In this document: piece by piece, positions 1 to 64,000 of the stretch
How positions within the stretch are numbered: the stretch's first letter is position 1
Layout: each line of letters opens with the position of its first letter
Source of the DNA: a virus
Virus record (IMG/VR): IMGVR_UViG_3300031999_000009
Location: 19,274-83,273 of that record
DNA: 64,000 nt
Direction: 5' to 3' (one strand)
Notes under the pieces: generated by a model
Database searches by the model: none
What the model was told of the DNA's origin: nothing
The model's input: only the letters and a program-made list of their open reading frames with translations
Position numbers and translations under genes: made by a program

Positions 1-35
1 TCACGGCACGCGCCACCATGGATCAGAACTTCTAA
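1..35 (+). CDS. C-terminal end of a gene cut by the window edge
   Basis: Only the last ten codons and the stop are present. The TAA shares its final A with the ATG of the next gene (TAATG), so the two are probably translationally coupled. Position just before a tail-completion gene suggests a neck or head-completion protein, but the visible residues carry no family signal. Confidence 0.5.
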   Translation, partial: TARATMDQNF

Positions 36-538
36 TGGGCATCCTCCTGACCTTCTCCGTGACCGGCGCCGAATCGGTGCAAAAGGGCCTGGCGGCTATT
101 CAGGCGGCCGTGCAAGACCTGACGCCGTTCTGGAAAGACGTGTTCGCGCCGAAGTATTTCGCGCTTGTGCAGGACCAGTTCAACACCGGTGGTCGCCCGC
201 GCGGCGAAGGTGGTCGGTTCAGTGGTGGCGCGTGGGCTCGCTTGTCACCGAAGTATGCAGCCTGGAAGAAAGTGCACTATCCAGGCGCGAAGATTCTGCA
301 GCGCACGGGCGATTTGCAGGAATCGCTTCGGTGGAACGGCAACGACCTCGGCAACGGTGGGATCTTCGACGCGCAGCCCTCGTTCGTGATTGCCGGCACG
401 TCGGTGCCGTATGGCCGGTATCACCAGGATGGCACGGGCTCGATGCCGGCGAGGCAGTTCATGCCGCAGCCTGATCCGGCAGTGTTCGCGCCGCTGATGC
501 TGAAGTGGATTCTGAAGGCGCAGGCCGGTGCAGCTTGA
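35..538 (+). CDS. Tail-completion protein, Mu gpG-like virion morphogenesis family
   Basis: A 167-residue protein resembling the phage virion morphogenesis family (Mu gpG, Phage_tail_S), which acts when tails are finished and joined to heads. The family-like core is at about residues 65-105: a tryptophan-rich L-S-x-x-Y-x-x-W-K-K block, then ILQRTGDLQESL, the RTG-x-L signature. The sequence PARQFM near residue 140 is also typical. It starts on the stop of the preceding gene and the next gene begins on its own stop, as expected for a head-tail connector operon. Assignment is by motif only; an HK97 gp10-type neck protein is the main alternative. Confidence 0.8.
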   Translation: MGILLTFSVTGAESVQKGLAAIQAAVQDLTPFWKDVFAPKYFALVQDQFNTGGRPRGEGGRFSGGAWARLSPKYAAWKKVHYPGAKILQRTGDLQESLRWNGNDLGNGGIFDAQPSFVIAGTSVPYGRYHQDGTGSMPARQFMPQPDPAVFAPLMLKWILKAQAGAA

Positions 539-1005
539 ACCACATTACGCAGGCGAAGCGCAAGCTGCGGGATTTGTTCCTGTTGCAGCTTCCCGGCAAG
601 TTGGCGGCAGCGGACGGTGCCGCGGCCGACGGGATTTCGACACCGGTGCCCTACGAGATTCACACGACGGACAAAGTGGATCTCGGCGGGATGCCATCGC
701 TCGAGTTGATCGTAACGGATTCGTCGCCGACCAAGGACAGCTACGCGCAGATTGTCAGGCACCGCGTCGTGGTTGGCGTCTCGCTCGGTGGCGACACCGA
801 GGAAGTCATATCGGCACAGATCGAACGCTACATCTGGGCGTTGCGGCAAATCTGTCGGGACACGCACTTGACGCCTATCGAGGGCACGGGGCCGCTGGAC
901 ACCGGTGGCGAGCAATACACGCCGTTGCAGCAGCGCCCAGGAACGGTGGAATCGCCCTTCGTGAAAGGCGCATTCATCGAAGTCTTTGTCACGACTGTTG
1001 AGTAG
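535..1005 (+). CDS. Probable tail terminator or minor tail protein
   Basis: About 156 residues with the mixed alpha/beta look of small tail-terminator proteins. A charged N-terminal helix is followed by strands around LELIVTDS and VVVGVSLGG and a long middle helix (about residues 80-105) rich in R, Y and W. I place the start at a TTG overlapping the upstream stop (TTGA). An in-frame GTG at 505 is the alternative and would overlap the upstream gene by 34 bases; neither has a strong ribosome site. Position between a gpG-like gene and the tail tube gene supports the role, but no diagnostic motif is visible. Confidence 0.6.
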   Translation: MNHITQAKRKLRDLFLLQLPGKLAAADGAAADGISTPVPYEIHTTDKVDLGGMPSLELIVTDSSPTKDSYAQIVRHRVVVGVSLGGDTEEVISAQIERYIWALRQICRDTHLTPIEGTGPLDTGGEQYTPLQQRPGTVESPFVKGAFIEVFVTTVE

Positions 1006-1013
1006 GAGAAACC

Positions 1014-1352
1014 ATGGCGCTTCTGACACCGTTGGTTCCCGTCATCACCGGCCCACTGCTTGGCGCAGTGGCCGCGGCTGGCGGTGGTGATTCGTTCTCC
1101 AACACGGGGAAAGAGCTGTTTTACGTCAAGAACGCCAGCGGCGGCGCCATCACCGTGACGTTCGACTCGCCTGCCACATGCTCGTTCGCAGGCGCGGCCC
1201 TCGCCGCGCATGACAACTCGGTCAGCGTTGGCGCGGCCGAGGAGCGTCTCATTGGCCCGTTCCCGGCGGTGCGCTTCAACGATGGCAGCGGCAACGTCAT
1301 CGTCACTTACTCGGGCGTCACGTCGCTGACGGTCGCCGTCATCCGGCCATAA
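1014..1352 (+). CDS. Small beta-rich structural protein, first tandem paralogue
   Basis: 112 residues, alanine- and glycine-rich. It shares a pattern with the next gene: GGDSF-NTG near residue 25, V-T-F-D-S-P-x-T-C near residue 45, then A-A-H-D and G-P-F-P-x-x-R-F-N-D-G, ending in an alternating hydrophobic V-T-Y-S segment. This reads as a small all-beta sandwich. A purine-rich ribosome site (GTAGGAGAAACC) precedes the ATG. Position in the neck/tail block and tandem duplication suggest a decoration or tail-ornament protein; that role is inferred. Confidence 0.7.
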   Translation: MALLTPLVPVITGPLLGAVAAAGGGDSFSNTGKELFYVKNASGGAITVTFDSPATCSFAGAALAAHDNSVSVGAAEERLIGPFPAVRFNDGSGNVIVTYSGVTSLTVAVIRP

Positions 1353-1362
1353 GGGGACATTC

Positions 1363-1725
1363 ATGGCAATTCTTGCAGTCCAAAAGCCCGTCCTGGCTGG
1401 CGCCACGCTGTCACTCGCAGCGGCGGCGGCCGGTGGGGACTCGTTTCCGAACACCGGGGTCGAGTATTTCCAGATCCTGAACTCCCACGCGACGTTGCCG
1501 CGCACGGTGACGTTCGATTCGCCTGGCACGTGCAATTTCGGGTTGGCTGCGAATGCCGCGCACGACATGGCGGTCGTGGTGCCTGGCGTGAGCGGCGCCC
1601 CCGCCAATCGCGTGGTCATTGGACCCTTTCCTGTGGGCCGCTTCAACGACGGCAACTCCAGGGTTCAGGTCACCTACAGCGATGCGGCTGCGGATCTCAC
1701 GGTCGCCGTGCAAGGGGCGGCGTAG
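1363..1725 (+). CDS. Small beta-rich structural protein, second tandem paralogue
   Basis: 120 residues, clearly related to the preceding protein: GGDSFPNTG, V-T-F-D-S-P-G-T-C, A-A-H-D, I-G-P-F-P-x-G-R-F-N-D-G and a closing Q-V-T-Y-S-D segment occur in the same order. The two probably arose by duplication and diverged into a two-subunit or two-site virion component. The AAGGGGACATTC before the ATG is a good ribosome site. Function is unknown; a capsid or tail decoration role is inferred from position. Confidence 0.7.
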   Translation: MAILAVQKPVLAGATLSLAAAAAGGDSFPNTGVEYFQILNSHATLPRTVTFDSPGTCNFGLAANAAHDMAVVVPGVSGAPANRVVIGPFPVGRFNDGNSRVQVTYSDAAADLTVAVQGAA

Positions 1726-1727
1726 TC

Positions 1728-2009
1728 ATGCCGTTCTACCGTGTCCGCGACGGTCATCGACTCGGCCACAACGGTCAGACGTTGGAAGCCGGGACGGTGA
1801 TCGAGGTGTCGACCTACATCGGTCGCGAAGTCGCGGAGAAGTTGGAGCCATGCACTGCGGAAGGTGAAGGGCTTGGCCACCTGTCACCTGCCGATTTGCT
1901 GGTGGCGCAAGCGGCTCCGCACGAGCGAGCGTCGTTGATGCCACCGGCTGCGGTGCCCACGATAACCAAGGCGAAGGCTCCGGTCGAGACGGACTCGATC
2001 AAGTCGTAA
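1728..2009 (+). CDS. Small hypothetical protein in the tail block
   Basis: 93 residues beginning MPFYRVRDGH two bases after the previous stop; this start avoids overlap with the upstream gene. The first 50 residues look like a small beta barrel with R-V-R-D-G-H-R-L-G-H-N-G; the last 40 are rich in Ala, Pro and Lys and probably disordered. No family recognised. It lies directly before the tail tube gene and is probably a minor structural or assembly factor. Confidence 0.65.
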   Translation: MPFYRVRDGHRLGHNGQTLEAGTVIEVSTYIGREVAEKLEPCTAEGEGLGHLSPADLLVAQAAPHERASLMPPAAVPTITKAKAPVETDSIKS

Positions 2010-2035
2010 CGCGCCAAGTCTGACGGAGACGATAC

Positions 2036-2614
2036 ATGGCTCAATCACCAGCAAACATCCACATTGGCGCTGCGAGACTCTTCCTGGGCATCACAGCGCC
2101 GGCGACCGGCACGCCTCCGACGCTGATGACGCACACGGATGGTGTGCCAGCGACGGGCATCGAGGCCGGCTACACGCAGGACGCGGCGACGTTCACCTAC
2201 AAGCAGAACAAGCAAGAGGTGACCGCCGAGCAGTCGCTGAACCCGGTTGACGTCTTCGTGCTGAACGAAGAAATCTCGATCGAGTTCACTGCGATGGAAC
2301 ACGTCTACAACACGCTGAAGACGGCGTTCGACAACGTCGGCACGGTGGATGACGTGAACAAGTCGCTGTTCTACGGCGGCGATGGCGCCGGCCTCGTCAG
2401 CGTGACGACGCAGGCGGTCATGCTGTCCTCGCGTATCCGCACGGCGCCCACCAAGTTCGAGATCCTGGTGCTCTACCGGGTCTACAACATGGAAGGCATC
2501 ATCATGCCGTATGCGCGGACGACGCCGGCCGTCTACAAGATCATGCTCAAGGGCCTGGTCGACACCACGAGGAACGCGGGCGACCGTTCGTTCCAGTGGT
2601 TCAAAGAGAAGTAA
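2036..2614 (+). CDS. Major tail (tube) protein
   Basis: 192 residues with the features of a siphovirus tail-tube subunit: a short N-terminal beta segment (ANIHIGAARLFLG), an acidic/aromatic stretch where tube proteins insert their loop, then long alternating hydrophobic strands (ISIEFTAMEHVYN, KFEILVLYRVYN) and a lysine-rich end. It is followed by a strong terminator-like hairpin, as expected for a highly expressed virion gene, and precedes the chaperone pair and tape measure in the usual order. Major tail protein is the best fit; a major capsid protein is unlikely at this size and place. Confidence 0.75.
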   Translation: MAQSPANIHIGAARLFLGITAPATGTPPTLMTHTDGVPATGIEAGYTQDAATFTYKQNKQEVTAEQSLNPVDVFVLNEEISIEFTAMEHVYNTLKTAFDNVGTVDDVNKSLFYGGDGAGLVSVTTQAVMLSSRIRTAPTKFEILVLYRVYNMEGIIMPYARTTPAVYKIMLKGLVDTTRNAGDRSFQWFKEK

Positions 2615-2625
2615 GCTCTCCTCGT

Positions 2626-2657
2626 GGTGGCCGGCGTGGATGCCGGCCACCGTCTTT
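2626..2657 (+). terminator. Intrinsic terminator-like hairpin after the tail tube gene
   Basis: A perfect 10-bp stem (GGTGGCCGGC paired with GCCGGCCACC, 6-base loop) begins twelve bases after the tail tube stop and is followed by a T-rich GTCTTTCGTCC. Smaller hairpins follow up to about 2710. It probably trims or partly terminates the late transcript, setting the tail tube message apart. Confidence 0.75.
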
Positions 2658-2726
2658 CGTCCTGAGCAGCTCAGCTCTTTCTGGGCATTTCGGGTTGATT
2701 CGCCGCCCGAATAAAGGAGTCAGTTC

Positions 2727-3092
2727 ATGGGTATCACCAACAAGCAGCGTGGTCGGCAGATTTTCGAGGGCGGCGCATCGACGCAGCCTCAGAAGGCATA
2801 CGCGGCGGATGGCGCGATCAGCGCGCACCGCGACGAAATCGCGTTGCTCACGAAGGCAGGCGTCGGCGCCTACACGCTGGCCGCGCCCACGCGTGACAAC
2901 ATCCGCCTGACGATCATCAACCGGACAGCCAACGCGCATGTGGTGACGGCGACCGGCCTGCTCGATGATGGCGTGGTCGGCGGCTCGAAGAACACCATCA
3001 CCATGCCCGCGTTCGCTGGCGGGTCCGCCGAGCTCGTCTCGCATGGCGGCAAGTGGAACACGGTGGCGCTCAAGGCTTCCGTCGTCGCGTAA
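2727..3092 (+). CDS. Small virion-associated protein, decoration-like
   Basis: 121 residues with a clear ribosome site (AAAGGAGTCAGTTC). After a short basic N-terminus the sequence is a run of beta strands: RLTIINRTANAHVVT, NTITMPAFAGGSAELVSHGGKWN, then VALKAS. The closing pattern, a hydroxyl-rich strand followed by G-G-K-W-N, is common in small phage surface or decoration proteins. It starts a new gene pair downstream of the terminator. Exact role unknown. Confidence 0.65.
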   Translation: MGITNKQRGRQIFEGGASTQPQKAYAADGAISAHRDEIALLTKAGVGAYTLAAPTRDNIRLTIINRTANAHVVTATGLLDDGVVGGSKNTITMPAFAGGSAELVSHGGKWNTVALKASVVA

Positions 3093-3104
3093 TAGAGGAG
3101 CCAC

Positions 3105-3527
3105 ATGGCAGCCAGCACCATCAAAGCGTCGGCCGTGCAGGCCGGCGCTGGAACTGTTCTCGGATCGGCGATTGCGCTGAATCCAGCAATTACCTCCGGG
3201 CGGTTCGTCCTCGACGTGACCGCCGCGGCGACGCTTGCTGGGGACACGCTCGACGTGTTCGTGCAGACCTCCAGCGACGGTGGCGTGACCTACGACGACT
3301 TCGTGCACTTCACGCAGGTGCTGGGCAACGGCGGCGTGAAGACCTTCATCGCGCAATGGTCACGTGACATTGCGCCGACGTCAGCGCTGCACGCACGGCA
3401 AGATGGCGTGGTGTCGGCTGGCGTGTTGCAAGGCGCGCTCGGGTCATTCATTCGCGCGAAGTCGGTGACGGTTGGCACGGGCAGTTTCACGTTCGCGGTG
3501 ACGGCAGACCTGCTGCGCCAGAGGTAG
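3105..3527 (+). CDS. Small virion-associated beta protein
   Basis: 140 residues, rich in Ala, Thr and Val, predicted all-beta. A central DVFVQTSSDGGVTYDDFVHF segment resembles strands of phage head or tail ornament proteins that begin with a LNPAI-like stretch. It has a good ribosome site (TAGAGGAGCCAC) and follows the previous gene by 12 bases, so the two are probably co-translated. No enzyme motif. Role inferred from context only. Confidence 0.6.
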   Translation: MAASTIKASAVQAGAGTVLGSAIALNPAITSGRFVLDVTAAATLAGDTLDVFVQTSSDGGVTYDDFVHFTQVLGNGGVKTFIAQWSRDIAPTSALHARQDGVVSAGVLQGALGSFIRAKSVTVGTGSFTFAVTADLLRQR

Positions 3528-3530
3528 GCG

Positions 3531-4058
3531 ATGGGCACGCATCGACGGAGCGCCCGCGCTCTCCTCGACGTGCCTGCTGGCTGGGCAGTCATGCGGCAAA
3601 GCATGATTGTCCTCACCGACGCCCAAATTAAAGCTCTCCCAACAACAGGCATTGAAGTGGTTCCCGCTCGTTCGGGGATCACGCACATCGTTTCGCCTCC
3701 CTTGAGCCAGTGGTGGGTGGACACAACGGCAGGTGTTTACGCGACAGCCGCGGCGGCATCGTGGTCGTTGTTGGTCGGCCCCAACGAAGTGACTGGCTCC
3801 GCGTTGGTGCGGAACGCGCTACAGGCGGCGGGCATTTTCGGGCACCATTTCATCAGCGATGGCGATAACGGGGTTGGAGCGTTCAGCGGCACATTTGTCA
3901 GCAACTTCCACCCTTTCAGCGAGCGCGTCAACCAGCCGGTCCTCATTCGCGACTTCTTCGGCACCGTGGCAAACTACACGGGAGGGCACGCATCGAACCG
4001 GGCGCGCATTTGCGTGGCTTACCTCAGTTTCGACGAGACGCTCGGCGTCTACGTCTGA
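3531..4058 (+). CDS. Hypothetical virion-region protein
   Basis: 175 residues. GAGGTAGGCG sits before the ATG used; in-frame ATGs at residues 21 and 25 are alternatives, and the second gives a more typical N-terminus (MIVLTDAQIKALP). The middle contains a hydrophobic A-A-A-A-S-W-S-L-L-V segment. The stop is followed at once by a parS-like palindrome. I do not recognise the family. Confidence 0.6.
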   Translation: MGTHRRSARALLDVPAGWAVMRQSMIVLTDAQIKALPTTGIEVVPARSGITHIVSPPLSQWWVDTTAGVYATAAAASWSLLVGPNEVTGSALVRNALQAAGIFGHHFISDGDNGVGAFSGTFVSNFHPFSERVNQPVLIRDFFGTVANYTGGHASNRARICVAYLSFDETLGVYV

Positions 4059-4074
4059 TGTTCCACGTGAAACA
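4059..4074. promoter_or_regulatory. parS-like palindrome TGTTCCACGTGAAACA
   Basis: These 16 bases match the bacterial chromosomal partition-site consensus (TGTTNCACGTGAAACA) perfectly and begin one base after the upstream stop codon. In bacteria this sequence is bound by ParB and starts ParB spreading. Here it lies just before a -10-like hexamer, roughly where a -35 element would be. It could recruit host ParB, act as an operator, or bind a phage-encoded ParB. The match is seen directly; the role is inferred. Confidence 0.75.
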
Positions 4075-4081
4075 ATCGCGT

Positions 4082-4087
4082 TAGACT
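4082..4087 (+). promoter_or_regulatory. -10-like TAGACT of a possible leaderless promoter
   Basis: TAGACT is followed by 7 bases and then the GTG start of the next gene, which has no ribosome site. This is the spacing seen in leaderless transcription, where the message starts at the start codon. No good -35 hexamer is present; that position holds the parS-like palindrome. Confidence 0.4.
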
Positions 4088-4094
4088 GGTCCTT

Positions 4095-4700
4095 GTGACC
4101 TTCGTCTTCCGCAACGGCGTCGTTCTTCCCGTCCCACCAGGCTACGCCGAAGACCCTGACCACCAGGCGCTTGTCGCCAAGCTATCCACCACGAACAGCT
4201 ACGCAGAAGCCGTAGCGGTCCTTGGGGGCGCCCCACTTTCGTCATGGCTCGCGGCCGACCTGCTCACCGGCGCGCCATGGGCTCGCCGCTTCTTGAACAC
4301 CACGGCACGGCTGTGGTCACAGGACAGGAAACTGGCCGAATCGGGCATCCGCGCCATGATGCGCGTGCTGTCGGGGCAAGAATCGAAGGCTGGGCGGCAC
4401 CGAACACTGCCGTTGACGCCGGCTGAACAGACTCTGGCGACCTCGGCCGTGGCCGCCTGGCGCGTATTGGTGGATGCCGCCTGGTCTACAGACCGCCCCG
4501 GACTGGCCCAGGCGCTCGCCAGGCACGCGAACGCCAGGTTCAAGCTCTCCAAGGCCCACGGGAAGGCGCTCGTGGCCCTGACGAGGCGCAGGCGGCTCAG
4601 ACGCGCCGACGTGGTCGTGGCCTTGGCCTCGTGGGAAACGGGGATACCCGCCAGGCGCCTTGGACCTCCACAAGCCGTCGCCGACCTGATCTACGGCTGA
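4095..4700 (+). CDS. Hypothetical protein with helical basic C-terminus
   Basis: 201 residues starting at GTG with no ribosome site, preceded by a -10-like hexamer, so it may be translated from a leaderless message. The N-terminal third (GVVLPVPPGY...) looks like a small domain. From about residue 60 the protein is mostly helical and very rich in Ala, Leu and Arg, ending in a basic helix (LTRRRRLRR). It could bind nucleic acid. It lies between the tail block and the chaperone genes. Family unknown. Confidence 0.6.
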   Translation: MTFVFRNGVVLPVPPGYAEDPDHQALVAKLSTTNSYAEAVAVLGGAPLSSWLAADLLTGAPWARRFLNTTARLWSQDRKLAESGIRAMMRVLSGQESKAGRHRTLPLTPAEQTLATSAVAAWRVLVDAAWSTDRPGLAQALARHANARFKLSKAHGKALVALTRRRRLRRADVVVALASWETGIPARRLGPPQAVADLIYG

Positions 4701-4715
4701 TACCGCCGGCGGTAT
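4700..4715. repeat. Perfect 16-bp palindrome ATACCGCCGGCGGTAT, copy 1
   Basis: First of four identical copies in the window. Its first A is the last base of the upstream TGA. A self-complementary, loop-free site of this length is typical of an operator for a dimeric DNA-binding protein. A 20-base core including flanks (TGA before, GG after) is shared with the copy at 54375. Confidence 0.85.
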
Positions 4716-4809
4716 GGCTGGCAACAATTCTCGGGCAATTTCCGCCCACCCTTTCTTGCTCGACAATGAGGCTCTCAATGTCTGAGACGATTATGTCGAA
4801 GGAGAAGGT

Positions 4810-5328
4810 ATGAGCGACTTGAAGCTGCTGAACGCGCGGGCCCTGCGGCGAGAGAACGAAATCGAGGTTGACCTCGGCGATGGCACGATGGTCAAGGCAC
4901 GAAAGATGGACATGACGCTGCTCGTGTTCGAGGGCCTCGTGCCGATGCCGATGCTGTCGGCGGTGCAGCGGATGTTCGACGATCCTGACGCGACGCCCAC
5001 GGAGCAGGTCGAGAAGCTCGGCGACCAGGGGAAGCCCATGGTCGATCTTCTGCGCCGGCATGCGTCGATCGTCACGATCCAGCCGAAGATTTCCGTGGAG
5101 GACACGAACGATCCGGACACAATCCCGGCCTCCTATCTGAACATCCAACAACTCATGGCGATTTGGACTGCGACCGCTGTTGTGCCGACCTTCGGCACCA
5201 GCCAAGCCACGCGATTTCGTGGAGGAGCAGTCCCCGATGATGCTCCTGATGCACCAGCTGTCGAAGTCATACCAACGGGCACCGAGCTCGTGGTTGGTGG
5301 GCGACTCGTCGAATATATCGGTCAGTGA
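4810..5328 (+). CDS. Tail assembly chaperone, short form (gpG-like)
   Basis: 172 residues with a strong ribosome site (GAAGGAGAAGGT). It lies directly before an overlapping reading frame and the tape-measure gene, the invariant place of tail assembly chaperones. The fold looks right: an N-terminal strand pair (VDLGDGTMVKARKM), an acidic middle helix and a QQLMAIWTATAVVP helix. The last third overlaps the next gene in another frame, as in classical G/GT pairs, where a fraction of ribosomes shift to make a longer protein that helps tube subunits assemble on the tape measure. Confidence 0.75.
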   Translation: MSDLKLLNARALRRENEIEVDLGDGTMVKARKMDMTLLVFEGLVPMPMLSAVQRMFDDPDATPTEQVEKLGDQGKPMVDLLRRHASIVTIQPKISVEDTNDPDTIPASYLNIQQLMAIWTATAVVPTFGTSQATRFRGGAVPDDAPDAPAVEVIPTGTELVVGGRLVEYIGQ

Positions 5329-5449
5329 GCAGGCGTTCGCGCTGGATTTCGATGCGGCGTGTCTGCACCTGGGTCTTGACGCCGAGCGAAAACTCAAAGA
5401 AGGTCAGAACAAGAACACGCGCACGATTCGGCGCGTGATGGGGCGCTAA
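5237..5449 (+). CDS. Tail assembly chaperone, T-type second frame
   Basis: 70 residues in the +1 frame relative to the upstream chaperone gene, ending six bases before the tape-measure start. A Shine-Dalgarno-like GGAGGAG lies 9 bases before this ATG, so independent initiation is possible. Alternatively the G frame reads GTC CCC GAT here, and a +1 slip on CCC would join the two proteins; the GGAGGAG would then act like the internal stimulator of RF2 frameshifting. The content (acidic F-D-A-A-C-L-H-L segment, basic tail) suits a T domain. Expression mode is not settled. Confidence 0.6.
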   Translation: MMLLMHQLSKSYQRAPSSWLVGDSSNISVSEQAFALDFDAACLHLGLDAERKLKEGQNKNTRTIRRVMGR

Positions 5450-5454
5450 GACCA

Positions 5455-8400
5455 ATGGCTGACGACGAAGTTCTTATCAAGATCGCGGCCGACATCGCGT
5501 CGGCGGTCGAAGGACTCAGCACGCTCACTGAAAAGATGAGCGAGGTCGTCGGCCAGATCACGGACGTCGGCGCCAAGTCCGAAGAGGCCGAGGGCGCAAC
5601 CAAGTCGTTCTGGGAAACCTGGGTCGGCGGGGCTGAGAACGGCACGACGGCGAGCGTGCTCTGGGGCGAGCAGATGTCCCAGGCGTTCGACACGCTGAAG
5701 GAGGGGGTCGGCAACGCCATCAAAGCGTTGCCGAACCTCGTCGCCAATTCGGCGGCGGTTGGCGACGAGCTCTTCACGATGTCGAACCGGCTGAACATCG
5801 CCGTGGGCAGCATTGGCGAGCTGGAATACATCGCTGGGCAGAGCGGGGCGTCGATGCAGGGCATGGCCCGCACGATTCAGACGCTGGGCACGTCCCTGTC
5901 GGACGTGGAAGGCAAGTCAGCGAAGGCTATTTCTGCGCTCGGCCTGAGCGTATCTGACCTCAAGAAACAGAAGCCAGAGGAGGCGTTCTACCAGATTCTC
6001 GACGCCATCAAGCAGACCGTCCCCGTTGCGGACCAGAGCGCGAAGGCGATGGAAATCTTCGGCGGTCGGTTCCGTGCGAACACGATGCTGCTGAAAGAGG
6101 ACATCGCGGGACTCCGCGCGTCCTACAAACAGCTCGGCATGGCCGGCGAGGATCTGAACAAGCTGGCCGTCGAGGGCGATCGTTACTCGGACAACCTGAA
6201 GAACATCCAGCTGGTGCAGGACAGTTGGAAGAACAGCATCGCGAACGCGTTGCTGCCGACTATCAACGACCTCCTCGAAACGATGCCCGGCCTCGGCGGC
6301 GCGGTGCTGACGCTCGGCGAGGGGTTCATGTCGACCGCTTCCAGCGTGCTTCCGCTACTGGGCAACGTCGCGCTCCTGAAGGGTAGCGGCTTGGCGACGT
6401 GGGCCATGGAAGCGGCGAGCGCGATCCCTGGCGTGACCACTGCCGCCACAGCCTTGAAGGGATCGCTTGGGTTCCTCGGCTCGGCGGTGGCGGTCGTTGG
6501 CGTGGCGTTCGCGGCCTGGGAAATCGGCAAGTGGATCTCGAACCTGCAACTCTTCAGTGGTGAGCTGAAGACGATGTCGCAGTGGGTCGAGTATGCCGGC
6601 GCCAAGACCCTGCAGTTCTTCGGGATTGCCGAGAAGACCAGTGATGCCGACCTAAAGCTTGCAATCTCCTCGCGCGCGGCCGGCGAGGCGCACAAGGACC
6701 AAGCTAAGGCCACGGCAGAGGTTGGTGCCGCTGCGGTCAAGGCGGTTGACGGATTCGCACAACTCAACGCTGCCACGGCGAAGACGAAAGCTGAATACGA
6801 CGCGCTTCTGCCTACGCAGCGCGCGTCCATCAAAGCAGCGATTGAGCAAGGCGTCTCACTCAAGGACATCCACGACGCCACGCAAATCTCGACGGACGCT
6901 CTCACGCTCTTCAAGCAGGAAATGGAGAAGGCGAAGAAGGTATCCGACTCCGGCCCTCTCGGGAAATTCCTCAAGGAAGTGACGGACATGGCGCCGGCTA
7001 TGAAGGCGGCCCTGGCGTCAGGCGCCAACATGTCGTTGGTCGTCGAGCAATTCGGGAAAGCCGCCGACGATGTCGTGAAGAAGGCCACCCTGATCCCTGG
7101 TGCGCTGGAGAAGGTGCCAGTAGAGGTCAGGAAGATCGCGGATGAGTTCCAGAAAGCTGAACTCGCGAAAGTGATGGAGGGCATCCACAAGAAAACCATT
7201 GAGTTGGCGGCGGCGTTCCAAGAGAAGTTGCGCAAGGCTGCTGAAGAGACGATGAAGGCGATCAACGCCTCTGTGCTGGCCGCCTACACGAACATCGTCA
7301 AGATTGACGACGCGCTGGCGATCAGCGCCAAGACTGGCTCGGAGAAGCGCCTCGCCATCATCGCGAAGGCGCAACAGGACGAAGAGAACATCGCCAAGGG
7401 CCGGTATGGCGTAAGCGACGCGCTGCGAGAGAAAGAGCTCGACGCCATCAAGCGCAAGTATGACGAACAGCGAGCGCTGTCCGAGAAATACACCGGCGAC
7501 GTCGTGCGCGATGCGGAACTGCGCGGCATCAAGACCAAGGCTGAAGCCGAGAAGGAGCTTGCCGTAGAGCAGAAGGTGCTCGCCGACATGCTCGCTGCGC
7601 GTGGAGAGTTCACCTACAAAGATATCGAGAAACAGAAAGAAACCGTCAAGTCTGCCGAGGTTGCGGCCGGCAAGATGAAGGTCGACTGGGGCACGGCGCT
7701 TGACTCGATCAACGCGTCGTTCACGCAGATGGCCACGATCGCTGGTGGCTCCTTCGGCGGCATCTTGAAGGGCGTCGCTGAAGTTTCAAGCGGACTGGGC
7801 GTGATGAAGTCGTCGTTCGGCAGCGCGATCGGGATGTTCAAGGGCGCTGGCGGGCTCGGAGGCATTGCTGGCTCGTTCAAGAATTTGAGCGGTGGCGTCG
7901 GCGGATTGATTGGCGGGATCACCAAGGGCCTCGGGACCGTCATGCCGATGGCTGGCGCGATCATCGCTGGCGTCGGCAGCGCGATCAAGGTTGGCAAGAA
8001 GCTCTTCGACGTGTTCAACAAAAGCGCGGGCGAGAAGGCAGCCAAGGAGGTTGGTAAGAACTTCGGCACGACAATCACCGAGGAAGCGGGTAACGCGATC
8101 GCGAAGACCGCGAAGGACATGTTCAAGGGCGACCGCTTCGCCGCGTCGATCTACGAGATGAACTCCATCATCCAGACGGCCGGTGGCATCACCGAGAAGA
8201 ACTTCTCGCAGATGACCGCTCGCCTGCGTGACGTGTTCTCGATGGTCGAGACTGGGAAGTTCACCGTCGAGCAGGCAACGAAGGTGCTTGAGGAGAACTT
8301 CGGCGCGTTCGCCGACTACGTCACGAGTTCTGGCAAGGTTGCCTCGAAGGAATTCACCGACATCATCGCGCTCAACGCGAAGTTCGGCACGCAGTCCAAG

Positions 8401-9684
8401 CAGGTCATGGACTTCGTGGCTGGCCAGACGTCTCGTCTGGGCGGCGCGCTGGCCAAGATGGCCGGCTCGATGGATGAGAACGCCGAATCTGTCGCGAGGT
8501 TCGAGCGTCTGGCGGTGGCCGGATTCAACGCCGCAATCTCCGCGGGCGTGCCGTATCTCGACGCCATCGATCAGATGGGCCCGGCTCTCGACAAAATCTC
8601 TGAGAAGAACAAGAAGCTCGGACTCGCCGGCGGCGCCGCCATCCAAGAACTGCTGAAGTTCCGCGAGGTGGTGAACGCCAACAAGGATCTGGTCGAGTCG
8701 GCCGGCGCGTTGAACGAGGTCATGTTGGCGTTGTCCAACACGGGCGCCTTGAACGCGGAGACGATGGCCGACCTTGAGGCGCAGGGCTCCTCGACCTTCG
8801 CGCAGTTGACCGCGGCTGGGTTCACGGAGCAGCAGGCCCTGCAGCAGATGAAGGGCTATCTCGAGAACGTGCGTGACGCACACGAACGTCTCGGCCTTCC
8901 GATCGACGAGAACACGCAGAAGATGCTCGATCAGGCGACTGCGAGTGGCGTGCTGAAAGAGCAGGAGATGTCGACGAACGACGTCATGATGCAGGGACTC
9001 GGCGCTATCATCAAGGCGCTGGGCGGAGACTTGCCCGCGTCGTTCAAGAAGATGACCGATTCCGCGGTGGCCTCAGCCAACACCGTCGCTGGATCGATGA
9101 CCGGCACGGTCGGCGGAGCCGTCAAGGCCACCTCCGACCAGATCAAGGCGACCCCGTGGCAGGAATACGCCACGAAGGGTGTTGCGGCCGGGAACATCAC
9201 ATCCTCCGCCGTGAACAAGACGGCCAACGCGGTGGATGCCGTCGGCAACCAGCTGGAGAACACGGACTGGAGTGGGTGGGCTGACGAGCTCGTTTCGGCG
9301 GCCAACGCGGCCCAGGAAGCGGTGGACGGCGTCTCCTTGGGCCACTCGCCAGGCGGCCTGAAGGAGATCCCGCTCAAGATCAAGGACGCGATGGCGGCGT
9401 TCAAGGACTTCGAACACATCGGTGTTGGATCAGCCGAAGAAGTCCAGAAAAGCGTGGACGCGTTGAGCAGCGCTCATGCGAACATTGGCATCGCAGGTGA
9501 TGCAGCCGGTGGGGCGGCGACTGCAGGTGGCGGCGGCGGTGGCGAGACGTTCCACATCACCATCCAGGCGCTCGATTCCGCAGGAGTCGACGGCCTCACG
9601 GAGACGAAACTCATCCCCGCTATCGTGAAAGCGTTGCGGAAGGGTGGCCGCAACCTGAGCGACGTTCAAGGGGTCATCCAGTAA
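5455..9684 (+). CDS. Tape measure protein
   Basis: 1409 residues, the longest single-copy gene of the tail block. Tape measures set tail length and are ejected with DNA. The sequence is largely helical and Ala/Lys/Glu-rich with coiled-coil stretches (about residues 400-760) and hydrophobic segments near residues 285-360 (VVGVAFAAWEIGKWI) and 760-860 (Gly-rich, GGLIGGITKGLG). The 90-residue N-terminal region, rich in K, E and S, begins MADDEVLIKIAADIAS. No peptidase or lysozyme motif was seen. At about 1.5 angstrom per residue the tail would be near 210 nm (estimate). It ends on TAATG with the next gene. Confidence 0.92.
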   Translation: MADDEVLIKIAADIASAVEGLSTLTEKMSEVVGQITDVGAKSEEAEGATKSFWETWVGGAENGTTASVLWGEQMSQAFDTLKEGVGNAIKALPNLVANSAAVGDELFTMSNRLNIAVGSIGELEYIAGQSGASMQGMARTIQTLGTSLSDVEGKSAKAISALGLSVSDLKKQKPEEAFYQILDAIKQTVPVADQSAKAMEIFGGRFRANTMLLKEDIAGLRASYKQLGMAGEDLNKLAVEGDRYSDNLKNIQLVQDSWKNSIANALLPTINDLLETMPGLGGAVLTLGEGFMSTASSVLPLLGNVALLKGSGLATWAMEAASAIPGVTTAATALKGSLGFLGSAVAVVGVAFAAWEIGKWISNLQLFSGELKTMSQWVEYAGAKTLQFFGIAEKTSDADLKLAISSRAAGEAHKDQAKATAEVGAAAVKAVDGFAQLNAATAKTKAEYDALLPTQRASIKAAIEQGVSLKDIHDATQISTDALTLFKQEMEKAKKVSDSGPLGKFLKEVTDMAPAMKAALASGANMSLVVEQFGKAADDVVKKATLIPGALEKVPVEVRKIADEFQKAELAKVMEGIHKKTIELAAAFQEKLRKAAEETMKAINASVLAAYTNIVKIDDALAISAKTGSEKRLAIIAKAQQDEENIAKGRYGVSDALREKELDAIKRKYDEQRALSEKYTGDVVRDAELRGIKTKAEAEKELAVEQKVLADMLAARGEFTYKDIEKQKETVKSAEVAAGKMKVDWGTALDSINASFTQMATIAGGSFGGILKGVAEVSSGLGVMKSSFGSAIGMFKGAGGLGGIAGSFKNLSGGVGGLIGGITKGLGTVMPMAGAIIAGVGSAIKVGKKLFDVFNKSAGEKAAKEVGKNFGTTITEEAGNAIAKTAKDMFKGDRFAASIYEMNSIIQTAGGITEKNFSQMTARLRDVFSMVETGKFTVEQATKVLEENFGAFADYVTSSGKVASKEFTDIIALNAKFGTQSKQVMDFVAGQTSRLGGALAKMAGSMDENAESVARFERLAVAGFNAAISAGVPYLDAIDQMGPALDKISEKNKKLGLAGGAAIQELLKFREVVNANKDLVESAGALNEVMLALSNTGALNAETMADLEAQGSSTFAQLTAAGFTEQQALQQMKGYLENVRDAHERLGLPIDENTQKMLDQATASGVLKEQEMSTNDVMMQGLGAIIKALGGDLPASFKKMTDSAVASANTVAGSMTGTVGGAVKATSDQIKATPWQEYATKGVAAGNITSSAVNKTANAVDAVGNQLENTDWSGWADELVSAANAAQEAVDGVSLGHSPGGLKEIPLKIKDAMAAFKDFEHIGVGSAEEVQKSVDALSSAHANIGIAGDAAGGAATAGGGGGGETFHITIQALDSAGVDGLTETKLIPAIVKALRKGGRNLSDVQGVIQ

Positions 9685-10487
9685 TGTCGAACTTCCTCTA
9701 CACACGTCCGACTGAGCGCTTGGCCGGGACGTTGGCGGTGAACTCAGGCGTTGTCGACTCGGCCTATTTGCCGGCGAACCTCGACGACGGATTCCCGCAC
9801 AAGCCCGCGAAGCTGACGGGCACGACCGGGTCATGGACTCGCGATCTCGGGTCCGCGCTGCAGGTTGACTTCTGCGCGGTCTTCCATCACAACTTAGCGG
9901 CGGCCGTCGACTTGCGACTGCAGGGCCACACGTCTGATGCGTGGGGCGGGCCAGACGTGAACCTGGCGTTCACTGTGGTCGCTGCGCACGCGGATGGCTT
10001 CACCAAGAACGTCTACATCGACTTGACAGGGTTGCTATCGGCAGCAGGACGCACCAAGCGCTGGTGGCGGTTGCTTGTCAATTCCGCGAACACGTCTGCC
10101 GTCGCCGTGGGCGAGTGGGCCATGTATTCAGCCGTCCGCAACTTCGGTGTTCGCAACATCAGCAAGGGGTCCGATCGCACGACGCGTCGTCCTGCGCTGA
10201 CGCACGAGACAGAGCTCCTGGTCAAGCGGTCCTACGACCTCGGCACGACCATCCGCGGGGTCAAAGTGACCGCTGAGTCCACCGACCTGACGCTCGCGGA
10301 CATTGACGCCTGGCATCGCTCCTCGTCCGGCGGCGTGAAGCCGTTCACGATCGTGCCGAACAAGGACGAAGACGAGCCGTGGTTCGTGACGTTCCAGGCC
10401 GAGGATCTGGCGTGGAAGCGCGAGAACCGCAACTACAATCCGCTGAGCCTTGAGTTTCAAGAGGTGTCGCGCGGGCTGACACTCTGA
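9684..10487 (+). CDS. Distal tail / minor tail protein
   Basis: 267 residues, coupled to the tape measure by TAATG. Aromatic, beta-rich sequence with AVFHHNLAAAVDLRLQGH and WWRLLVN-x-A-N-x-S segments, a jelly-roll-like layout found in phage proteins that follow the tape measure and form the tail-tip ring or carry fibre-binding domains. A second block (VKPFTIVPNKDEDEPWFVTF) looks like the domain that packs on the tube. Assigned by order and overall character, not by a strict motif. Confidence 0.65.
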   Translation: MSNFLYTRPTERLAGTLAVNSGVVDSAYLPANLDDGFPHKPAKLTGTTGSWTRDLGSALQVDFCAVFHHNLAAAVDLRLQGHTSDAWGGPDVNLAFTVVAAHADGFTKNVYIDLTGLLSAAGRTKRWWRLLVNSANTSAVAVGEWAMYSAVRNFGVRNISKGSDRTTRRPALTHETELLVKRSYDLGTTIRGVKVTAESTDLTLADIDAWHRSSSGGVKPFTIVPNKDEDEPWFVTFQAEDLAWKRENRNYNPLSLEFQEVSRGLTL

Positions 10488-10494
10488 GGTAAAG

Positions 10495-11229
10495 ATGTCC
10501 AACGTCGCTACGCACATTTTCGTGTCGGTGGGCCCGGACGGGGCCGACGCGACGCAGATCCAGCCACTTCGCGATTGGAACGAGGGCCACAAGTTCGGTG
10601 GCGGTTCGAACAACCAGTTCCTCCAGCGCGATACCGGCGACGCGACGTATGGGGCCAAGTGGAGCACGGGCCTGACCTACGACGGCACGACGCTGTCGAT
10701 TGCCAGCGCCATCGCCATCGCCGGCAACACGAACAACACCATCACGGGCACGGTGGCTGGCGCCTACACGACCACCATCACGAACTCCTCAGCGAACGCG
10801 GCGGCCTATGCCGGGCTCGCGCTGACCACGAACTCGGTGTCGCCGTCGTTGCTGCGGGCGATGTCCTCGGCCTTCACGCCGGTGAACGGCGCTCGCGCGG
10901 ATGGCGCACAGTGGATCAACGCTGCGGGTGCTGGCGGCCTGGACCTGGCCGCAGGCCACGCCAGCGGAGTTATCACGTTTTGGACGAACGGCGCGGAACG
11001 CCTCCGCATCACGGCAGCTGGCCTGCTCACGTTCGGTGGCACGTCGAACGCGTTCCCCGCCTTGAAGCGGTCCAGCGCCGACGTGCAGGTGCGACTGGCT
11101 GACGACTCGGCTTACGCCACGTTGGATTGCCTGGGGTTGAAGGCCAGCGGCGCAGCCGGTGCGAGCTTTGGTCCAGCGGCGGTGGCGTCGATTACGGTGG
11201 TGAACGGTATTGTGACGGCGATTTCGTAG
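10495..11229 (+). CDS. Tail fibre-like protein
   Basis: 244 residues. The first 60 residues are a compact tip-binding-like domain (THIFVSVGPDGAD, QPLRDWNEGHKFGGGSNNQFLQRD). The rest is low-complexity beta repeat rich in Thr, Ser, Ala and Asn (GNTNNTITGTVAGAYTTTITN), then ITFWTNGAERLRITAAGLLTFGG, a repeat unit common in phage fibres and trimeric stalks. The ending is G-I-V-T-A-I-S. A ribosome site (GAGGTAAAG) precedes the ATG. Probably a short tail fibre or baseplate spike. Confidence 0.65.
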   Translation: MSNVATHIFVSVGPDGADATQIQPLRDWNEGHKFGGGSNNQFLQRDTGDATYGAKWSTGLTYDGTTLSIASAIAIAGNTNNTITGTVAGAYTTTITNSSANAAAYAGLALTTNSVSPSLLRAMSSAFTPVNGARADGAQWINAAGAGGLDLAAGHASGVITFWTNGAERLRITAAGLLTFGGTSNAFPALKRSSADVQVRLADDSAYATLDCLGLKASGAAGASFGPAAVASITVVNGIVTAIS

Positions 11230-11248
11230 ACAAAGGAGACGATGACGA

Positions 11249-11635
11249 ATGAAGAGGGAACTGACGTTCGAAGCGGATCACGGCAAGTTGTTCGAGTCGC
11301 TACACCTCGCGTTGCGCCTTGGCCGGAGCAATCAGCAGTCCGCCCCCGGCAAGGCCACTCTGCGCGCCGAGCGTGACATCTACCGCACGTTCGAGGCCAT
11401 CTCCATGCCTGACCCGAAGAAACAGGAGGTCCGGTGCACGTGCGGGCGCGTGGTGTTCGAGCAGGACACCAAGGCTCGCGTGTTGCGGCCAGCTGGCGGC
11501 ACCGTCGTGCTGACTCAGGCCGAGGTTGAACTCCTGCAGGACCGCATCGACAAGGGCTTCTGGAGCGGCGACACCGGATTCGACATGGCCGATGCGTTGG
11601 ACTTCCTCGGCACGGCGAGGGAACGAAAGGATTAG
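11249..11635 (+). CDS. Hypothetical protein of the tail-tip block
   Basis: 128 residues with a strong ribosome site (AAGGAGACGATGACGA). Mostly helical. A C-T-C-G pair near residue 63 is not matched by a second cysteine pair, so a zinc site is unlikely. The C-terminus (GFDMADALDFLGTARERKD) is acidic. No family recognised. It lies between a fibre gene and a hub-like gene and is probably a small tail-tip or assembly protein. Confidence 0.55.
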   Translation: MKRELTFEADHGKLFESLHLALRLGRSNQQSAPGKATLRAERDIYRTFEAISMPDPKKQEVRCTCGRVVFEQDTKARVLRPAGGTVVLTQAEVELLQDRIDKGFWSGDTGFDMADALDFLGTARERKD

Positions 11636-11636
11636 C

Positions 11637-12800
11637 GTGGGCTTCTACGGCGGCCAGAACGGTGGTTACGATCCGGTTGGCTTCTTCACTGAAGGAGAGG
11701 TGTCCCTTCCTGAGACGGGCACGTTCCTGACGTGGGTCGAGTTCACCGACAGCGCGGATGCGACGAACGTCTGGTCGATGCAGGCGCTGGTTGACCCGTC
11801 CACCTACTACGGCGGTTTCAAGGAGCCTCGCGTCATCGAGATGGGAGCCCTGGTGCGTGCGTTGTCCGACATCAACGGCACGTATCAGGGCGCTGACTTC
11901 CAACTCGTGCTGTCCGACAACGACCGCCTGGTGCGTGGGAAACTCAAGGCGTCCTCGACGAAGTTCTTCCTGAATCGGTCCTTGGTCGTGCGGATGATCG
12001 ACGACGCATCCCGCCGCGAGGGATTGACGCCGAGAACCATCATGCGCGGGCTCGTGGCTGATTACCGCCCACTGCCAGACCTCAAGTTCTCCCTGGGTGC
12101 GCAAGACGTCATCACGCGTCGCTTCTCGTCACAAATCGCGTCGCAGAGCCAGGTGCCGAAGCGCACGATCACGTTGGATGACTTCCCCGAGGCTCCACCT
12201 GACACGGTGGGCAAGCCCGTGCCGATCATCTACGGCGTGGTGTCTGACGAGAACGAGCAAAGCGTCATCGTCGGCACGCAGCCCAAATTCGTTGCGACCG
12301 GGAACATGACCTACACGAACCATGGCACCGCCGGCACGTGGAACGTGACCTACGTGGTGACACTCGTGGGCGATGAGACGGCCTACCCGCCGTGGGCGGG
12401 CGAGAACCAGCAGGACGAGCGCGTGATTGGCACGCTCGTCATCCCGAACTGCATTGGTCCGAACGAATTCGTGCAGGGCTCTCGCTACACGACGATCGAA
12501 TGGGACCAGCCATTCGGGTTCGCGACGAAAATCTATGGCCGCTTCAAGGATGGGAACAGCTTCAAGGGTGGCACGTTCGGCTACATGGCCTACGTGCCGA
12601 AATACATCACTGAGGGCGTGCTCGCGACCGACCGCGTGATCTTCCTTGAGGGGTGGTTCAACGCTTCGCAGGACCAGTTCCAGCCACCGACGAACAACAT
12701 GTATGTCTCGGGGACGTTCGCGGCGGGGAACACGGTGCTGGTCGACAACGCCAGGGGAGTCATTCAGCCGATCTACGTCGGCCCCAAGCGGTTCAAGTAG
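11637..12800 (+). CDS. Tail tip / hub-like protein
   Basis: 387 residues from a GTG two bases after the previous stop. It begins MGFYGGQNGGYDPVGFFTEG and contains a long beta-rich region typical of phage tail-hub proteins that hold fibres: RTITLDDFPEAPPDTVGKPVPIIYGVVSDEN, in which the P-x-I-Y-G segment is characteristic of hub proteins that start with a tube-like barrel. The last third is aromatic (WDQPFGFATKIYGRF). It precedes the three giant fibre-like genes, which presumably dock on it. Order and sequence character support the call; no enzymatic motif. Confidence 0.6.
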   Translation: MGFYGGQNGGYDPVGFFTEGEVSLPETGTFLTWVEFTDSADATNVWSMQALVDPSTYYGGFKEPRVIEMGALVRALSDINGTYQGADFQLVLSDNDRLVRGKLKASSTKFFLNRSLVVRMIDDASRREGLTPRTIMRGLVADYRPLPDLKFSLGAQDVITRRFSSQIASQSQVPKRTITLDDFPEAPPDTVGKPVPIIYGVVSDENEQSVIVGTQPKFVATGNMTYTNHGTAGTWNVTYVVTLVGDETAYPPWAGENQQDERVIGTLVIPNCIGPNEFVQGSRYTTIEWDQPFGFATKIYGRFKDGNSFKGGTFGYMAYVPKYITEGVLATDRVIFLEGWFNASQDQFQPPTNNMYVSGTFAAGNTVLVDNARGVIQPIYVGPKRFK

Positions 12801-15800
12801 ATGGCGCGCATCGGAGCGTTCGGCCCACTTGTGGGTTACGACTCAGCAGACTGCGGCGCTAGCGGTTTCACGGCTGGAAACAGCGGCGCGCCCATGCCTC
12901 GCAACTCTCACGACGGCACGGGTATGGGCTACGCGCTTCGCTCCTACAGCAATAGCTTGATGTCGCCTCGCTATGGCGACAACGGCGTGACTCAGGTCGC
13001 CAAGCTTGCCGCTTACACACGCTTCTGGATGCGGATTCGCCGGTATCCGCGCGCGATTCCTACGGACCTTGTCGGAGAGTGTTCGTTCTTCGGTTGGCAA
13101 GGTAACCAGCAGGGCGGGCCAATGGCGACGCTCTACCTCACTCCTGGTGGCCAGATTCGCGTGATGAACGAGGGAAACGCCCTCGCAGCGAACTACAACT
13201 CCATGTATCTGTCGCCACCCGTTCCGCTGAACGAATGGTTCAAATACGAAGTCGCAGTCATCCCCTCGCACAACGCCGGCGTCATCAAGTTTCGCGTGAG
13301 CCGTGAAGACGGCACCTACCTATTCGACGCAGGGAACCTCGGCAGCAGCCTGCTTGAAGAAGGGATCAACGCCTGGAACGGTGTCACCAGCCAGCAAGTC
13401 GTCATCACGACGTTCGGTCGCCACGTCGGGTCGACGAATTTGGGGTGCGACCTCGACCTATCGCATGGGGCATGGGATGACGCTGATTTCCCTGTCGACT
13501 CAAGGATGTCGCTCGTTCCAGTGGTCGGGTTGGGCACGTATAACTTGTGGACCGGCGGTCGTCCCGACTGGCAGGCCCGTAACATGCAGAGCGGCAGCGG
13601 TGGCGCTGAGCAAGTATCCACGACAGCTGCGGCTGACTTCAACAACCGCCAGAGCTACCGACTGAAGAATCTGCGCGAGTGTGGAATCACAGGGAATATC
13701 TACCACTGGCGGATCGCGCTCAACAACACCGCAGGCGGCGCCAGCGGTGCGATTCGCTACTTCATCCGCATCAACGGCACCATTTACGAGACGCCAACGC
13801 TGAACACGGCAGGGTCGCCGCTGAACTGGCAATCATGGACCTTTTCCGGTGTCGTTATCACTCCAGACGACGATCTCGAAATCGGTGTCGGCGGCGGCAG
13901 CGCTGGCACGATGGGGATGGGCGGCATGTGCCTGCTTGTCGACCACGACTCACCTATCACCGAATTCGCTGGTGGCGACTTCGAGATCCAGAATGTGTCT
14001 TGGGTTGGCACTGGAGGGGCTGGCCAGTCGGTGACGTTGCCGTTCATTCCCCACATGCTTCTGTGGTGGCCGCGCACGGACGTGACGATCGGTAGCGGGA
14101 GCTATCCACCCGGAGGCATGTGGTGGGACACGCTGTCTGGGTGCCACGACCAGGCGTCTCCTGGCCCTCGCCGTGACCAGATCAGGGTCTTCGAAGACCG
14201 CGAGGCGCAGACGGCCACGCTCTCGATCGTGGGCAACTACACCCACATGAACGCGGCAGGCATCACGTATGACTGCCTTTGCGTGCGCGATCCACAGAAC
14301 CGTATTCACGCGCGCGGAAACATCTCCCAGCGCGCGCAGACGATTCCCGTGAATACCGACGATGCGGATTATCCCATCAACGCCGGCACGTCCACGCCAG
14401 AGTTGTTCAGCGTGTTCGCGCCGGAAGCGATGTTTCTCTATGGGGAGTCTGACAACACGTCCCTGACGGCCTACTTTCGCGGGCTGAAGCAATCGGGCGA
14501 TGCCACGTTGCCGTGGGGCCCCGCCGTCGCCGTGACGGACGTGATTCAGGCATTGACCGCCAGTGGGTGGCAAGCTGGCACGCTTGCTTACCAGACGAAT
14601 CAGATTGACGGCGTATTCATCGGGTTTCGCACGAATTCGTTCCAGACGTCGAGTCCATTCGCGATCGCGTTCTATCAGGGAGACGCGAGCGGCGGTGGGC
14701 TGGCGCCTGGGATCAATCGCACGATCCCGCTGGCGCTGGGCGGGAAAGTTCCAGAATGGGTCGTCGTCTTTCCCCCCACAAGCGCGCAGCGTTACATGAA
14801 GAGCGCCTTCACGCTCGGCAAGATTGTCGCCTCCTACAGCGAGTCCAACAAGGACAGCGCGGAGACGCTGAACGCTGCGGGCTTCACGCGGACGGCCCAG
14901 ACGTTCCAGACATCAAACCCTGCTGGATCAGTTGAGAAGATCACGTTCTATCTCAAGAAGACCGGCGTGCCGACTGGCACGATGCGGGCGAAGGTGTGGT
15001 TGACCAGCGCTGGAGCGCCGACCGGCGCACTCCAGATCGCATTGAGCGCCACCGTGGACGTGTCAACGCTTTCTGACTCAGCGTTCGCGCTCGTGGACTT
15101 CACGTTTCCGTCAGACGAGAAGATCGTCCTCCTCAACAACACCACCTATGCCGCGGTTCTCGAGTATCTCGGTGGCGATGCGTCGAACTACGTCGAGGTC
15201 GGACAAGACGCCAGCGCTCCTGCCGCGACTGGGTCCAAATACAACTGGAACGGTGCGGTCTGGGCCATTGACACCGAAGATCTGTGCTTCTACGTGTATC
15301 TCGAGAGTGCTCGTGTCTGGGCCGCGGCCGGTGACACGACGAACGCGATCGTTGACTTGGTCGCGGACGGCGTGGTTGTCAACAACTCGCTGAACGATGG
15401 CGTGCTGCAGGGCTCCTACCCTGAGTCCAACTTCGCGGCCTCTACCGAGAAGCTCGACGGCAGCCCCACGGCGACCGCCCAGACCTTCACGTCGGCTTCG
15501 TCGGGAGAGCTCGCCTCTGCGATGTTCTACCTCAAGAAGACTGGTCTGCCACTGGGCACCTATGCGGCAAAGCTCTATGCGACGGTCGCTGGCGTGCCGA
15601 CCGGCGCCGCGCTGGCGACGAGCGACGCGCAGTTGGCTGGCGATCTCGACAACACCAACTACGAGATGATTCGTCTCACGTTCACTGGCGCGAACCGGAT
15701 CACGCTTGCTGCGGCGACCGTCTACGCCATCGCGATTGAATATACCGGCACGGCGTCCGACTACATCGACGTCGCCCAGGACAACACGGCCCCGACCCAC

Positions 15801-17219
15801 GCGGGCGTCAAATACAATTTCACGGGGGCGTGGGCGAGCGATACCCCAGACCTGATCTTCTACCTGTTTACAGCCAGCGCCGGCTGGTATACCGCCCTGG
15901 CGTGGACGACCGGGCTCGACGCCTTGGGCGTGCTGCCGGACGGTCTGTGGCACAAGTTCTTGGTTGCTGGCCACGCGTGCAAGTCGATCGACTCATGGTA
16001 TGTCGGTGGCATCAGGCAACCGACGTTCAGCGCCCAGGGCGACCCGGACACGGAAGCCTATTTCCTGATTCCCGGCTATTCTGCCTACGACAACGCCTTC
16101 GGCACGAACGTCACGACCGAGACGATCAATGGTCGCCTCTACACGGTGTGCTATGTGAAGGAGGGCGGGAACAGCCCGATCGACGTCGAGAGCATCCGAA
16201 ATGGGTCGACACCGTTCTCGTTGAACGTGCAGGGCATTGAAGACGTGGGAAACGGGACTGGCACGGTCATCTCGCGTTCCTTCGACATCTACAAGCACGC
16301 GATGCAGAACTGGGTCTTCGGAGACTACCAAGCGGGGGCCTGGCTGTCGACGCCGACGTTTCCTGATTCTGAGGGTGTCCTGTTGATGCGCGAGGAGAGC
16401 TTCAGCGAGGCGTCCGCGCTCTCCGCCCGTCGCGTCGGTGGAGGTTACGTTGGCGCCGGAGGGTTCGGGCTCGACGGCAATTTCATGTCGGTGCGCGAGG
16501 CCGTCCGCGTCCTGAACGTGTCCTGTGACTGCGACTCCGGGCTCAATCGCCTGTGCCAGTTCTTCGTCTCCATGACCGACGACGCGGCGGCTGTGCTTAC
16601 AGCTAGCCCCGTCTTCGTGGACGCGGATGATGTGAAGCGCGGATCGTTCTCTGTTGATGACGATTTCGCGAATCACTTCAACGTGGTGCCCTTCGCTTAC
16701 GCGAAGGACTACGTGTCCGGGTCGAAGACGCCGTGGCGTGGGGTTGATGAAGCTCGCGACCAGGCGTCCATTGACGGCTACGAAGACACACTGACCATGC
16801 CCGTTCAAGAGCTGGGCTTCGTGCGTGATCAAGTCACCGCCTCGGATATTGCACATCGGAAACTGCTGCGCCACAAAGATCCGCCGCGTCGCGTGCAGTT
16901 CACGACGCCTGTGCAGGGCTACAACGCGGAGCTCGGAGACGTTCGCCTGCTCTCTCACTACGAAGGTGTCGGCGCGACCGGGTGGAGTCGCCAGCCTCTG
17001 CGCGTGCATCGCCACGCCGCCAACCTGAACGACGACACGGTGCAGTTCGAGTGCTACGACTTGAGTCGTCTGTTCGAGTCGGCGTTCATCCTCGGCAACG
17101 AGGTCGTGCTGAACCCATCGTGGGCGGCAGCCCCGCCGCTGGATCGCGTCTATGGCTACTTGGCTGACGAGACAACTGAGGTCTTCTCAGACGGCGAACC
17201 TGGGAAGCGAGTGCGCTGA
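12801..17219 (+). CDS. Giant tail fibre-like protein, copy 1 of 3
   Basis: 1472 residues, first of three tandem paralogues. Residues 1-250 look like a LamG/concanavalin-type lectin fold (YTRFWMRIRRYP, NEWFKYEVAVIP). A middle region has V-G-T-G strands. Two tandem copies of a beta-sandwich repeat follow at about residues 677-845 and 873-1036, each with A-Q-T-F, F-Y-L-K-K-T-G and a V-G-Q-D/V-A-Q-D motif. The last 424 residues, from LWHKFLVAGHACKSID to GKRVR, are shared with the next two proteins and presumably form the common attachment module. It is probably a receptor-binding or cell-wall-binding tail component. Host adhesion is inferred. Confidence 0.75.
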   Translation: MARIGAFGPLVGYDSADCGASGFTAGNSGAPMPRNSHDGTGMGYALRSYSNSLMSPRYGDNGVTQVAKLAAYTRFWMRIRRYPRAIPTDLVGECSFFGWQGNQQGGPMATLYLTPGGQIRVMNEGNALAANYNSMYLSPPVPLNEWFKYEVAVIPSHNAGVIKFRVSREDGTYLFDAGNLGSSLLEEGINAWNGVTSQQVVITTFGRHVGSTNLGCDLDLSHGAWDDADFPVDSRMSLVPVVGLGTYNLWTGGRPDWQARNMQSGSGGAEQVSTTAAADFNNRQSYRLKNLRECGITGNIYHWRIALNNTAGGASGAIRYFIRINGTIYETPTLNTAGSPLNWQSWTFSGVVITPDDDLEIGVGGGSAGTMGMGGMCLLVDHDSPITEFAGGDFEIQNVSWVGTGGAGQSVTLPFIPHMLLWWPRTDVTIGSGSYPPGGMWWDTLSGCHDQASPGPRRDQIRVFEDREAQTATLSIVGNYTHMNAAGITYDCLCVRDPQNRIHARGNISQRAQTIPVNTDDADYPINAGTSTPELFSVFAPEAMFLYGESDNTSLTAYFRGLKQSGDATLPWGPAVAVTDVIQALTASGWQAGTLAYQTNQIDGVFIGFRTNSFQTSSPFAIAFYQGDASGGGLAPGINRTIPLALGGKVPEWVVVFPPTSAQRYMKSAFTLGKIVASYSESNKDSAETLNAAGFTRTAQTFQTSNPAGSVEKITFYLKKTGVPTGTMRAKVWLTSAGAPTGALQIALSATVDVSTLSDSAFALVDFTFPSDEKIVLLNNTTYAAVLEYLGGDASNYVEVGQDASAPAATGSKYNWNGAVWAIDTEDLCFYVYLESARVWAAAGDTTNAIVDLVADGVVVNNSLNDGVLQGSYPESNFAASTEKLDGSPTATAQTFTSASSGELASAMFYLKKTGLPLGTYAAKLYATVAGVPTGAALATSDAQLAGDLDNTNYEMIRLTFTGANRITLAAATVYAIAIEYTGTASDYIDVAQDNTAPTHAGVKYNFTGAWASDTPDLIFYLFTASAGWYTALAWTTGLDALGVLPDGLWHKFLVAGHACKSIDSWYVGGIRQPTFSAQGDPDTEAYFLIPGYSAYDNAFGTNVTTETINGRLYTVCYVKEGGNSPIDVESIRNGSTPFSLNVQGIEDVGNGTGTVISRSFDIYKHAMQNWVFGDYQAGAWLSTPTFPDSEGVLLMREESFSEASALSARRVGGGYVGAGGFGLDGNFMSVREAVRVLNVSCDCDSGLNRLCQFFVSMTDDAAAVLTASPVFVDADDVKRGSFSVDDDFANHFNVVPFAYAKDYVSGSKTPWRGVDEARDQASIDGYEDTLTMPVQELGFVRDQVTASDIAHRKLLRHKDPPRRVQFTTPVQGYNAELGDVRLLSHYEGVGATGWSRQPLRVHRHAANLNDDTVQFECYDLSRLFESAFILGNEVVLNPSWAAAPPLDRVYGYLADETTEVFSDGEPGKRVR

Positions 17220-20200
17220 TGGCCCGCATTGCGGTCTGCGGATTCGAAATTCCATCGGCCGGCGCCGAGGCTTTGCAGGCTGGCGCGCAGGGCGCCGGAG
17301 ACAATGGTCGGTGTGGCGGTGTCGCGTTCACGATGGACAACATCCGGGTTGGCAGCAGCCGAAACTACCGGGTGGACTTCAACAACATCGGGACTATCTA
17401 CGTTCGTTTCTATATTCGATTCCGAGAATACCCGGTCGCAGGGACTGGCGCTCCAGTCGCGACGACTGGCACTGTCATCTTCGTGGCGGACGGATCGATC
17501 GAGGGAGGGGCCGGCGAGTTCTACATGACCGCTGAGTATGGTGGATCGCTGAAATGTTGGTCGGATGGGAACGCGGCAGCTCCGACACAAATGGGCGCCT
17601 CCACCCAGACGATGGCGCTCAACAAGTGGTATCGGGTCAATCTGACGCTCGCGTGGGGGAACGGCTCGGTTAATTCGGGCTCTGCCATTGTGGCCATCAC
17701 AGACCCAGACGACCTGGACCACCCCACGTCGACGCTGCACAGAAACGGCGCCAACGTGAACGGTATCAATTCGAATGGCACCATCACCGGGATCTACATG
17801 GGGTCGCAAAGCTCGACGCTTCCCGTCAACGGGGGCAAGATCGACTTTGACGACCTTGTTGTGGATAACGCCAGCGCACCGGGCCCAGGGTTCATCACGC
17901 TGTGTCGAATTGTTGGCCAGGGTTCTTACAATGGATGGGGAGCCCCAGACTATCGAGGGATGAGAAAGTTCCCCATCGACACCATCGCTCCATTCGGCTG
18001 TTCGACAACCACTGCTGGCGACCGCGTTTCGTTCCAAGTGGAGTCGCCAGGCGCGGCGCTCGGCGTGACTGGCACGATCAATGTGCTTCGCATGATTGCC
18101 CACGGCTCGCTCTCTAAATCCAACTGGCGGCTGATACTCCGCGCTAACGGCGTGGAGTCTTCGTCTCCGCTTCAGGCTGCGTCGCCTACGGGCAATTGGA
18201 AGAGCATCCTGACAGGCCAATTCCAAGGTGGTTGGTGGTTCGACGGGCCCATCGCCCCCGGTGGCACTTACGAAGTAGGCATAGATGGTGGCGATACTCC
18301 CGCTGGGTCGGATTCTTGCCAATTCCTCGGCCTCATCGTCGAGCATTCCTCGCCGGATTGGACACCGCCGATTGAGACTGGCGACATCCAGATCAAACGC
18401 GGAAGTTTCGTTGGCACTGGCGCGAACTTCATCGACGTGGCCATCGGGTTCGCCACGCCTGCTCGACCCACGGCGATCTTCGCTCGAATTTCATCTGGCG
18501 ACACAGGGGCATTCTGGTGTCAGGCGAATGGTCGCCGCGGCGAATACTCCACGCGCTTTAATGATGGCAACACGCTGGCCGGCATTGCACACGTCGATAC
18601 AGACGTGTTCACACTGGCGAAGCTGAACGGCCTGAACAATCTTGGCGCCACGATTTACTGGCTGGCAATTTCCGACCCGGAGAAGCGGATGGTCGAGTCC
18701 GTCACGCGTGACTCGACTGGCGATGACACTGACAACGACGTCGTCAAGCTGACTCAACCAGGCTTCGTGATTGAGGCCATGATCGCGACGGGTCAGTCCG
18801 ACGTGGTGACGACCACGTTTTCGCATTACAAAGGGTTGCAGCATGGTGATCTCAGTAGCCATTTGAACCAGAACCTGGCCCCGCAGGCCGATGCGATTCA
18901 GAGAATGGGCACTGGAGAGTTCGAGCTCGGCCTCCTGTCAGGCTTTGGGAGCTTCAACGTCACGCGCGTCCCAGCGATGTGCTTTCGCCGCGCTGGTGTG
19001 TTCTACGTGAACACCCTCTGCGAGATCGGTAGCTACGTCGGCGACAACACCATTGGACGGGTCATCCCGTTCACGTGGAACGCGACCGCTCTTGGCATGC
19101 TGTTGGTGGTCCCGTCCGTGGTGACGACGAAGCGCGCGCTGCGATGGGGGATGGCCGCCACCAACAACGAATGGAACGCCACGGGCGCCTTCGCCACGGG
19201 CATCACGGCGGCTGACCATACAGGATTCACGGTCAGCACCGTCACGAATAATTTCAATGCGACCGGCGTGACGTATCACTACTTGGCCTTTGCCGACGGT
19301 GTCGACGCGGCGCCGTTCGTGCCGTTCCTGCCCGCCGGCGTCTGGCACGAGTATTTGGTTGCCGGCCACGCGGTGAAGTCCATCGACTCGTGGTATGTGG
19401 GCGGCGTGCGCCAGGAGATCGCGAGCGCGGAAGGCGACCCCGATCTCGATGCCTATTTCCTCATCCCTGGATATTCAGCCTGGTCTGCAGTCTTCGGTGC
19501 TGGCGCCGCGCCTCGACAGGTCGTTCGAAACGGGCATACCTACACGCTGATCTACGTGAAAGAGGGCGGCGTCAGCCCGCTCGACATCGAAGCGATCCGT
19601 GGAGGCACGACGCCGATCACGCTCAACGTGCAGGGGGTCGAGACGGTTGGCGACACCACGGGCACGGTGATTCAGGACTCGCTCGATATCTACAAGCACC
19701 TGATGCAGAACTGGATCTTTGGCGACTACCAAACGGGCGCATGGTTGGCGACGCCGACGTTCCCAGATAGCGACGGGTTGCCCATGATGTTCGAGCCGAG
19801 CTTCGACGCCGCCAAGACGCTCGCGTCAAGCCGCGTGGGCGGAGGCTATGTGGGCGCGGGAGGGTTCGGGCTCGAGGGCGCCTTCATCAACATCCGAGAA
19901 GCCATCCGTGTGCTGAATCTGTCGTGCGACGTTGACGCTGGCCTGAACCGCCGCTGCCAGTTCTTCGTGGCTATGACCGACGATTCTGCGACGGCGTTGA
20001 ACTATTCCCAGGAATTGGTTGACGCGAATGATGTCGTGCGTGGGTCGCTGGACGTCTTAGACGACTTCTCCAACCACTTCAACATCATCCCGTTCGTCTA
20101 CGCCCGCGACTACGTGGGCGGGTCCAACACGCCCTGGCGCGGCACCGACGAAGTGCGCTCGGCTGAGTCGATTGTCACCTACGAAATGTCACTCGTGATG

Positions 20201-20617
20201 ACGTCGCAGGAATTGGCCTTCGTGCGCGACCAGGCGACTGCCATCGACATTGCCAGGCGGAAGTTGATCCGACACAAAGACCCGCCTCGGACGGCACGAT
20301 TCCGCATGCACGTGGGCGGCAACAACGTCGATCTCGGAGACGTCAGACTCCTGACGCACTACGGCGGGATCGGCGGGTCTGGCTGGTCGCAGCAGCCCCT
20401 GCGCGTGCAGCGTCACACGGTGGCGCCTGACAATACCGTTGAGTTCGAGTGCCTTGACTTGAGCCGCCTGTTCGAAGCCGTCTTCATTCTCGGCGACGAG
20501 CTGGTGTTGCCATCGTCCTGGCCGGCGGCCTCGACCGCGCAGCGACTCTATGGCTACTTGGCCGACGAGCTCACGGCCGAATTCTCCACCGGCGATCCCG
20601 GAAAGCGGGTGCGGTAG
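17219..20617 (+). CDS. Giant tail fibre-like protein, copy 2 of 3
   Basis: 1132 residues, starting on the stop of copy 1 (TGATG). It has the shared MARI start, a different N-terminal lectin-like domain (VRFYIRFREYP, NKWYRVNLTLAWG, IDFDDLVVDNAS), a middle block with KRGSFVGTGANFIDVAIGF, and a 425-residue C-terminal block starting VWHEYLVAGHAVKSID that closely parallels copies 1 and 3. It lacks the tandem beta-sandwich repeats of copy 1. Tandem fibres with varied N-termini and one conserved C-terminus suggest diversified binding domains on one anchor. Confidence 0.75.
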   Translation: MARIAVCGFEIPSAGAEALQAGAQGAGDNGRCGGVAFTMDNIRVGSSRNYRVDFNNIGTIYVRFYIRFREYPVAGTGAPVATTGTVIFVADGSIEGGAGEFYMTAEYGGSLKCWSDGNAAAPTQMGASTQTMALNKWYRVNLTLAWGNGSVNSGSAIVAITDPDDLDHPTSTLHRNGANVNGINSNGTITGIYMGSQSSTLPVNGGKIDFDDLVVDNASAPGPGFITLCRIVGQGSYNGWGAPDYRGMRKFPIDTIAPFGCSTTTAGDRVSFQVESPGAALGVTGTINVLRMIAHGSLSKSNWRLILRANGVESSSPLQAASPTGNWKSILTGQFQGGWWFDGPIAPGGTYEVGIDGGDTPAGSDSCQFLGLIVEHSSPDWTPPIETGDIQIKRGSFVGTGANFIDVAIGFATPARPTAIFARISSGDTGAFWCQANGRRGEYSTRFNDGNTLAGIAHVDTDVFTLAKLNGLNNLGATIYWLAISDPEKRMVESVTRDSTGDDTDNDVVKLTQPGFVIEAMIATGQSDVVTTTFSHYKGLQHGDLSSHLNQNLAPQADAIQRMGTGEFELGLLSGFGSFNVTRVPAMCFRRAGVFYVNTLCEIGSYVGDNTIGRVIPFTWNATALGMLLVVPSVVTTKRALRWGMAATNNEWNATGAFATGITAADHTGFTVSTVTNNFNATGVTYHYLAFADGVDAAPFVPFLPAGVWHEYLVAGHAVKSIDSWYVGGVRQEIASAEGDPDLDAYFLIPGYSAWSAVFGAGAAPRQVVRNGHTYTLIYVKEGGVSPLDIEAIRGGTTPITLNVQGVETVGDTTGTVIQDSLDIYKHLMQNWIFGDYQTGAWLATPTFPDSDGLPMMFEPSFDAAKTLASSRVGGGYVGAGGFGLEGAFINIREAIRVLNLSCDVDAGLNRRCQFFVAMTDDSATALNYSQELVDANDVVRGSLDVLDDFSNHFNIIPFVYARDYVGGSNTPWRGTDEVRSAESIVTYEMSLVMTSQELAFVRDQATAIDIARRKLIRHKDPPRTARFRMHVGGNNVDLGDVRLLTHYGGIGGSGWSQQPLRVQRHTVAPDNTVEFECLDLSRLFEAVFILGDELVLPSSWPAASTAQRLYGYLADELTAEFSTGDPGKRVR

Positions 20618-23600
20618 ATGGCTCGCATCCTCACGTCTGGCTTTGAGCTGTCAGGCACGGGAGGGTCTGGCGAGGGCTGGGGCTTCGCCCGCGCGAGCGA
20701 CAACGTCACGTCTGGGCGGCTCGGTGGTCGCTGTGCTGCGCTGTCCGGTTACAGTTCCGGTGTTGCTGGCGTGGTGGGGTCGAGTAACTCGTTCAACACC
20801 CAGGCGCAGGAGTTCTGGATTCGGTTCTACCTCTACGTCGACACGCTTCCAGGGCCAGGCGGCTTGCGCATCCTCGGCGGCTTCGGCTCTGGCGATCCCG
20901 GATCTGAGCATGCTTGGTATTTGGTGCTGACTTCCGCCGGAAGGCTGGATGGCTACAACGACGGCGCTGACGTGCGCACCAAGATCGGAACAGGCTCGTC
21001 CGTGCTCAGCGTTGGCCGGTGGTATCGGATCAACGTCCACGTCCGATTCAGGGATCGGGTCGGGAACAACTCCAACAATCTGTCAGTGACGATTGACGGC
21101 GGGCTCGACTGGAGTGTTTCTACTACTGGCGCCCTGAGTGGCGGGTTGAACTTCTGGACGGTGAACCAGGACACTTCAACCGCTTCCACGTTCGGCACCG
21201 GGCTGTCGATCAACCCATTCAACGCCACGGACGCAGAACGCGACGGCGGCTTCGTGCTGATCGACGATCTCGTTGCTGACAACGCTTTCATTCCGGGCGC
21301 TGGTGGCGTCACGCTCTTGCATGTGACGGGGCAGGGCACCGACAACGCCTGGACGACATCTGGAGACTGGCGAAACGTGGTGGCGGCTCCTCCACGCAAG
21401 GGCCAGAACCTGTCGAATAGCACAGCGTCTGCGTTGGCGACGACTTTCACCATCGAAAGTATGGCCAGCAAAGGCTTGGCTGGCGTCACGATCAAGTCCG
21501 CTCGCCTACTTCTGGCTGGGCGACCTATCCGGGCTAACTGGAGCTATCGACTTCGAAGGAACGGCGCGGTAATTGACAGTCCGCTGACTGGCGCCGGCAT
21601 TGAAGGTTGGTTCACGAAGTCGCCCGGTGATATTGGGAGTGGCACGAGCGGTTGGTTTCTCGACGTCGGCACGGTCCCGCTGTCCACGACAGACGTGCTT
21701 GAGATTGGCGTCGTTGACGGACCCGCCGGCGCTGGCACCTCGTTTCTTTACGGCGCCTACCTGGTGGTCGATTGGGAGGGCGCCGACCCGGCAACGTCCG
21801 TGCTGAACGGCACAATCAAAACCGTGTCCGGAACCTACGTGGGCAACGGCACGTCGCAGCTCGTTGCGTTCGCCGATCCTACGTTCAAGCCCACGCTGTT
21901 GTTCATTGCCGGCGACAATAACGGGGCCGGCGACCGGGTCATCTGGTGCGATGGCTGGGGCGCGGAGGGCGACGGCGCCGTGCGCTGGTCCACTTCAGAT
22001 TCCTCGGTTGCCGATCTTGTGCGCGCGACGACCGGCAGCTTCAGTGTCAAGGGTGCATCGAACTCACTCAACCAGTCCGCCGAGACGTATCGGTATTTCG
22101 CTGTTCGCGATGAAGCCGGACGGTTCACGCGGAGCGGCATGCGCGCGGTGAACGTCTTCGGTGGCACTGGCGACAATTGGAACGTGCCGCTTAATGTCGG
22201 GCTTGTGGCCCCGTCGTTCCGTGTGGATGCCCTGCTGGCTTATGGACAGTTTTTCGGAGTGTCCAACCAGGTGCTCTACCGAGACACATTCTACACAGGC
22301 GATTCGTCGTCGGTGATGGCGACAAACACCTCGCCTGTAGCTGACGGAATCCAATCGCTCGGCATCAACACGTTCCAGATGGGCAAGCTCCACACGGTCG
22401 GTGGCAGCACAGACACCACGGCCTGGCTCGCCATGAGCAACCAGGCGAGCTTGTTCACGCTGCGTCGCTTGTTGACGGTCGGAACCTACACAGGAGACGG
22501 CTCCGGCGCTCGCGTGATTCCAGTCGCCGGCTTGGATGTAAATCCGTCCTTCCTGTTCGTGGTCCCAGAAAGCGCCGGGCTGCGCTACTACCGTTTCTTC
22601 GCCGATGGCGCTGGCGCGAACTCTCGTGACTGGATCGCCGGCAACGCCGTCGCCACCGCCATCACCGCGTTCGATACGGTGGCGCAGTTCAGCGTGTCGT
22701 CGACGCTGAACGTCGCAGGCACGGTGTATCACTACGTGATGTTCGGCGAGGGCGATGACCCCAGCGGCGTCCCGCCAGAGGGGTTGTGGCACGAATTCCT
22801 CGTGTGTGGTCACGCGGTGAAGGCGGTCGAGTCCTGGTATATCGGCGGTGTGCGCCAAGAGGTCGCGAGCGCGGAAGGCAGCCCCACGGACGCCTATTTC
22901 CTTGTGCCGGGCTATTCCGCGTGGAACGTGGCATTCCCCGGTGTGACCACCGTGACGCGAAACGGTCGGCGTTACACCGTGATCTACCTGAAGGAAGGCG
23001 GCACGAGCCCACTCGACGTGGAGGCGATCCGCGCGGGCGATACTCCGCTCACAGTGAACGTCCAAGGCATTGAGGACGTGGGCGACGGTAGCGGCGCGCT
23101 CGTGACCAACGCCATGGCGGCCTACCGGCACGCGATGCAGAACTGGGTCTTGGGAAACTACCAGGCTGGAAGCTGGCTCGCTTCGCCGACGTTTCCAGAC
23201 TCAGAGCTCGTCTCCATGATCGACGAGGTGAGCTTCACGGTCGCTGACGAAGCCGCACAACTGCGCCTTCCTGGTGGCTACGTGGTCGCCGGCGCGGTGG
23301 GGTTCGACGGCAACTTCGTCAGCGTTCGTGACTTCGTGCGGCAATTGAACGCGTCGTTCGATGTCGACTCTGGCCTGAACAGACGTTGCCAGTTCTTCGT
23401 GTCGATGATCGACGATTCCGTCAGCGGACTGACGCCACAGCTTGAATTGAGCGACGTGGCTGATGTGCTGAGGGGGTCGTTCGAGGTTGACGACGACTTC
23501 GCTGCGCAGTTCAACATCATCCCGTATCGCCTGCGCCGCGAATACGTCTCAGGCGCGGACCCGGAGTGGCGTCTCTCCGCCGAGGCTCGGTCAGGGGAGT

Positions 23601-24052
23601 CGATCGCGAACTACGAGGGTGAGTTTTCGTTCCCCGTCATCGACATGCACATGACCCGCGATCCGGCCACGGCGGCCGACATCGCGACTCGGAAGCTTCT
23701 GCGTCACAAGGATCCGCCCCGACGCGTGAAGTTCCGACTGTCTGCCCCCGGCCTCAACCTCGAGATCGGAGACGTGCGCGCCTTGACACATTTCGGCGGG
23801 GTTGGCCCGGCAGGCTGGAGCCGTGTGCCGGTGAGAATTCACCAGCTGGCTGCCAATCTGGCCGATAATACCGTCTCTATCGAAGGCTACGATATGTCAC
23901 GCCTCTTCTCGACGGTCTTCATCCTGGGCGACGAAGGCACGTTGAACCCTGCGTGGACCACGGCGACACTGCCTGAACGCGTGTATGGTTACTTGGCGGA
24001 CGAGGTGACGGGTGATTTCAGCAACGGCGATCCGGGGAAGCGAGTGCGCTGA
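20618..24052 (+). CDS. Giant tail fibre-like protein, copy 3 of 3
   Basis: 1144 residues, starting right after the stop of copy 2. MARI start, lectin-like N-terminal domain (FWIRFYLYVDTLPG, VGRWYRINVHVRF, FVLIDDLVADNAF), then two V-G-N-G/Y-T-G-D-G strand modules, then the 422-residue C-terminal block from LWHEFLVCGHAVKAVESWY to GKRVR. Within the block, phrases such as YFLVPGYSAWN, LKEGGTSPLDVEAIR, AMQNWVLGNYQAG and LLRHKDPPRRVKF align with the other copies. The triplication implies strong selection for multiple receptors or heteromeric fibres. Confidence 0.75.
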   Translation: MARILTSGFELSGTGGSGEGWGFARASDNVTSGRLGGRCAALSGYSSGVAGVVGSSNSFNTQAQEFWIRFYLYVDTLPGPGGLRILGGFGSGDPGSEHAWYLVLTSAGRLDGYNDGADVRTKIGTGSSVLSVGRWYRINVHVRFRDRVGNNSNNLSVTIDGGLDWSVSTTGALSGGLNFWTVNQDTSTASTFGTGLSINPFNATDAERDGGFVLIDDLVADNAFIPGAGGVTLLHVTGQGTDNAWTTSGDWRNVVAAPPRKGQNLSNSTASALATTFTIESMASKGLAGVTIKSARLLLAGRPIRANWSYRLRRNGAVIDSPLTGAGIEGWFTKSPGDIGSGTSGWFLDVGTVPLSTTDVLEIGVVDGPAGAGTSFLYGAYLVVDWEGADPATSVLNGTIKTVSGTYVGNGTSQLVAFADPTFKPTLLFIAGDNNGAGDRVIWCDGWGAEGDGAVRWSTSDSSVADLVRATTGSFSVKGASNSLNQSAETYRYFAVRDEAGRFTRSGMRAVNVFGGTGDNWNVPLNVGLVAPSFRVDALLAYGQFFGVSNQVLYRDTFYTGDSSSVMATNTSPVADGIQSLGINTFQMGKLHTVGGSTDTTAWLAMSNQASLFTLRRLLTVGTYTGDGSGARVIPVAGLDVNPSFLFVVPESAGLRYYRFFADGAGANSRDWIAGNAVATAITAFDTVAQFSVSSTLNVAGTVYHYVMFGEGDDPSGVPPEGLWHEFLVCGHAVKAVESWYIGGVRQEVASAEGSPTDAYFLVPGYSAWNVAFPGVTTVTRNGRRYTVIYLKEGGTSPLDVEAIRAGDTPLTVNVQGIEDVGDGSGALVTNAMAAYRHAMQNWVLGNYQAGSWLASPTFPDSELVSMIDEVSFTVADEAAQLRLPGGYVVAGAVGFDGNFVSVRDFVRQLNASFDVDSGLNRRCQFFVSMIDDSVSGLTPQLELSDVADVLRGSFEVDDDFAAQFNIIPYRLRREYVSGADPEWRLSAEARSGESIANYEGEFSFPVIDMHMTRDPATAADIATRKLLRHKDPPRRVKFRLSAPGLNLEIGDVRALTHFGGVGPAGWSRVPVRIHQLAANLADNTVSIEGYDMSRLFSTVFILGDEGTLNPAWTTATLPERVYGYLADEVTGDFSNGDPGKRVR

Positions 24053-24429
24053 TGGTTGTGTATGAGATCGCCGACGGAGCGGACGATGCCAGACGCGCCG
24101 TCCTTGAATCCCTGACGCCGATGCACCTCATTCACGGCTACCGCACGGTCGAGGAGCTCAGCGCGTTTCTGGACGCTGGCTTGGGCGACATGCGCCGCGC
24201 ACAATTGAACGCCCAAATCCCAGCCGACATGCCGATCGCCTTGACTCGGGTCTGGCTGTTCTACGTGGACCGCGCGGCGGTGGACGTGTGCGCACTGCGG
24301 ATGGCGCCTGGCGCCCGCTGCGAAGCGTGGGCCCAGCCGACTGGATGGACCGAATTCTACAAGCGCATCGACGAGCTTCGCGCGATGGCGCGCCGTTACG
24401 ATCCGGCATTCACGCCGGTTCACGCATGA
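24052..24429 (+). CDS. Hypothetical protein after the fibre genes
   Basis: 125 residues, coupled to the upstream fibre by TGATG. Mixed helical protein with an aromatic core (VWLFYVDRAAVDVCAL) and an amphipathic C-terminal helix (FYKRIDELRAMARRY). No motif recognised. Small proteins at this position are often fibre chaperones or tail-tip accessory proteins; that is inference. Confidence 0.55.
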   Translation: MVVYEIADGADDARRAVLESLTPMHLIHGYRTVEELSAFLDAGLGDMRRAQLNAQIPADMPIALTRVWLFYVDRAAVDVCALRMAPGARCEAWAQPTGWTEFYKRIDELRAMARRYDPAFTPVHA

Positions 24430-24436
24430 GGGCACC

Positions 24437-24964
24437 ATGCCGCTGACCTGGAGTGTGATTTCCGCGTTCGTGCTGGACCAAGTGTTCGGCTACCAATCGG
24501 CCAACAAGTTCCGCGAGAACCTGATCATCTTGGCTGCGCGCCGTCCTGGTCGACACCTGGGTGGGTCGCGGTTCTATCCGAACAACCTTGCCATCTCGCT
24601 GCGTGGCCAGGTGCGGGCCAAGTCCTGCACGCTGGGCCCGAGCGACTGCTTCGACTACGTGGACGTCGAGATCGACGGCACGGACCAGGCTGGAATCACT
24701 TACCAAGCCGCGGTGCAGGTGCGTGTGGCAGATCCGCTGCAGAGCATCACGCCGAAGATTCGGAACGTCACGGCGGGGAGCGATGCTGGTGTCGGCGTGG
24801 CATGCACCGCCACGGCGCCAGACTATTCAGGCGCCAACCAGCAGCAAACGATCGCGTTGAACCTCGTCACGGGGTTGAACAAGTATCGGTTGCAGTTCAC
24901 CCAAGGCTCGGTCAGCTACGATACGTGGATGACCGGCGAAATCGAGAGCTTCGCCACCTTATAA
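24437..24964 (+). CDS. Hypothetical structural-region protein
   Basis: 175 residues, ribosome site GAGGGCACC. A helical start (WSVISAFVLDQVFGYQSANKFRENLIILAARR) resembles a small assembly domain. The rest is beta-rich (VEIDGTDQAGITYQAAVQVRVA, YRLQFTQGSVSYDTWMTGEIES). It may be a capsid, tail or fibre-associated protein. Family not recognised. Confidence 0.55.
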   Translation: MPLTWSVISAFVLDQVFGYQSANKFRENLIILAARRPGRHLGGSRFYPNNLAISLRGQVRAKSCTLGPSDCFDYVDVEIDGTDQAGITYQAAVQVRVADPLQSITPKIRNVTAGSDAGVGVACTATAPDYSGANQQQTIALNLVTGLNKYRLQFTQGSVSYDTWMTGEIESFATL

Positions 24965-24974
24965 GGAGTAGACG

Positions 24975-25547
24975 ATGCCAGCACGCGATTACATGGAAAC
25001 GCTGATTACCGCCGGGACTGATGGCACAGCCCTGACGGCAGCAGCGAGAAACTCTGCGCTCCCAGCCGCGGCGATCGTCACGCTTCCGCCCAACTTCTTC
25101 GACTTCATTGGCAAACAGGTGCTGCTCAAGGCCAGCGGCAAGGTCAGCGTGGTCATCACCACGCCAGGCACGCTGCGGTTCGACGTGAACTTCCTCGATT
25201 CGGCCGCGGCGAACGCCATCGTGTCCGACACGGGGGCGATTCTGGGCAACATCGTGGCCAAGACGGACACGCCGTTTTATCTCGAATTGCTCTTGACCTG
25301 TCGCGCCATCGGCACCTCCGCGAACATCATGACCGGTGGCTACCTGTTCACAGCCGCGACGATCCTGACGGCGGCGATTGCGACTGGCCCTGGCCCCGGC
25401 GGCTCACTTTACCCGTGGAACGCGGCGCCCGTGGTCGGCGCGAACTTCAATTCGACGCTGGCGCAGCAAGTCGACCTCCGGTTCACGCAGACCGTGGCGA
25501 CCGGTTCGCTGACCCTCCAGCAGTATTCGCTGATCAGGATGAACTGA
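24975..25547 (+). CDS. Hypothetical structural protein, last of the late block
   Basis: 190 residues with a strong ribosome site (AAGGAGTAGACG). Beta-rich, with KVSVVITTPGTLRFDVNFLDS, PFYLELLLTCRAIG and a Gly/Pro turn, ending in VDLRFTQTVATGSLTLQQYSLIRMN, a pattern seen in small trimeric virion proteins such as spike or fibre heads. Probably a virion surface protein; no specific family assigned. Confidence 0.55.
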   Translation: MPARDYMETLITAGTDGTALTAAARNSALPAAAIVTLPPNFFDFIGKQVLLKASGKVSVVITTPGTLRFDVNFLDSAAANAIVSDTGAILGNIVAKTDTPFYLELLLTCRAIGTSANIMTGGYLFTAATILTAAIATGPGPGGSLYPWNAAPVVGANFNSTLAQQVDLRFTQTVATGSLTLQQYSLIRMN

Positions 25548-25621
25548 GGCTTTCGCAGTAGTTTACGGATGTTCTCCTGTTCGCTAGGCTGGCCTGTTAG
25601 AATCATCACTCGGAGGCTGAA

Positions 25622-25957
25622 ATGATTGAGCCACCGTCCACAAAGGAACCGATGTCCATAGAGTTCAATGTGCAGACGTTCCTGTCGGAAATGCGGAAGG
25701 AACTGCGCGAGGACCATCGTCTCTTGGTGGCCCGCGTGGACGATGGCTTCGCTGAAGTCACGGCGACCGCGCGCGCCGTCCGCGACGAGCTGGTCAACCA
25801 CACATCTGAGGACTACAGGACAGCGCAGGCGCTTGATATCCGCCTTCAGCCCATCGAATCAGCCCTGAAGAACGTCAAGTGGATGACGCGCACCATCGTC
25901 GCCGCCGTTGTTCTTGGCGCGATAGATTTGCTGTTCCATTGGAAGGGCACTCCGTGA
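25622..25957 (+). CDS. XhlA-like membrane-anchored coiled-coil lysis protein
   Basis: 111 residues. About 70 residues of charged coiled coil (EMRKELREDHRLLVARVDD...) are followed by a C-terminal transmembrane helix (TIVAAVVLGAIDLLF) and a short basic tail. This layout is that of XhlA-type haemolysin/holin-associated proteins. The next gene encodes a lysozyme and overlaps by GTGA, so the two are coupled. It may aid or control membrane lesion formation. Ribosome site GGAGGCTGAA; a possible -10 (TTAGAAT) lies upstream. Confidence 0.65.
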   Translation: MIEPPSTKEPMSIEFNVQTFLSEMRKELREDHRLLVARVDDGFAEVTATARAVRDELVNHTSEDYRTAQALDIRLQPIESALKNVKWMTRTIVAAVVLGAIDLLFHWKGTP

Positions 25958-26433
25958 CCTTCGATGGAGTGTTCGACAGATTGATCGGACATGAAGGCGG
26001 CTACGTCAACAACCCGAACGACCCAGGCGGGGAGACGAACTGGGGCATCAGCAAGCGAGCCTACCCGAACATCGACGTCAAGGCGCTCACGCGCGACGGC
26101 GCGAAAGTCATCTATCGGCGTGACTTCTGGGATCGCCTCAAGGCCGACGGGTTCCACGATGGCGTGGCCTACCAGCTCTTCGACTTCGCAGTCAATTCGG
26201 GTATCGAGACGGCCGTCCGCTACTTGCAACGCGCCGTTGGCGTGGCTGACGACGGACACTGGGGCCCCGCCAGTGCCGCCGCCGCGACGGCTTTGTCTGA
26301 GTCGGACACGATCATGCGGCTCAATGCCGAGCGTCTCGACTTCATGACCAAGCTCAAGAACTGGCCCGATGCCAGCCGTGGGTGGGTCCGTCGCATCGCT
26401 GGAAACTTGCGTTACGGCGCTGAGGACTCGTAG
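25954..26433 (+). CDS. Endolysin, glycoside hydrolase family 108-like
   Basis: 159 residues from a GTG overlapping the previous stop. It shows the GH108 signature H-E-G-G-Y-V-N-N-P-N-D-P-G-G-E-T-N-W-G-I-S at about residues 12-32; the glutamate in H-E-G-G-Y is the catalytic acid of this N-acetylmuramidase family. A-Y-Q-L-F-D-F-A-V-N-S-G follows near residue 87 and then a peptidoglycan-binding-like region (AVGVADDGHWGP). It degrades the host cell wall at the end of infection. No signal peptide, so release needs a holin. Confidence 0.9.
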   Translation: MTFDGVFDRLIGHEGGYVNNPNDPGGETNWGISKRAYPNIDVKALTRDGAKVIYRRDFWDRLKADGFHDGVAYQLFDFAVNSGIETAVRYLQRAVGVADDGHWGPASAAAATALSESDTIMRLNAERLDFMTKLKNWPDASRGWVRRIAGNLRYGAEDS

Positions 26434-26436
26434 ACT
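26431..26436 (+). promoter_or_regulatory. -10-like TAGACT before the holin candidate
   Basis: TAGACT includes the lysozyme stop (TAG) and is followed by 7 bases and an ATG with no ribosome site. A TTGCGT lies 18 bp upstream as a weak -35. Consistent with a leaderless promoter, though overlap with a stop codon makes chance more likely. Confidence 0.35.
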
Positions 26437-26443
26437 CAGCCTC

Positions 26444-26695
26444 ATGTCTGAGCAAGACCTCATGGCGTGGTTCGCCGCGCACCCTTTCATCCGGAACGAG
26501 CTTCTGTTGATCCTTGGGGCGGTCAGCGCCATCGCCAAGAAGGACTGGGAGTCGTTCAAGAAACACCAAGCGGGAGAGCCCACGGCGACGTTCAACTGGC
26601 GAGTGGCTGGTTGGCAATACCTTCAGGGCGTGATCATCGGCGGTGTGCCACCGATTGTCGCCGAAATCTGGCACATCCTCGGAGGCGTAGCGTGA
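26444..26695 (+). CDS. Holin candidate, small membrane protein
   Basis: 83 residues with two hydrophobic segments (residues 20-33, ELLLILGAVSAIA; and 58-82, LQGVIIGGVPPIVAEIWHILGGV) separated by a charged linker. Its place right after the lysozyme suits a holin. No ribosome site precedes the ATG; a -10-like hexamer sits 7 bases upstream. Could also be an anti-holin or another lysis accessory. Confidence 0.55.
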   Translation: MSEQDLMAWFAAHPFIRNELLLILGAVSAIAKKDWESFKKHQAGEPTATFNWRVAGWQYLQGVIIGGVPPIVAEIWHILGGVA

Positions 26696-27147
26696 AGCGA
26701 TTGATTCCTCTCCTGTTGGTGCTCAGCCTGGTCAGCGCGACTGCCTGCACGGCTGGGCGCGTCATCTCGGGCTCTGGCATCCCCGCTACGGTGAGCACTG
26801 AGGGCAAGCTGGCTATCCAGGCCCGCGCGGTGATTGCCGCGTCTGAGGGCGTCCTGGCGGCCACAGAAGCCGCCGTGAACGCGAAGCTGCTCACCCCCGC
26901 CCAGGGGCTTCCCGTCGCGCAGGCGACCCAGCAGGTCGGCAAAATGGGCGACCGGCTGGCCGTTGTGCTTCGCATCTACGAATCGGCGACTGGTGGTGCT
27001 CGCGCTCAGGCGGCCACTGAAGCCATCAAATTGTTGACCGACATGGCGGGGTCGATGACGTCCCTGCCCGATGCCGTCCGCGGCGTGGTCGCAGCGCCGC
27101 TCGCGTCCATGCTTGAGCTTGTGGCTGGCCTGAAGTCGGCCCTGTAG
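26692..27147 (+). CDS. Predicted lipoprotein, possible spanin component
   Basis: 151 residues from a GTG overlapping the previous stop. The N-terminus is a lipoprotein signal: KR, then LIPLLLVLSLVS, then A-T-A-C with Cys19 as the candidate lipidated residue. The mature part is Ala-rich and helical (AATEAIKLLTDMAGSM). Its lysis-cassette context suggests an outer-membrane spanin or cell-surface protein; the match to known spanins is not evident and the lipobox is only approximate. Confidence 0.6.
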   Translation: MKRLIPLLLVLSLVSATACTAGRVISGSGIPATVSTEGKLAIQARAVIAASEGVLAATEAAVNAKLLTPAQGLPVAQATQQVGKMGDRLAVVLRIYESATGGARAQAATEAIKLLTDMAGSMTSLPDAVRGVVAAPLASMLELVAGLKSAL

Positions 27148-27154
27148 GAGACAC

Positions 27155-27412
27155 ATGCCTGACATCGACGCAATTCTCGGCGCAGCGTCCGCAGCTTCGC
27201 CCCTCATAGGGATGGTGCCGATCGTCGGCCAAGCCCTGCCACTGGCGCTTCAGATCATCGGGCTCTACCGCAAGACGCGCGACGGCATCGAGGCGATGAA
27301 TCCTGGCACGTCCGGCATGATGACGGATGCCGAGCTCTTCGACGCACTCCAGAAGGATTCTCAAGCGCTCGAGGCGCACTCAGCCGCGCTGATCGCCAAG
27401 TGGTCTGCTTGA
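27155..27412 (+). CDS. Small hydrophobic protein of the lysis region
   Basis: 85 residues with one hydrophobic segment (residues 12-37, AASPLIGMVPIVGQALPLALQIIGLY) and an acidic, helical C-terminus (LFDALQKDSQALEAHSAALIAKW). Ribosome site GTAGGAGACAC. Possible second holin or holin regulator. No family recognised. Confidence 0.5.
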   Translation: MPDIDAILGAASAASPLIGMVPIVGQALPLALQIIGLYRKTRDGIEAMNPGTSGMMTDAELFDALQKDSQALEAHSAALIAKWSA

Positions 27413-27417
27413 TCCTG

Positions 27418-27423
27418 TAGAAT
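27418..27423 (+). promoter_or_regulatory. -10-like TAGAAT, leaderless spacing
   Basis: TAGAAT, then 6 bases, then ATG with no ribosome site. It sits inside a 6-bp inverted repeat (ATCCTG ... CAGGAT) that could be an operator. No convincing -35 is visible. This is one of the cleanest leaderless arrangements in the window. Confidence 0.45.
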
Positions 27424-27429
27424 CGCAGG

Positions 27430-27897
27430 ATGCGAAAAATCCTGCTTCTACTCTTGCTACTGCCAGGGACGGCGGTTGCTCAGACGTCGTCGCCGGCACT
27501 TCCGAACAGTGTGGACGTGATGATCATTCCCGCCGTCGGCGACCCGGTCACGATACCGCCGATCGCCACCAGGAACACCGTCATCGCGGCGGCCACGAAC
27601 TGCAACCTGGCCGCCTCGCCGCCAGGTGGTGCTGGCACACTGGTGAATCCTACAATCGCAGAGTTCGACGATCCCTTCACCACCGGGCGCGTGTGCCGAG
27701 TGCCGTTGCCGACTGGACTCCCGGTTGGCAATGGATATCGCGGCGTGGCGGTCATGATCGCCAACACGTGCGACGTGGGTGGTGTGCCGACGGCGAATTG
27801 CCGCAGCCCGAGGTCTGCGGTGGCCATTCCCCCTTTCAACGTGCAGCTGATCCTAACGGCCCCTGCGTCCCCGACCAATCTGGGAATCAGACCGTAA
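27430..27897 (+). CDS. Secreted protein, N-terminal part of a probable frameshift pair
   Basis: 155 residues with a clear Sec signal peptide: MRK, a run of seven leucines, then A-V-A-Q as the cleavage site. The mature part is beta-rich with several cysteines. At about codon 135 the message reads C CCT TTC, an exact -1 slippery heptamer. A slip there would continue into the frame of the next open region and make a protein of about 247 residues. The zero-frame product stops 20 codons later. Extracytoplasmic; function unknown. Confidence 0.6.
   Translation: MRKILLLLLLLPGTAVAQTSSPALPNSVDVMIIPAVGDPVTIPPIATRNTVIAAATNCNLAASPPGGAGTLVNPTIAEFDDPFTTGRVCRVPLPTGLPVGNGYRGVAVMIANTCDVGGVPTANCRSPRSAVAIPPFNVQLILTAPASPTNLGIRP
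27831..27837 (+). other. Candidate -1 ribosomal frameshift site CCCTTTC
   Basis: The heptamer fits X-XXY-YYZ in the frame of the secreted protein: P-site CCT re-pairs with CCC, A-site TTC with TTT. The -1 frame is open from before the site through the downstream open region, whose own start codon is weak. A sequencing indel would look the same. Confidence 0.45.
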
Positions 27898-27899
27898 AG

Positions 27900-28172
27900 T
27901 TGGTCGTCGGTGACTGGACGCGCGTCGCGGCGCCGGGCAACAATGGCCGCGTCACCTACAGTCTTCTGACGAGCACGAGCGCCGTGATTGAGTTGATCGT
28001 GAAGCTCGACGGCGTTCAACAGGATCGGTTGACAGGCTCTGACCTGCGGAAAGTGGCCGGCTCATACTTCCAGCTTCCGCTCCGTCGTGGAAGCTACGCG
28101 CTCACCGTGGAAGCCAAGGATGGCATCTGCACGGACGGCTCGACTCGACCGATGACGGTGGTCGTGCAGTGA
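27900..28172 (+). CDS. Downstream half of the frameshift pair
   Basis: 90 residues if started at TTG 27900, the first usable start near the end of the upstream gene. No clear ribosome site. Beta-rich with W-T-R-V-A, VIELIVKLDGVQQD, YALTVEAKDGICTDGS, resembling a fibronectin- or Ig-like fold. The frame stays open upstream past the CCCTTTC site, so fusion to the secreted N-terminal part is more likely than independent translation. Confidence 0.5.
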   Translation: MVVGDWTRVAAPGNNGRVTYSLLTSTSAVIELIVKLDGVQQDRLTGSDLRKVAGSYFQLPLRRGSYALTVEAKDGICTDGSTRPMTVVVQ

Positions 28173-28309
28173 TCTCGTTCGCCGCTGGTATGCTGGTGGT
28201 TGCGCTCGCGTTCTTCGTGTGGGATCGTAGATTCCGTCACCGGCGCTCGTCTGGCCCGCACGAGACGCTGATTATTCACATCGGGCCAGTTTCAGAACAG
28301 GAGCGTTAG
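28169..28309 (+). CDS. Small single-pass membrane protein
   Basis: 46 residues from a GTG overlapping the previous stop. Residues 2-18 form a transmembrane helix (ISFAAGMLVVALAFFVW), followed by a basic segment (DRRFRHRRSS) and an acidic end. Layout suits a small inner-membrane protein of the lysis/surface cassette. No family recognised. Confidence 0.5.
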   Translation: MISFAAGMLVVALAFFVWDRRFRHRRSSGPHETLIIHIGPVSEQER

Positions 28310-28624
28310 ATGTTGATTCTCACAGACACGCAGAAGTGCTCGCTTGCGGTCGAGCCGCGCAACTCCAAGGGCAATCTCGCCCCCGTTGACGGTGTTCCGC
28401 AGTGGTCGTCGTCGAACCCCGCCGTGGCTGACGTGCAGCCGTCGGCGGACGGCCTCACCGCCGTGGTGGTGGCTGGCGCGACGGGCAGCACGCAGATCAG
28501 CGCGACGGTGGATGCGGACCTGGGCACCGGCGTGCGCAGCATCAACGCTGTGCTCGATGTCACGGTTGCGGCGAGCGAAGCCGTGACGCTCGGCATCTCG
28601 GCTGGCGTTCCCGAGGCTCAGTAA
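28310..28624 (+). CDS. Ig-like (BIG2-type) domain protein
   Basis: 104 residues with a good ribosome site (AGGAGCGTT). The core W-S-S-S-N-P-A-V-A-D-V followed by T-A-V-V-V-A-G-A-T-G-S-T-Q-I-S-A is the classic bacterial Ig-like group 2 pattern, often used by phages for weak surface binding on capsids or tails. It lacks a signal peptide. Likely a virion decoration or adhesion domain rather than an enzyme. Confidence 0.7.
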   Translation: MLILTDTQKCSLAVEPRNSKGNLAPVDGVPQWSSSNPAVADVQPSADGLTAVVVAGATGSTQISATVDADLGTGVRSINAVLDVTVAASEAVTLGISAGVPEAQ

Positions 28625-28667
28625 GACGGCATCGGGAGAGGCTGCATCCGGCAGAAGGGGGCCAAGC

Positions 28668-28689
28668 GGCCCGCTGGGACTGCCGGGCC
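28668..28689 (+). terminator. Hairpin downstream of the Ig-like gene
   Basis: GGCCCG pairs with CGGGCC around a 10-base loop, 44 bases after the stop. No U-tract follows, so termination is uncertain, but this is where the late/lysis transcript would be expected to end before the early region. Confidence 0.4.
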
Positions 28690-28746
28690 CCATGCAGTCT
28701 CTCTCGTGCTAAGCTGGCGACTTTGGTGACGGAGGAGGAAACGACG

Positions 28747-28977
28747 ATGGAAGATACGCTTCAAGGATTGTCCTATCTGCCGGATGTGTCCGGTCGCCGC
28801 TTTGGCACGGTCGACTTCGGCTATGACCGCATCAACAAACTCCGCGAGGAATACACCGCGCTCCTGGCGCTGGCGTCGTTGGTGTTGGGCGCACCGCCCG
28901 AGTCGTTGACGGCCGTCCAGATCGCCAACTGCATCGGACTCCTGCAGTCCGGCGCCCTTGTGATTTCCCGCCCGTAA
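28747..28977 (+). CDS. Small helical hypothetical protein
   Basis: 76 residues. Start chosen at the ATG behind GGAGGAGGAAACGACG; a GTG 24 bases upstream is possible. Has LREEYTALLALASLVLGA and a leucine-rich IANCIGLLQSGALVI end, suggesting a small helical adaptor. It stands between the late region and the first repeated promoter. No family recognised. Confidence 0.55.
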   Translation: MEDTLQGLSYLPDVSGRRFGTVDFGYDRINKLREEYTALLALASLVLGAPPESLTAVQIANCIGLLQSGALVISRP

Positions 28978-29004
28978 AAGAATTCCAGAATTCTTCCGTG
29001 CGCC

Positions 29005-29033
29005 TTGACTTCTGCCAGGATTGATAGTATCAT
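29005..29033 (+). promoter_or_regulatory. Early promoter-operator, copy a
   Basis: TTGACT, exactly 17 bp, TATCAT; a palindrome TGATAGTATCA covers the -10. An AT-rich AAAGAATTCCAGAATTC tract lies just upstream like an UP element. The leader carries GTCC-AATGAC-GGAC, a hairpin directly before the CTAGGAGG ribosome site of the next gene. Confidence 0.85.
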
Positions 29034-29080
29034 CGTCCTAGATGAAGCACGTCCAATGACGGACGGCTAGGAGGTGCCAC

Positions 29081-29239
29081 ATGGGAAAGCGCAGCGAGGT
29101 TTGCGCCTGCGGCGTGAAGGTCAAGGTTCATGCGCGTCGCAGCCGCCGGAATCAGCTCCCCGGCGTGAAGACCGATCGGTTCGGCGTTCCCCGTCCTGGT
29201 GCTGGTCGCCGCGTGAAGAAGGAGGTCGCTCGTGGCTGA
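29081..29239 (+). CDS. Small basic cysteine protein
   Basis: 52 residues, very basic (ARRSRRNQ, GRRVKKEVARG) with one C-A-C pair near the N-terminus. First gene behind promoter copy a, ribosome site CTAGGAGGTGCC. It could bind nucleic acid or host RNA polymerase as an early takeover factor; this is only inference from charge and position. Confidence 0.55.
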   Translation: MGKRSEVCACGVKVKVHARRSRRNQLPGVKTDRFGVPRPGAGRRVKKEVARG

Positions 29240-29492
29240 CGACATGTCGGCGCGGCTCCTGGCCGCCGTTCACAAGCTGGAGGAGATCGCCCAGTCTCCG
29301 TCAGACCCGTTTCTTGACGCCGCCTTCAGGGAAGAGGCGACGCGCGTCCTGGCTCCGTTCTTCCATGTCGAACTCGATGCCGCCACTGGCGAGTGGGGCA
29401 CGCGGATGGACGTCGAATTCCAGAAAGCCTATGAACAGCAGGTTATCTACCCGGAATTGCTCAAGACCTTCTCGTCGAAGGTGAAGCATTGA
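29232..29492 (+). CDS. Small acidic helical protein
   Basis: 86 residues from a GTG overlapping the previous gene by 8 bases. Helical, with LLAAVHKLEEIAQ and an aromatic middle (FFHVELDAATGEWG). No motif recognised. Translationally coupled to its neighbours on both sides. Confidence 0.55.
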   Translation: MADDMSARLLAAVHKLEEIAQSPSDPFLDAAFREEATRVLAPFFHVELDAATGEWGTRMDVEFQKAYEQQVIYPELLKTFSSKVKH

Positions 29493-29839
29493 GAGTCGGG
29501 TTCACGGGCACACGCGCGGGCATGTCGTCGAAGCAACTCGATGCGTTCGCCGCCGTCTTGAAAACCTATGCGATTGACGAATTCCACCACGGAGGCGCGC
29601 GTGGCGCTGACACCGAGGCGGATGCGGCCGTGAAGCTGATCGCCCCGCTTGCCGCTGTTCACGTGCTCAGGCCCAAGGGCCGCGGCGACGAGTTGGCTCG
29701 GAATCGCGTAATCGTGTCGCGCGTCGATGTGCTGATCGCGGCGCCACTTCAGGACGAGGAAATCACGCGAAGTGGCACGTGGGCCACGATTCGCTACGCA
29801 CGGGCGGCTGGAAAGCCCGTGATTCAGTTGCCGCGATGA
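29489..29839 (+). CDS. SLOG / Rossmann-type nucleotide-binding protein
   Basis: 116 residues from a TTG overlapping the previous stop. It reads as a compact Rossmann fold of the SLOG type: V-G-F-T-G-T-R near residue 3, H-H-G-G-A-R-G-A-D near residue 33, V-H-V-L-R-P-K-G-R, a R-N-x-V-I-V-x-R helix start, then L-I-A-A-P and R-S-G-T-W-A-T-x-R-Y-A-R. Related proteins bind nucleotides or DNA (DprA, YpsA) and some sense nucleotide signals in defence. Its role in this phage is unknown. Confidence 0.75.
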   Translation: MRVGFTGTRAGMSSKQLDAFAAVLKTYAIDEFHHGGARGADTEADAAVKLIAPLAAVHVLRPKGRGDELARNRVIVSRVDVLIAAPLQDEEITRSGTWATIRYARAAGKPVIQLPR

Positions 29840-30279
29840 CGATTCTGCCGACACATACGTGCTTCGACGACGCTATGGAGGTCGTCAACTTGCTGCTGAA
29901 GGAGGGCGACGCCGGTCGTATCGACAAGGCCAGGCTGGTGCATGGGATCTGCCTCGCGCCAGACGGCCCACTGGCCGGCACGCCGTTCGCGCACGCTTGG
30001 GTAGAAGACGGCACCGCGTGTATCCAAGCCGGCATGCTGAACGGCGAAAAGGTGTTCTTCGGCGTTGAGCGGGAAGAGTATTTGCGCTCCATGCGCGTGC
30101 AGGCGAGCACGTCGTATACGCTCTTGGAGGCGTGCGTGCAGAACCTCGCGAGTTTCCACTTTGGGCCGTGGGAACCTGCATATCTGGCCATCATTCGTCC
30201 AGGCGATCGGACGATTTTCTCGGAGGACGACCATGGGCGCGACGGCGGGAGCGAACAAGGACCGGAAGCTGCTTCTTGA
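29836..30279 (+). CDS. Hypothetical protein
   Basis: 147 residues; the ATG overlaps the previous stop (ATGA). The centre reads ARLVHGICLAPDGPLAGTPFAHAWVEDG, with a H-A-W-V-E pair reminiscent of a small papain-like or NlpC-like fold, but no full catalytic set can be assigned. The last 60 bases overlap the next gene in another frame. Confidence 0.55.
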   Translation: MTILPTHTCFDDAMEVVNLLLKEGDAGRIDKARLVHGICLAPDGPLAGTPFAHAWVEDGTACIQAGMLNGEKVFFGVEREEYLRSMRVQASTSYTLLEACVQNLASFHFGPWEPAYLAIIRPGDRTIFSEDDHGRDGGSEQGPEAAS

Positions 30280-30382
30280 GAAGCGGCGCCTGATTCGGTG
30301 CGGCCACTGCCGTTACCATCGGGTCGAGAACCAGGGTCGACAGGCCAGGCCGGATCGCTACAAGGACCGGAGGCGCACGTGA
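30233..30382 (+). CDS. Small zinc-knuckle-like basic protein
   Basis: 49 residues nested at the end of the previous gene, with its own strong ribosome site (GGAGGACGACC). Highly basic; a C-G-H-C pair with a nearby H-R suggests a metal-binding knuckle of a type common in short phage proteins. Coupled to the next gene by GTGA. Confidence 0.55.
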   Translation: MGATAGANKDRKLLLEKRRLIRCGHCRYHRVENQGRQARPDRYKDRRRT

Positions 30383-30516
30383 GGTTGCGCTACTGCACGA
30401 ACTGCGGCGCAGACACGCGGTGGCCTCGGTGGTGCGGTGACTGTTGGCGCATGGTGTGGAAAACCGTGCTGGTGCAACTGGTGGCCGCAGCGGTCACGTG
30501 GTTGGTTGGTCGCTGA
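30379..30516 (+). CDS. Zinc-ribbon plus membrane helix micro-protein
   Basis: 45 residues from GTG overlapping the previous stop. Two cysteine pairs (C-T-N-C and C-G-D-C) form a candidate zinc ribbon in residues 6-22, followed by one hydrophobic helix (VLVQLVAAAVTWLVG). Possibly a membrane-tethered regulator. Confidence 0.55.
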   Translation: MRLRYCTNCGADTRWPRWCGDCWRMVWKTVLVQLVAAAVTWLVGR

Positions 30517-30553
30517 TTCTGAATAATTATTCACGAATTCGCGTCTGCTGCCG

Positions 30554-30582
30554 TTGACTTCCGGCAGCGTTGATAGTATCAT
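30554..30582 (+). promoter_or_regulatory. Early promoter-operator, copy b
   Basis: TTGACT, 17 bp, TATCAT with TGATAGTATCA over the -10. A 12-bp A/T palindrome, GAATAATTATTC (30521-30532), and a GAATTC lie just upstream, as at the other copies. Confidence 0.85.
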
Positions 30583-30603
30583 TTGGTGGTAGAGGAGACA
30601 CAC

Positions 30604-30819
30604 ATGAAGCGACGTTCGATTGTGGAATTCGAGAAGACCCTGCTCGCATCTATCGTGGAAGAGAAGGCCACTCTCGCGGCGATGAACGACAATGCTGCGG
30701 TGGCGCAGCGAGCGATTTCTGATCAGTCTGTGCGCGTAGCCACTCTCGAAGGCGTGGCGTTGCAGCTGTCGAAGACGGAACCCACGGAAGAGGCCGCCGA
30801 GATCGCGCAGACCGAGTAA
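30604..30819 (+). CDS. Small coiled-coil protein
   Basis: 71 residues, helical and charged throughout (EFEKTLLASIVEEKATLAAMND...), predicted coiled coil, acidic end. Ribosome site AGAGGAGACACAC, first gene behind promoter copy b and directly before the AAA+ ATPase. May be a partner or substrate adaptor of that ATPase; inferred from adjacency. Confidence 0.6.
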   Translation: MKRRSIVEFEKTLLASIVEEKATLAAMNDNAAVAQRAISDQSVRVATLEGVALQLSKTEPTEEAAEIAQTE

Positions 30820-30874
30820 GGTTCGTTCACCCGGCGGCTGATTGACGGCCGCCAAGACAGAGGAGATGACGACG

Positions 30875-32452
30875 ATGGCGAAGAAGATCCCTCCCGTGCC
30901 TGACGACGTGACCGTCATTGCACCCGTGCCCACCGAGAAGCCGACCGCGGCTGAGAGCGCGCTTCTCCAGGCGTTCAAGGCTGCGCGCCGCGTCTCGACG
31001 CCGATCGTGGCGATCGAGACTCCTGACGCGGCGGCCACAATCGCCATGATTCGGAAGGTGCTGAACGACAAGGCACCGACGCTCTCGTGGGATTGTGCGC
31101 GCGGCCTGAAGGGCCTCAACGATCTCGGCAAGCAGGCGATGGCCAACCTCGGTATCGACCCGCAGCTCACCGTGAACGCCACGGAGACGTTGCTGGCGTG
31201 CGAGAACCTGCCCGAATTGTCGGTGGTGTTCATGCACAACTTCCACCGTCAGGTGAACGAGGCGTCAGTTATCCAGGCGCTCTGGAACCTGCGCGACGTG
31301 TTCAAGGTCAACAAGCGGATGATCGTGCCGTTGGGCTCGAGCTTCCAGATGCCGCCGGAACTGGCCGGCGACGTCATCACCCTCGACGAACCGCTTCCGA
31401 CCCGCGAGGAGCTGTCGGCGACGCTCGACCAGCAGCACAAGAACGCGGAGCTGCCGTTGCCGTCCGAGGAAGTCAGGGAAGCAGCGTTGGACGCCCTTGT
31501 GGGGTTGTCGAGCTTCACGGCGGAGCAGGTGGCGGCGATGTCGCTCACGAAGCAGGGCGTCAACGTCGCAAAGCTGTGGGAGCGCAAGGTCAAGGCCATC
31601 CAGAACACCGACGGCCTGCGCGTGTGGCAGGGACGCCCCGGCGACACGACGATGGACGAGCTGCGCGGCATCGACAACGTGGTCGAGTTCATGCGGAAGT
31701 TGGTGCACGCCGACGCGTTCGGCGCCATCGTCTTCATCGACGAGATGGACAAGGCGTTCGCGGGTGGCATGTCCGAGCACACCGGTGACTCGGGCGTCAG
31801 CAAGGATCAGGTCGGCACGGTGCTGAGCTACATCGAGGACACGGGCTCACTCGGCGTGTTGCTGGCCGGCGTGGCTGGCACGGGCAAGACCCAGCTGGCG
31901 AAGGCCACTGGCGTGGAAGCGGGCAAGCCGGTCATCGTGTTCGACCTCGGCGGGATGAAGGGCGGCACGGTTGGCCAGTCGGAGCGCACGATTCGCGCCG
32001 CGCTCAAGGTGGTGACGGCCACGGCGGAGGGCCGCGTGCTGTTCATCGGAACGGCGAACCGGACCACGCTGTTCACGCCAGAGCTCAACCGACGGTTCCC
32101 CGACCAGTTCTTCTACGACACGCCAGACGACGCCGGTCGCTCGGCAATCTGGCCTGTCTACGCGGCGAAGAACGGACTGACGGCCTCGCAGGCGCACGTG
32201 CCGCAGGGCTTCGACGCTGGGTGGACTGGCGCGGAAATCAAGCGCGCCTGTGAGCGGGCGGCCTTGTTCGGCTGCACGGTGGTCGAGGCGGCGCGGTTCA
32301 TCATCCCGTCCAGCGTGAGCGGCAAGCGCCAGATCGAGGCGCTCCGGCACGAAGCGGCTGGTCGGTTCCTGTCCGCCAGCTACGACGGGTTCTACCAGGT
32401 GCCGCAGGCGCCACAGGTGCCCGTCCAGCAGCGGTCGATTGAGGTGCAGTGA
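30875..32452 (+). CDS. AAA+ ATPase, Ycf46-like, with permuted motif order
   Basis: 525 residues. Ycf46-type motifs are present but in unusual order. The Walker B / D-x-D-K-A-F region (FIDEMDKAF, Asp289-Glu290) and the following G-D-S-G box come before the P-loop (GVAGTGKT, residues 332-339). Next come the D-L-G-G-M-K-G-G-T-V-G-Q-S-E-R segment and then G-T-A-N-R (about 393) with N-R-R-F. In ordinary Ycf46 proteins the Walker B and G-D-S-G parts lie between the S-E-R and T-A-N segments. The N-terminal 270 residues resemble the degenerate first domain of Ycf46. Start chosen behind GAGGAGATGACGACG. Partners DUF1257 and DUF2997 are encoded 18 kb downstream. Confidence 0.8.
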   Translation: MAKKIPPVPDDVTVIAPVPTEKPTAAESALLQAFKAARRVSTPIVAIETPDAAATIAMIRKVLNDKAPTLSWDCARGLKGLNDLGKQAMANLGIDPQLTVNATETLLACENLPELSVVFMHNFHRQVNEASVIQALWNLRDVFKVNKRMIVPLGSSFQMPPELAGDVITLDEPLPTREELSATLDQQHKNAELPLPSEEVREAALDALVGLSSFTAEQVAAMSLTKQGVNVAKLWERKVKAIQNTDGLRVWQGRPGDTTMDELRGIDNVVEFMRKLVHADAFGAIVFIDEMDKAFAGGMSEHTGDSGVSKDQVGTVLSYIEDTGSLGVLLAGVAGTGKTQLAKATGVEAGKPVIVFDLGGMKGGTVGQSERTIRAALKVVTATAEGRVLFIGTANRTTLFTPELNRRFPDQFFYDTPDDAGRSAIWPVYAAKNGLTASQAHVPQGFDAGWTGAEIKRACERAALFGCTVVEAARFIIPSSVSGKRQIEALRHEAAGRFLSASYDGFYQVPQAPQVPVQQRSIEVQ

Positions 32453-32868
32453 TGGCAGCCGCACAAGCCGGTTGGACCGACTACGCCATCCTGCAGGCGT
32501 CCTCTGGCAACGGGAAGCAGTGGAAGGTGCAGGTCAACGTCGAGGGCTTGTTCCGGTGCAACTGCCCGTCGTTCATCTTCAGCAAGATGTCGCCCAAGAC
32601 GTGCAAGCACTGCAAGCGCTGTGAGGAGCAGCGGCTGACGGAAACGAAGGTCAAGCCGGTGGCTCGTCCGGCAATCGCGCCCTACTGGGACGAGGCGATG
32701 GGCTTCCTCGATAAGATGCTGACGCAGGCCAGCGCGTCCGTGACGGCCGCACAGAAGAAGGTCATGTGCGACGTCCTGGCGACCAAGCTGGCGCTGTTCA
32801 GGCCCATGGCGGCAGCGGTGGAAGTCACCGAGGTCGTGGGCATCCGGCGGATCACGTTCGACGACTGA
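32452..32868 (+). CDS. SWIM-type zinc-finger protein
   Basis: 138 residues, starting on the stop of the ATPase gene (TGATG). Residues 30-60 contain C-x-C-x(12)-C-x-H (F-R-C-N-C-P-S-F ... T-C-K-H), the SWIM zinc-finger pattern, with two more cysteines just after. The rest is helical. It sits between the ATPase and SSB genes and may bind DNA or protein. Three more SWIM modules occur 2-3 kb downstream. Confidence 0.7.
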   Translation: MAAAQAGWTDYAILQASSGNGKQWKVQVNVEGLFRCNCPSFIFSKMSPKTCKHCKRCEEQRLTETKVKPVARPAIAPYWDEAMGFLDKMLTQASASVTAAQKKVMCDVLATKLALFRPMAAAVEVTEVVGIRRITFDD

Positions 32869-32913
32869 TCGTAAATCACCCGGCATGCGCCGGGTTCACC
32901 AAGGAGCAGGCAG

Positions 32914-33321
32914 ATGGCGAGTCTCAACAAGGTTCAATTGATTGGCAATCTCGGGCGCGACGCAGAGCTGAAGTATCTCGCGTCCGGGGCAGCGGTGGCG
33001 ACCATCAACATGGCGACCACGGAATACTGGAACGACAAGGCTGGCCAGAAGCAGGAGAAGACCGAGTGGCACCGGGTCGTCATTTGGGGCAAGACCGCGG
33101 AGGGCCTGGCCGAGTATCTCGTGAAGGGCAAGCAGATCTACGTCGAGGGCCGGCTGCAGACCCGGCAGTGGGACGACAAGGACGGCAACAAGCGCTACAC
33201 GACCGAGATCCGTGGCGATCGGGTCATCCTGCTCGGTGGTGGCAAGGGCGGCGCGGCGCACCCGGCGGCTTCCGGTGAGGAGCCAACCGGCCAGATGCCG
33301 GACGACGACATCCCGTTCTAG
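32914..33321 (+). CDS. ssb: Single-stranded DNA-binding protein
   Basis: 135 residues: a full OB-fold with [11 protein letters not shown] at the start, V-A-T-I-N-M-A-T near residue 30, H-R-V-V-I-W-G-K-x-A and V-E-G-R-L-Q-T-R, then a Gly-rich linker and the acidic tip D-D-D-I-P-F that recruits repair and replication proteins. Binds single-stranded DNA during replication and recombination. Ribosome site AAGGAGCAG. One of the surest calls in the window. Confidence 0.97.
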
Positions 33322-33325
33322 GTCG

Positions 33326-33341
33326 ATACCGCCGGCGGTAT
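33326..33341. repeat. Perfect 16-bp palindrome ATACCGCCGGCGGTAT, copy 2
   Basis: Lies four bases after the ssb stop. Its centre is 21 bp from the centre of the parS-like palindrome that follows, two DNA turns, so two dimers could sit on the same face. Confidence 0.85.
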
Positions 33342-33347
33342 GAACAC

Positions 33348-33361
33348 GTTCCACGTGGAAC
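33348..33361. promoter_or_regulatory. parS-like palindrome GTTCCACGTGGAAC
   Basis: Perfect 14-bp palindrome closely matching the core of bacterial parS. With one flanking base on each side it reads CGTTCCACGTGGAACA, differing at the outermost base. It lies between the 16-bp palindrome and the next gene. Confidence 0.65.
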
Positions 33362-33376
33362 ACTCTGGGAGACGAC

Positions 33377-33697
33377 ATGCTGCACTACAAGCTCGACACT
33401 GACGGACAGCCTGTCGCCTGCGATCTCTTGGAGTGGGCCACGTGGTTCGAGGGCGCCGGCGCCTCACGTATCGTCGCCCAGGACATGGTCGGTGACGTGC
33501 AGGTGAGCACGGTCTTCCTCGCGCTGGACCACGACTGGTCTGGCGCGGGGCCTCCCGTGCTCTGGGAGACGATGATCTTCGGCGGACGACACTCGGACTA
33601 CCAGCGCCGCTACTCGTCGCGTGAGGCGGCCGTGGCGGGCCATGTTGAGGCGCTGGCGCTGGCGTCTGTGACACGGAACATCGAGTTGGAGGACTGA
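33377..33697 (+). CDS. Hypothetical early protein
   Basis: 106 residues behind GGGAGACGAC. Contains TVFLALDHDWSGAGPPVLWETMIFGG and RYSSREAAVAGHVEA, a phrase pattern I associate with small phage proteins of unknown function. First gene after the double operator site, so probably under its control. Confidence 0.65.
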   Translation: MLHYKLDTDGQPVACDLLEWATWFEGAGASRIVAQDMVGDVQVSTVFLALDHDWSGAGPPVLWETMIFGGRHSDYQRRYSSREAAVAGHVEALALASVTRNIELED

Positions 33698-33978
33698 TGA
33701 AACGGATCACGGTGACGTGGCAGGAGACGACCACCTACGCGGTGTCGATTGTCGTGCCGGACGACTACCCGGAGACACTCGAAGAGTTCGCCTCGCCTGA
33801 GTGGAGCGCCTACCCACCGAGCGGTGATGGCGAGGAAGACTGGTGGGCCCGCGTCGAGGAGCAGTCACCTGATTGGATCCGGACTGGGTGCATTGAAGTG
33901 ACCGACCGCACGCTCACGGACCTTGAGCTCGACACGGGGCCGGAGTCCGACCACAACCCCGCCGAGCCTCCGCTCTGA
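33697..33978 (+). CDS. Small acidic hypothetical protein
   Basis: 93 residues, starting on the previous stop (TGATG). Begins with two beta strands (KRITVTWQETTTYAVSIVV); the rest is acidic and Pro-rich (DDYPETLEEF, PPSGDGEEDWW). No family recognised. Confidence 0.6.
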   Translation: MKRITVTWQETTTYAVSIVVPDDYPETLEEFASPEWSAYPPSGDGEEDWWARVEEQSPDWIRTGCIEVTDRTLTDLELDTGPESDHNPAEPPL

Positions 33979-33992
33979 TTCCGAGGTGACTC

Positions 33993-34163
33993 ATGACTGT
34001 TGTCGACAACGTCGTTGCAGCCTACAGACTCGCGCTGACCGTGGCCTCCTCGCGTGAGGACGTGACGAACATCATCGCCGAATTGACCCAGAGCATCCGC
34101 GCGCTCGACGTCGTGCGCCTCGAAGGGATCGAACAGCGTCGGAAGATGGGCACGCCCGCGTGA
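33993..34163 (+). CDS. Small helical protein
   Basis: 56 residues, ribosome site GAGGTGAC. All-helical: VVAAYRLALTVASSREDVTNIIAELTQ then LEGIEQRRKM. Short and of unknown role; coding is supported by spacing, ribosome site and the coupled tiny frame that follows. Confidence 0.5.
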   Translation: MTVVDNVVAAYRLALTVASSREDVTNIIAELTQSIRALDVVRLEGIEQRRKMGTPA

Positions 34164-34216
34164 AATTATTCGGAGCCGCCTTGGTTGCCGCCCCGTTGCT
34201 TCTTCTCACGGCCTAG
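34160..34216 (+). CDS. Very short hydrophobic peptide
   Basis: 18 residues from GTG overlapping the previous stop: MK then a hydrophobic run (LFGAALVAAPLLLLTA). It could be a tiny membrane peptide or a chance frame; its GTGA entry and TAGTG exit support coupling. Confidence 0.25.
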   Translation: MKLFGAALVAAPLLLLTA

Positions 34217-34314
34217 TGCGCGAGTCGGGATGGCGCGTGGCGATGGCCACGTGGTTGATCGTGTCCGCCGTGGTCGCGTCGATCTCTGTCGGCGCCTGGC
34301 TCCTCGCGCACTGA
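34216..34314 (+). CDS. Small single-pass membrane protein
   Basis: 32 residues from GTG overlapping the previous TAG. Residues 9-30 form one hydrophobic helix (MATWLIVSAVVASISVGAWLL). Micro-proteins of this kind recur several times in the early region. Coding status is likely but unproven. Confidence 0.4.
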   Translation: MRESGWRVAMATWLIVSAVVASISVGAWLLAH

Positions 34315-34344
34315 AATTAGTTAAAGATTTCGGGCGTGAGGGTG

Positions 34345-34373
34345 TTGACTCCTGCCGCGATTGATAGTATCAT
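34345..34373 (+). promoter_or_regulatory. Early promoter-operator, copy c (primase-polymerase)
   Basis: TTGACT, 17 bp, TATCAT, TGATAGTATCA over the -10; AT-rich ATTAGTTAAAGATTT upstream. Six bases after the -10 is an ATG (34380) in frame with the next gene, so either a leaderless start or a 30-base leader is possible. Confidence 0.88.
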
Positions 34374-34409
34374 TGTCTTATGTTGATGGAGACGATGATG
34401 GAGACAAAC

Positions 34410-35192
34410 ATGACCACTTGGGAATTCCCGAGCACCACGACAAGCGAGATTCACACCGTCACCCTGGTCGACCCGCGCACGAAGTTTCTGACGTGCACCT
34501 GCACTGGTTTCAAGTATCGCCGCGACTGCTGGCACACCAAGGCGGTCGCCGAAAAGATTTCCCCGGCGGTGGCACCGGCTGACAACAAATTTCTTCGAGC
34601 CGCGCTCGACTATCACAAGATGGGCTACCACGTGATTCCGGTCGAGCCGAACGGCAAGCGGCCACTCGTGCAGTGGAAAGATTTCATGACCGTCAAGCCG
34701 ACGCTGGGCCAGATCAAGACCTGGTGGATGCGCACCCCGAACGCCAACGTGGCGATTGTGCTCGGCCAGAACCGGTTTGCGGTGGACCTGGACGGCGGCG
34801 CCGAAGCCGAAAAATTATTGGCGGACGCGGGCATCGAGCTTCCCGCCGACGCGCCCCGCAGCAAGACAGGCGGCGGCAATCACGTGTTCCTGTCCGCGCC
34901 CACGCCGCAACCTGACCGAATCGGTCTGCTGAAGGCGGCCGAGCCGCTGGCCGGCGCACTGCCCACGCCGAAGGGCAAGCTGCGCCACGCGCAAATCGAC
35001 ATCCGCGGCCTCGGAATAATTATCGCGGCCCCGTCCGTGCACCCGAGCGGTGCCGTCTACACGTGGCTGTCGCCGCTGACGGCCACGCCGCCGATGGCGT
35101 CGGACGCGCTGCTGGAGCTCATCGCCTACGTGCCTCCGCCGCCACCGAAGAAGCCGCGGGCGCCGCGCAAGGCAAAGGTCGTGGTGTCATGA
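34410..35192 (+). CDS. SWIM zinc finger fused to a bifunctional primase-polymerase domain
   Basis: 260 residues. Residues 1-50 form a SWIM finger (L-T-C-T-C-x(8)-C-W-H). From about residue 58 there is an AEP-type primase-polymerase domain: G-Y-H-V-I-P-V-x-P-N-G-K-R-P, V-D-L-D-G-G (metal-binding D-x-D), K-T-G-G-G-N-H, and I-D-I-R-G-x-G-I-I-I-A-A-P-S-x-H-P-S-G. It makes primers or fills gaps. I prefer the ATG behind GGAGACAAAC because MTTWEF then aligns with the start of the SWIM-ligase; the alternative is the leaderless ATG at 34380. It is a short, single-domain form. Its neighbour is a ligase and Ku lies 8 kb away, suggesting end joining. Confidence 0.85.
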   Translation: MTTWEFPSTTTSEIHTVTLVDPRTKFLTCTCTGFKYRRDCWHTKAVAEKISPAVAPADNKFLRAALDYHKMGYHVIPVEPNGKRPLVQWKDFMTVKPTLGQIKTWWMRTPNANVAIVLGQNRFAVDLDGGAEAEKLLADAGIELPADAPRSKTGGGNHVFLSAPTPQPDRIGLLKAAEPLAGALPTPKGKLRHAQIDIRGLGIIIAAPSVHPSGAVYTWLSPLTATPPMASDALLELIAYVPPPPPKKPRAPRKAKVVVS

Positions 35193-35269
35193 AGAAAATA
35201 ATTCTCCTGGCCACCTTCTGCTGGCTCGTGCTGCTGCTCGGTCAATACGCGGGGCAGCACGGATGGTAG
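35189..35269 (+). CDS. Membrane micro-protein
   Basis: 26 residues, ATG overlapping the primase-polymerase stop (ATGA). MKK followed by a hydrophobic helix (IILLATFCWLVLLLG) and a polar end; resembles a signal peptide or a single-pass anchor. Overlaps the next gene by 7 bases. Confidence 0.45.
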   Translation: MKKIILLATFCWLVLLLGQYAGQHGW

Positions 35270-35490
35270 TCGCGACCTACCCGTCGTCGACTGAGCCTGG
35301 CGTCACACACACCGTCACGGTGAAGACGCGCCCCGGCACCAGGCAGGTGGCGTTGAAGTGCACGTGTAAAGGGTTCACGCGCGCGGCGCGCTGGCACTCC
35401 TGCTGGCATGTCCGCGAGGTGGCTCAACGAAATAATTATTTGACCGTGGTCGGCGGCGAGCTGTTCGGCTACACACCGGAGGCCAAATGA
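35263..35490 (+). CDS. Stand-alone SWIM zinc-finger protein
   Basis: 75 residues. Beta strand pair (H-T-V-T-V-K-T-R-P), then C-x-C-x(11)-C-x-H (L-K-C-T-C-K-G-F ... S-C-W-H-V-R-E-V). The same T-H-T-V-T-x-x lead-in occurs in the SWIM parts of the primase-polymerase and ligase, so the three are paralogues. Coupled to the ligase frame by ATGA. It may be a DNA- or protein-binding adaptor of the end-joining set. Confidence 0.7.
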   Translation: MVVATYPSSTEPGVTHTVTVKTRPGTRQVALKCTCKGFTRAARWHSCWHVREVAQRNNYLTVVGGELFGYTPEAK

Positions 35491-36635
35491 CCTGGGAGTT
35501 TGCGTCGAAGTCTAGCAGTGCTGTTCACACCGTGACGCTCCACCCCTCTGGCGAACTCGTGTGCACGTGCAGCGGCTGGCGTTTCAAGAAGCCTGGCAAG
35601 CCACGTGAGTGCACGCACATGACGGGGCTCATCAAAAAGAATTCGTGGTCACGGGACGTGAAGGGCGACCTCGTGATCATCAAAGAATCCGTCGAAAATA
35701 GTCCGAATTCGGTCGTGCCTCTCTTGACTCCGCCTGTCGATGATAGTATCATTGTTCTTGTAGGAGGGACACCAACAATGAACACAACGATGACCACCCC
35801 CACTCAGACGGCCCCGGACGCGCAGCTTGCGGTGGGCATGACCACCCCGGTGAGCGGTGCGGCGTTCAACGAAAAATATGGCGACGGCACCTGGTCGATG
35901 GACGAGAAGCTCGACGGCCACCGGTGCTTGGTCGTGAAGCGCGGCGAGGACATCAAGTGCTGGTCACGCGGCGGCGCCGGTCGTGCCAGCCTCGAAAAGA
36001 AAGTGACCCCAGCCATCCTGTCCGCCATCGCGCAGATGCCCGACGGCATCTACGACGGCGAGCTGATGATTCCCGGCGGCAACTCATGGAACGTGGTGGA
36101 CCTGGCCAGGCAGCACGAGCTGGTGGTCATCCTGTTCGACGTGCAGGAGATTCTGGGCCAGAACGTGTGCAAGGAACCACAGTCCATGCGGCGCGACCTG
36201 CTCGCGCAGGCGGTGGCGCACGTGAAGACGGACGCGGTGCGGTTGGTGGCCAGCTTCACGCCGGAGTGGGCGGTCATCGAAAAGATTTGGGCCGAGGGTG
36301 GCGAGGGCGTCATCGTCAAAAAGAATTCTGCCCCCTACCGCCCCGGCTACCGGTCGGATGCGTGGGTCAAGGTGAAGCAGCTGATGTCGGTGGTCGGCGT
36401 CATTACCGGGTTCAAGGCTGGCTCGTTCGGTCCCCACTCAGTAACCTGCGTGACCCTGGACAGCGGCGTCAAAACCCAGGTCAAGACACTGGACACCGTG
36501 ACGCTGGCGGCGATCGAAAAAAATCCCGAATCTTTCCTCGGCCACCGACTGGTGATTCAGTGCCAGCAGGTGGTGGCGTCGAGCGGCTGCCCGCGTCATC
36601 CGATGTGGGACCACATGGCGGGAGACACGGAATGA
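35487..36635 (+). CDS. ATP-dependent DNA ligase with N-terminal SWIM finger
   Basis: 382 residues as the full frame. Residues 1-47 are a SWIM finger (V-C-T-C-x(13)-C-T-H). The adenylation domain follows: motif I E-K-L-D-G-H-R with Lys141 as the AMP-accepting residue, motif III Y-D-G-E-L, motif IV E-G-V-I-V-K, motif V W-V-K-V-K, then a small OB domain. An internal promoter (35724-35752) and an ATG at 35778 behind TAGGAGGGACACC would give a 285-residue ligase without the finger, close in size to minimal viral ligases. So both a fused and a free form may be made. Seals DNA nicks; a role with Ku is inferred. Confidence 0.9.
   Translation: MTWEFASKSSSAVHTVTLHPSGELVCTCSGWRFKKPGKPRECTHMTGLIKKNSWSRDVKGDLVIIKESVENSPNSVVPLLTPPVDDSIIVLVGGTPTMNTTMTTPTQTAPDAQLAVGMTTPVSGAAFNEKYGDGTWSMDEKLDGHRCLVVKRGEDIKCWSRGGAGRASLEKKVTPAILSAIAQMPDGIYDGELMIPGGNSWNVVDLARQHELVVILFDVQEILGQNVCKEPQSMRRDLLAQAVAHVKTDAVRLVASFTPEWAVIEKIWAEGGEGVIVKKNSAPYRPGYRSDAWVKVKQLMSVVGVITGFKAGSFGPHSVTCVTLDSGVKTQVKTLDTVTLAAIEKNPESFLGHRLVIQCQQVVASSGCPRHPMWDHMAGDTE
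35724..35752 (+). promoter_or_regulatory. Early promoter-operator, copy d, inside the SWIM-ligase frame
   Basis: TTGACT, 17 bp, TATCAT. The operator is extended here to a 13-bp palindrome ATGATAGTATCAT. The upstream GAAAATAGTCCGAATTC tract is also coding. Start site predicted near 35759, just before the ribosome site of the short ligase form. Confidence 0.88.
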
Positions 36636-36949
36636 AAAATAAATTCCGCGCACTGCTCGCCCACTTGCGGCATCGCCTGTTTCACGGTGAGCACCATCAC
36701 CTGCAGGAGCACGGCGACCGCGAAATATTTCTTCGATGCTCACTGTGTGGGCTTCGATCGCCAGGCGTGCTCCTGGGGCCAGGGCCTCGTCCGGCGCTGG
36801 CTGGCGACCCCGTCCGTGCCAAGGCTCTTGTCGCCTCTGTCTCGCGCATCGTGCCACCGCTCGTGGCCGCGCCAGTGACAGCAGACGAGATTCGGTGGTT
36901 GGTCCACGAAGACGAAGACGACTTTCCTTCGATGCGACAGGTTCATTAG
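36632..36949 (+). CDS. Hypothetical protein with a C-x-x-C pair
   Basis: 105 residues, coupled to the ligase by ATGA. N-terminus basic and His-rich (KNKFRALLAHLRHRLFHGEHHHLQEHG), then R-C-S-L-C-G, a possible half zinc site with the nearby histidines; acidic C-terminus. No family recognised. Confidence 0.55.
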   Translation: MKNKFRALLAHLRHRLFHGEHHHLQEHGDREIFLRCSLCGLRSPGVLLGPGPRPALAGDPVRAKALVASVSRIVPPLVAAPVTADEIRWLVHEDEDDFPSMRQVH

Positions 36950-36958
36950 GAGACGACG

Positions 36959-37417
36959 ATGAAGGTATCAGAGGTCGGCTTGCTCGACGAATGCTTCACG
37001 CACATCGCGGAAGACGGAAAGCAGACCAGCTACGCGGTCACCAAGCTGGTTGAGTATCTGGCCGCCCACAATTGGGAGAAGGTGGTGGTGCCCGTCGAGG
37101 AGTTCCACGCGGCCTACTGTGTCAACAACCGCGGTGTCGAGCCTGACCGCATCGCTCGCCTGCTTCAGTGCGTGCCGGCGTTGGTGCGGCCGATCGTGTT
37201 CATCCACATGCCGGACAACTCGCACCTGTTGGTGGATGGCACGCACCGCTACGTGGCGCTCTTCGGGCTGAATCGAACGGAAATCTTCGCGCACATGGTG
37301 CCGTGGGACATCGCTAAGGACTTCATCCTCGAGGACATTCCCAACACGACACCCGAGCGGTTGATGCAGCACTCGCACCTCTCGCAACTTCGCGAGCTTC
37401 TCGGGATCGATCGGTAG
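36959..37417 (+). CDS. ParB/sulfiredoxin-like domain protein
   Basis: 152 residues behind GGAGACGACG. Contains VVVPVEEFHAAY and, near residue 80, P-I-V-F-I-H-M-P-D-N-S-H-L-L-V-D-G-T-H-R-Y-V-A-L, the D-G-x-H-R signature of the ParB/Srx fold. In ParB this fold is a CTPase; in other members a nuclease or phosphotransferase. No HTH DNA-binding domain is visible, so it is unlikely to bind parS alone. Confidence 0.7.
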   Translation: MKVSEVGLLDECFTHIAEDGKQTSYAVTKLVEYLAAHNWEKVVVPVEEFHAAYCVNNRGVEPDRIARLLQCVPALVRPIVFIHMPDNSHLLVDGTHRYVALFGLNRTEIFAHMVPWDIAKDFILEDIPNTTPERLMQHSHLSQLRELLGIDR

Positions 37418-37615
37418 ATGCCCACGCTGGTCATCACGATGGCAAATGGGTCCGTCCAGCGGCACAAGGGATGGACGCTGGAAATGGCCGAGCGGCTCAA
37501 GGCATCCTGGGCGCAGATCACCCCTCCACCGGTCTTCACGATCGCGTGGGAGGACATAGGAGACGACGATGGCGGTTACAAAAGCGGCAAAGCTCGACGA
37601 CCTCAATCTCGGTGA
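37418..37615 (+). CDS. Small hypothetical protein
   Basis: 65 residues starting right after the previous stop. MPTLVITMANGSVQRHKGWTLEMAERLKASW looks like a folded beta-beta-alpha start; the end is acidic then basic. It overlaps the next gene by 47 bases, so either the end is not important or one of the two starts is wrong. Confidence 0.45.
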   Translation: MPTLVITMANGSVQRHKGWTLEMAERLKASWAQITPPPVFTIAWEDIGDDDGGYKSGKARRPQSR

Positions 37616-37874
37616 TTTCGTCTATGACATGCACGACGGTTTGCGCCCGTTGCGCGAGCGCTTCGGCATCATCTCCATGGTGCAGTGGCACCACTCCAGC
37701 GAAAACGTCCAGCCGTTCGTCGGGCCCAAAGGGTGGAAGTTTCCGAACAAGGAGCTGCGCGTGATCGGCTTCACGGATGAAGGCCACGCCGTGTGTGGCT
37801 TCACCTACGACGGTATCCGCAGCGGCATTCTGGTGCTGTCGGACTTGGTCACTGGCCCAGACCCGAGGGATTGA
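37569..37874 (+). CDS. Small beta-rich hypothetical protein
   Basis: 101 residues behind TAGGAGACGACG. D-L-N-L-G-D-F-V-Y-D followed by several strands, a layout like small SH3-type domains. No family recognised. Its strong ribosome site makes it more certain than the overlapping frame before it. Confidence 0.6.
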   Translation: MAVTKAAKLDDLNLGDFVYDMHDGLRPLRERFGIISMVQWHHSSENVQPFVGPKGWKFPNKELRVIGFTDEGHAVCGFTYDGIRSGILVLSDLVTGPDPRD

Positions 37875-37876
37875 GC

Positions 37877-37990
37877 ATGTCAAGGTTCGTGGGAGTTGTG
37901 ATCGGTGCGTGTTTCGTCGTGGGCTGCCTCGCGCTGGCGATCGCCTTCGCCGCGTGGTCCGTCCATCTGGCGTGGAGCCAATTTCAATGA
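37877..37990 (+). CDS. Single-pass membrane micro-protein
   Basis: 37 residues: MSRF then a long hydrophobic stretch (VGVVIGACFVVGCLALAIAFAAW) and a short polar end. Coupled to the next gene by ATGA. Possibly a membrane protein acting early, e.g. in superinfection exclusion; unproven. Confidence 0.5.
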   Translation: MSRFVGVVIGACFVVGCLALAIAFAAWSVHLAWSQFQ

Positions 37991-38292
37991 CCTTCCAGGT
38001 CTGGCATCGTCGCCTTCCCACGTTCATGGAGAGCCGGCCGGAGGAACTTGTCGCCTTCCCGCAAGGGTGGCAGCACGTTGCTGACGTGGACGTGGACGCA
38101 TTGAACCAGGTCTTCGAGCGGACCAATAGCATCGACGCGCTGTGGACCGACAACCTGGAAGTGACGCTCCGCGTGGCTCCACCGCTTCGGTCGACGTCAG
38201 TCGGGGACGTGATCGTCGCGCCCAATGCGGTCGGCCTGAACGGACAGCCTGCCAGGCTTGAAATCGCGATGCTCGGTTACAAGGAGTTCTGA
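37987..38292 (+). CDS. Hypothetical protein
   Basis: 101 residues. Mixed alpha/beta (MTFQVWHRRLPTF, VEVTLRVAPPLRSTSVGDVIV). The closing LGYKEF is hydrophobic. Unknown family; located just before the methyltransferase-like gene. Confidence 0.55.
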   Translation: MTFQVWHRRLPTFMESRPEELVAFPQGWQHVADVDVDALNQVFERTNSIDALWTDNLEVTLRVAPPLRSTSVGDVIVAPNAVGLNGQPARLEIAMLGYKEF

Positions 38293-38293
38293 G

Positions 38294-39211
38294 ATGGTCA
38301 AGAACAGGAAGCGGGCCTACGCCGGCGTGCTGGACATTCCCGAGGGCGAGCAGAACGGCATCCGGATTCGCCACAAGCATCAACCGCCTGGCACTACGCT
38401 CCAGTCAGGCAACTTCCGCACGGCGTTGTTCGGCCAGAAATCGGAGAGCGTCACGTTCAAGGCCGCGACTATCTGGCACGAGCTGTCCGAGAAGGGCCAG
38501 GGCGTGTGGATGACGGACCTCCCGATCGAGCAGCGCCAGATGGACGAGCTCATCACCAAGGCCCGCGGACGGGTGCTGGTGGGCGGGCTTGGGCTGGGTT
38601 ACGCGGTGGTGGCGTTGTCGGCGATGCGCTCTGTTGAGGAAATCGTCGTGGTCGAGCGCAACCCTGACATCGTGGCGCTCGTGTGGGCGGCGACGGTCGC
38701 CAAGTGCCGCAAGGGCGTCCCCGTTTCCGTGGTGACCGAAGACTTGTTCGACTACTTGCTGTGGGCGACAGCCAAGCAGGAGAGGTTCGATTGGGGCCTC
38801 TTCGACATCTGGCAGGGCGACGGTGAAACGACCTTTCACCAGACCGTCGTGCCGCTGCGCGCCGCCGCCGCGCGTGTCGTTCGCGAGCTGGAGTGCTGGA
38901 ACGAAGACGTCATGCGCGGCCAGCTGATGATGGGCCTCCGGACGCGCCTGATGTTCCTGGGCGCAGCGGAAACGGCGAGTGTCGTGGGGTCTGATCTGAC
39001 GAAGGGCATGCCGACCCTCGAGTTCCTGTGCGAGCCGCACCAATCCATCTACACCGACTGGTCGGTGGCGTTCTGGCGCTGGTATCGCGAAAACGCTGGT
39101 GCCGCCAACATCGACGTGATGCTGGCACTTTACGCGTCCAGCTACGGTCGCCCAGAACGGGCAGCAACGCTAGCGCGATTCGAGGCACGCCATGAGCTTC
39201 AAGCTCGGTGA
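38294..39211 (+). CDS. SAM-dependent methyltransferase-like (spermidine-synthase fold)
   Basis: 305 residues. Near residue 95: R-V-L-V-G-G-L-G-L-G-Y-A-V-V-A-L, the glycine-rich SAM-binding loop, then I-V-V-V-E-R-N-P-D-I with the acidic residue that binds the SAM ribose, then V-T-E-D-L-F-D-Y and F-D-W-G-L-F-D-I-W in the positions of motifs III-IV. No N-P-P-Y or P-C DNA-methylase motif, so a small-molecule, protein or rRNA target is as likely as DNA. Start chosen at the ATG nearest the upstream stop. Confidence 0.7.
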   Translation: MVKNRKRAYAGVLDIPEGEQNGIRIRHKHQPPGTTLQSGNFRTALFGQKSESVTFKAATIWHELSEKGQGVWMTDLPIEQRQMDELITKARGRVLVGGLGLGYAVVALSAMRSVEEIVVVERNPDIVALVWAATVAKCRKGVPVSVVTEDLFDYLLWATAKQERFDWGLFDIWQGDGETTFHQTVVPLRAAAARVVRELECWNEDVMRGQLMMGLRTRLMFLGAAETASVVGSDLTKGMPTLEFLCEPHQSIYTDWSVAFWRWYRENAGAANIDVMLALYASSYGRPERAATLARFEARHELQAR

Positions 39212-39401
39212 GTTGCTCGGATCGGAAGAGATTCACGTGCGCCTGGAGTGTGCGACTGGGAAGGCTCCCTTCGATAGTCGACAGGACGCCAACCGCGCCC
39301 TCAAGCGATTGCCTCGGTCTGGGCCCACGCGGATGACGGTGTTCCGATGCGGCTATTGCGAGAAGTATCACCTCGGCCACCGTCGAGGAGCAGTTCTGTG
39401 A
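39192..39401 (+). CDS. Small zinc-binding protein
   Basis: 69 residues overlapping the methyltransferase gene by 20 bases. C-terminal F-R-C-G-Y-C-x-x-Y-H-L-G-H provides two cysteines and two histidines, a small treble-clef-like site seen in many short phage proteins. Coupled to the next gene. Confidence 0.6.
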   Translation: MSFKLGELLGSEEIHVRLECATGKAPFDSRQDANRALKRLPRSGPTRMTVFRCGYCEKYHLGHRRGAVL

Positions 39402-39565
39402 GTAAACGATGCCCACGATGCGAGTCGCCGGACCCGGCACGGCATCCCGCCATGCAGTTCGAGGGGGAAGTGCAAATCTGTGAGCACCCTTGGCACGGCA
39501 TACCAATCGACACGAGCACGAAGCGATTGGGAGCCCAGGCCAGAGCGGCCGAGGAGGGGAAGTGA
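39398..39565 (+). CDS. Small zinc-ribbon-like protein
   Basis: 55 residues from GTG overlapping the previous stop. Starts MSKRCPRCESPDPARH, a zinc-knuckle half; E-I/V-C-E-H-P-W-H further on could supply the other ligands. Unknown role. Confidence 0.55.
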   Translation: MSKRCPRCESPDPARHPAMQFEGEVQICEHPWHGIPIDTSTKRLGAQARAAEEGK

Positions 39566-39677
39566 GGGGACCAACTCCTCGGCGTCTTGGGCGCCACAAT
39601 CCCCGGCGCACGATACTGTTGCGACATCGACTCACGACATCCCTGTGGGGTCTTGGCCGCGAGCGAGGAGGAGAACG
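39566..39677 (+). other. Short intergenic stretch
   Basis: About 110 bases with no convincing gene, repeat copy or terminator. A GATACT near 39613 could be a weak -10 but lacks a proper -35. It ends in the GAGGAGGAGAACG ribosome site of the next gene. Confidence 0.3.
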
Positions 39678-40112
39678 ATGAGTGCCAAGAGAAAGGTTCA
39701 GATTCCGTCCATTGGCGACCTGTTGGTGCTCGCCGCACCGTGGCAATTCCACGTGGTGAATGAGCATCGGAACGCCACGCTTGTCGCTCACATGGGGAAA
39801 ACAGTGCCAGGCCGGTCCTATTACCCGCTGGGCGTCACCCAAGCCGCGTCATGGCACCCGTTGCCTTCGACGCTCTGGTGCACGATCCCCTCCGGCGCCG
39901 TGCTCCGCGTCTCGCGTATCTACATCCGCGCTGGTGCGGCCGCCTACGACTCAGTGACGTTCTGGTGGAAGCCATCGCCGAAGGCGAAATCGGTTCGATT
40001 CTTCGCTCGACTGCCAGATGTGAACAAGATGTCGGTGCGCTCTGATGCCTGGACCGCCCGAGACGAGGCCGACCCGGTCCTTGGTGCCCGAGCGATCGAA
40101 TTGGAGGAGTGA
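39678..40112 (+). CDS. Hypothetical protein
   Basis: 144 residues, ribosome site GAGGAGGAGAACG. Beta-rich, aromatic (PWQFHVVNEHRNATLVAHMGK, SVTFWWKPSPKAKSVRFFARLP). No motif recognised. Its end overlaps the next start. Confidence 0.55.
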   Translation: MSAKRKVQIPSIGDLLVLAAPWQFHVVNEHRNATLVAHMGKTVPGRSYYPLGVTQAASWHPLPSTLWCTIPSGAVLRVSRIYIRAGAAAYDSVTFWWKPSPKAKSVRFFARLPDVNKMSVRSDAWTARDEADPVLGARAIELEE

Positions 40113-40294
40113 TGACATGCGTGAACTGCGGTAAGAATGAGGCGCCGCTGGTGATTTGCGACCAGTGCCGCCAGTCCTATCCCGGCGACCCGCAGGTGCT
40201 CGAAATGATGGTGCACGCGTTCCAGCTGTATCGCGTGCCTGTCCTTGAGGCGTCCCCGGCTCCGTCGTGGCCGAAGAAGGTCGATCCGCAATGA
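40112..40294 (+). CDS. Small zinc-finger-like protein
   Basis: 60 residues. MTCVNCGKNEAPLVICDQCRQSYPGD: two C-x-x-C pairs spaced like a small zinc ribbon, then a helix (VLEMMVHAFQLY). A GTG one codon upstream is an alternative start. Unknown role. Confidence 0.6.
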   Translation: MTCVNCGKNEAPLVICDQCRQSYPGDPQVLEMMVHAFQLYRVPVLEASPAPSWPKKVDPQ

Positions 40295-40485
40295 GCTTCA
40301 TTCGCGTGCTCTGGGCACAGCGCGGCGGCCACATCCATTGTCGCGTGTTCGTTTCGAAGACGGAGGACGGCCCAGGCCATGCGTCCGGCAATCTCGTGTT
40401 CGACGTAGACGAGTGGCCCTGGGTGGCCCGCCGACTTGCGTATGTGGCTGGGATGGTTGTCGTTCACGAAGGAGACAACACGTGA
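40291..40485 (+). CDS. Small hypothetical protein
   Basis: 64 residues, ATGA overlap with the previous gene. Strands HIHCRVFVSKTED and NLVFDVDEWPWV, then a helix. Coupled to the helicase gene by GTGA. Confidence 0.5.
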   Translation: MSFIRVLWAQRGGHIHCRVFVSKTEDGPGHASGNLVFDVDEWPWVARRLAYVAGMVVVHEGDNT

Positions 40486-41714
40486 GCTTCGTCCTGCGCG
40501 ACTACCAAGAAAACGCCGTATCGCGAGGCGTGCAATTCTTGAAGTCTGGCACTGGCGGCGGCTTGGTCGTGCTGCCGACCGGTGCTGGCAAGTCGTTGGT
40601 CATCGCCGGCATCGCCAGTCGCCTGGATGGTCCGTGCCTGATTTTCCAGCCGTCGCGCGAAATCCTCCAGCAGAACGCAACGAAGTTGCTGGCGTATGGC
40701 TACGAGCCGTCCGTCTACTCCGCGTCGATGGGCGTGAAGGAGGTTGGCCACATTACGCTGGCGACCATCGGAAGCGTGAAGGCGCGACCGGACTTGTTCG
40801 ACGCCTTCCCCTACATCATGGTGGATGAGGCCCACCTGGTGAATGCCAAGTCCGGCATGTATCAGGAGTTCATCGAGTCCATGGGCGACGTGCGCGTCCT
40901 GGGGTTGACGGCAACGCCGTTCCGACTGTCGACCGATGGCTACGGTGGTTCGCAGTTGAAGTTTCTGACACGCACCAGGCCGCGCTTCTTTCACACGGTC
41001 GTGGCCTATGCCCAAATCCCAGACCTGATCCAGCGCGGCTATCTGTTCAAGCCGGAATACCAGGCCGTGACTGGCTTCACGGCCTCGGCTTTGAAGCTGA
41101 ACACGACAGGCGCGGACTACACGGACGATTCCGTGAAGCGCCATTTCAACCAGATCGGCTTCGCTGACCGCCTGCGCCGCATCGTCCTGCGTCTCTTGGA
41201 AGTGGGGCGCCGGAATGTGCTGGTCTTCACGCGGTTCGTAGATGAGGCCGAAGCGCTGGCGCGCACCGTGCCTGGCACGGCCGTCGTGACGGCAGCTACG
41301 AAGTCGCACGAGCGCGAGCAAATCATCGCAGACTTCAGGTCTGGCGTGATCAAGGTGGTGGCGAACGTCGGCGTGCTGGGCTTGGGCTTCGACTTCCCTG
41401 AGCTGGAGACGGTGGTGCTGGCCAGGCCGACCGTTTCGCTGGCGCTCTACTATCAGCAGGTCGGGCGCCTGCTGCGACCACACCCCGCGAAGACGTCCGC
41501 GTGGGTGGTGGACATGGTTGATCAGGTCCGTCAGTTTGGGCCGATCGAAAACTTGTGGCTTCAACCAGGCGGACCCAGTGGGATGCTCTGGGAGATGGTG
41601 ACGCGCACGGATGGCGTGACGAAGCCGTTGACGAACACGTATTTCGGTGGCGATCCGACGGGACGACGAAAGAAGTGGGATCGCAAGCGGAAGTGGGGAA
41701 CCAATGGACGTTGA
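40482..41714 (+). CDS. SF2 DNA/RNA helicase (RecG/UvsW/Ski2-like DEAH type)
   Basis: 410 residues from GTG after AAGGAGACAACAC. Starts with L-R-D-Y-Q-E-N-A (Q-motif region), Walker A L-P-T-G-A-G-K-S (residues about 31-38), Walker B V-D-E-A-H (about 115), motif III T-A-T-P-F, then the second RecA domain with V-L-V-F-T-R-F, motif V L-G-L-G-F-D-F and motif VI Q-Q-V-G-R-L-L-R-P. It unwinds or translocates on nucleic acid using ATP. Size is that of compact phage helicases. Likely used in replication or recombination. Confidence 0.92.
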   Translation: MSFVLRDYQENAVSRGVQFLKSGTGGGLVVLPTGAGKSLVIAGIASRLDGPCLIFQPSREILQQNATKLLAYGYEPSVYSASMGVKEVGHITLATIGSVKARPDLFDAFPYIMVDEAHLVNAKSGMYQEFIESMGDVRVLGLTATPFRLSTDGYGGSQLKFLTRTRPRFFHTVVAYAQIPDLIQRGYLFKPEYQAVTGFTASALKLNTTGADYTDDSVKRHFNQIGFADRLRRIVLRLLEVGRRNVLVFTRFVDEAEALARTVPGTAVVTAATKSHEREQIIADFRSGVIKVVANVGVLGLGFDFPELETVVLARPTVSLALYYQQVGRLLRPHPAKTSAWVVDMVDQVRQFGPIENLWLQPGGPSGMLWEMVTRTDGVTKPLTNTYFGGDPTGRRKKWDRKRKWGTNGR

Positions 41715-41940
41715 GCAGGCAGATTCGTCGCATGAGAAATGGGCAGACACAGCCGAATTGGTGGCCGAGAACCCGGCCGCGGCCACCGCGAAGTCGTTGC
41801 GGTTGGCGTTGGCGTATCTGTCGTATCGGCGGGCGGCGCTCATCTTGAACGCGCGCCGCAAGAAGCGAGAGCCCTCCGAAAAGAAGTTGGCAGCGATCGA
41901 CGCGCGGTTGCAGCACTACGCCGAATTGCTTCAGAAATAG
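41704..41940 (+). CDS. Small helical protein
   Basis: 78 residues overlapping the helicase end by 11 bases. All-helical, basic in the second half (YRRAALILNARRKKREPSEKKLAAIDARLQHYAELL). Possibly a helicase partner or DNA-binding protein. Unknown family. Confidence 0.55.
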   Translation: MDVEQADSSHEKWADTAELVAENPAAATAKSLRLALAYLSYRRAALILNARRKKREPSEKKLAAIDARLQHYAELLQK

Positions 41941-41964
41941 TCAAAGAATTCGGAGACGAAGGTG

Positions 41965-41993
41965 TTGACTCCTGCGCCCTTTGATAGTATCAT
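41965..41993 (+). promoter_or_regulatory. Early promoter-operator, copy e
   Basis: TTGACT, 17 bp, TATCAT, TGATAGTATCA over the -10; ATAGTCAAAGAATTCGG upstream. The transcript should begin near 42000 and run into a stretch with no protein gene for 420 bases. Confidence 0.88.
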
Positions 41994-41999
41994 TATTCT

Positions 42000-42410
42000 T
42001 GTAAGGAGGGGTGGGCGGCCGGAGGGGCTGTCACCGCGCCGGGTCAGAAGAGGGCCCGAACGCTCACCCACTTTGACAACTGAATCAGTCCAACGTGACC
42101 GGGCCCGAGTGGGTCGGGTTGCAGGAGACGGCCGACATATCCGGTAGGGACGCCAGCGCCGGACACACTAAGGCCGGGAGACATCTCCCCTGTAGGAACG
42201 CTGAAGTTACGTTGGACTGATTGGGTTGTCGGGGACACACGCCGGCGCGCGCAAGGGCAAGCGATTCCGCACGGACAAGCACTTCCGGGCGTTGCCCGAT
42301 ACGAAGGCGCCCTGTATCGGGAAAGGCGACGGCGGCCTTGACGACCCGCACTCTGCGTCGGATGTTAGGTTCAAGTAATTGGACCCATGCACGAAAGGTC
42401 CGACGCGCAC
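42000..42410 (+). ncRNA. Candidate structured non-coding RNA or long structured leader
   Basis: No protein frame is supported here, but strong self-pairing is. The central helix pairs 42075-42099 with 42206-42230: 14 contiguous pairs (AATCAGTCCAACGT with ACGTTGGACTGATT), flanked by GACAAC/GTTGTC and by wobble pairs. Inside lie hairpins at 42104-42118, 42140-42163 and 42176-42189 (GGGAG-ACAT-CTCCC). A 5' domain pairs 42011-42015 with 42067-42071 around CGGGTC/GGCCCG. A later hairpin is CCCGATAC/GTATCGGG (42295-42321), and the last helix is GCGTCGGA/TCCGACGC (42355-42406). It is transcribed from promoter e and ends just before a ribosome site. It could be a free RNA or a regulatory leader; no known RNA family recognised. 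Confidence 0.6.
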
Positions 42411-42420
42411 TTTGGAGGCG

Positions 42421-42798
42421 ATGATGACGACTCAGTTCACGCTCATTCAGTTCACGCTCCTCACCAAGCAACGCCGCCGTATCGTCCGCCAGGAACCGTG
42501 CTGGCTGGCGACGGCGTCGTTCGCTGACGGGCCAGGGATGAAGGTCAAGAAGATGACCACCACGCGAGATATCCAGAAGGCGGCTCGCTTCAGTCTCGTG
42601 ACTGCGCACAACATCGCGGTCCAGTTCTCACACCTGCCGGCATCGCTGGTTCGACCGGACGGGTCGGTCCTCGAGGCCGAGTCGTCTGCGGTGCAGGCGG
42701 AACAGCGTCGGCGACACGACGAGCACCACCGCCTGAAGCGGGACATGAACCGAGACTTGAACGCCCTGTTCGAGTCGGCTGCGGAGATGCTGCGATGA
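42421..42798 (+). CDS. Hypothetical protein behind the structured RNA
   Basis: 125 residues, ribosome site TTTGGAGGCG directly after the last RNA helix; a second ATG follows one codon later. Starts TTQFTLIQFTLLTKQRRRIVR; the middle has one cysteine; the C-terminal half is a charged helix (RRRHDEHHRLKRDMNRDLNALFESAAEML). Unknown family. Its translation may depend on the fold of the leader. Confidence 0.6.
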   Translation: MMTTQFTLIQFTLLTKQRRRIVRQEPCWLATASFADGPGMKVKKMTTTRDIQKAARFSLVTAHNIAVQFSHLPASLVRPDGSVLEAESSAVQAEQRRRHDEHHRLKRDMNRDLNALFESAAEMLR

Positions 42799-42947
42799 GC
42801 AAGACCAGCGACTGGGCCATCCGCGTGCTGAACGAGGAGCCGCCCTTGAACAAATACGAGCGCGTGGTGCGCTACGACGCGTCGATGCTCAGGATGCAAC
42901 GCATCTGGGCCTACCTTCTGAAAAGAAAGATGAGGCTCTACCGATGA
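42795..42947 (+). CDS. Small basic helical protein
   Basis: 50 residues, ATGA overlap on both sides. Basic and aromatic (YERVVRYDASMLRMQRIWAYLLKRKMRLYR). Possibly nucleic-acid binding. Too short for family assignment. Confidence 0.5.
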   Translation: MSKTSDWAIRVLNEEPPLNKYERVVRYDASMLRMQRIWAYLLKRKMRLYR

Positions 42948-43270
42948 AGCGCACACGCGCCAGTCTGCAGTTGGCCGAACTTCGGAAGCTGCGTGAGATT
43001 GCCCACGAGTGCCTCGAAGGTCGCGCCTGCCCATTCTGCGGCGAGCCGCTGCTGACGACCACCAACATCTACGCACCTGGTGACGGGATGGCGTCCCCCA
43101 TCAATGCGGACCTCACACTGCATCACCGCGACGGCAACCACGCGAACAACGCGAAGACGAACCGCGTGTGGGCACACCGGCGTTGCCACAAGTCGTTCCA
43201 CATGACCGAGCGCCATTTGGCCCGAAAGAAAGCATCGAATTTAGGCAAAGAATTAGCCCACACAGCTTGA
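42944..43270 (+). CDS. HNH endonuclease
   Basis: 108 residues. Zinc-stabilised HNH fold: C-P-F-C-G near residue 26, then L-T-L-H-H-R-D-G-N-H-x-N-N with the catalytic histidine pair, N-R-V-W-A-H-R-R-C-H-K-S-F-H closing the motif. Cuts DNA; free-standing HNH genes in phages act in packaging, homing or host DNA attack. Its stop codon overlaps the -35 of promoter f, which drives Ku. Confidence 0.85.
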   Translation: MKRTRASLQLAELRKLREIAHECLEGRACPFCGEPLLTTTNIYAPGDGMASPINADLTLHHRDGNHANNAKTNRVWAHRRCHKSFHMTERHLARKKASNLGKELAHTA

Positions 43271-43295
43271 CTCGCTGCCGGATTGATAGTATCAT
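43267..43295 (+). promoter_or_regulatory. Early promoter-operator, copy f (Ku)
   Basis: TTGACT, 17 bp, TATCAT, TGATAGTATCA over the -10; GGCAAAGAATTAGCC upstream, inside the HNH gene. Leader of about 55 bases before the Ku start. Confidence 0.88.
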
Positions 43296-43357
43296 CGTTT
43301 GGTAAGGTGATGACGACCACTTCGGCAACCACGGTGACTACGAAGGAGACGACGACA

Positions 43358-44158
43358 ATGGCCATGCGCTCAATCCTCAACTTGAACATCAGCCTCGGAA
43401 TGTTCGGCTTCCCGGTCAAGGTTTACAAGGCAGTGAACGACCCCGCGGAGGGCATCTCGTTCCGCCAGGTGCACGCAGCGTGCGGCACCCCGATCAACCA
43501 GGTGAAGCGCTGCTCCTGCTGCAACGTCGACGTGACGCAGGCGGAGCTGGTCAAGGGCTACGAGCAGCCCGGTGGCCCGATGCTGATCTTCCAAGAGGAC
43601 GAGATCAAGGCCCTCAAGCCCGAGGCGATGGGCACGGTCAAGGTCGACGGCTACCTCGCCGCTGACGAAATCGACCCCTGTTACCAGGACGGCCCCATCT
43701 ACTACTTGTCACCTGACCGCGGCACCAACAAGAAGGGCGACTGCGACACGTTCACCACCTGGCGCGACGCGCTGGCTGGCCGGTGGGCCATCGGCAAGGT
43801 CGTCATGTATGGCCGCGAGCACGTGGTGGCGATTCGCAGCGTCGACCGCCTCTTGGCGATGCACTTCATTCGGACCCACTCGGAGATTCGCAACGTGTTC
43901 GACGTGCCGGCCTACGACACGGTGCCGGAGACGAGCAAGAGCGAATACGCCGAGCTGATGGGCCAGCTCATTCGCAAGTCCACCATCGCGTTCGACGACG
44001 TGGTGCTGGAGTCTGACGCCTACACGGACTCGGTGAAGGCGCTGATCGAGTCGCGCAAGGCAGGCCAGCCCGCTCCGGCGCAGGCTGAGTTCAAGCCCGC
44101 GTCCACCGGTGGCGACCTGCTCGCGATGCTGAAGGCGTCATTGGCGGCTCAGGCGTGA
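43358..44158 (+). CDS. ku: Ku-like DNA end-binding protein
   Basis: 266 residues, the size of bacterial Ku. Family pattern is clear: an N-terminal strand (RSILNLNISLGMFGFPVKVYKA), S-F-R-Q-V-H, a C-x-x-C pair (C-S-C-C), Q-A-E-L-V-K-G-Y-E, then D-E-I-D-P-C-Y-Q-D-G-P-I-Y-Y-L and W-A-I-G-K-V-V-M-Y-G-R-E-H-V-V-A-I-R. Ku rings load on double-strand ends and recruit a ligase; mycobacteriophages such as Omega and Corndog carry Ku for genome circularisation. Start chosen at the ATG behind GAAGGAGACGACGACA. The same promoter family drives the phage ligase and primase-polymerase. Confidence 0.92.
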   Translation: MAMRSILNLNISLGMFGFPVKVYKAVNDPAEGISFRQVHAACGTPINQVKRCSCCNVDVTQAELVKGYEQPGGPMLIFQEDEIKALKPEAMGTVKVDGYLAADEIDPCYQDGPIYYLSPDRGTNKKGDCDTFTTWRDALAGRWAIGKVVMYGREHVVAIRSVDRLLAMHFIRTHSEIRNVFDVPAYDTVPETSKSEYAELMGQLIRKSTIAFDDVVLESDAYTDSVKALIESRKAGQPAPAQAEFKPASTGGDLLAMLKASLAAQA

Positions 44159-44180
44159 TCAAGATGGTAAACCCGCAACT

Positions 44181-44203
44181 GGGAGCAGGTGCGCCCTGTT
44201 CCC
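44181..44203 (+). terminator. Hairpin downstream of Ku
   Basis: GGGAGCAGG pairs with CCTGTTCCC (one G-U) around a 5-base loop, then CTCTCTCTCT. A partial intrinsic terminator or processing site separating Ku from the following genes. Confidence 0.5.
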
Positions 44204-44224
44204 CTCTCTCTCTGGAGGAGGACC

Positions 44225-44695
44225 ATGTCAGAACCGATCGGGATTGCACCGAAACGAAAGTTCACTGTCAACCAGTTCGATCTCGCGAATGCAATTCCTA
44301 ACTGCCCGGCGCACTGCGCCATTGCGCTCGCTATTGAGCGGACCTATGGCGCAACGAATGTGAGGGTCGGTAGCACCAGGGACGGCCGGATCGCTTTCAC
44401 CATCGGAAACAAGCGTTACGTTTACCCGGGCATTCCCCGTGCGGCGATCGAGTGTCAGTATCTCGTTGACGCCGGACAGGCCAACCGCGTAGCTCCATTT
44501 ACCGTGAATCTTGAGCACGGCTTCGTTCACAAAGTTGGGCAAAGCCCCTCCAGCAACCCAAAGCGGAAGCGCCGTGGTCACTGGCAGCGGAAGGCGTCGC
44601 GGAGCCCGCGTGGCGTGCCCTACTCTCGGACGCTAAGGCGCGAGCTCGAACAGCGACAACTCGAGGCTCTTTCCACTGGGACACACGTCAGATGA
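44225..44695 (+). CDS. Hypothetical protein with basic C-terminus
   Basis: 156 residues, ribosome site CTGGAGGAGGACC. N-terminal 110 residues mixed (NQFDLANAIPNCPAHCAIALAIERTYG); the C-terminus is strongly basic (NPKRKRRGHWQRKASRSPRG), probably nucleic-acid binding. Unknown family. Confidence 0.6.
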   Translation: MSEPIGIAPKRKFTVNQFDLANAIPNCPAHCAIALAIERTYGATNVRVGSTRDGRIAFTIGNKRYVYPGIPRAAIECQYLVDAGQANRVAPFTVNLEHGFVHKVGQSPSSNPKRKRRGHWQRKASRSPRGVPYSRTLRRELEQRQLEALSTGTHVR

Positions 44696-44985
44696 TCATC
44701 AAAATCATTCCGTCCGACGGGAAGCCCCCGACCAAGGTGGCCGACGCCGAGCTGCACTTCCGTGTCGAGGATGGCGTGCTGTCCGGCCTGAAGCTGATTG
44801 GATTCGGGGTCTGGCGCCGCGGCAACGGCGAGCACACCGTCACCTTTCCCGCGCGGCAGTATTCCGTCAACGGGGAGCGCCGGAGCTTCGCGCTCCTGCG
44901 TCCGATCGAGCATGTCGGCGCACAGAACACCATCCGCGACGCCATCCTCATGGCCTACGCAGAATCCGAAGGGAGCGTGAAATGA
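44692..44985 (+). CDS. Small beta-rich hypothetical protein
   Basis: 97 residues, ATGA overlap. I-I-K-I-I-P-S-D-G-K-P, then strands LKLIGFGVWRRGNGEHTVTFPARQYSVNGERR, a small beta barrel of the type many phages carry (single-strand-binding or SpoVG-like in look). Family not secure; GVWRRGNGEHTVTFP resembles the DNA-binding core of SpoVG-like proteins. Confidence 0.5.
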   Translation: MIIKIIPSDGKPPTKVADAELHFRVEDGVLSGLKLIGFGVWRRGNGEHTVTFPARQYSVNGERRSFALLRPIEHVGAQNTIRDAILMAYAESEGSVK

Positions 44986-46109
44986 GTCACTTTTCCGTGT
45001 TGGTCATCGGCGAGGACCACGAGGCGCAGCTCGCGCCGTTCCACGAGTTCGAGTGCACGGGACGCGTCGACGAATACGTGCAGACCGTGGACAAGACCGA
45101 GGAAGCGCGAGCGACCTACGTCAAGGACACCACGCGCATGCTGAAACTCGTGGACGGCACGCTCGTGAGTCCCTACGTCGGAGGGAACTACAACCCAGGC
45201 TACCTGCGTCCGCCGACCATCGAGGAGCGCGAGGCCATCCAGAAGGCTGGCCCTCTTGGACTCGGCGGCAAGCCTCCGTTCGAAACGGTGGGCTACGGCG
45301 ACAGCGTGCGCGTCGTGCAGTTCCCGGCCGGCGCCGAAGACATCCAGGTGCCGACCGTGGATCACGAGTCGTTCGCCGAGTGGGCAGCGGGCTACTACGG
45401 GGCGCCCATCGCGCACGGCATGTCGGAGGTTGACCTCGATGACACGCACAAATACGGCTACACGCTCGTCGAGGTCGACTCGGTGCCCTCGGTGCAGGTG
45501 TTCGACCGGACCAACCCGAACCGGAAGTGGGATTGGTATTCGGTCGGCGGTCGCTGGACGGGCTACTTCAAGGTCAAGGCGGGCGCGGACGCCGCCGTTG
45601 GTGATCCCGGCATCCTGACGGAGCCGGCTGAGAAAGGGTGGGCCGACGTCTGCCTCAAGGGCGACATCGACATCGTCGGAATGCGCGCCGAAGCCATGGC
45701 CACCGCCGCCGAGAACTTCGACCGCATCCACGCCATCCTTGACGACCGACCGCTGATCGAGCCGTGGGACCACGTGCGCGTGCGCTTCACCGAGCAGGGT
45801 ATCGACGCGGCTCGCAAGTTCTACAACGCCCAGGAGGGGCTCGTGGCCTTGCGTGAGGCCAAGGAGAGTGTTTGGAACATCGAGCCCTTCCTTGTGCAGC
45901 GGGACGAGTTCATCGAGACGGCGCGGCAGAACGCGCTCGTGCCGTTCGCGCTCGTGATGGACGGCCAGTGGTTCGAGTCCGGCTCGATGGGGTGGTGGGG
46001 CATGGTGTCTGACGAGAAGAACCAGGCCGAGTGGATGGCGATGGTGAACCAGCTCCTCGACGGCTTGCCGGACGGCACGCTGATCACAGCCGTGGACTGT
46101 CACATATGA
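44982..46109 (+). CDS. Conserved phage hypothetical protein (MSHFSVLVIG type)
   Basis: 375 residues. The opening MSHFSVLVIGEDHEAQLAPFHEF is a phrase I recognise from many phage and plasmid proteins of unknown function. W-D-W-Y-S-V-G-G-R-W-T-G-Y-F near residue 180 is its second conserved block, and MGWWGMVSDEKNQAEW near residue 330 the third. No catalytic motif. Cytoplasmic; unknown role. Confidence 0.75.
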   Translation: MSHFSVLVIGEDHEAQLAPFHEFECTGRVDEYVQTVDKTEEARATYVKDTTRMLKLVDGTLVSPYVGGNYNPGYLRPPTIEEREAIQKAGPLGLGGKPPFETVGYGDSVRVVQFPAGAEDIQVPTVDHESFAEWAAGYYGAPIAHGMSEVDLDDTHKYGYTLVEVDSVPSVQVFDRTNPNRKWDWYSVGGRWTGYFKVKAGADAAVGDPGILTEPAEKGWADVCLKGDIDIVGMRAEAMATAAENFDRIHAILDDRPLIEPWDHVRVRFTEQGIDAARKFYNAQEGLVALREAKESVWNIEPFLVQRDEFIETARQNALVPFALVMDGQWFESGSMGWWGMVSDEKNQAEWMAMVNQLLDGLPDGTLITAVDCHI

Positions 46110-46474
46110 GCGGCGGGGCACGCGGGCATTCGGTGGGCGGCGCCGTGCGAGGGTATCGAATCTTCGAGTGGTCCGGGCCCGATGTGGATAACGGCAGTCG
46201 GAAGCCGTTTTCCACGGCCGCGGAGGGCTCCTTCGACAAGGAGTGGCACGCGACACTCGCTGACGCGCAGGCGTGGATCGCCGCCGCGCCAACGCTGACG
46301 AAGTTGCGAGTGGAGTTCACCGCCTACGTCGTCGCTGGCAGCGCGACAGAAGACGAGCTGGAAGAGTGGGTGCGGTTCAACCTTCACGCCACGGGGTCGC
46401 TCACGAAGAGCCCCGTTTCTGAGAAGGAGCTCGAGGCGGTCGACGTCTCCGTCGACATCGAGGACTGTCGATGA
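46106..46474 (+). CDS. Hypothetical protein
   Basis: 122 residues, ATG inside ATATGAG overlapping the previous stop. Mixed alpha/beta, acidic at the C-terminus (SEKELEAVDVSVDIEDC). Unknown family. Confidence 0.5.
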   Translation: MSGGARGHSVGGAVRGYRIFEWSGPDVDNGSRKPFSTAAEGSFDKEWHATLADAQAWIAAAPTLTKLRVEFTAYVVAGSATEDELEEWVRFNLHATGSLTKSPVSEKELEAVDVSVDIEDCR

Positions 46475-46680
46475 TGAAGTTTCGCGTCGTGGCGCATCGC
46501 ACGGCCGTCTACGAAGTCGAGGCCGAAACGAGCGAAGAGGCCATCGACCTCATGATCGGCGGCGCAGGTGACGAAGTGGATGGGTCCACCGAGGACATCA
46601 AAGCGATACCGATCTGCGGCAACTGCGACGCTGACCTCGTAGACGGTCGGTGTCCACAGTGTGGAGACAAGGATGGCTGA
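46471..46680 (+). CDS. Small protein with C-terminal zinc ribbon
   Basis: 69 residues, ATGA overlap. N-terminal strand-helix (RVVAHRTAVYEVEAETSEEAID), then I-C-G-N-C-D-A-D-L-V-D-G-R-C-P-Q-C-G-D, a complete four-cysteine ribbon. Such ribbons mediate protein or nucleic-acid contacts. Overlaps the next gene. Confidence 0.6.
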   Translation: MMKFRVVAHRTAVYEVEAETSEEAIDLMIGGAGDEVDGSTEDIKAIPICGNCDADLVDGRCPQCGDKDG

Positions 46681-47152
46681 TTTCACGGGCACGCTCCTCT
46701 CGACCGGCTTCCGCGCGAAGGACAACTCGGCCTTCTTGACCGACCCGGAGGCGCAGCGCGCCATGGACCACATCGTGAAGGGCGAGGGCGGGTTCTTCGA
46801 CTGCCACGATGGGTGGTGGGCGTTCGGGTGGTATGGCCAGTATCCGGGGTCCGTCCTGCAGTTGACCTGCCAAACCTGCGACGGCGAAGGCGCCACGTGC
46901 TCAGAGTGTGACGGCGAGGGAAACGTCGAGGTTGACCTGACCGACATCGTGCAGCGCCACATCCACGATGACGACATTTGCGCGATCGCCGTCAGCGGCA
47001 ACGAGAAGCTCCGCTACAACGGTGGCACCACGGCCTACGTGTCGACCAAGGGCACCGTCTACGTCGATGGTGGCGCCGAGTGGGGCACGCACCTCACCCG
47101 CGCGGATCTCAAGGGGATCGCGGAGAAGATGAAGAAGCTGGAGGACTTGTGA
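46673..47152 (+). CDS. Protein with DnaJ-like cysteine repeats
   Basis: 159 residues. The centre reads C-Q-T-C-D-G-E-G-A-T-C-S-E-C-D-G-E-G: two C-x-x-C-x-G-x-G units as in the DnaJ zinc domain, without a J-domain. The N-terminal part is aromatic (GGFFDCHDGWWAFGWYGQYPG). May be a small zinc-dependent chaperone or thiol protein, or a structural zinc loop. Start at the ATG after AAGG in the overlap. Confidence 0.6.
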   Translation: MADFTGTLLSTGFRAKDNSAFLTDPEAQRAMDHIVKGEGGFFDCHDGWWAFGWYGQYPGSVLQLTCQTCDGEGATCSECDGEGNVEVDLTDIVQRHIHDDDICAIAVSGNEKLRYNGGTTAYVSTKGTVYVDGGAEWGTHLTRADLKGIAEKMKKLEDL

Positions 47153-47490
47153 CTCAACACATCGTCTTGGTGCCCATCGACGGTTCGCGCCCCTCGCAGG
47201 TCATCGCCCGAGGGTCAGGCGTTGTGTGCGAGAGAACCGCCTGGGAGGCCGGCGGGAAAGTGAAGGCTTACTACGAGGGCAATCTCTACGGGTCCGAGAA
47301 CATGGTGCGCTTCGAGGACCGCGTGCTTCACGCCTCTGGGCGACTGGCGCGGCACTATCCGACGGTGGCGTTCGGCGTGTGGGACAGTTCGGACTTCGTC
47401 GCGGCTGGCACGTTCGACTTCTCCGATGACTTCAAGCAGCGGCACCTGGAAATCACGGACGTGTTCGCGCTGGCGCGGTGGTCGCTGTGA
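47149..47490 (+). CDS. Hypothetical protein
   Basis: 113 residues from GTG overlapping the previous stop. Strands TQHIVLVPIDG, VKAYYEGNLYGSENMVRFEDR, then FGVWDSSDFVAAGTFDF. No family recognised. Confidence 0.5.
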   Translation: MTQHIVLVPIDGSRPSQVIARGSGVVCERTAWEAGGKVKAYYEGNLYGSENMVRFEDRVLHASGRLARHYPTVAFGVWDSSDFVAAGTFDFSDDFKQRHLEITDVFALARWSL

Positions 47491-47873
47491 AGTTCGACCC
47501 GGCCATCTTCAAGCAGCGCGCGCCGTGTGCTGACTGTCCGTTCCGTCGCGAGGGTGGCGTGCGGCACAGCCTGCGGATGATGGCCAGCTACATCAGCTAC
47601 TTCATCGGGCCTGTGCCCGCGACGTTCCCGTGTCACAAGTCGGTGCCCAAGTCTGACCCGAGGAACAAGTGGTCGGCGTGGCAGGACGGTCAAGTGATCT
47701 GCGCGGGTGGGCTGATCTTCGCGCTCAAGCAGCAGCACTGCAACAAGCTCATGACGGCGGGCTTGATGAGTGGGGCCTACGACCCGGCGCAGCACCTGGA
47801 GGTGGACGCCGTATTCAACACGCCGGCTGAGATGCTGGCGTCAGCGGAGGGTGACGATGCGGACAAGGGATGA
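47487..47873 (+). CDS. DUF6283-like cysteine protein
   Basis: 128 residues from GTG overlapping the previous stop. C-A-D-C-P-F-R near residue 14, T-F-P-C-H-K-S near residue 47, I-C-A-G-G-L-I-F-A near residue 72: the spaced cysteines of the DUF6283 family common in phages of high-GC hosts. Cysteines may bind metal. Unknown function. A second GTG nine bases upstream is an alternative start. Confidence 0.65.
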   Translation: MKFDPAIFKQRAPCADCPFRREGGVRHSLRMMASYISYFIGPVPATFPCHKSVPKSDPRNKWSAWQDGQVICAGGLIFALKQQHCNKLMTAGLMSGAYDPAQHLEVDAVFNTPAEMLASAEGDDADKG

Positions 47874-48315
47874 CAAGACCATGGCGGCGCTGATTCCGCG
47901 CCGGCTCTACATCATTCGGTCGAGGAATCTGCTGGCCGGCGTGTGGAATCCGGAGCTTCGCGGGTTCATGGGCGTGCGGACCAAGTTCGACCACCGCTTC
48001 CTGGCAGTCGAAAACCACACTGAGACAGGCCCGCCCTTTGGCACCGCGTGGGAGCTGGAAGACACGGGGATCGACCTGCCGCCAGACATCGGCATGCACC
48101 AGAGCGAGCCGACGGCCTGCGAGCACTGCCGTCAGCCTGTGCGGTGGTCAGGTCCGCCCGCGCCTGCGCCATGGGTCCACGAGGAGCCTGCCTACGATGT
48201 CGGTTGCACGGCCTCGCCGCAGTCGAGACAGAACGAGCCGCTCTACCAGTGGCTGGAAGCTCAAGAGGCCGCACTTGGCGAGGAGCGCCTCGAGAATCCG
48301 AAGAGGAACGTATGA
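47857..48315 (+). CDS. Hypothetical protein with a C-x-x-C site
   Basis: 152 residues, ribosome site GGAGGGTGACG inside the end of the upstream gene. Middle has C-E-H-C-R-Q-P-V near residue 88 and H-E-E-P-A-Y-D-V-G-C-T, possibly one zinc site. No family recognised. Confidence 0.5.
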   Translation: MRTRDDKTMAALIPRRLYIIRSRNLLAGVWNPELRGFMGVRTKFDHRFLAVENHTETGPPFGTAWELEDTGIDLPPDIGMHQSEPTACEHCRQPVRWSGPPAPAPWVHEEPAYDVGCTASPQSRQNEPLYQWLEAQEAALGEERLENPKRNV

Positions 48316-48671
48316 GGTTGCCTGACGCCATCGAGCGCGACCTCCAGGCCATCGAGGCCGAGTATTTCTCACGCGGTGGACAGCAGGCGGGGACGCCACG
48401 GTTGCGCGCCCTTCGCGCGTCTCTTCAGATTGCGTTCCAGCAATTGCACTACCAGTATGGATTCGTTCCGACGGCCGTGCTGTCCGGGTCCGAGGCGCGG
48501 CTGGTGCTGGAGGCCATCGACAGCCATCTCTACTGGCAGTTGGCCGAGTCGAACAACCGGAACAATGGGGACGTGATCGCGGACACGGAGGAGATGCGGC
48601 CCTTCCGCGAGCTGGAAGCCAGGCTTGAGAACAATCTTCGCGGGTTCGACGCCGTAAAGATTCCCAAATAA
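48312..48671 (+). CDS. Small helical protein
   Basis: 119 residues, coupled by ATGA. All-helical (AIERDLQAIEAEY, ALRASLQIAFQQLHYQYG, LVLEAIDSHLYWQLAE). Unknown family. Followed directly by promoter g. Confidence 0.55.
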   Translation: MRLPDAIERDLQAIEAEYFSRGGQQAGTPRLRALRASLQIAFQQLHYQYGFVPTAVLSGSEARLVLEAIDSHLYWQLAESNNRNNGDVIADTEEMRPFRELEARLENNLRGFDAVKIPK

Positions 48672-48685
48672 ATAGTCCACAGGGC

Positions 48686-48714
48686 TTGACTCGCTGCCCG
48701 ATTGATAGTATCAT
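48686..48714 (+). promoter_or_regulatory. Early promoter-operator, copy g
   Basis: TTGACT, 17 bp, TATCAT, TGATAGTATCA over the -10; CCCAAATAAATAGTCC upstream. Exactly six bases separate the -10 from the ATG of the next gene, a leaderless layout. Confidence 0.88.
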
Positions 48715-48720
48715 TCTCTT

Positions 48721-48969
48721 ATGGTCAACAGCACACGTAAGCTCTCATTGGTTAGCAGGCGCATCCTGGGCATTCGCGAGGACGAGCTCGCGCCCGAGGT
48801 GCCACCTGCGCAGTGGGGTGTGCGGATGAACAACGTCCCGGTCTTCATGGGGCCGAACCTGCACTGGGTGGATGTCACTCGCGCATTTCGGTTCGACTCC
48901 CCCGAGCTTGCCCAGTCCTACGCGGACAACATGGGTTACTCGGACGTCGTCACAGTGGAGGCGTTGTGA
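48721..48969 (+). CDS. Small hypothetical protein, probably leaderless
   Basis: 82 residues starting six bases after a -10 hexamer with no ribosome site, so the message most likely begins at the start codon. Basic N-terminus (NSTRKLSLVSRRILG), then mixed fold with VPVFMGPNLHWVDVTRAF. First gene of the DUF1257/DUF2997 operon. Unknown family. Confidence 0.6.
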   Translation: MVNSTRKLSLVSRRILGIREDELAPEVPPAQWGVRMNNVPVFMGPNLHWVDVTRAFRFDSPELAQSYADNMGYSDVVTVEAL

Positions 48970-49211
48970 GCGAGCACACCTTCCGCATCGAGGACGGGCA
49001 CTTGCGCTTCGTCTACGACGACGCGGTGGCGGAGCTACTCGACGAGGGCACGGTGGCGGTCTGCCGTGTCAGCCACGTGGAGCCAGCAGAGGGCGGCGGA
49101 TGGACGGCCGACATGAGTCCGGTGGATGGTCCCGTGTTGGGGCCGTTCCAATTGAGGCAGCAGGCGCTCGACGCCGAGCGTGCCTGGTTAACGAAAGAGA
49201 GGGGATTGTGA
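48966..49211 (+). CDS. Small hypothetical protein
   Basis: 81 residues from GTG overlapping the previous stop. Strand-rich (EHTFRIEDGHLRFVYDD, VAVCRVSHVEPAEGGGWTADM), then an amphipathic helix. Coupled to DUF1257. Confidence 0.5.
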   Translation: MSEHTFRIEDGHLRFVYDDAVAELLDEGTVAVCRVSHVEPAEGGGWTADMSPVDGPVLGPFQLRQQALDAERAWLTKERGL

Positions 49212-49651
49212 GTCACGTAGCAGACGTCGATATCAAGTTCCGCGACTTGGCCGCCTGCGCAGCCGCAGCGAAGGCCCTGGGCGGGGAGTTCATGGAGGGC
49301 CAGCGGACGCACAAGTGGTATGGCCGGTTCATGAACGACTGGAACTCGCAGGACGCCGCGGCGAAGCGGCGCGACCCGAAGACCTTCGGGAAGTGCGACC
49401 ACGCCATTCGGTTCCCCGGCGTGGACTACGAGATTGGGCTCTGCAAGGAGCCCGATGGCACCTTCACCGCCGTCTACGATTCGTGGGGCAGCGGTCAGGG
49501 CATCGTCAAGGCGTGCGGCGGCCTGAAGCTGCCGTTCCTGGCGAACGAATACGCGGCGGCGGTCACGACGCGGATGCTGGCTCGGAAGGGGTTCCGGGTC
49601 ACGCGCACGGTCGACAAGCAGGGCGCAATTGTCCTGAAGGCGGTGAACTGA
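49208..49651 (+). CDS. DUF1257 / Ycf35-like protein
   Basis: 147 residues from GTG overlapping the previous stop. Starts MSHVADVDIKFRDLAACAAAAKALG, the usual opening of DUF1257, with a conserved aromatic/Lys block (HKWYGRFMNDW), F-P-G-V-D-Y-E-I-G-L and F-T-A-V-Y-D-S-W near residue 90. In cyanobacteria and plastids this family (Ycf35) occurs with Ycf46 ATPases and DUF2997. Function unknown. The Ycf46-like ATPase here lies upstream. Confidence 0.75.
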   Translation: MSHVADVDIKFRDLAACAAAAKALGGEFMEGQRTHKWYGRFMNDWNSQDAAAKRRDPKTFGKCDHAIRFPGVDYEIGLCKEPDGTFTAVYDSWGSGQGIVKACGGLKLPFLANEYAAAVTTRMLARKGFRVTRTVDKQGAIVLKAVN

Positions 49652-49818
49652 TGGCGTCTCTCACGGTGCGGATTGTCGACGGCGAGGCGGTGGTTACCGC
49701 GGACGGATCGCCGACGTCCTGCAAGGCGGCTCACGACGTGGAGGCGGCGCTCGGGAAGGTCACGAAGTCTGTGGCCACGGGCACCAAGGCCGAGACGACC
49801 AAGCTGGTGCAGAAGTGA
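49651..49818 (+). CDS. DUF2997-like protein
   Basis: 55 residues, TGATG overlap with DUF1257. Pattern VRIVDGEAVVTADGSPTSCKAAHDVEAALGKV, ending in K-A-E-T-T-K, fits DUF2997, the usual small partner of DUF1257. It probably works with it and the AAA+ ATPase. Function unknown. Confidence 0.7.
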   Translation: MASLTVRIVDGEAVVTADGSPTSCKAAHDVEAALGKVTKSVATGTKAETTKLVQK

Positions 49819-50126
49819 ACCGGGGCCCCGAGCCGGCTTCGAATGTCGTGCTGATGTGCGCGGAGCACGCGTCGAAGCCGGACCCCAAGTGGCATGGATG
49901 GCCCTTGGCGAAATACGTGGGACTCCACGTCAAGCGGTCCTTCCCGATCGCTGGGCGCGTCGGGAACGAGCACATGTGGGTGCGCGTCAAGTTCGTAACG
50001 CCCATAGGGCAGCTGACGGGCGTCCTCGACAATGATCCGCAGTTCGACGTCGGCGTGATGTGCGGCGACATGGTCACCTTCGACGTGACCGACATCGAAG
50101 ACGTGATAGTATCAAAGGAAGGGTGA
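49815..50126 (+). CDS. DUF2314-like protein
   Basis: 103 residues from GTG overlapping the previous stop. C-terminal half E-H-M-W-V-R-V, G-V-L-D-N-D-P, G-D-M-V-T-F-D-V-T-D-I-E-D matches the DUF2314 core. Members are found as small stand-alone proteins and with toxin-immunity domains; role unknown. Its last codons contain a copy of the early operator palindrome. Confidence 0.6.
   Translation: MNRGPEPASNVVLMCAEHASKPDPKWHGWPLAKYVGLHVKRSFPIAGRVGNEHMWVRVKFVTPIGQLTGVLDNDPQFDVGVMCGDMVTFDVTDIEDVIVSKEG
50104..50114. promoter_or_regulatory. Operator palindrome TGATAGTATCA without a full promoter
   Basis: The same 11-bp palindrome found at the eight early promoters, here inside the end of a gene and 17 bases before the next start codon. 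No TTGACT lies at the right distance, so it may be an operator-only site affecting the next gene, or chance. Confidence 0.5.
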
Positions 50127-50131
50127 CGACG

Positions 50132-51082
50132 ATGACGGCGACGACGATTTCATCCGGCGAACTAGTTGCGGCCAAGACCATCTGCCTCGCGCTCAAAGTG
50201 GGCAGCTTCGGCAACACGAAGCAAGCCTCCCTTGCGGGGGTGCAGTGGGACGTGAACCAGGGCGCCGCGGACGATGACCCCAGCTCCCACCAGCCAGACA
50301 AGACGCTGCTGCGGCTGTCGAAGACCCTGCTCGATTCGCCAGAACTGACGGCGGTCAAGAAGGCCGACCGCGAGCTGGCCGTGGCCATTCGCACCATGGC
50401 GTTCTCGTCGCTGTTCAAGGGTGGCGTCTACATGCTGCCGTTGGCGATGGTGCCCACCGCAGAGGAGTTGCTGAAGGGTGCGATTGCTCGGCGCACGGTG
50501 TTGGTCGAGGCGGCCTGCGCGGCTTACCAGACCCGCATCGACGAAACGGCCGAGCGCCTGGGCGTGACGTTCAACGCGGGCGACTACCCGAGCCCAGAAC
50601 GCTTCCGGGCGTGTTTCTACCTCGAATACTCCTACGTGACATTCGAGACACCGTCACGGTTGAAGGCCGTCAGCGCCGCGTTGTTCCAGGCCGAGACGGA
50701 GAAGGCTCGCGTCCGGTTGGAGTCCGTCGCCGAGGAGTGTCAGCAGACGATGCGCGCTGGGCTCCTGTCGCTGGTCGATCACCTGGCCGAACGGTTGACG
50801 CCGTCCGACGATGGCAAGGCGAAGCGCCTGTCGAACAGCACCATCGGCAACCTGAACGATTTCCTCGCGACGTTCGAGCTTCGGAACGTGACCGACGACG
50901 CCCAACTCGGCGACATCGTTGCGAAGGCTCGTCAGGTCATGCAGGGCCTGGATCACAAGTCGCTGAAGAGCGATGACCTGATTCGGCAGAAGGTCGTGGC
51001 TGAACTGTCCGCCTTGACGGCCGCACTGGACCCGCTGATTGTCGAGAAGGGCACCCGGTCCATCTCGTTCGAGGATGAGTAA
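50132..51082 (+). CDS. Hypothetical replication/recombination-region protein (DUF3150-like)
   Basis: 316 residues behind GAAGGGTGACGACG. Long and mainly helical, with TLLRLSKTLLDSPELTAVKKADRELAVAIRTMAF, LPLAMVPTAEELL and a C-terminal helical bundle. I associate this layout with DUF3150 phage proteins of unknown function; that identification is tentative. Located just upstream of the recombination genes and just downstream of the operator-only site. Confidence 0.6.
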   Translation: MTATTISSGELVAAKTICLALKVGSFGNTKQASLAGVQWDVNQGAADDDPSSHQPDKTLLRLSKTLLDSPELTAVKKADRELAVAIRTMAFSSLFKGGVYMLPLAMVPTAEELLKGAIARRTVLVEAACAAYQTRIDETAERLGVTFNAGDYPSPERFRACFYLEYSYVTFETPSRLKAVSAALFQAETEKARVRLESVAEECQQTMRAGLLSLVDHLAERLTPSDDGKAKRLSNSTIGNLNDFLATFELRNVTDDAQLGDIVAKARQVMQGLDHKSLKSDDLIRQKVVAELSALTAALDPLIVEKGTRSISFEDE

Positions 51083-51257
51083 CGTGGCCGGGCTGGCCTG
51101 TATCGACTGCTCCATGCAGGCGTTGGCGGACGGGAAGCCCGTGCCCTATTTCTACGAGACGGCCGAAGAGCACATGGCTCGCGTGCATCCGGACCTAGAG
51201 CTGACGCGCCTCAACCGGGCAAAACTCGAGCGCCAGCTGCGCGAGAAACTGAAGTGA
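51075..51257 (+). CDS. Small zinc-finger-like protein
   Basis: 60 residues overlapping the previous gene by 8 bases. C-I-D-C near the start and a H-M-A-R-V-H pair could make a C2H2-like site; helical, basic C-terminus (LNRAKLERQLREKL). Unknown role. Confidence 0.55.
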   Translation: MSNVAGLACIDCSMQALADGKPVPYFYETAEEHMARVHPDLELTRLNRAKLERQLREKLK

Positions 51258-51260
51258 CAG

Positions 51261-51701
51261 ATGCCACTGCAACCAACGGCGTCGACGTGGGTCATGAAGG
51301 ACCAGGACGGCGTGCCACACTTCGTGCGCGTCGTCGACATGACCGACACGCACCTCTGGCGCTGGGTCCGCTTCTTCAGGCGGAAGTGGCGAGACAAGGG
51401 GTTCAACGGATCGGACGAGGCGCTCGATCAGGCCATTCGACAGAGCATCGTCACGGCGCCGGCGATCTACGCCGAAGCCTTCAAGCGGAAGGTCGTGCCA
51501 GGTTTGGCCGACCCCGCTCCGAAGGCCCAGCCGAAAGTGCTCCAGCTGTTGTCTCTTGCTTCCTTGATCTCCGTGATGGCTCCACCCGTTGTGGCGCCCA
51601 AGAAGAAACGTCCTCGGTCGGTGGCGACGGTGGCGAAGGCGACGGTGGCGAAGGTCGAAGCTGCTCCAGGCAAACGCCGCATCACTTTAGACGAGGATTA
51701 A
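51261..51701 (+). CDS. Hypothetical protein with basic C-terminus
   Basis: 146 residues. N-terminal 75 residues mixed; then an Ala/Pro/Lys-rich tail (APKKKRPRSVATVAKATVAKVEAAPGKRR) reminiscent of DNA-binding or histone-like tails. No clear ribosome site. Unknown family. Confidence 0.5.
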   Translation: MPLQPTASTWVMKDQDGVPHFVRVVDMTDTHLWRWVRFFRRKWRDKGFNGSDEALDQAIRQSIVTAPAIYAEAFKRKVVPGLADPAPKAQPKVLQLLSLASLISVMAPPVVAPKKKRPRSVATVAKATVAKVEAAPGKRRITLDED

Positions 51702-51703
51702 CG

Positions 51704-51904
51704 ATGTCGAACACCAAGAACGACGCGGCCGTGCTTCCAGGGCAAGTCTCTCTGTTCAGAGGGAAGGTCCGGGCGCCGGTCAGCATCACGTTGACGCCAG
51801 AACACCACGCGAAAGTGAACCGAAACATGCGCCGTCTCGGTGTCACGAGGGCCGACTTGATTGGCCTGCTGATTGAGAAGTATGCAGACGGCGTGAAGAT
51901 CTAG
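51704..51904 (+). CDS. Ribbon-helix-helix DNA-binding protein
   Basis: 66 residues. Segment V-S-I-T-L-T-P-E-H-H-A-K-V-N-R-N-M-R-R-L-G, then V-T-R-A-D-L-I-G-L-L-I-E-K-Y-A-D-G-V, fits the ribbon-helix-helix fold: one strand then two helices. Such dimers bind short palindromes. It is a candidate for the factor recognising TGATAGTATCA or the 16-bp palindrome; untested. Confidence 0.7.
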   Translation: MSNTKNDAAVLPGQVSLFRGKVRAPVSITLTPEHHAKVNRNMRRLGVTRADLIGLLIEKYADGVKI

Positions 51905-51913
51905 GAGCTCGCT

Positions 51914-52045
51914 GTGAATCGAACGCGTTGGTCTGACAGAGGCGAAGGCCGTGGGTCGCAACGCGCGAGTGGATCGGCTGGGGCCCACCGCCAGACGAAG
52001 GCCCGTGCACGGGCTGACGCACAGCGAGGGCTCGGTGAGGTCTAA
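51914..52045 (+). CDS. Small arginine-rich protein
   Basis: 43 residues from GTG behind AGGAGCTCGCT. Very Arg/Gly/Ala-rich (TRWSDRGEGRGSQRASG...), probably disordered and nucleic-acid binding. Coding status plausible from the ribosome site. Confidence 0.4.
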   Translation: MNRTRWSDRGEGRGSQRASGSAGAHRQTKARARADAQRGLGEV

Positions 52046-52063
52046 AGCCTTGGAGCTCCACCA

Positions 52064-52091
52064 GTGACCTACCCTGTCACGGGTGCGTGAC
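52064..52091 (+). promoter_or_regulatory. Alternating GTGAC/GTCAC/GTGAC inverted repeats
   Basis: GTGAC, 7 bases, GTCAC, 6 bases, GTGAC: the middle unit can pair with either neighbour, giving two mutually exclusive hairpins in the leader of the annealing-protein gene. Possible attenuator or protein site. Confidence 0.35.
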
Positions 52092-52117
52092 AACATGTGG
52101 AGATGGAGACGACGACG

Positions 52118-53311
52118 ATGCAATCAGAACTGATCGTAGGCGAGGAAGTTGGCTTGGTTCGGCGCCAGGCCAAGGACGTGGTGCTGATGCCGGTCATGGA
52201 CGTGCCGCAAGCCCTGAAGCGGTTGGAGCAACTGCAGGAGTTCTGCGCGTCCTATCTGCAGGAGAGCAAGGACGGTGGCGGAGACGGTGGCGACTACGGC
52301 GTAATCCCAGGCGCGGGGAAGAAGAAAGTCCTCCTCAAGTCCGGAGCGGAGAAGCTCTGCGACGTCTACGGCCTGGCTGACCGCTACCGCATCCTGTCGA
52401 AGATCGAGGACTTCGAGCACGGACTGTTCGACTACACCATCGAGTGCACACTGGTGCGCAAGACCGACGAGATGTTCGTCGGGAGCGGCCTCGGGTCGTG
52501 CAGTTCCTACGAGGCCAAGTATCGCTGGCGTGATTCTCAGCGGAAGTGCCCGCAGTGCCAGGCTGAAGCCATCATCAAGGGCAAGGAAGAATTCGGCGGC
52601 GGCTTCCTCTGCTGGGCCAAGAAGGGCGGTTGCGGCGCGAAGTTCTCCGCGACGGACCCGGCAATCATCGACCAGAAGGTGGGACGCACCGAGAACCCTG
52701 ACCTGAACGACTCCAAGAACACCGTCCTGAAGATCGCCAAGAAGCGCTCCAAGATCGACGCGGTCATCGGCGTGACGCAGTCGTCTGGTATCTTCACGCA
52801 AGACCTTGAGGAACACGAATACGTGGCCCCTCCGGTCGAGCCCGCCGCCGCGGTTCCGGCGGCGACGCCGGATTCCTCGGCCGGTCGCCAGGCTGGCGAG
52901 ACGCACGCCGAGAAGATTGCGCGCGTGAAGGCAGAGGCCGAGGCTGCGAAGTCCGCTGCGCCGGTTCATGCTCCCGCTCCCGCTCCGGTCGAGCCTGCTG
53001 CCAAGCCTGCTGCCGCCAAGCCGACCGTGGAGGCATCCGCTGATGGGTCGACGCTCGTCACTGGCATCAACGTGCGGAATGGGCCGATGGTTGTCAAGGA
53101 CGGCAAGACGGTGCCCTCGTGGGGTCCGCTCTACATCATCGCCTTCGGTTCGAAGGTGTCTGCTCCAGACGGCGTGATGGTGACAGACGCCACGACCTTC
53201 GACCAGAAGATCGCGGCCGCGGCGGAGTTGGCCCGAGACGAGAAGCGTGCTGTGACGCCGACGCTGGAGGCCGGCAAACGGAAGGGCAGCTACAACTTGG
53301 TGTCCTTGTAG
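52118..53311 (+). CDS. Putative single-strand annealing / recombination protein
   Basis: 397 residues behind GGAGACGACGACG. Residues 55-85 D-Y-G-V-I-P-G-x-G-K and L-K-S-G-A-E-K-L-C, then G-S-G-L-G-S-C-S-S-Y-E-A-K-Y-R, a C-P-Q-C zinc half with a second C-G cluster, and N-T-V-L-K-I-A-K-K-R-S-K-I-D-A-V: a pattern of a phage family that sits in recombination modules and has been linked to Rad52/Sak-type annealing. The C-terminal half is Ala/Pro-rich and then a small domain. A PD-(D/E)XK nuclease lies two genes on. Assignment is moderately secure; a ssDNA-binding role is inferred. Confidence 0.6.
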   Translation: MQSELIVGEEVGLVRRQAKDVVLMPVMDVPQALKRLEQLQEFCASYLQESKDGGGDGGDYGVIPGAGKKKVLLKSGAEKLCDVYGLADRYRILSKIEDFEHGLFDYTIECTLVRKTDEMFVGSGLGSCSSYEAKYRWRDSQRKCPQCQAEAIIKGKEEFGGGFLCWAKKGGCGAKFSATDPAIIDQKVGRTENPDLNDSKNTVLKIAKKRSKIDAVIGVTQSSGIFTQDLEEHEYVAPPVEPAAAVPAATPDSSAGRQAGETHAEKIARVKAEAEAAKSAAPVHAPAPAPVEPAAKPAAAKPTVEASADGSTLVTGINVRNGPMVVKDGKTVPSWGPLYIIAFGSKVSAPDGVMVTDATTFDQKIAAAAELARDEKRAVTPTLEAGKRKGSYNLVSL

Positions 53312-53323
53312 GAGGCGACTGCG

Positions 53324-53785
53324 ATGGCTTTGACGGAGACGAAGTTTCAGTTCACGGACACGATGGCGACGGGATCGTGTCTCCCAGCAGACGTGCAAGC
53401 GATGAATCGCCGCGGTAACTTTGCGGGGTTCAAGATGCCGTTCGAATTCGCTCGCCAGCTGAACCTGTTGATGGAGCCTGACCCTGAAGAATCACAGCGG
53501 GTGCGACTCGTCGACGATGCGGGTCAGCGATGGCGAGTGGTCTGCTCAGGTCCAGGCGCGGATTTCAGTCTGGAGGCGAGCGTCAACAAGGGCGCCGGCC
53601 GATCCTCGGACGATGAGCGCCTGGCGCATGACCAGTCCAGCTTGCGGGGCTACATCTTGTGCGACGTGGCGGACTGGCCAGAAGTGCACGTCGTCATCCG
53701 CAACAAGGCGCATTTGATCGGCGTGAAGCAAGTGCTCCGGAGCACGTTCATGGCCTGGTTCTATGGAACGGCGTTACCTTTCTGA
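53324..53785 (+). CDS. Hypothetical protein of the recombination module
   Basis: 153 residues, ribosome site TAGGAGGCGACTGCG. Mixed alpha/beta (QFTDTMATGSCLPADVQAMNRRGNFAGFKMPFEFA). No catalytic motif. Position between the annealing protein and nuclease suggests an accessory recombination role. Confidence 0.5.
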   Translation: MALTETKFQFTDTMATGSCLPADVQAMNRRGNFAGFKMPFEFARQLNLLMEPDPEESQRVRLVDDAGQRWRVVCSGPGADFSLEASVNKGAGRSSDDERLAHDQSSLRGYILCDVADWPEVHVVIRNKAHLIGVKQVLRSTFMAWFYGTALPF

Positions 53786-53799
53786 CGTAACATGCCGCG

Positions 53800-54375
53800 G
53801 TGCCTCTGGAGCGCCTCGCGGTTCGCTATCGGTCGACGTCTGGCACGCCGCTGATCTCGGTCACGCAGGTGCTGACGTTGGCCGGTCGCATCGACACGAC
53901 TTGGTTCACGGAAGAGGCGGCCAAGCGCGGGCAGCTGGTGCACGACTTGACCGAGGTGTTCGACCGGGGCGACCCGTTGGATATCCCGCCAGGGCTCGAA
54001 GGCTACATGGACGCCTACGCCAGTTTCGTGGCGATCGTGCGGCCGGTCTACTCCGCCAGCGAAATCGAGGTGTGGAACGGAGCCTTGGGGCTTGGCGGAC
54101 GGATCGACAGGATCTGCGCAGAGCTGTTCGGCGCGCCTGGCGTGCTCGACTTCAAGACCGGCGACCCCATGCCATGGCATGGGCAGCAGTTGGCCGCCTA
54201 CAACGTCCTGCGGCCCACAGGCGCACGGTGGGCGTGCTATTTGAGCAAGACAGGCCAGTATCGGCTGAGGGCCTACAACGACCCAATTGACCACCGTCGG
54301 TTCATGTATGATCTGGCCCGCACGCGGGGCACGGTGGAGGCGGATGGGAACCATTGGGTAAGGATCGCCGCGTGA
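53800..54375 (+). CDS. PD-(D/E)XK nuclease (Cas4/RecB/exonuclease-like)
   Basis: 191 residues from GTG. Core: G-L-G-G-R-I-D-R-I (acidic Asp), then V-L-D-F-K-T-G (Asp and Lys of the D-x-K pair, about residues 117-119) and Q-L-A-A-Y-N-V-L. H-D-L-T near residue 48 gives the upstream histidine of RecB-like members. Probably a 5'-3' exonuclease or end processor working with the annealing protein. Its stop gives the first A of palindrome copy 3. Confidence 0.85.
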   Translation: MPLERLAVRYRSTSGTPLISVTQVLTLAGRIDTTWFTEEAAKRGQLVHDLTEVFDRGDPLDIPPGLEGYMDAYASFVAIVRPVYSASEIEVWNGALGLGGRIDRICAELFGAPGVLDFKTGDPMPWHGQQLAAYNVLRPTGARWACYLSKTGQYRLRAYNDPIDHRRFMYDLARTRGTVEADGNHWVRIAA

Positions 54376-54390
54376 TACCGCCGGCGGTAT
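54375..54390. repeat. Perfect 16-bp palindrome ATACCGCCGGCGGTAT, copy 3
   Basis: Overlaps the upstream TGA as copy 1 does. Its last two bases plus the next G form an ATG in frame with the following gene. Confidence 0.85.
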
Positions 54391-54418
54391 GGATACGACG
54401 GTTGCGGAGGAGACGACT

Positions 54419-55267
54419 ATGGCGAGAACCACCAAGAGCGACGAAGTCTACGAGCCTGAACCCGCCGCGCTAGTCCGCGCGGTCGATGCCGAACTCGACA
54501 TCAAACTGACCAGCCAGGCGGCGGTCGAAGTGCTCGCACAGGCTCTCCGCGGAGCCGCTTTCGAATTCGACCCCGACGACCTCGTCACGATCGCGACGGC
54601 AGAAGCCCTCAAAGTCGTGGACGCAGACGAATACGCCCAAGGCTACGAGCTGCTTCACGAGCTGGGCGCCCTCGAGACTCGTGTAACTAGCCACTACGGG
54701 CGATTCGACAAGCCGCTCAACTTCCTGATCGGCGTCGTGCGGAAGGTGAAGAGTCCGCAGGTGGCGCAAGTCACGCCTGTCAAGCAAACCCTGTCCAAGC
54801 GACTCGGCACCTGGAAGGCAGAGCAGGACGAGCGCGATCGACAGGAAGCGCGGCGTCAGCAGGAGGTTGCCGATGCCGCCGCCAGGGCTGGCCAGGAAGC
54901 GAAAGCCGCCACGCTGGAGCGCGTGGCGCAGGTCGAGCCCGATCCCAAGTTGGCGGAGTCCTTCAAGAAGGAAGCCGAGATGGTGCGCTCGGTGGACGTG
55001 CATGCCGCACCGGTCGAAGTGCAGAAGACCGCGCCCACGATCGTCGGTGGTTACACCAGAGCCACATGGAAGTGCGAGTTCGTCAACCTGAAAGAGTTGC
55101 TGCAGGCGTATGTCGAGGGACGGTGCTTCCTCGACGAAGAGGCCATCAAGGACGGGCTTCAGCAGTCGATGGATCGCCAGGCGGTCAGCTTGACGACGAA
55201 TCTTGGCAAAGCCTTCCCCGGCACCCAGGCGGTGCCGTCCTACGGCGCGGTGGCGAGGAAGCGGTGA
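54419..55267 (+). CDS. Hypothetical recombination-module protein, helical
   Basis: 282 residues; start chosen behind GGAGGAGACGACT rather than the in-frame ATG inside the palindrome. Helical with a long coiled coil (residues 125-170, QDERDRQEARRQQEVADAAARAGQEA) and C-terminal W-K-C-E-F-V-N-L-K-E-L-L. Coiled-coil spacing suggests a DNA-end or nuclease accessory; no family firmly recognised. Confidence 0.55.
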   Translation: MARTTKSDEVYEPEPAALVRAVDAELDIKLTSQAAVEVLAQALRGAAFEFDPDDLVTIATAEALKVVDADEYAQGYELLHELGALETRVTSHYGRFDKPLNFLIGVVRKVKSPQVAQVTPVKQTLSKRLGTWKAEQDERDRQEARRQQEVADAAARAGQEAKAATLERVAQVEPDPKLAESFKKEAEMVRSVDVHAAPVEVQKTAPTIVGGYTRATWKCEFVNLKELLQAYVEGRCFLDEEAIKDGLQQSMDRQAVSLTTNLGKAFPGTQAVPSYGAVARKR

Positions 55268-55971
55268 AGCGGCACCTGATTCCTGGCCATCGCGCTCGCG
55301 TGGCGGAACTACTTGCCCTCAATCCAGAGCGCACAAACTGGTCTATTGGGCACGAGGTTGGTGTCTCGGCAAGCTTCGTGGCTGACAGCCGGACCCAGTT
55401 AGGCATGAAGACCACTGACGAGCTTCGCGTCGAGCACGTCGAGCTGCTTCTGAGCCAAGGCAAGGCGACGTATGAAATTGTTAAGTTAGCGAAGACCAGT
55501 CCAGGCCGCGTCGTGGAGATCCGGAAGATGCGTGCGGATCGTGGATTGGTCGACCCCACCGCCGCCTCGCTGAAGCTGAAGGCCATGGCGACGATGGCAG
55601 CCGATGGTTATAACTCCGAGCAGATCTCCGAGGCGCTAGGTGTGGAGCCTGAACGCGTGCGTCTCAGATGCCGTCAAGAAGGGATCGATGTTCCTGGCGA
55701 CATTCACGCTGGCCAAAAGCGCAAGGTCAACGGTAATCGCGTCATGCACCACATCGTGGAGGACGCTGACGACTTGACGTCAGACGTCAAACTGATCGAC
55801 TTCACGACGCTCGACAAAAACGAGGTTCCTGGCTGGCTAAAGATGCTACGAGGATCTCGTCGGAAACTGACGCAGCTGATCGATCGGTTGCAAATTTATG
55901 GAGGCGGCAACGGCAATGACCAAGACCAAGACGCAGGCGCTCCCGAATCATCCAGAGGTGGCGCAGCCTAG
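55264..55971 (+). CDS. Protein with three helix-turn-helix units
   Basis: 235 residues from GTG overlapping the previous stop. Three successive HTH-like units: near residue 25 (N-W-S-I-G-H-E-V-G-V-S-A-S-F-V), near residue 70 (T-Y-E-I-V-K-L-A-K-T-S-P-G-R-V) and near residue 115 (S-E-Q-I-S-E-A-L-G-V-E-P-E-R-V). Tandem HTHs suggest a replication initiator or transcription regulator; a candidate for binding the palindromes. The C-terminal end overlaps the next gene. Confidence 0.7.
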   Translation: MKRHLIPGHRARVAELLALNPERTNWSIGHEVGVSASFVADSRTQLGMKTTDELRVEHVELLLSQGKATYEIVKLAKTSPGRVVEIRKMRADRGLVDPTAASLKLKAMATMAADGYNSEQISEALGVEPERVRLRCRQEGIDVPGDIHAGQKRKVNGNRVMHHIVEDADDLTSDVKLIDFTTLDKNEVPGWLKMLRGSRRKLTQLIDRLQIYGGGNGNDQDQDAGAPESSRGGAA

Positions 55972-56773
55972 ACATACATCGAAGGTCCGCGGCGTCCCGA
56001 TTCACCAAATGCGCGTCCCGCCTGTCCACATTACGCAACGTCCGTTCAGGAAGGCGCACGGCGACAGGCTGGCTGCGAACTTGGATCTCGAGCTCCTTGG
56101 TCTACCAGTGATCAACTACCGTGACGGGATTTACTGGGTCGTAGAAGGACAGCATCGTGTCTACGCACTTCGCCAGCGTGGCTTCGACGGCGACATGCTC
56201 GACTGTCAGGTCTACAACAATTTGTCGGACGAGGAGATGGCGAACCGTTTCCTCGGCGGCGCTGACACCTTGCCATGCAACCCCTACGACAAGTTCTTCA
56301 TTTCCATCACAGGTAAGCACGTGCGCGAGTGCGAGGTGCAGCAATGTGTCGAAGATCTCGGCTTGAAGGTGAGCAAAGGCAAGTCCGAGACGTCCCTGGG
56401 ATGCGTATCAACCCTTTGTCGCATTTACGATCGGTTCGGCTTGTCTGTCCTACGGCATGTGCTGCAGGCGCTGAAGTTGGCCTTCCCAGGCGATAAGAAT
56501 GCGTTCGAGTCCGCATTGGTGGACGGCCTCGCGCTCGTCTACGGTCGCTATAGTTCCAGTGTGCGCGATGACGAAATGTCGGTGCGCCTGATGACGATCC
56601 ATGGTGGCCCACGCGGTCTTCTGCGTCGGGCTGAAAACCAGCGCGAGCGCACTGGCGGTCAGAAGCCTCAGTGTGTGGCGGCCGTCATCGTCGAGGTCTA
56701 CAACAAAGGGGTGGGGTCTAAATCCAAGGTTCGCTTGCCGTCGTGGTGGAAGGAGATCTCGTCGAATGCGTGA
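55916..56773 (+). CDS. ParB-like nuclease-domain protein
   Basis: 285 residues; start at the ATG after GGAGGCGGCAACGGC, with an in-frame ATG 18 bases upstream. V-P-P-V-H-I-T-Q-R-P-F-R-K near residue 30 and W-V-V-E-G-Q-H-R-V-Y-A-L-R near residue 70 are the ParB-fold signature (E-G-x-H-R). The second half is helical. Actinophage relatives are of unknown function; CTP use or nuclease activity is possible. Confidence 0.7.
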   Translation: MTKTKTQALPNHPEVAQPRHTSKVRGVPIHQMRVPPVHITQRPFRKAHGDRLAANLDLELLGLPVINYRDGIYWVVEGQHRVYALRQRGFDGDMLDCQVYNNLSDEEMANRFLGGADTLPCNPYDKFFISITGKHVRECEVQQCVEDLGLKVSKGKSETSLGCVSTLCRIYDRFGLSVLRHVLQALKLAFPGDKNAFESALVDGLALVYGRYSSSVRDDEMSVRLMTIHGGPRGLLRRAENQRERTGGQKPQCVAAVIVEVYNKGVGSKSKVRLPSWWKEISSNA

Positions 56774-56978
56774 AGAGTTAGTGGATCATCCTGCGCACTA
56801 TGGAGGCGCCGACAATCCCTACGAGGCGATCAAAGTGATCGAGGCGTGGGGCCTCGGGTTCAGCCTTGGCAACGCCGTGAAATACATCAGTCGTGCTGGC
56901 AAGAAAGGTTCTCGCCTCGAGGACTTGAAGAAGGCGCAGTGGTATCTGACGAGGGAGATTGAGCGATGCCAGTCCTAA
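56766..56978 (+). CDS. DUF3310 (SaV-like) protein
   Basis: 70 residues. D-H-P-A-H-Y near the start, A-I-K-V-I-E-A-W-G-L-G, G-N-A-V-K-Y-I-S-R-A-G-K-K-G, L-E-D-L-K-K-A-Q-W-Y-L: complete DUF3310 pattern, a tiny phage family close to nucleotide-handling genes. Adjacent to ThyX, which fits. Confidence 0.8.
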   Translation: MREELVDHPAHYGGADNPYEAIKVIEAWGLGFSLGNAVKYISRAGKKGSRLEDLKKAQWYLTREIERCQS

Positions 56979-57211
56979 AGATCGTGCTCGAAGAACCGGC
57001 GTGGCCAGACTTGGCTGCGAAGGACGTGATCCACACGAAAGACCCGATCGGCGTCACAGTGTTGAAGGGCGGCATGGAATCAGGAAAGCCGAGCGTCGCT
57101 TTCCGCATTGACCTTCCTGACGGAACGGTCATTCTCGCCGAGACATCACTGGCGTTGTTTCTCACCGCTGCGGATGCCTTCAAGGCTCGCTATGGAGATC
57201 CGCGGTCATGA
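56966..57211 (+). CDS. Small hypothetical protein
   Basis: 81 residues overlapping the previous gene by 13 bases. Beta-rich with T-V-L-K-G-G-M-x-S-G-K-P-S-V-A-F-R-I-D-L-P-D-G-T-V. Coupled to thyX by ATGA. Unknown family. Confidence 0.55.
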   Translation: MPVLKIVLEEPAWPDLAAKDVIHTKDPIGVTVLKGGMESGKPSVAFRIDLPDGTVILAETSLALFLTAADAFKARYGDPRS

Positions 57212-57963
57212 GAACACAAGTCCTAGACCACGGCTACGTCGAGCTCGTCGAACACTGGGGCTCTGACGAGCGCATCATCGAAGCGGCGCGGATGTCCACC
57301 GGGAAAGGGTTCCTCGGGTGGGGCGCTGGCGGTAACTGCGAAATCAAACCGGCCTCCTCGCGGATCTGCGAAAACGGCACGTCGGCGTGCGTGGTCAGGC
57401 ACGAGGGTGACGAGAAACTGCTCCGGCGTCTCTGGAACGACAAGCACGCCACGCCCTTCGAGATGGCCGGCATGACGATCGAAGTGCAGGCGCCCATCTT
57501 CGTGTTCCGTGAGTGGCATCGGCACCGAACGCAGAGCTACAACGAGTTGTCGGCTCGGTATACGCCCGTCCCAGACGTGAACTACATGCCCAGCGTAGAG
57601 CGTTTGATGGTGAACGCGAACACGACGAACCGTCAAGCGAACCGCGTGGCCGACGCGCCTCCACTGACGGAGTTTCACGCGCGAGCGTTTCAGCTCAATC
57701 TTGGGAAGTCCTACATCGAAGCCGAGGCGCAGTATCAGCGCGCGCTGGCTGATGGCGTGCCGAAAGAGCTGGCGCGCTGTTTCATGCCCGTCGGTCGCTA
57801 TTCACGGATGCGCGCCTCAGCGAACTTGCGCAACTGGTTGGGGTTTCTGACGTTGCGTCTCTCAAAGGACGCGCAGTGGGAAATCAGACAATACGCGACA
57901 GTCGTGTCGGCAACCGTGGAGTCTCTCTTCCCGCGCACGTTCGACTTGTTTTCCAAAACCTAG
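57208..57963 (+). CDS. thyX: Flavin-dependent thymidylate synthase ThyX
   Basis: 251 residues, typical ThyX length. The signature R-H-R-T-Q-S-Y-N-E-L-S-A-R-Y is complete near residue 104, with the flavin/dUMP residues S, N, E, S and R in place. H-A-T-P-F-E-M-A near residue 78 and L-R-N-W-L-G-F-L-T-L-R near residue 210 are also conserved. Makes dTMP from dUMP using FAD and NADPH, supplying thymidine for phage DNA. Coupled to the upstream small gene by ATGA. Confidence 0.97.
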   Translation: MRTQVLDHGYVELVEHWGSDERIIEAARMSTGKGFLGWGAGGNCEIKPASSRICENGTSACVVRHEGDEKLLRRLWNDKHATPFEMAGMTIEVQAPIFVFREWHRHRTQSYNELSARYTPVPDVNYMPSVERLMVNANTTNRQANRVADAPPLTEFHARAFQLNLGKSYIEAEAQYQRALADGVPKELARCFMPVGRYSRMRASANLRNWLGFLTLRLSKDAQWEIRQYATVVSATVESLFPRTFDLFSKT

Positions 57964-58192
57964 TCCCTGTCAAGTCTCCTTGTGCCACTCGCGATCTGGT
58001 TGTCCCAGATGTAGTGGCTTGTTCCTTTCCTGCTGATCTCGTAAAGTCCATGAGCGCTGGGGCGGCGGTGGCGGCGGTGGATTTCTTCACATCCGTTTCT
58101 CTCTCGCACGCCACGAACGTGTGAGGGGCCCCAGCGCATACCTTTCGTGGAGGTATTGGACTATGAGTTTCTCTGTGGCGGCGGCGACGTAG
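57964..58192 (+). other. Intergenic region with a long inverted repeat
   Basis: About 230 bases between thyX and the primase-helicase. No convincing gene. An inverted repeat pairs GCGCTGGGGC (58054-58063) with GCCCCAGCGC (58128-58137), extended by ATG/CAT with one bulge, enclosing a 64-base loop that contains CAC-GCCACGAAC-GTG. It could be a structured leader, an RNA, or a replication or processing site. Confidence 0.45.
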
Positions 58193-60358
58193 ATGGGCGT
58201 AGCGCTCGATCGAATCCTCAGCAAGTTGAACGGCGTCAAGCCTATCTCCGGCGGATGGGTGGCTCGCTGTCCTGCTCACGAAGACCACGTGCAAAGCCTC
58301 CAAGTATCCGAGCGTTCGGATCTCAGTGTGGGCTTACATTGCCACGCCGGGTGCGCCAAGGACTCCATCACTGGCGCCATCGGCCTGTCGTTCGGCGATC
58401 TCTTCGAACCCAAGGACGACGACGACAAGCAGATCGTCTCGGTCTTCGATTACCGATCGTTCGACGGAAAATTGCTCTACCAGTCCGTGCGGTTCTATCC
58501 GAAGGAGTTCAGGCAGCGGCAGCCGCAAGGGTCCGACTGGACTTGGAGCATGGCCTCGCTGAAAGGGCAGCATGTGCCCTACCGCTGGCCGGAACTGAAG
58601 GGCCACAACGTCGTCGTCGTCGTTGAAGGCGAGAAGGACGTTGACCGCCTGTGGGCGCTGGGGATCGCCGCAACGACCAATATCGGCGGCGCCAAGAAGT
58701 GGAGCACGAACGAGACGAAGTGTCTCACGCAAGCCGGCGTCAGCCGCATCATCATCCTGCCAGACAACGACGAGGCCGGAGCCGCCCACGCGGTCATCGT
58801 GGCGAAGTCTGTCAAGGCGGCCGGGATTGCGGTGAGCGTCATCGCCCTGCCTGACCTTCCTCCGCATGGTGACGTGAGCGATTGGTTGATGAACGGTGGC
58901 ACCAAGGAAGCGCTTCAAGACCTCTTGGCCGCCAAGCCTTACGTGTTGTCGCCGGGTCACGACCCGTCGCCGTTGCCCGCGTCGGTGATTCCTGACGACG
59001 AGCTCGACCTGACGCAATATCACCTGACAGACCTCGGTGCCGCTGAGACGCTCCGCGATCGGTTCAGCGACCGTCTCCGCTACGACCATCAACGTGAGCA
59101 ATGGTTGATGTGGGACGGACACTTCTGGGCGCCCGACTTGGACGAGGGTGCCTCGCGCGCGGCGAATGAGCACGTGCGCTTGCTGCAGCGTGACGCCTTG
59201 CGCATCCCTGACTACGTGCAGCGCAAGCAGTATCTCGACTTCGCCATGGGCCGTGAGAAGCGGGGCCCGCTTGTGGCGATGATGCAGCAGGCGTCTGCGT
59301 TGAAGCCGTTGGCGATCGTGGGCGACGCCTGGGATGCTGACGGCTGGACGCTCGGGTGTCCCAATGGCATCGTCGACCTTCGCACGGGTGCCTTGCGCGA
59401 TGGCGATCGGAGCGACTTCATCACCCTGCAGACCGGCGCACGCTATGAGCACGCCGATTGCCCGCGCTGGATGCAGTTCCTTGGGGAAATCTTCGACGGC
59501 AACCTGGACCTGATCGACTACATCTGGCGCGCTATCGGCTATTCCCTGACGGCGGACATGCGCGAGCAGTGCTTCTTCGTGATGTTCGGGTCGGGGTCCA
59601 ACGGGAAGAGTATTTTCATCGACGCGCTTGAGCACGTCTTCGGCACCTACGGGCACCGCGCCGACATGCGGATGTTCGCCGGCAATACCGCGGACGCGAG
59701 CAGCTTCCAGAATGCGGACTTCCGTGGCAAGCGGCTCGTGTTCGCCGCCGAGGTTCGCCCTGGCGCCCGCATGAACGAGCACATCCTGAAGCACTTCACG
59801 GGCGGCGAGACGCTCCGGGCCGAATACAAATACGGGCGCTCGTTCACCATCCGACCTGTGGGCAAGATTTGGTTGGGCGTCAACCACCGGCCGAAGGTGG
59901 CGGACGATTCCTTCGGCTTCTGGCGGCGCGTCCGCCTGGTGCCCTTCCTGCGGACCTTCACGGGCTCCTCAGAGGACCGTTCGCTTCGGGAGACGCTGAG
60001 GGCTGAGGCGCCGGGAATTCTATCCTGGGCGGTCCAGGGCGCCCTGGAATGGCAGCTCCGCGGCTTGGTCGCGCCAGCCATCGTTCAGGATGCGACCAAC
60101 GACTACCAGACAGGCGAAGACCCGTTGGCCGACTTCTTCGCCACGCGCACCAACGATGTTGAGGACAGCATCGTTCCGTTCGCCAAACTCTACGCTTCCT
60201 ACCGCGATTGGGCGACCAGTATGGGTATCTCAGACCGCGAGAAGCTGGCGGCCAAGGCATTCGTCAATTCGCTCCAGAGCCGGCCATATGAGCGTATCAA
60301 GCACAATAACGCCAATTGCTACAAGGGTTTAGAGTTAGTTTCGACTAATCTGTTTTAA
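58193..60358 (+). CDS. D5-type primase-helicase
   Basis: 721 residues. Zinc ribbon of the CHC2 type (C26, H29, C50, C54); TOPRIM-like primase segment with V-V-V-V-E-G-E-K-D near residue 140 and P-D-N-D-E-A-G near residue 190; linker; then an SF3 helicase domain of the D5/P4 family with Walker A G-S-G-S-N-G-K-S (about 465-472), K-R-L-V-F-A-A-E-V near 520 and W-L-G-V-N-H-R-P. It primes and unwinds DNA for phage replication. Immediately followed by a UUCG terminator and an AT-rich tract, the expected region of an origin. Confidence 0.92.
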   Translation: MGVALDRILSKLNGVKPISGGWVARCPAHEDHVQSLQVSERSDLSVGLHCHAGCAKDSITGAIGLSFGDLFEPKDDDDKQIVSVFDYRSFDGKLLYQSVRFYPKEFRQRQPQGSDWTWSMASLKGQHVPYRWPELKGHNVVVVVEGEKDVDRLWALGIAATTNIGGAKKWSTNETKCLTQAGVSRIIILPDNDEAGAAHAVIVAKSVKAAGIAVSVIALPDLPPHGDVSDWLMNGGTKEALQDLLAAKPYVLSPGHDPSPLPASVIPDDELDLTQYHLTDLGAAETLRDRFSDRLRYDHQREQWLMWDGHFWAPDLDEGASRAANEHVRLLQRDALRIPDYVQRKQYLDFAMGREKRGPLVAMMQQASALKPLAIVGDAWDADGWTLGCPNGIVDLRTGALRDGDRSDFITLQTGARYEHADCPRWMQFLGEIFDGNLDLIDYIWRAIGYSLTADMREQCFFVMFGSGSNGKSIFIDALEHVFGTYGHRADMRMFAGNTADASSFQNADFRGKRLVFAAEVRPGARMNEHILKHFTGGETLRAEYKYGRSFTIRPVGKIWLGVNHRPKVADDSFGFWRRVRLVPFLRTFTGSSEDRSLRETLRAEAPGILSWAVQGALEWQLRGLVAPAIVQDATNDYQTGEDPLADFFATRTNDVEDSIVPFAKLYASYRDWATSMGISDREKLAAKAFVNSLQSRPYERIKHNNANCYKGLELVSTNLF
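60334..60357 (+). terminator. Intrinsic terminator with UUCG loop
   Basis: GTTAGT-TTCG-ACTAAT hairpin, then CTGTTTTAATT. UUCG loops and a U-rich tail are classic for intrinsic terminators. It overlaps the stop of the primase-helicase and is the most convincing terminator in the window. Confidence 0.65.
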
Positions 60359-60500
60359 TTGCGTTTAACTCACAACAATAGTGACCAATGACGTAACGGC
60401 AGTTTGGCGGAGATTTTCTATACTCTTCTCTCATAGAGACTTTCTAGAAAGAGTAGATATGTTATTATTCTCAGTTCCTGGACTTGGTCCAAGGAGGCCC
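60359..60500. other. AT-rich tract with palindromes, origin candidate
   Basis: About 140 bases much richer in A+T than their surroundings. They contain TACTCTT/AAGAGTA arms, a TCTC-TCATA-GAGA hairpin, the palindrome CTTTCTAGAAAG (60440-60451), a TATACT -10-like hexamer and an AAGGAGG with no start codon after it. No protein gene is supported. Adjacent to the replicative primase-helicase, so it may be a replication origin or a control region. Confidence 0.45.
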
Positions 60501-60516
60501 ATACCGCCGGCGGTAT
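60501..60516. repeat. Perfect 16-bp palindrome ATACCGCCGGCGGTAT, copy 4
   Basis: Lies between the AT-rich tract and the GIY-YIG-like gene, 15 bases before its start. Same sequence as copies 1-3. Confidence 0.85.
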
Positions 60517-60531
60517 CGACTGGAGGTGCCG

Positions 60532-60936
60532 ATGTCTGCGCACGATTGGGAGCGGGAAGAGTGGAAATGCGAGGCCGTCCGATGCCGTCACATCGCGGTG
60601 CCGGACGTCGGGGAATCAGAACGCGTGCTGGTCGCGGACGTGTTGGCTAGGAAGGCGTGGTTTCCGGTGGCCGGCCTGTTCATCCTTCGGGATGGAGATG
60701 CCGTGCAGTATGTGGGACTGGCGTCAAACCCCTTGCGGCTTCGGCTGACGGTGGCGATCTCGTCTGGCAAGACGTGGACGAAGGCCGATTACCGCACATG
60801 GACCGTGACGTTGCAGCGCGCCCCTTCAGATTATCCAGACGACCTCGCGCTAGAACGGCGGATCATCGCCGAGCACGCGCCACCGTTCAATGTTCTTGGG
60901 CGTCCACGGCGCGAAATGCGCGCCATCGTGCAGTGA
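60532..60936 (+). CDS. GIY-YIG-like nuclease fold protein
   Basis: 134 residues behind TGGAGGTGCCG. The order matches a GIY-YIG domain: G-L-F-I-L-R-D-G-D near residue 50, V-Q-Y-V-G-L-A-S-N-P-L-R-L-R (Y-V-G and the conserved R), then E-R-R-I-I-A-E-H-A-P-P-F-N-V-L with the metal-binding Glu and closing P-x-x-N. The N-terminus carries two cysteines. A possible DNA nuclease; the first GIY tyrosine is replaced by Leu-Phe, so activity is uncertain. Confidence 0.65.
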   Translation: MSAHDWEREEWKCEAVRCRHIAVPDVGESERVLVADVLARKAWFPVAGLFILRDGDAVQYVGLASNPLRLRLTVAISSGKTWTKADYRTWTVTLQRAPSDYPDDLALERRIIAEHAPPFNVLGRPRREMRAIVQ

Positions 60937-60990
60937 ACCAATAACTCAGGGTAAGATTCACCGCGCGCAATATTTGAGGAGGCGGCGACG

Positions 60991-61215
60991 ATGGCAACGC
61001 TCAAGGGCACGATCAAGTCACTGAAGAAGGCCGAGGGTTTCGGGTTTATTACCCACACTGCCACCGGCATCGACCATTTCTTCCACCGCACAGGACTCTT
61101 CAACCACCCGAACCCGCCGATTCCCTTCGCGGATTTGCGTGAAGAGCTGCCCGTGGAATTCGAGGCTGAGGAAGGCCCGAAAGGACTCCGCGCCGTCGAG
61201 GTTCGACCACTTTAA
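60991..61215 (+). CDS. Cold-shock domain protein
   Basis: 74 residues behind GAGGAGGCGGCGACG. G-T-I-K-S-L-K-K-A-E-G-F-G-F-I (RNP-1-like) and D-H-F-F-H-R-T-G-L-F (RNP-2-like) are the two nucleic-acid-binding motifs of the OB-fold cold-shock family; length is standard. Binds single-stranded DNA or RNA, perhaps phage transcripts. A TAAGAT lies upstream. Confidence 0.9.
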   Translation: MATLKGTIKSLKKAEGFGFITHTATGIDHFFHRTGLFNHPNPPIPFADLREELPVEFEAEEGPKGLRAVEVRPL

Positions 61216-61229
61216 CGACGGAGGCGGCG

Positions 61230-61463
61230 ATGGAAATCCGGCGGCTTTCCCCTCACGACATCGCTCAGCAACAGGCGGGATCTACGCGTATCGCGCCTGG
61301 AATTTGGATGGACGCCTCTGGCGGCGTGCACTTCAGTGTGCCCGAGTTGCTCGAGATGGTCGACCTCGAAGACAACGCGACGAACCGCGAAGCCGTGGTG
61401 CGCATCGCCACCGAGATCGCGCTCGCTCACAACCTGAAGGCCATCCGCCAGGAAGTGCAGTGA
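61230..61463 (+). CDS. Small hypothetical protein
   Basis: 77 residues, ribosome site GGAGGCGGCG. Helical, acidic C-terminal half (VPELLEMVDLEDNATNREAVVRIATEIALAH). Unknown family. Coupled to the next gene by GTGA. Confidence 0.55.
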   Translation: MEIRRLSPHDIAQQQAGSTRIAPGIWMDASGGVHFSVPELLEMVDLEDNATNREAVVRIATEIALAHNLKAIRQEVQ

Positions 61464-61642
61464 ATCCGCTTCCGCCCATGCCGACCCCTGCCGATTACGA
61501 GGCATGCGTGCTCGCCAACGCCGACAAGGAAAATCCTCACGCCTGGTGCGCGTGGGTGCAGGCGTCTCGCTGGATCGGCCTCGCCATGAAACTCTCAGAC
61601 GGTCCCCCACCGGAGCCTGCGAATGATCTTCATCGGGGTTGA
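61460..61642 (+). CDS. Small hypothetical protein
   Basis: 60 residues from GTG overlapping the previous stop. Pro-rich N-terminus, a helix with W-C-A-W-V-Q-A-S-R-W. Overlaps the resolvase gene by 20 bases. Confidence 0.45.
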   Translation: MNPLPPMPTPADYEACVLANADKENPHAWCAWVQASRWIGLAMKLSDGPPPEPANDLHRG

Positions 61643-62090
61643 CGTGGGCGCGGCCGGCGGTATCGCGTTGATTGACGCGACGGGATCAATGCTGCGCGCG
61701 GTGCACATGCCGGAGACGGACGTCGACATCCTGTCCGTGTTGGAACACGCCCGCGGGCTTGGATGGCATCATGGCGACCCGGAGGCGTCAGGCTGCCGCG
61801 CTGTGCTGGAGAAGGTGCACGCCTCGCCGCAAATGGGCGTGGTGTCGGCGTTCAGCTTCGGCGGCGCCTATCGGTCGGTGCGCATGGCGCTGGCCGCGAA
61901 GGAAATCCCATTCGACGAGGTGTCTCCGATGAAGTGGCAGCGTCGGATGGAGTGCCTATCCGGCGGCGACAAGAACGTGACGAAGGCCCGCGCGCAACAA
62001 CTCTTCCCCGGCGTGAAGGTGACGCACGCCATCGCCGATGCGTTGTTGCTGGCGGAGTTCTGTCGGCGCACCCAAATGGATCTCTCGTGA
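61623..62090 (+). CDS. RuvC-like Holliday junction resolvase
   Basis: 155 residues. I-G-V-D-V-G-A-A-G-G-I-A with catalytic Asp7, V-L-E-K-V-H-A-S-P-Q-M-G near residue 63 (Glu), K-W-Q-R-R-M near residue 104 and H-A-I-A-D-A-L-L-L-A-E-F with the final Asp near residue 139. This RNase-H fold with D-E-D carboxylates cuts four-way junctions during recombination or packaging. Confidence 0.9.
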   Translation: MIFIGVDVGAAGGIALIDATGSMLRAVHMPETDVDILSVLEHARGLGWHHGDPEASGCRAVLEKVHASPQMGVVSAFSFGGAYRSVRMALAAKEIPFDEVSPMKWQRRMECLSGGDKNVTKARAQQLFPGVKVTHAIADALLLAEFCRRTQMDLS

Positions 62091-62096
62091 GGGACG

Positions 62097-62531
62097 ATGA
62101 GCAAGATCGCGCAGGAGATGCAGCGCCTCGCCGACGAAATTTTCAAGAGGAAGACCGCGCCCTCTCGGGAGGATCGCAAGGACGAGAAGAAAAAGTCCCA
62201 GACGGCAGTCATCACGTCGGTGCGCGCAGCAGTGTTCAAATTGGACAAGGCGTGCCTCTGCGGGAAATGCCAACCAGCGGAGACGGACGAGATGCACGAG
62301 GTGGTGCCGAGGTCCAAGACGCGCGGCCTGCCGCCGAACGTGCGGTTCAGCACTTCGAACTGCGTCCGTCTGAGCCGGCGCTGCCACGCGAAGGTGACGG
62401 GAGAGTTGGGACACGGGAAGCGGCTGACGATCACGTTCGCGGACCCCGTGGAGGGAGCCAACGGATTGGTGACGCTGATATGGAAGGACGGAAAGTCCAA
62501 GACGTATCGCCGCCTTCAGCCGGTGTCGTAA
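62097..62531 (+). CDS. HNH-like endonuclease
   Basis: 144 residues. Basic helical N-terminus, then C-L-C-G-K-C near residue 53, D-E-M-H-E-V-V-P-R-S, N-C-V-x-L-S-R-R-C-H-A-K-V-T-G, a compact HNH with zinc cysteines. The first HNH histidine is in M-H-E; activity likely. Its end overlaps the next gene by 52 bases. Confidence 0.75.
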   Translation: MSKIAQEMQRLADEIFKRKTAPSREDRKDEKKKSQTAVITSVRAAVFKLDKACLCGKCQPAETDEMHEVVPRSKTRGLPPNVRFSTSNCVRLSRRCHAKVTGELGHGKRLTITFADPVEGANGLVTLIWKDGKSKTYRRLQPVS

Positions 62532-62803
62532 CTGAACCGAAATGGAAGCGCGACCCGGCTGGCCGAAAGCTTGTGCGCGTCAACCGTCACTATTGGATAG
62601 ATCCGGGCACGAACTACCAGTTGGCGCACCTCGTGCCGAGTCCTATGCCGAAGGGCACCCATGAGGCCGACGCTGTCTGTGAAGCGCCGCCGAATAAGCC
62701 GCTTCTGTGGCCGCTTGTTGGGATCGGCGTTCCTGCGGTCCCGCTCAACCGCGCCTGCGCTCGGTGCCTCGATTTGATGCCAAAACATAGTGTCGTTATC
62801 TGA
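62480..62803 (+). CDS. Hypothetical protein
   Basis: 107 residues starting inside the HNH gene. No strong ribosome site. Pro-rich, with a C-x-R-C pair near the end (R-A-C-A-R-C-L-D-L). Frame is open over a long region upstream, so the start is uncertain. Unknown family. Confidence 0.4.
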   Translation: MEGRKVQDVSPPSAGVVTEPKWKRDPAGRKLVRVNRHYWIDPGTNYQLAHLVPSPMPKGTHEADAVCEAPPNKPLLWPLVGIGVPAVPLNRACARCLDLMPKHSVVI

Positions 62804-62811
62804 GGTCTGAC

Positions 62812-63426
62812 ATGGATGAATTTGACGAGACGGAAGCACCAGTTTGCACGCACGGTCCCTTTCTCCTGATGAAGACAGGCGCGCAGGTGCCCGACAATGT
62901 CGTGCCGTTCGACATCTGGCAAGCCGCGGTCGTGTGGTGCATGGAGGTCGAGAAGGCGTCACCGTTCTGGGTGGGCGACCTGCAGCTGTATGGCGAGCAC
63001 TACGGAGAAGACGCCTCACAGGTGTTGGACGGCACCGACTACGCGTTGCAGTCCATCCGCAACGCGCGCTACACCTGTAAGGCCATCCCGCCTGAGCGCC
63101 GCCGAGCTGACGTGCCGTTCTCGCACCACCAGGAGATCGCTTCGTTGCGCGTGCCTGGCACGGCGACGACGGAGAATCCAGGTGGCGTGCCCGATGTCCC
63201 TGCTCAGACGTTCTGGCTCGATAAGTGTGAACAGGAGAACCTGACGCGTGACCAGCTGCGCGTGCAGCTCAAGGCGGCGAAGGCGACGGCCGCCGGCCAG
63301 CAGGTCGAGCTGTGGCTGATGGTCAAGTGCTCCACGGTTGATGCTCAGGAAGAACTCGCCGATCGGTTGCGACTCGAAGGCTACAGCGTGAAGCTGCAGG
63401 CGAAAGACGTCCACGTCCACACATAG
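62812..63426 (+). CDS. Conserved hypothetical DNA-metabolism protein
   Basis: 204 residues. WVGDLQLYGEHYGEDASQ near residue 50 and P-P-E-R-R-R-A-D-V-P-F-S-H-H-Q-E-I-A-S-L near residue 98 form a pattern I know from actinobacterial and phage proteins of unknown function; the last 60 residues form a helical segment. Possibly DNA-binding or antirepressor-like. Confidence 0.6.
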   Translation: MDEFDETEAPVCTHGPFLLMKTGAQVPDNVVPFDIWQAAVVWCMEVEKASPFWVGDLQLYGEHYGEDASQVLDGTDYALQSIRNARYTCKAIPPERRRADVPFSHHQEIASLRVPGTATTENPGGVPDVPAQTFWLDKCEQENLTRDQLRVQLKAAKATAAGQQVELWLMVKCSTVDAQEELADRLRLEGYSVKLQAKDVHVHT

Positions 63427-63435
63427 GAGGTCACA

Positions 63436-63636
63436 ATGGCAAAGAAGTCGACCAAGCGGAACCCGCAAGACGCCACTCTTCGCAATACCAGGGCTGCGCT
63501 GAAGCGCCACCGTGAGCTGGCCTCGCGTGTCGTCACGCTGGAAACCCGTCTCGATGCACTGTTCGGTGCTGTGTGGGAAGGACGGAACCGCCTGGCGTTG
63601 GGGCTCAACGCGCCCCGTCGTCCCAGCGCAAAATAA
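63436..63636 (+). CDS. Small basic helical protein
   Basis: 66 residues, ribosome site TAGGAGGTCACA. Basic start (AKKSTKRNPQDATLRNTRAALKRHRELASR), one long helix, coiled-coil-like (VVTLETRLDALFGAVWEG). Possibly nucleic-acid binding. Unknown family. Confidence 0.55.
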   Translation: MAKKSTKRNPQDATLRNTRAALKRHRELASRVVTLETRLDALFGAVWEGRNRLALGLNAPRRPSAK

Positions 63637-63669
63637 CTCATATTTCGGCAAAGAATTCCCGCATGGCGC

Positions 63670-63698
63670 TTGACTTCTGCGCCCTTTGATATTATCAT
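63670..63698 (+). promoter_or_regulatory. Early promoter-operator, copy h
   Basis: TTGACT, 17 bp, TATCAT. Operator has one change in its centre (TGATATTATCA). GGCAAAGAATTCCC upstream. The leader contains CTTCC-GATGAC-GGAAG directly before CACTAGGAGGCA, matching the hairpin/ribosome-site module of copy a. Confidence 0.85.
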
Positions 63699-63750
63699 TG
63701 TTCTTGTAAGGTGATAGGCGCTTCCGATGACGGAAGGCCACTAGGAGGCA

Positions 63751-63960
63751 ATGATGGCTACGACGATGACGACGACGATGACGGCGACGATGACGGCGAC
63801 CCAGGACGAGGTTCAGGACGCCAACCGACGCATGCTGACGCAACTCCGGAAGTTCGGCGTTCCTGTTCAACCCTTCCCCGCGCGCACCCGCACCCCGATC
63901 ACGCTCCACTTCGGTGGGGCCGTCGGCGCCGTGCAGCTCACCGTATCGGAGGTCAAGTAA
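63751..63960 (+). CDS. Small hypothetical protein with Met/Thr repeat start
   Basis: 69 residues behind CTAGGAGGCA. The first 17 residues are a Met/Thr/Ala repeat, encoded by ATGACGACG-type units that may be a slippage product; the rest is mixed. Coupled to the next gene by TAATG. Unknown family. Confidence 0.55.
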   Translation: MMATTMTTTMTATMTATQDEVQDANRRMLTQLRKFGVPVQPFPARTRTPITLHFGGAVGAVQLTVSEVK

Positions 63961-64000
63961 TGAAATGGCTTGACGACGAAAGCAACGTCTGGAAATACCG
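63960..64000 (+). CDS. Start of a gene cut by the window edge
   Basis: Thirteen codons beginning MKWLDDESNVWKY, coupled to the previous gene by TAATG. Too short to identify. Confidence 0.5.
   Translation, partial: MKWLDDESNVWKY

What the first reader, a model, noticed from the sequence alone, without database searches (positions are those of the whole stretch)
60334..60516. AT-rich control region after the replicative primase-helicase
A UUCG terminator, AT-rich DNA with several inverted repeats including CTTTCTAGAAAG, a TATACT hexamer, an AAGGAGG with no start codon and a copy of the 16-bp palindrome are packed into 180 bases. This is the most origin-like place in the window.
Basis: partly seen in the sequence, partly recalled or inferred. 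Interest (0 to 1): 0.55.

Follow-up and report, generated by a model that had tools for sequence, protein, structure and literature searches.

The report
Likely phage origin beside its primase
A short AT-rich stretch right after the gene for a phage's DNA-copying initiator protein is very probably the place where that phage starts copying its genome, a layout already known from several other mobile elements.

Summary
The stretch is real, and its origin-like reading gains comparative support. It holds the AT-richest 150 bp of the 64-kb window (65% against 53% for the next). It directly follows a TOPRIM + D5/P4-family primase-helicase (TIGR01613, E 6e-76) whose last 81 residues are predicted to fold like the phage P4 origin-binding domain (1ka8, Z 9.5). 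The six closest relatives found (L058/L059 counted once) keep an AT-rich noncoding spacer there, also where the next gene is missing or different. Across the wider family, 10 of 32 post-primase segments carry far inverted repeats against 0 of 159 (mostly coding) controls. The layout matches SaPI/PICI, SCCmec Cch2 and pRN1 origins. Against it: no GC-skew switch, no significant iterons in the window's own spacer, no alignment with L003's spacer, no copy-number data. The UUCG 'terminator' is coding and folds no better than shuffles. AAGGAGG and the 16-bp palindrome are not in the conserved core. Verdict: new member of a known kind.

The parts
58193..60358 (+). P4/D5-family primase-helicase: TOPRIM (aa 142-224), D5_N (284-434), DUF5906 (464-579), Pox_D5 (643-696); presumed initiator
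   Evidence: Pfam; TIGR01613 over cut-off; phrog_6088 E 5e-146
60113..60355 (+). codons for aa 641-721: predicted winged-helix domain like the phage P4 origin-binding domain
   Evidence: block means of pLDDT 57-83, elements H-E-H-H-E-E; 1ka8 Z 9.5, rmsd 2.3, 77 aligned, 22% identity
60330..60352 (+).
60359..60500 (.). noncoding spacer; with the last codons of the primase it forms the AT-richest 150 bp of the record; candidate replication origin
60389..60393 (+). TGACG, the only copy in the spacer of the 5-mer most enriched in post-primase spacers of the family; possible initiator half-site
   Evidence: 23 against 5.7 expected in 21 spacers; 1 in the window
60409..60453 (+). conserved core, similar to L062 (41 identical positions) and, as 60414-60475, to L058/L059
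60410..60420 (+). direct repeat copy 1, GAGATTTTCTA
60436..60446 (+). direct repeat copy 2, GAGACTTTCTA
60421..60455 (+). dyad TACTCTT (60421-60427) / AAGAGTA (60449-60455); 60395-60470 folds as ssDNA better than 198 of 200 shuffles, but the dyad alone is not significant (p 0.30)
60440..60451 (+). 12-bp palindrome CTTTCTAGAAAG, inside the conserved core
60477..60494 (+). imperfect hairpin CCTGGACTTGGTCCAAGG overlapping AAGGAGG; outside the core aligned with relatives
60501..60516 (.). one of 4 exact copies of a 16-bp palindrome; probably a separate protein-binding site, not part of the conserved core
60532..60936 (+). next gene: GIY-YIG-type protein (45% identical to the L059 protein that matches Pfam GIY-YIG), with its own GGAGG at 60522-60526
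60991..61215 (+). cold-shock-domain protein
61623..62090 (+). Holliday junction resolvase (phrog_1770)

Best explanation
The spacer 60359-60500, centred on the core 60409-60455, is the phage's replication origin (replicator). The P4-type primase-helicase made just upstream binds it through its C-terminal winged helix, assembles as a ring-shaped helicase of the D5/SF3 kind, and melts the AT-rich, hairpin-forming core. The exposed strands are then primed by its TOPRIM domain and extended by a polymerase that was not identified. Shown here: position, AT extreme, sequence conservation of the core in two relatives, a predicted origin-binding fold, and repeats or stem-loops at this position in part of the family. 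Inferred: binding, melting, priming and actual initiation.
For: AT-richest and least stable 150 bp of the window, above anything in the rest of the record. In L003, L058/L059, L063, L012 and L013 the 150 bp at the primase stop are the AT-richest of the locus; in L062 0.09% of windows are higher. The spacer persists in L013, which has no GIY-YIG gene, and in L062, where another gene follows (by reading). Aligned to the whole window, both strands, the L062 and L058 spacers give 60409-60453 (58, next best 23) and 60414-60475 (35, next best 20) as best hits (p 0.003 each against 300 shuffles). A core DNA pattern scanned over the viral contigs returned one record, that of L062 (the tool may leave out the window's own record). 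Far inverted repeats in 10 of 32 post-primase segments against 0 of 159 controls. ssDNA folding mean z -2.54 (20 selected segments) against -0.44 (79 controls), p 2e-4. P4 family membership and P4 origin-binding fold of the C-terminus. Published precedents, seen as passages: origin directly 3' of the initiator gene in PICIs/SaPIs (PMC6092414), putative origin at the same place for SCCmec Cch2 (PMC7581432), essential stem-loop there in pRN1 (PMC4234260).
Against: No GC-skew switch. The window's own spacer has no significant iterons or far inverted repeats, and its fold is only moderately better than shuffles (z -1.76, 3 of 100; -2.54, 2 of 200, for 60395-60470). Core conservation at sequence level reaches only L062 and L058/L059; L003, with a 72%-identical primase, does not align there (p 0.083; rank 12 of 256 segments), nor do L012 and L063. 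A shared central motif (TTTTCTATA and the like) is not above a null (p 0.50, 0.07 and 0.15 for 7-, 8- and 9-mers). RNAalifold finds no consensus structure in 8 spacers. 22 of 32 segments have no significant far inverted repeat, and some family members have no spacer at all (Streptomyces phage Samy, Rhizobium phage RR1-A). The controls are mostly coding DNA, not matched noncoding DNA. No functional data.
Confidence: 0.72

Rival explanations
1. It is a promoter/operator region that drives the genes after the primase (GIY-YIG, cold-shock, resolvase), with TATACT as the -10 box.
For: AT-rich DNA in front of a gene, a TATACT hexamer, the next gene with its own GGAGG, and a palindrome of operator type 15 bp before the start codon. 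The promoter scan gives one weak match in the spacer, on the - strand (60491-60464).
Against: No sigma-70-type -35/-10 pair with the TATACT on the + strand (upstream hexamers); promoters of other types are not covered by the scan. TATACT is kept in L062 but not in L058. The spacer stays in L013 without the GIY-YIG gene and in L062 with another gene. Promoters do not explain iterons and long stem-loops at the same place in relatives. A promoter may coexist with an origin.
Confidence: 0.15
2. It is an RNA element: the 3' end of the primase mRNA or an early small RNA, acting through hairpins (terminator, processing site, or an RNA that primes replication).
For: TTCG hairpin followed by TTTT at the stop codon; several small hairpins.
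Against: Not among the sites of the terminator scan; hairpin no better than shuffles and within coding sequence; RNA fold of 60410-60530 unremarkable (z -0.80); no Rfam match up to E 1; in 7 of 32 family segments there are significant direct repeats, as expected for protein-binding DNA sites.
Confidence: 0.07
3. It is an attachment or recombination site, or simply decayed noncoding DNA left by a lost gene.
For: Spacer length and most of its sequence vary between relatives.
Against: No match to tyrosine integrase (PF00589) or serine recombinase (PF00239) in the record at E 0.001. Decayed DNA would not be the AT extreme in relative after relative nor keep a sequence-similar core.
Confidence: 0.06

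Closest known systems
SaPI/PICI origins (pri-rep-ori module)
   Same: Initiator gene directly followed by an AT-rich noncoding origin; several family relatives here (L027, L028, L029, L047, L050, L054) have inverted repeat sets around a centre much as described (PMC6092414, passages).
   Different: The window's own spacer lacks detectable iteron sets; it lies in an 83-kb phage record, not a satellite island.
SCCmec Cch2 putative origin
   Same: D5-family helicase whose C-terminal domain binds short repeats immediately downstream of its own gene (PMC7581432, passages).
   Different: AAGTG iterons there; none recognised here; no biochemistry here.
pRN1 (orf904) origin and the phage BIP-1 stem-loop
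   Same: Candidate origin is a stem-loop 3' of an SF3 primase-helicase gene; structure conserved although sequence is not (PMC4234260). L063, L027, L028, L029 and L054 show such stem-loops of roughly 80-110 nt.
   Different: pRN1 uses an archaeo-eukaryotic primase; here the primase is TOPRIM. The window's hairpins are small.
Phage P4 alpha protein and its origin
   Same: TOPRIM + helicase of the P4 family + C-terminal origin-binding winged helix.
   Different: The layout of the P4 origin was not examined here; the pRN1 paper describes it as repeat-based.
Streptococcus thermophilus phage Sfi21 noncoding origin (302 bp)
   Same: Short noncoding origin in the replication module of a phage (cited in PMC6356513, passages; its place next to the primase is recalled).
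   Different: Sfi21 itself was not fetched or compared.

Membership tests
P4-family phage/plasmid primase (TIGR01613) as the initiator | match to the primase C-terminal family model above its cut-off | tested here: met
   255 bits against cut-off 108.7, E 6e-76
P4-family phage/plasmid primase (TIGR01613) as the initiator | C-terminal origin-binding winged helix | tested here: met
   fold only: aa 641-721 on 1ka8, Z 9.5, rmsd 2.3, 77 aligned, from a model that is poor as a whole but has block pLDDT 57-83 in this domain; a prediction, binding not tested
PICI/SaPI-type origin | region immediately 3' of the initiator gene | tested here: met
   position only: spacer starts at the stop codon, 60359
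PICI/SaPI-type origin | AT-rich region (possible melting site) | tested here: met
   AT maximum and least stable 150 bp of the window; melting itself not tested
PICI/SaPI-type origin | two sets of iterons flanking the AT-rich region | tested here: not met
   window p 0.94 (inverted) and 0.16 (direct); significant in relatives such as L028, L029, L047, L050, L054
pRN1-type stem-loop origin | about 100-nt stem-loop 3' of the initiator gene | tested here: inconclusive
   window z -1.76 (140 nt), core region z -2.54; small nested dyads, not one long stem; long stem-loops in L063, L027, L028, L029, L054
Replication origin in general | autonomous replication or copy-number peak | not testable with these tools
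   no reads, no experiments
Replication origin in general | GC-skew switch | tested here: not met
   0.042 before, 0.045 after; a weak test in a phage whose genes seem to run one way

The most novel reading that the evidence does not exclude
This phage lineage uses an iteron-poor origin: the initiator recognises a compact, pyrimidine-rich core of about 45-65 bp with two GA(A/C)TTTCTA-like repeats about 26 bp apart, which took the place of the flanking iteron sets still present in relatives. More broadly, 'origin directly 3' of the P4/D5-type primase-helicase' would be a common rule across phages of many hosts, including elements in Acidobacteria MAGs, so that origins could be predicted in hundreds of phage genomes.
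Probability: 0.35. Interest if true: 0.55.

Novelty: new member of a known kind. Interest (0 to 1): 0.42.

Why it matters
Replication origins are rarely annotated in phages known only from metagenomes (general knowledge, not searched here). A conserved core beside a P4-type initiator with a predicted origin-binding domain gives a short, testable target. The same position carries iterons or long stem-loops in relatives from mycobacterial, lactobacillar, Acidithiobacillus and Acidobacteria-associated elements, where origins could be proposed from position alone; 738 phage records hold a homologue of the helicase part.

Tried and rejected
GC skew: no switch. Terminator and sigma-70 promoter scans: no terminator and no + strand promoter at the site, one weak - strand promoter-like match. 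Rfam: none up to E 1. Shared central motif: not above a null. Consensus structure of eight relatives' spacers: none, on a poor alignment. End repeats of the record: none by exact match of 16 bases or more. Tyrosine integrase, serine recombinase and family-A polymerase: no match at E 0.001 in the record; other polymerase families were not sought. The GIY-YIG protein finds no phage record by tblastn and no Pfam family itself; the L059 protein does match GIY-YIG and is 45% identical to it. The 16-bp palindrome in viral contigs: 8 stretches with one site each, taken as chance from their contexts; kinship was not tested. The full-length structure model is poor (mean pLDDT 43); only its C-terminal domain is used. 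The solved 'DNA primase' 7ola (E 3e-13) is recalled to be SaPI5 Rep; the listing did not confirm it.

What went into the counts. One search used 32 loci (33 stops less L013, a near copy of L012), with control segments at five offsets, mostly coding DNA. Loci without a comparable spacer by eye (L030, L031, L032, L034, L036, L038, L039, L046, L053) are in it and count as misses. Not in it: L033 (ran off its contig), L037 and L042 (no spacer by eye), L018, the N-terminal-only matches L024-L026, L040, L041, L045, the repeats of the same loci L015 and L020-L023, and L058-L064, which came later. The 20 loci were chosen as those with a spacer, so that comparison is selected. L058 and L059 are identical over the stretch compared and count as one. 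In one search, 3 of the 23 TGACG include the stop codon's own TGA and 7 come from AcaML1.

Full report
What is there. The window is bases 19274-83273 of an 83,273-bp virus record. The finding lies between a 721-aa primase-helicase (58193-60358) and a gene of 134 codons (60532-60936). The outstanding property is AT content: 65.3% in the best 150 bp against 53.3% for the next region, mean 37.7%, sd 3.9%, and the lowest calculated duplex stability. The rest of the record (L002) reaches 53.3% at most. The 16-bp palindrome has four exact copies in the window and none, within three mismatches, in L002. The other listed items are weak: the TTCG hairpin is coding, folds no better than shuffles and is not among the sites of the terminator scan; a 12-bp palindrome is of a kind expected about 16 times in the window and seen 21 times in all. 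The promoter scan gives one weak - strand match within the spacer and none with the TATACT.

The neighbour. The upstream protein has TOPRIM, D5_N, DUF5906 and Pox_D5 matches and exceeds the cut-off of the P4-family primase model. AlphaFold gave a poor model of the whole (mean pLDDT 43), but residues 641-720 have block means of 57-83 and form a winged helix. Aligned to solved structures, residues 641-721 match the phage P4 origin-binding domain (1ka8, Z 9.5, 77 aligned, rmsd 2.3) and the RFX DNA-binding domain (Z 9.9); residues 124-256 match DnaG-type primases. The tool warns that middling Z values are common; 1ka8 is notable because it belongs to the family that sequence alone suggests.

Relatives. 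Searches with the primase gave L003 (72% identity), L012 and L013 (51%), L014 and L016-L018 (27-36%) in viral contigs, L019 in a MAG titled Acidobacteria (43%), and with the helicase core L058/L059 (83%), L062 (65%), L063 (55%) and L064 (43%). In L003, L058/L059, L063, L012 and L013 the stretch at the primase stop is the AT-richest 150 bp of the locus, and in L062 0.09% of windows exceed it; in L014, L016 and L064 it is not. L013 has no GIY-YIG gene (its next gene is the cold-shock one) yet keeps the spacer; in L062 the next ORF, 185 aa, is a different protein by reading. So the spacer goes with the primase, not with the gene after it.

A conserved core. Aligned against the whole window, both strands, the L062 spacer has its best match at 60409-60453 (score 58, next 23) and the L058 spacer at 60414-60475 (35, next 20); against shuffles p is 0.003 in both (the smallest value possible with 300 shuffles). 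The L062 match has 41 identical positions. The spacers of L003, L012, L063, L019, L027, L028 and L029 do not stand out in this test. A pattern for the core scanned over the viral contigs returned one record, that of L062 (the tool may leave out the window's own record).

The wider family. I took 200 nt after the stop codon in 32 loci (33 minus L013) and control segments, mostly coding, from the same loci. Inverted repeats with arms at least 35 nt apart, at p 0.02 or less against dinucleotide shuffles, occur in 10 of 32 post-primase segments and 0 of 159 controls; direct repeats in 7 of 32 and 4 of 159. Examples are GGGGACAT repeats in Mycobacterium phage Taquito, TGTGACGGATG in Lactobacillus phage CL2 and TCTGACGGG in Acidithiobacillus phage AcaML1. 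In 20 loci chosen because they have a spacer, 140 nt fold as ssDNA with mean z -2.54 against -0.44 in 79 controls (p 2e-4); L063 forms an 83-nt stem-loop (z -8.1). TGACG is the most enriched 5-mer (23 against 5.7), though 7 of the 23 come from AcaML1 and 3 include the stop codon. The window itself is not significant in the repeat test, has one TGACG, and folds only moderately better than shuffles. Several family members have no spacer.

Literature. Seen as passages: PICI origins lie immediately 3' of the initiator gene and have two iteron sets around an AT-rich region (PMC6092414); SCCmec Cch2, a D5-family helicase, binds through its C-terminal domain repeats directly downstream of its gene, a putative origin (PMC7581432); the Sfi21 noncoding origin is cited in PMC6356513. 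For pRN1 I saw passages and part 1 of section 18: a stem-loop 3' of orf904 is essential, its structure is conserved although its sequence is not, and a like structure follows the replication gene of phage BIP-1; its authors state that they have no direct proof of origin function (PMC4234260). Cluster O mycobacteriophages carry more than 30 copies of a 17-bp dyad repeat of unknown function, plus Ku-like and ParB-like genes (PMC4351075, passages). My searches of the paper library (listings) were for precedents; they do not show that this spacer or core is unpublished.

Conclusion. The most likely reading is a replication origin bound by the adjacent P4-type initiator (0.72). It would work like, and sits like, the SaPI/PICI, Cch2 and pRN1 origins, but the window's copy fails the iteron criterion of the PICI kind, so I do not file it as a PICI-type origin. 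It is a new member of the known kind 'origin directly 3' of a D5/P4-type initiator gene'. The negative skew result, the lack of sequence similarity to L003 at this place, and the absence of functional data keep the confidence below certainty.

Noticed in passing
window 4700-4715, 33326-33341, 54375-54390, 60501-60516: Four exact copies of a 16-bp palindrome, each at or after a gene end and 15-94 bp before the next start; probably sites of a dimeric DNA-binding protein (compare the 17-bp dyad repeats of Cluster O mycobacteriophages).
   Followed up: partly
L013 1457 and 8476, L012 7575; record G002 (122 kb): The relative has its own dispersed 16-bp palindrome TTCACGGTACCGTGAA: 9 sites with up to 2 mismatches, 5 exact.
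   Followed up: partly
window 33348-33361; L013 8515-8528; L012 7621-7632: GTTCCACGTGGAAC (12 bp of it in L012), which I recall as resembling bacterial parS sites, beside the dispersed palindrome in each phage; the phage also encodes a DUF6551 protein (55898-56773) that looks ParB-like by eye.
   Followed up: no
window 34380-35192, 35487-36635, 43283-44158: A Prim-Pol protein with a SWIM motif, an ATP-dependent ligase (best NCBIfam match to NHEJ ligases, below cut-off) and a bacterial-type Ku above cut-off: perhaps an NHEJ-like set in one phage.
   Followed up: partly
L019, L027, L028, L029, L035, L043, L044: P4-type primase/helicase homologues in 26 of 396 genomes of the phylum of a MAG titled Acidobacteria; of these seven loci, four (L027, L028, L029, L044) have significant far inverted repeats after the gene. 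Possibly satellites or prophages.
   Followed up: partly
L047 (Taquito), L050 (CL2), L054 (AcaML1), L056 (vB_Lga_AB1): Clear repeat arrays after the primase gene in named phages; the annotations shown for these stretches list only CDS, no origin.
   Followed up: partly
L017 6969-7024: Direct repeats built on GAGGATCTGC after a distant P4-type helicase gene, direct-repeat score 19.
   Followed up: no
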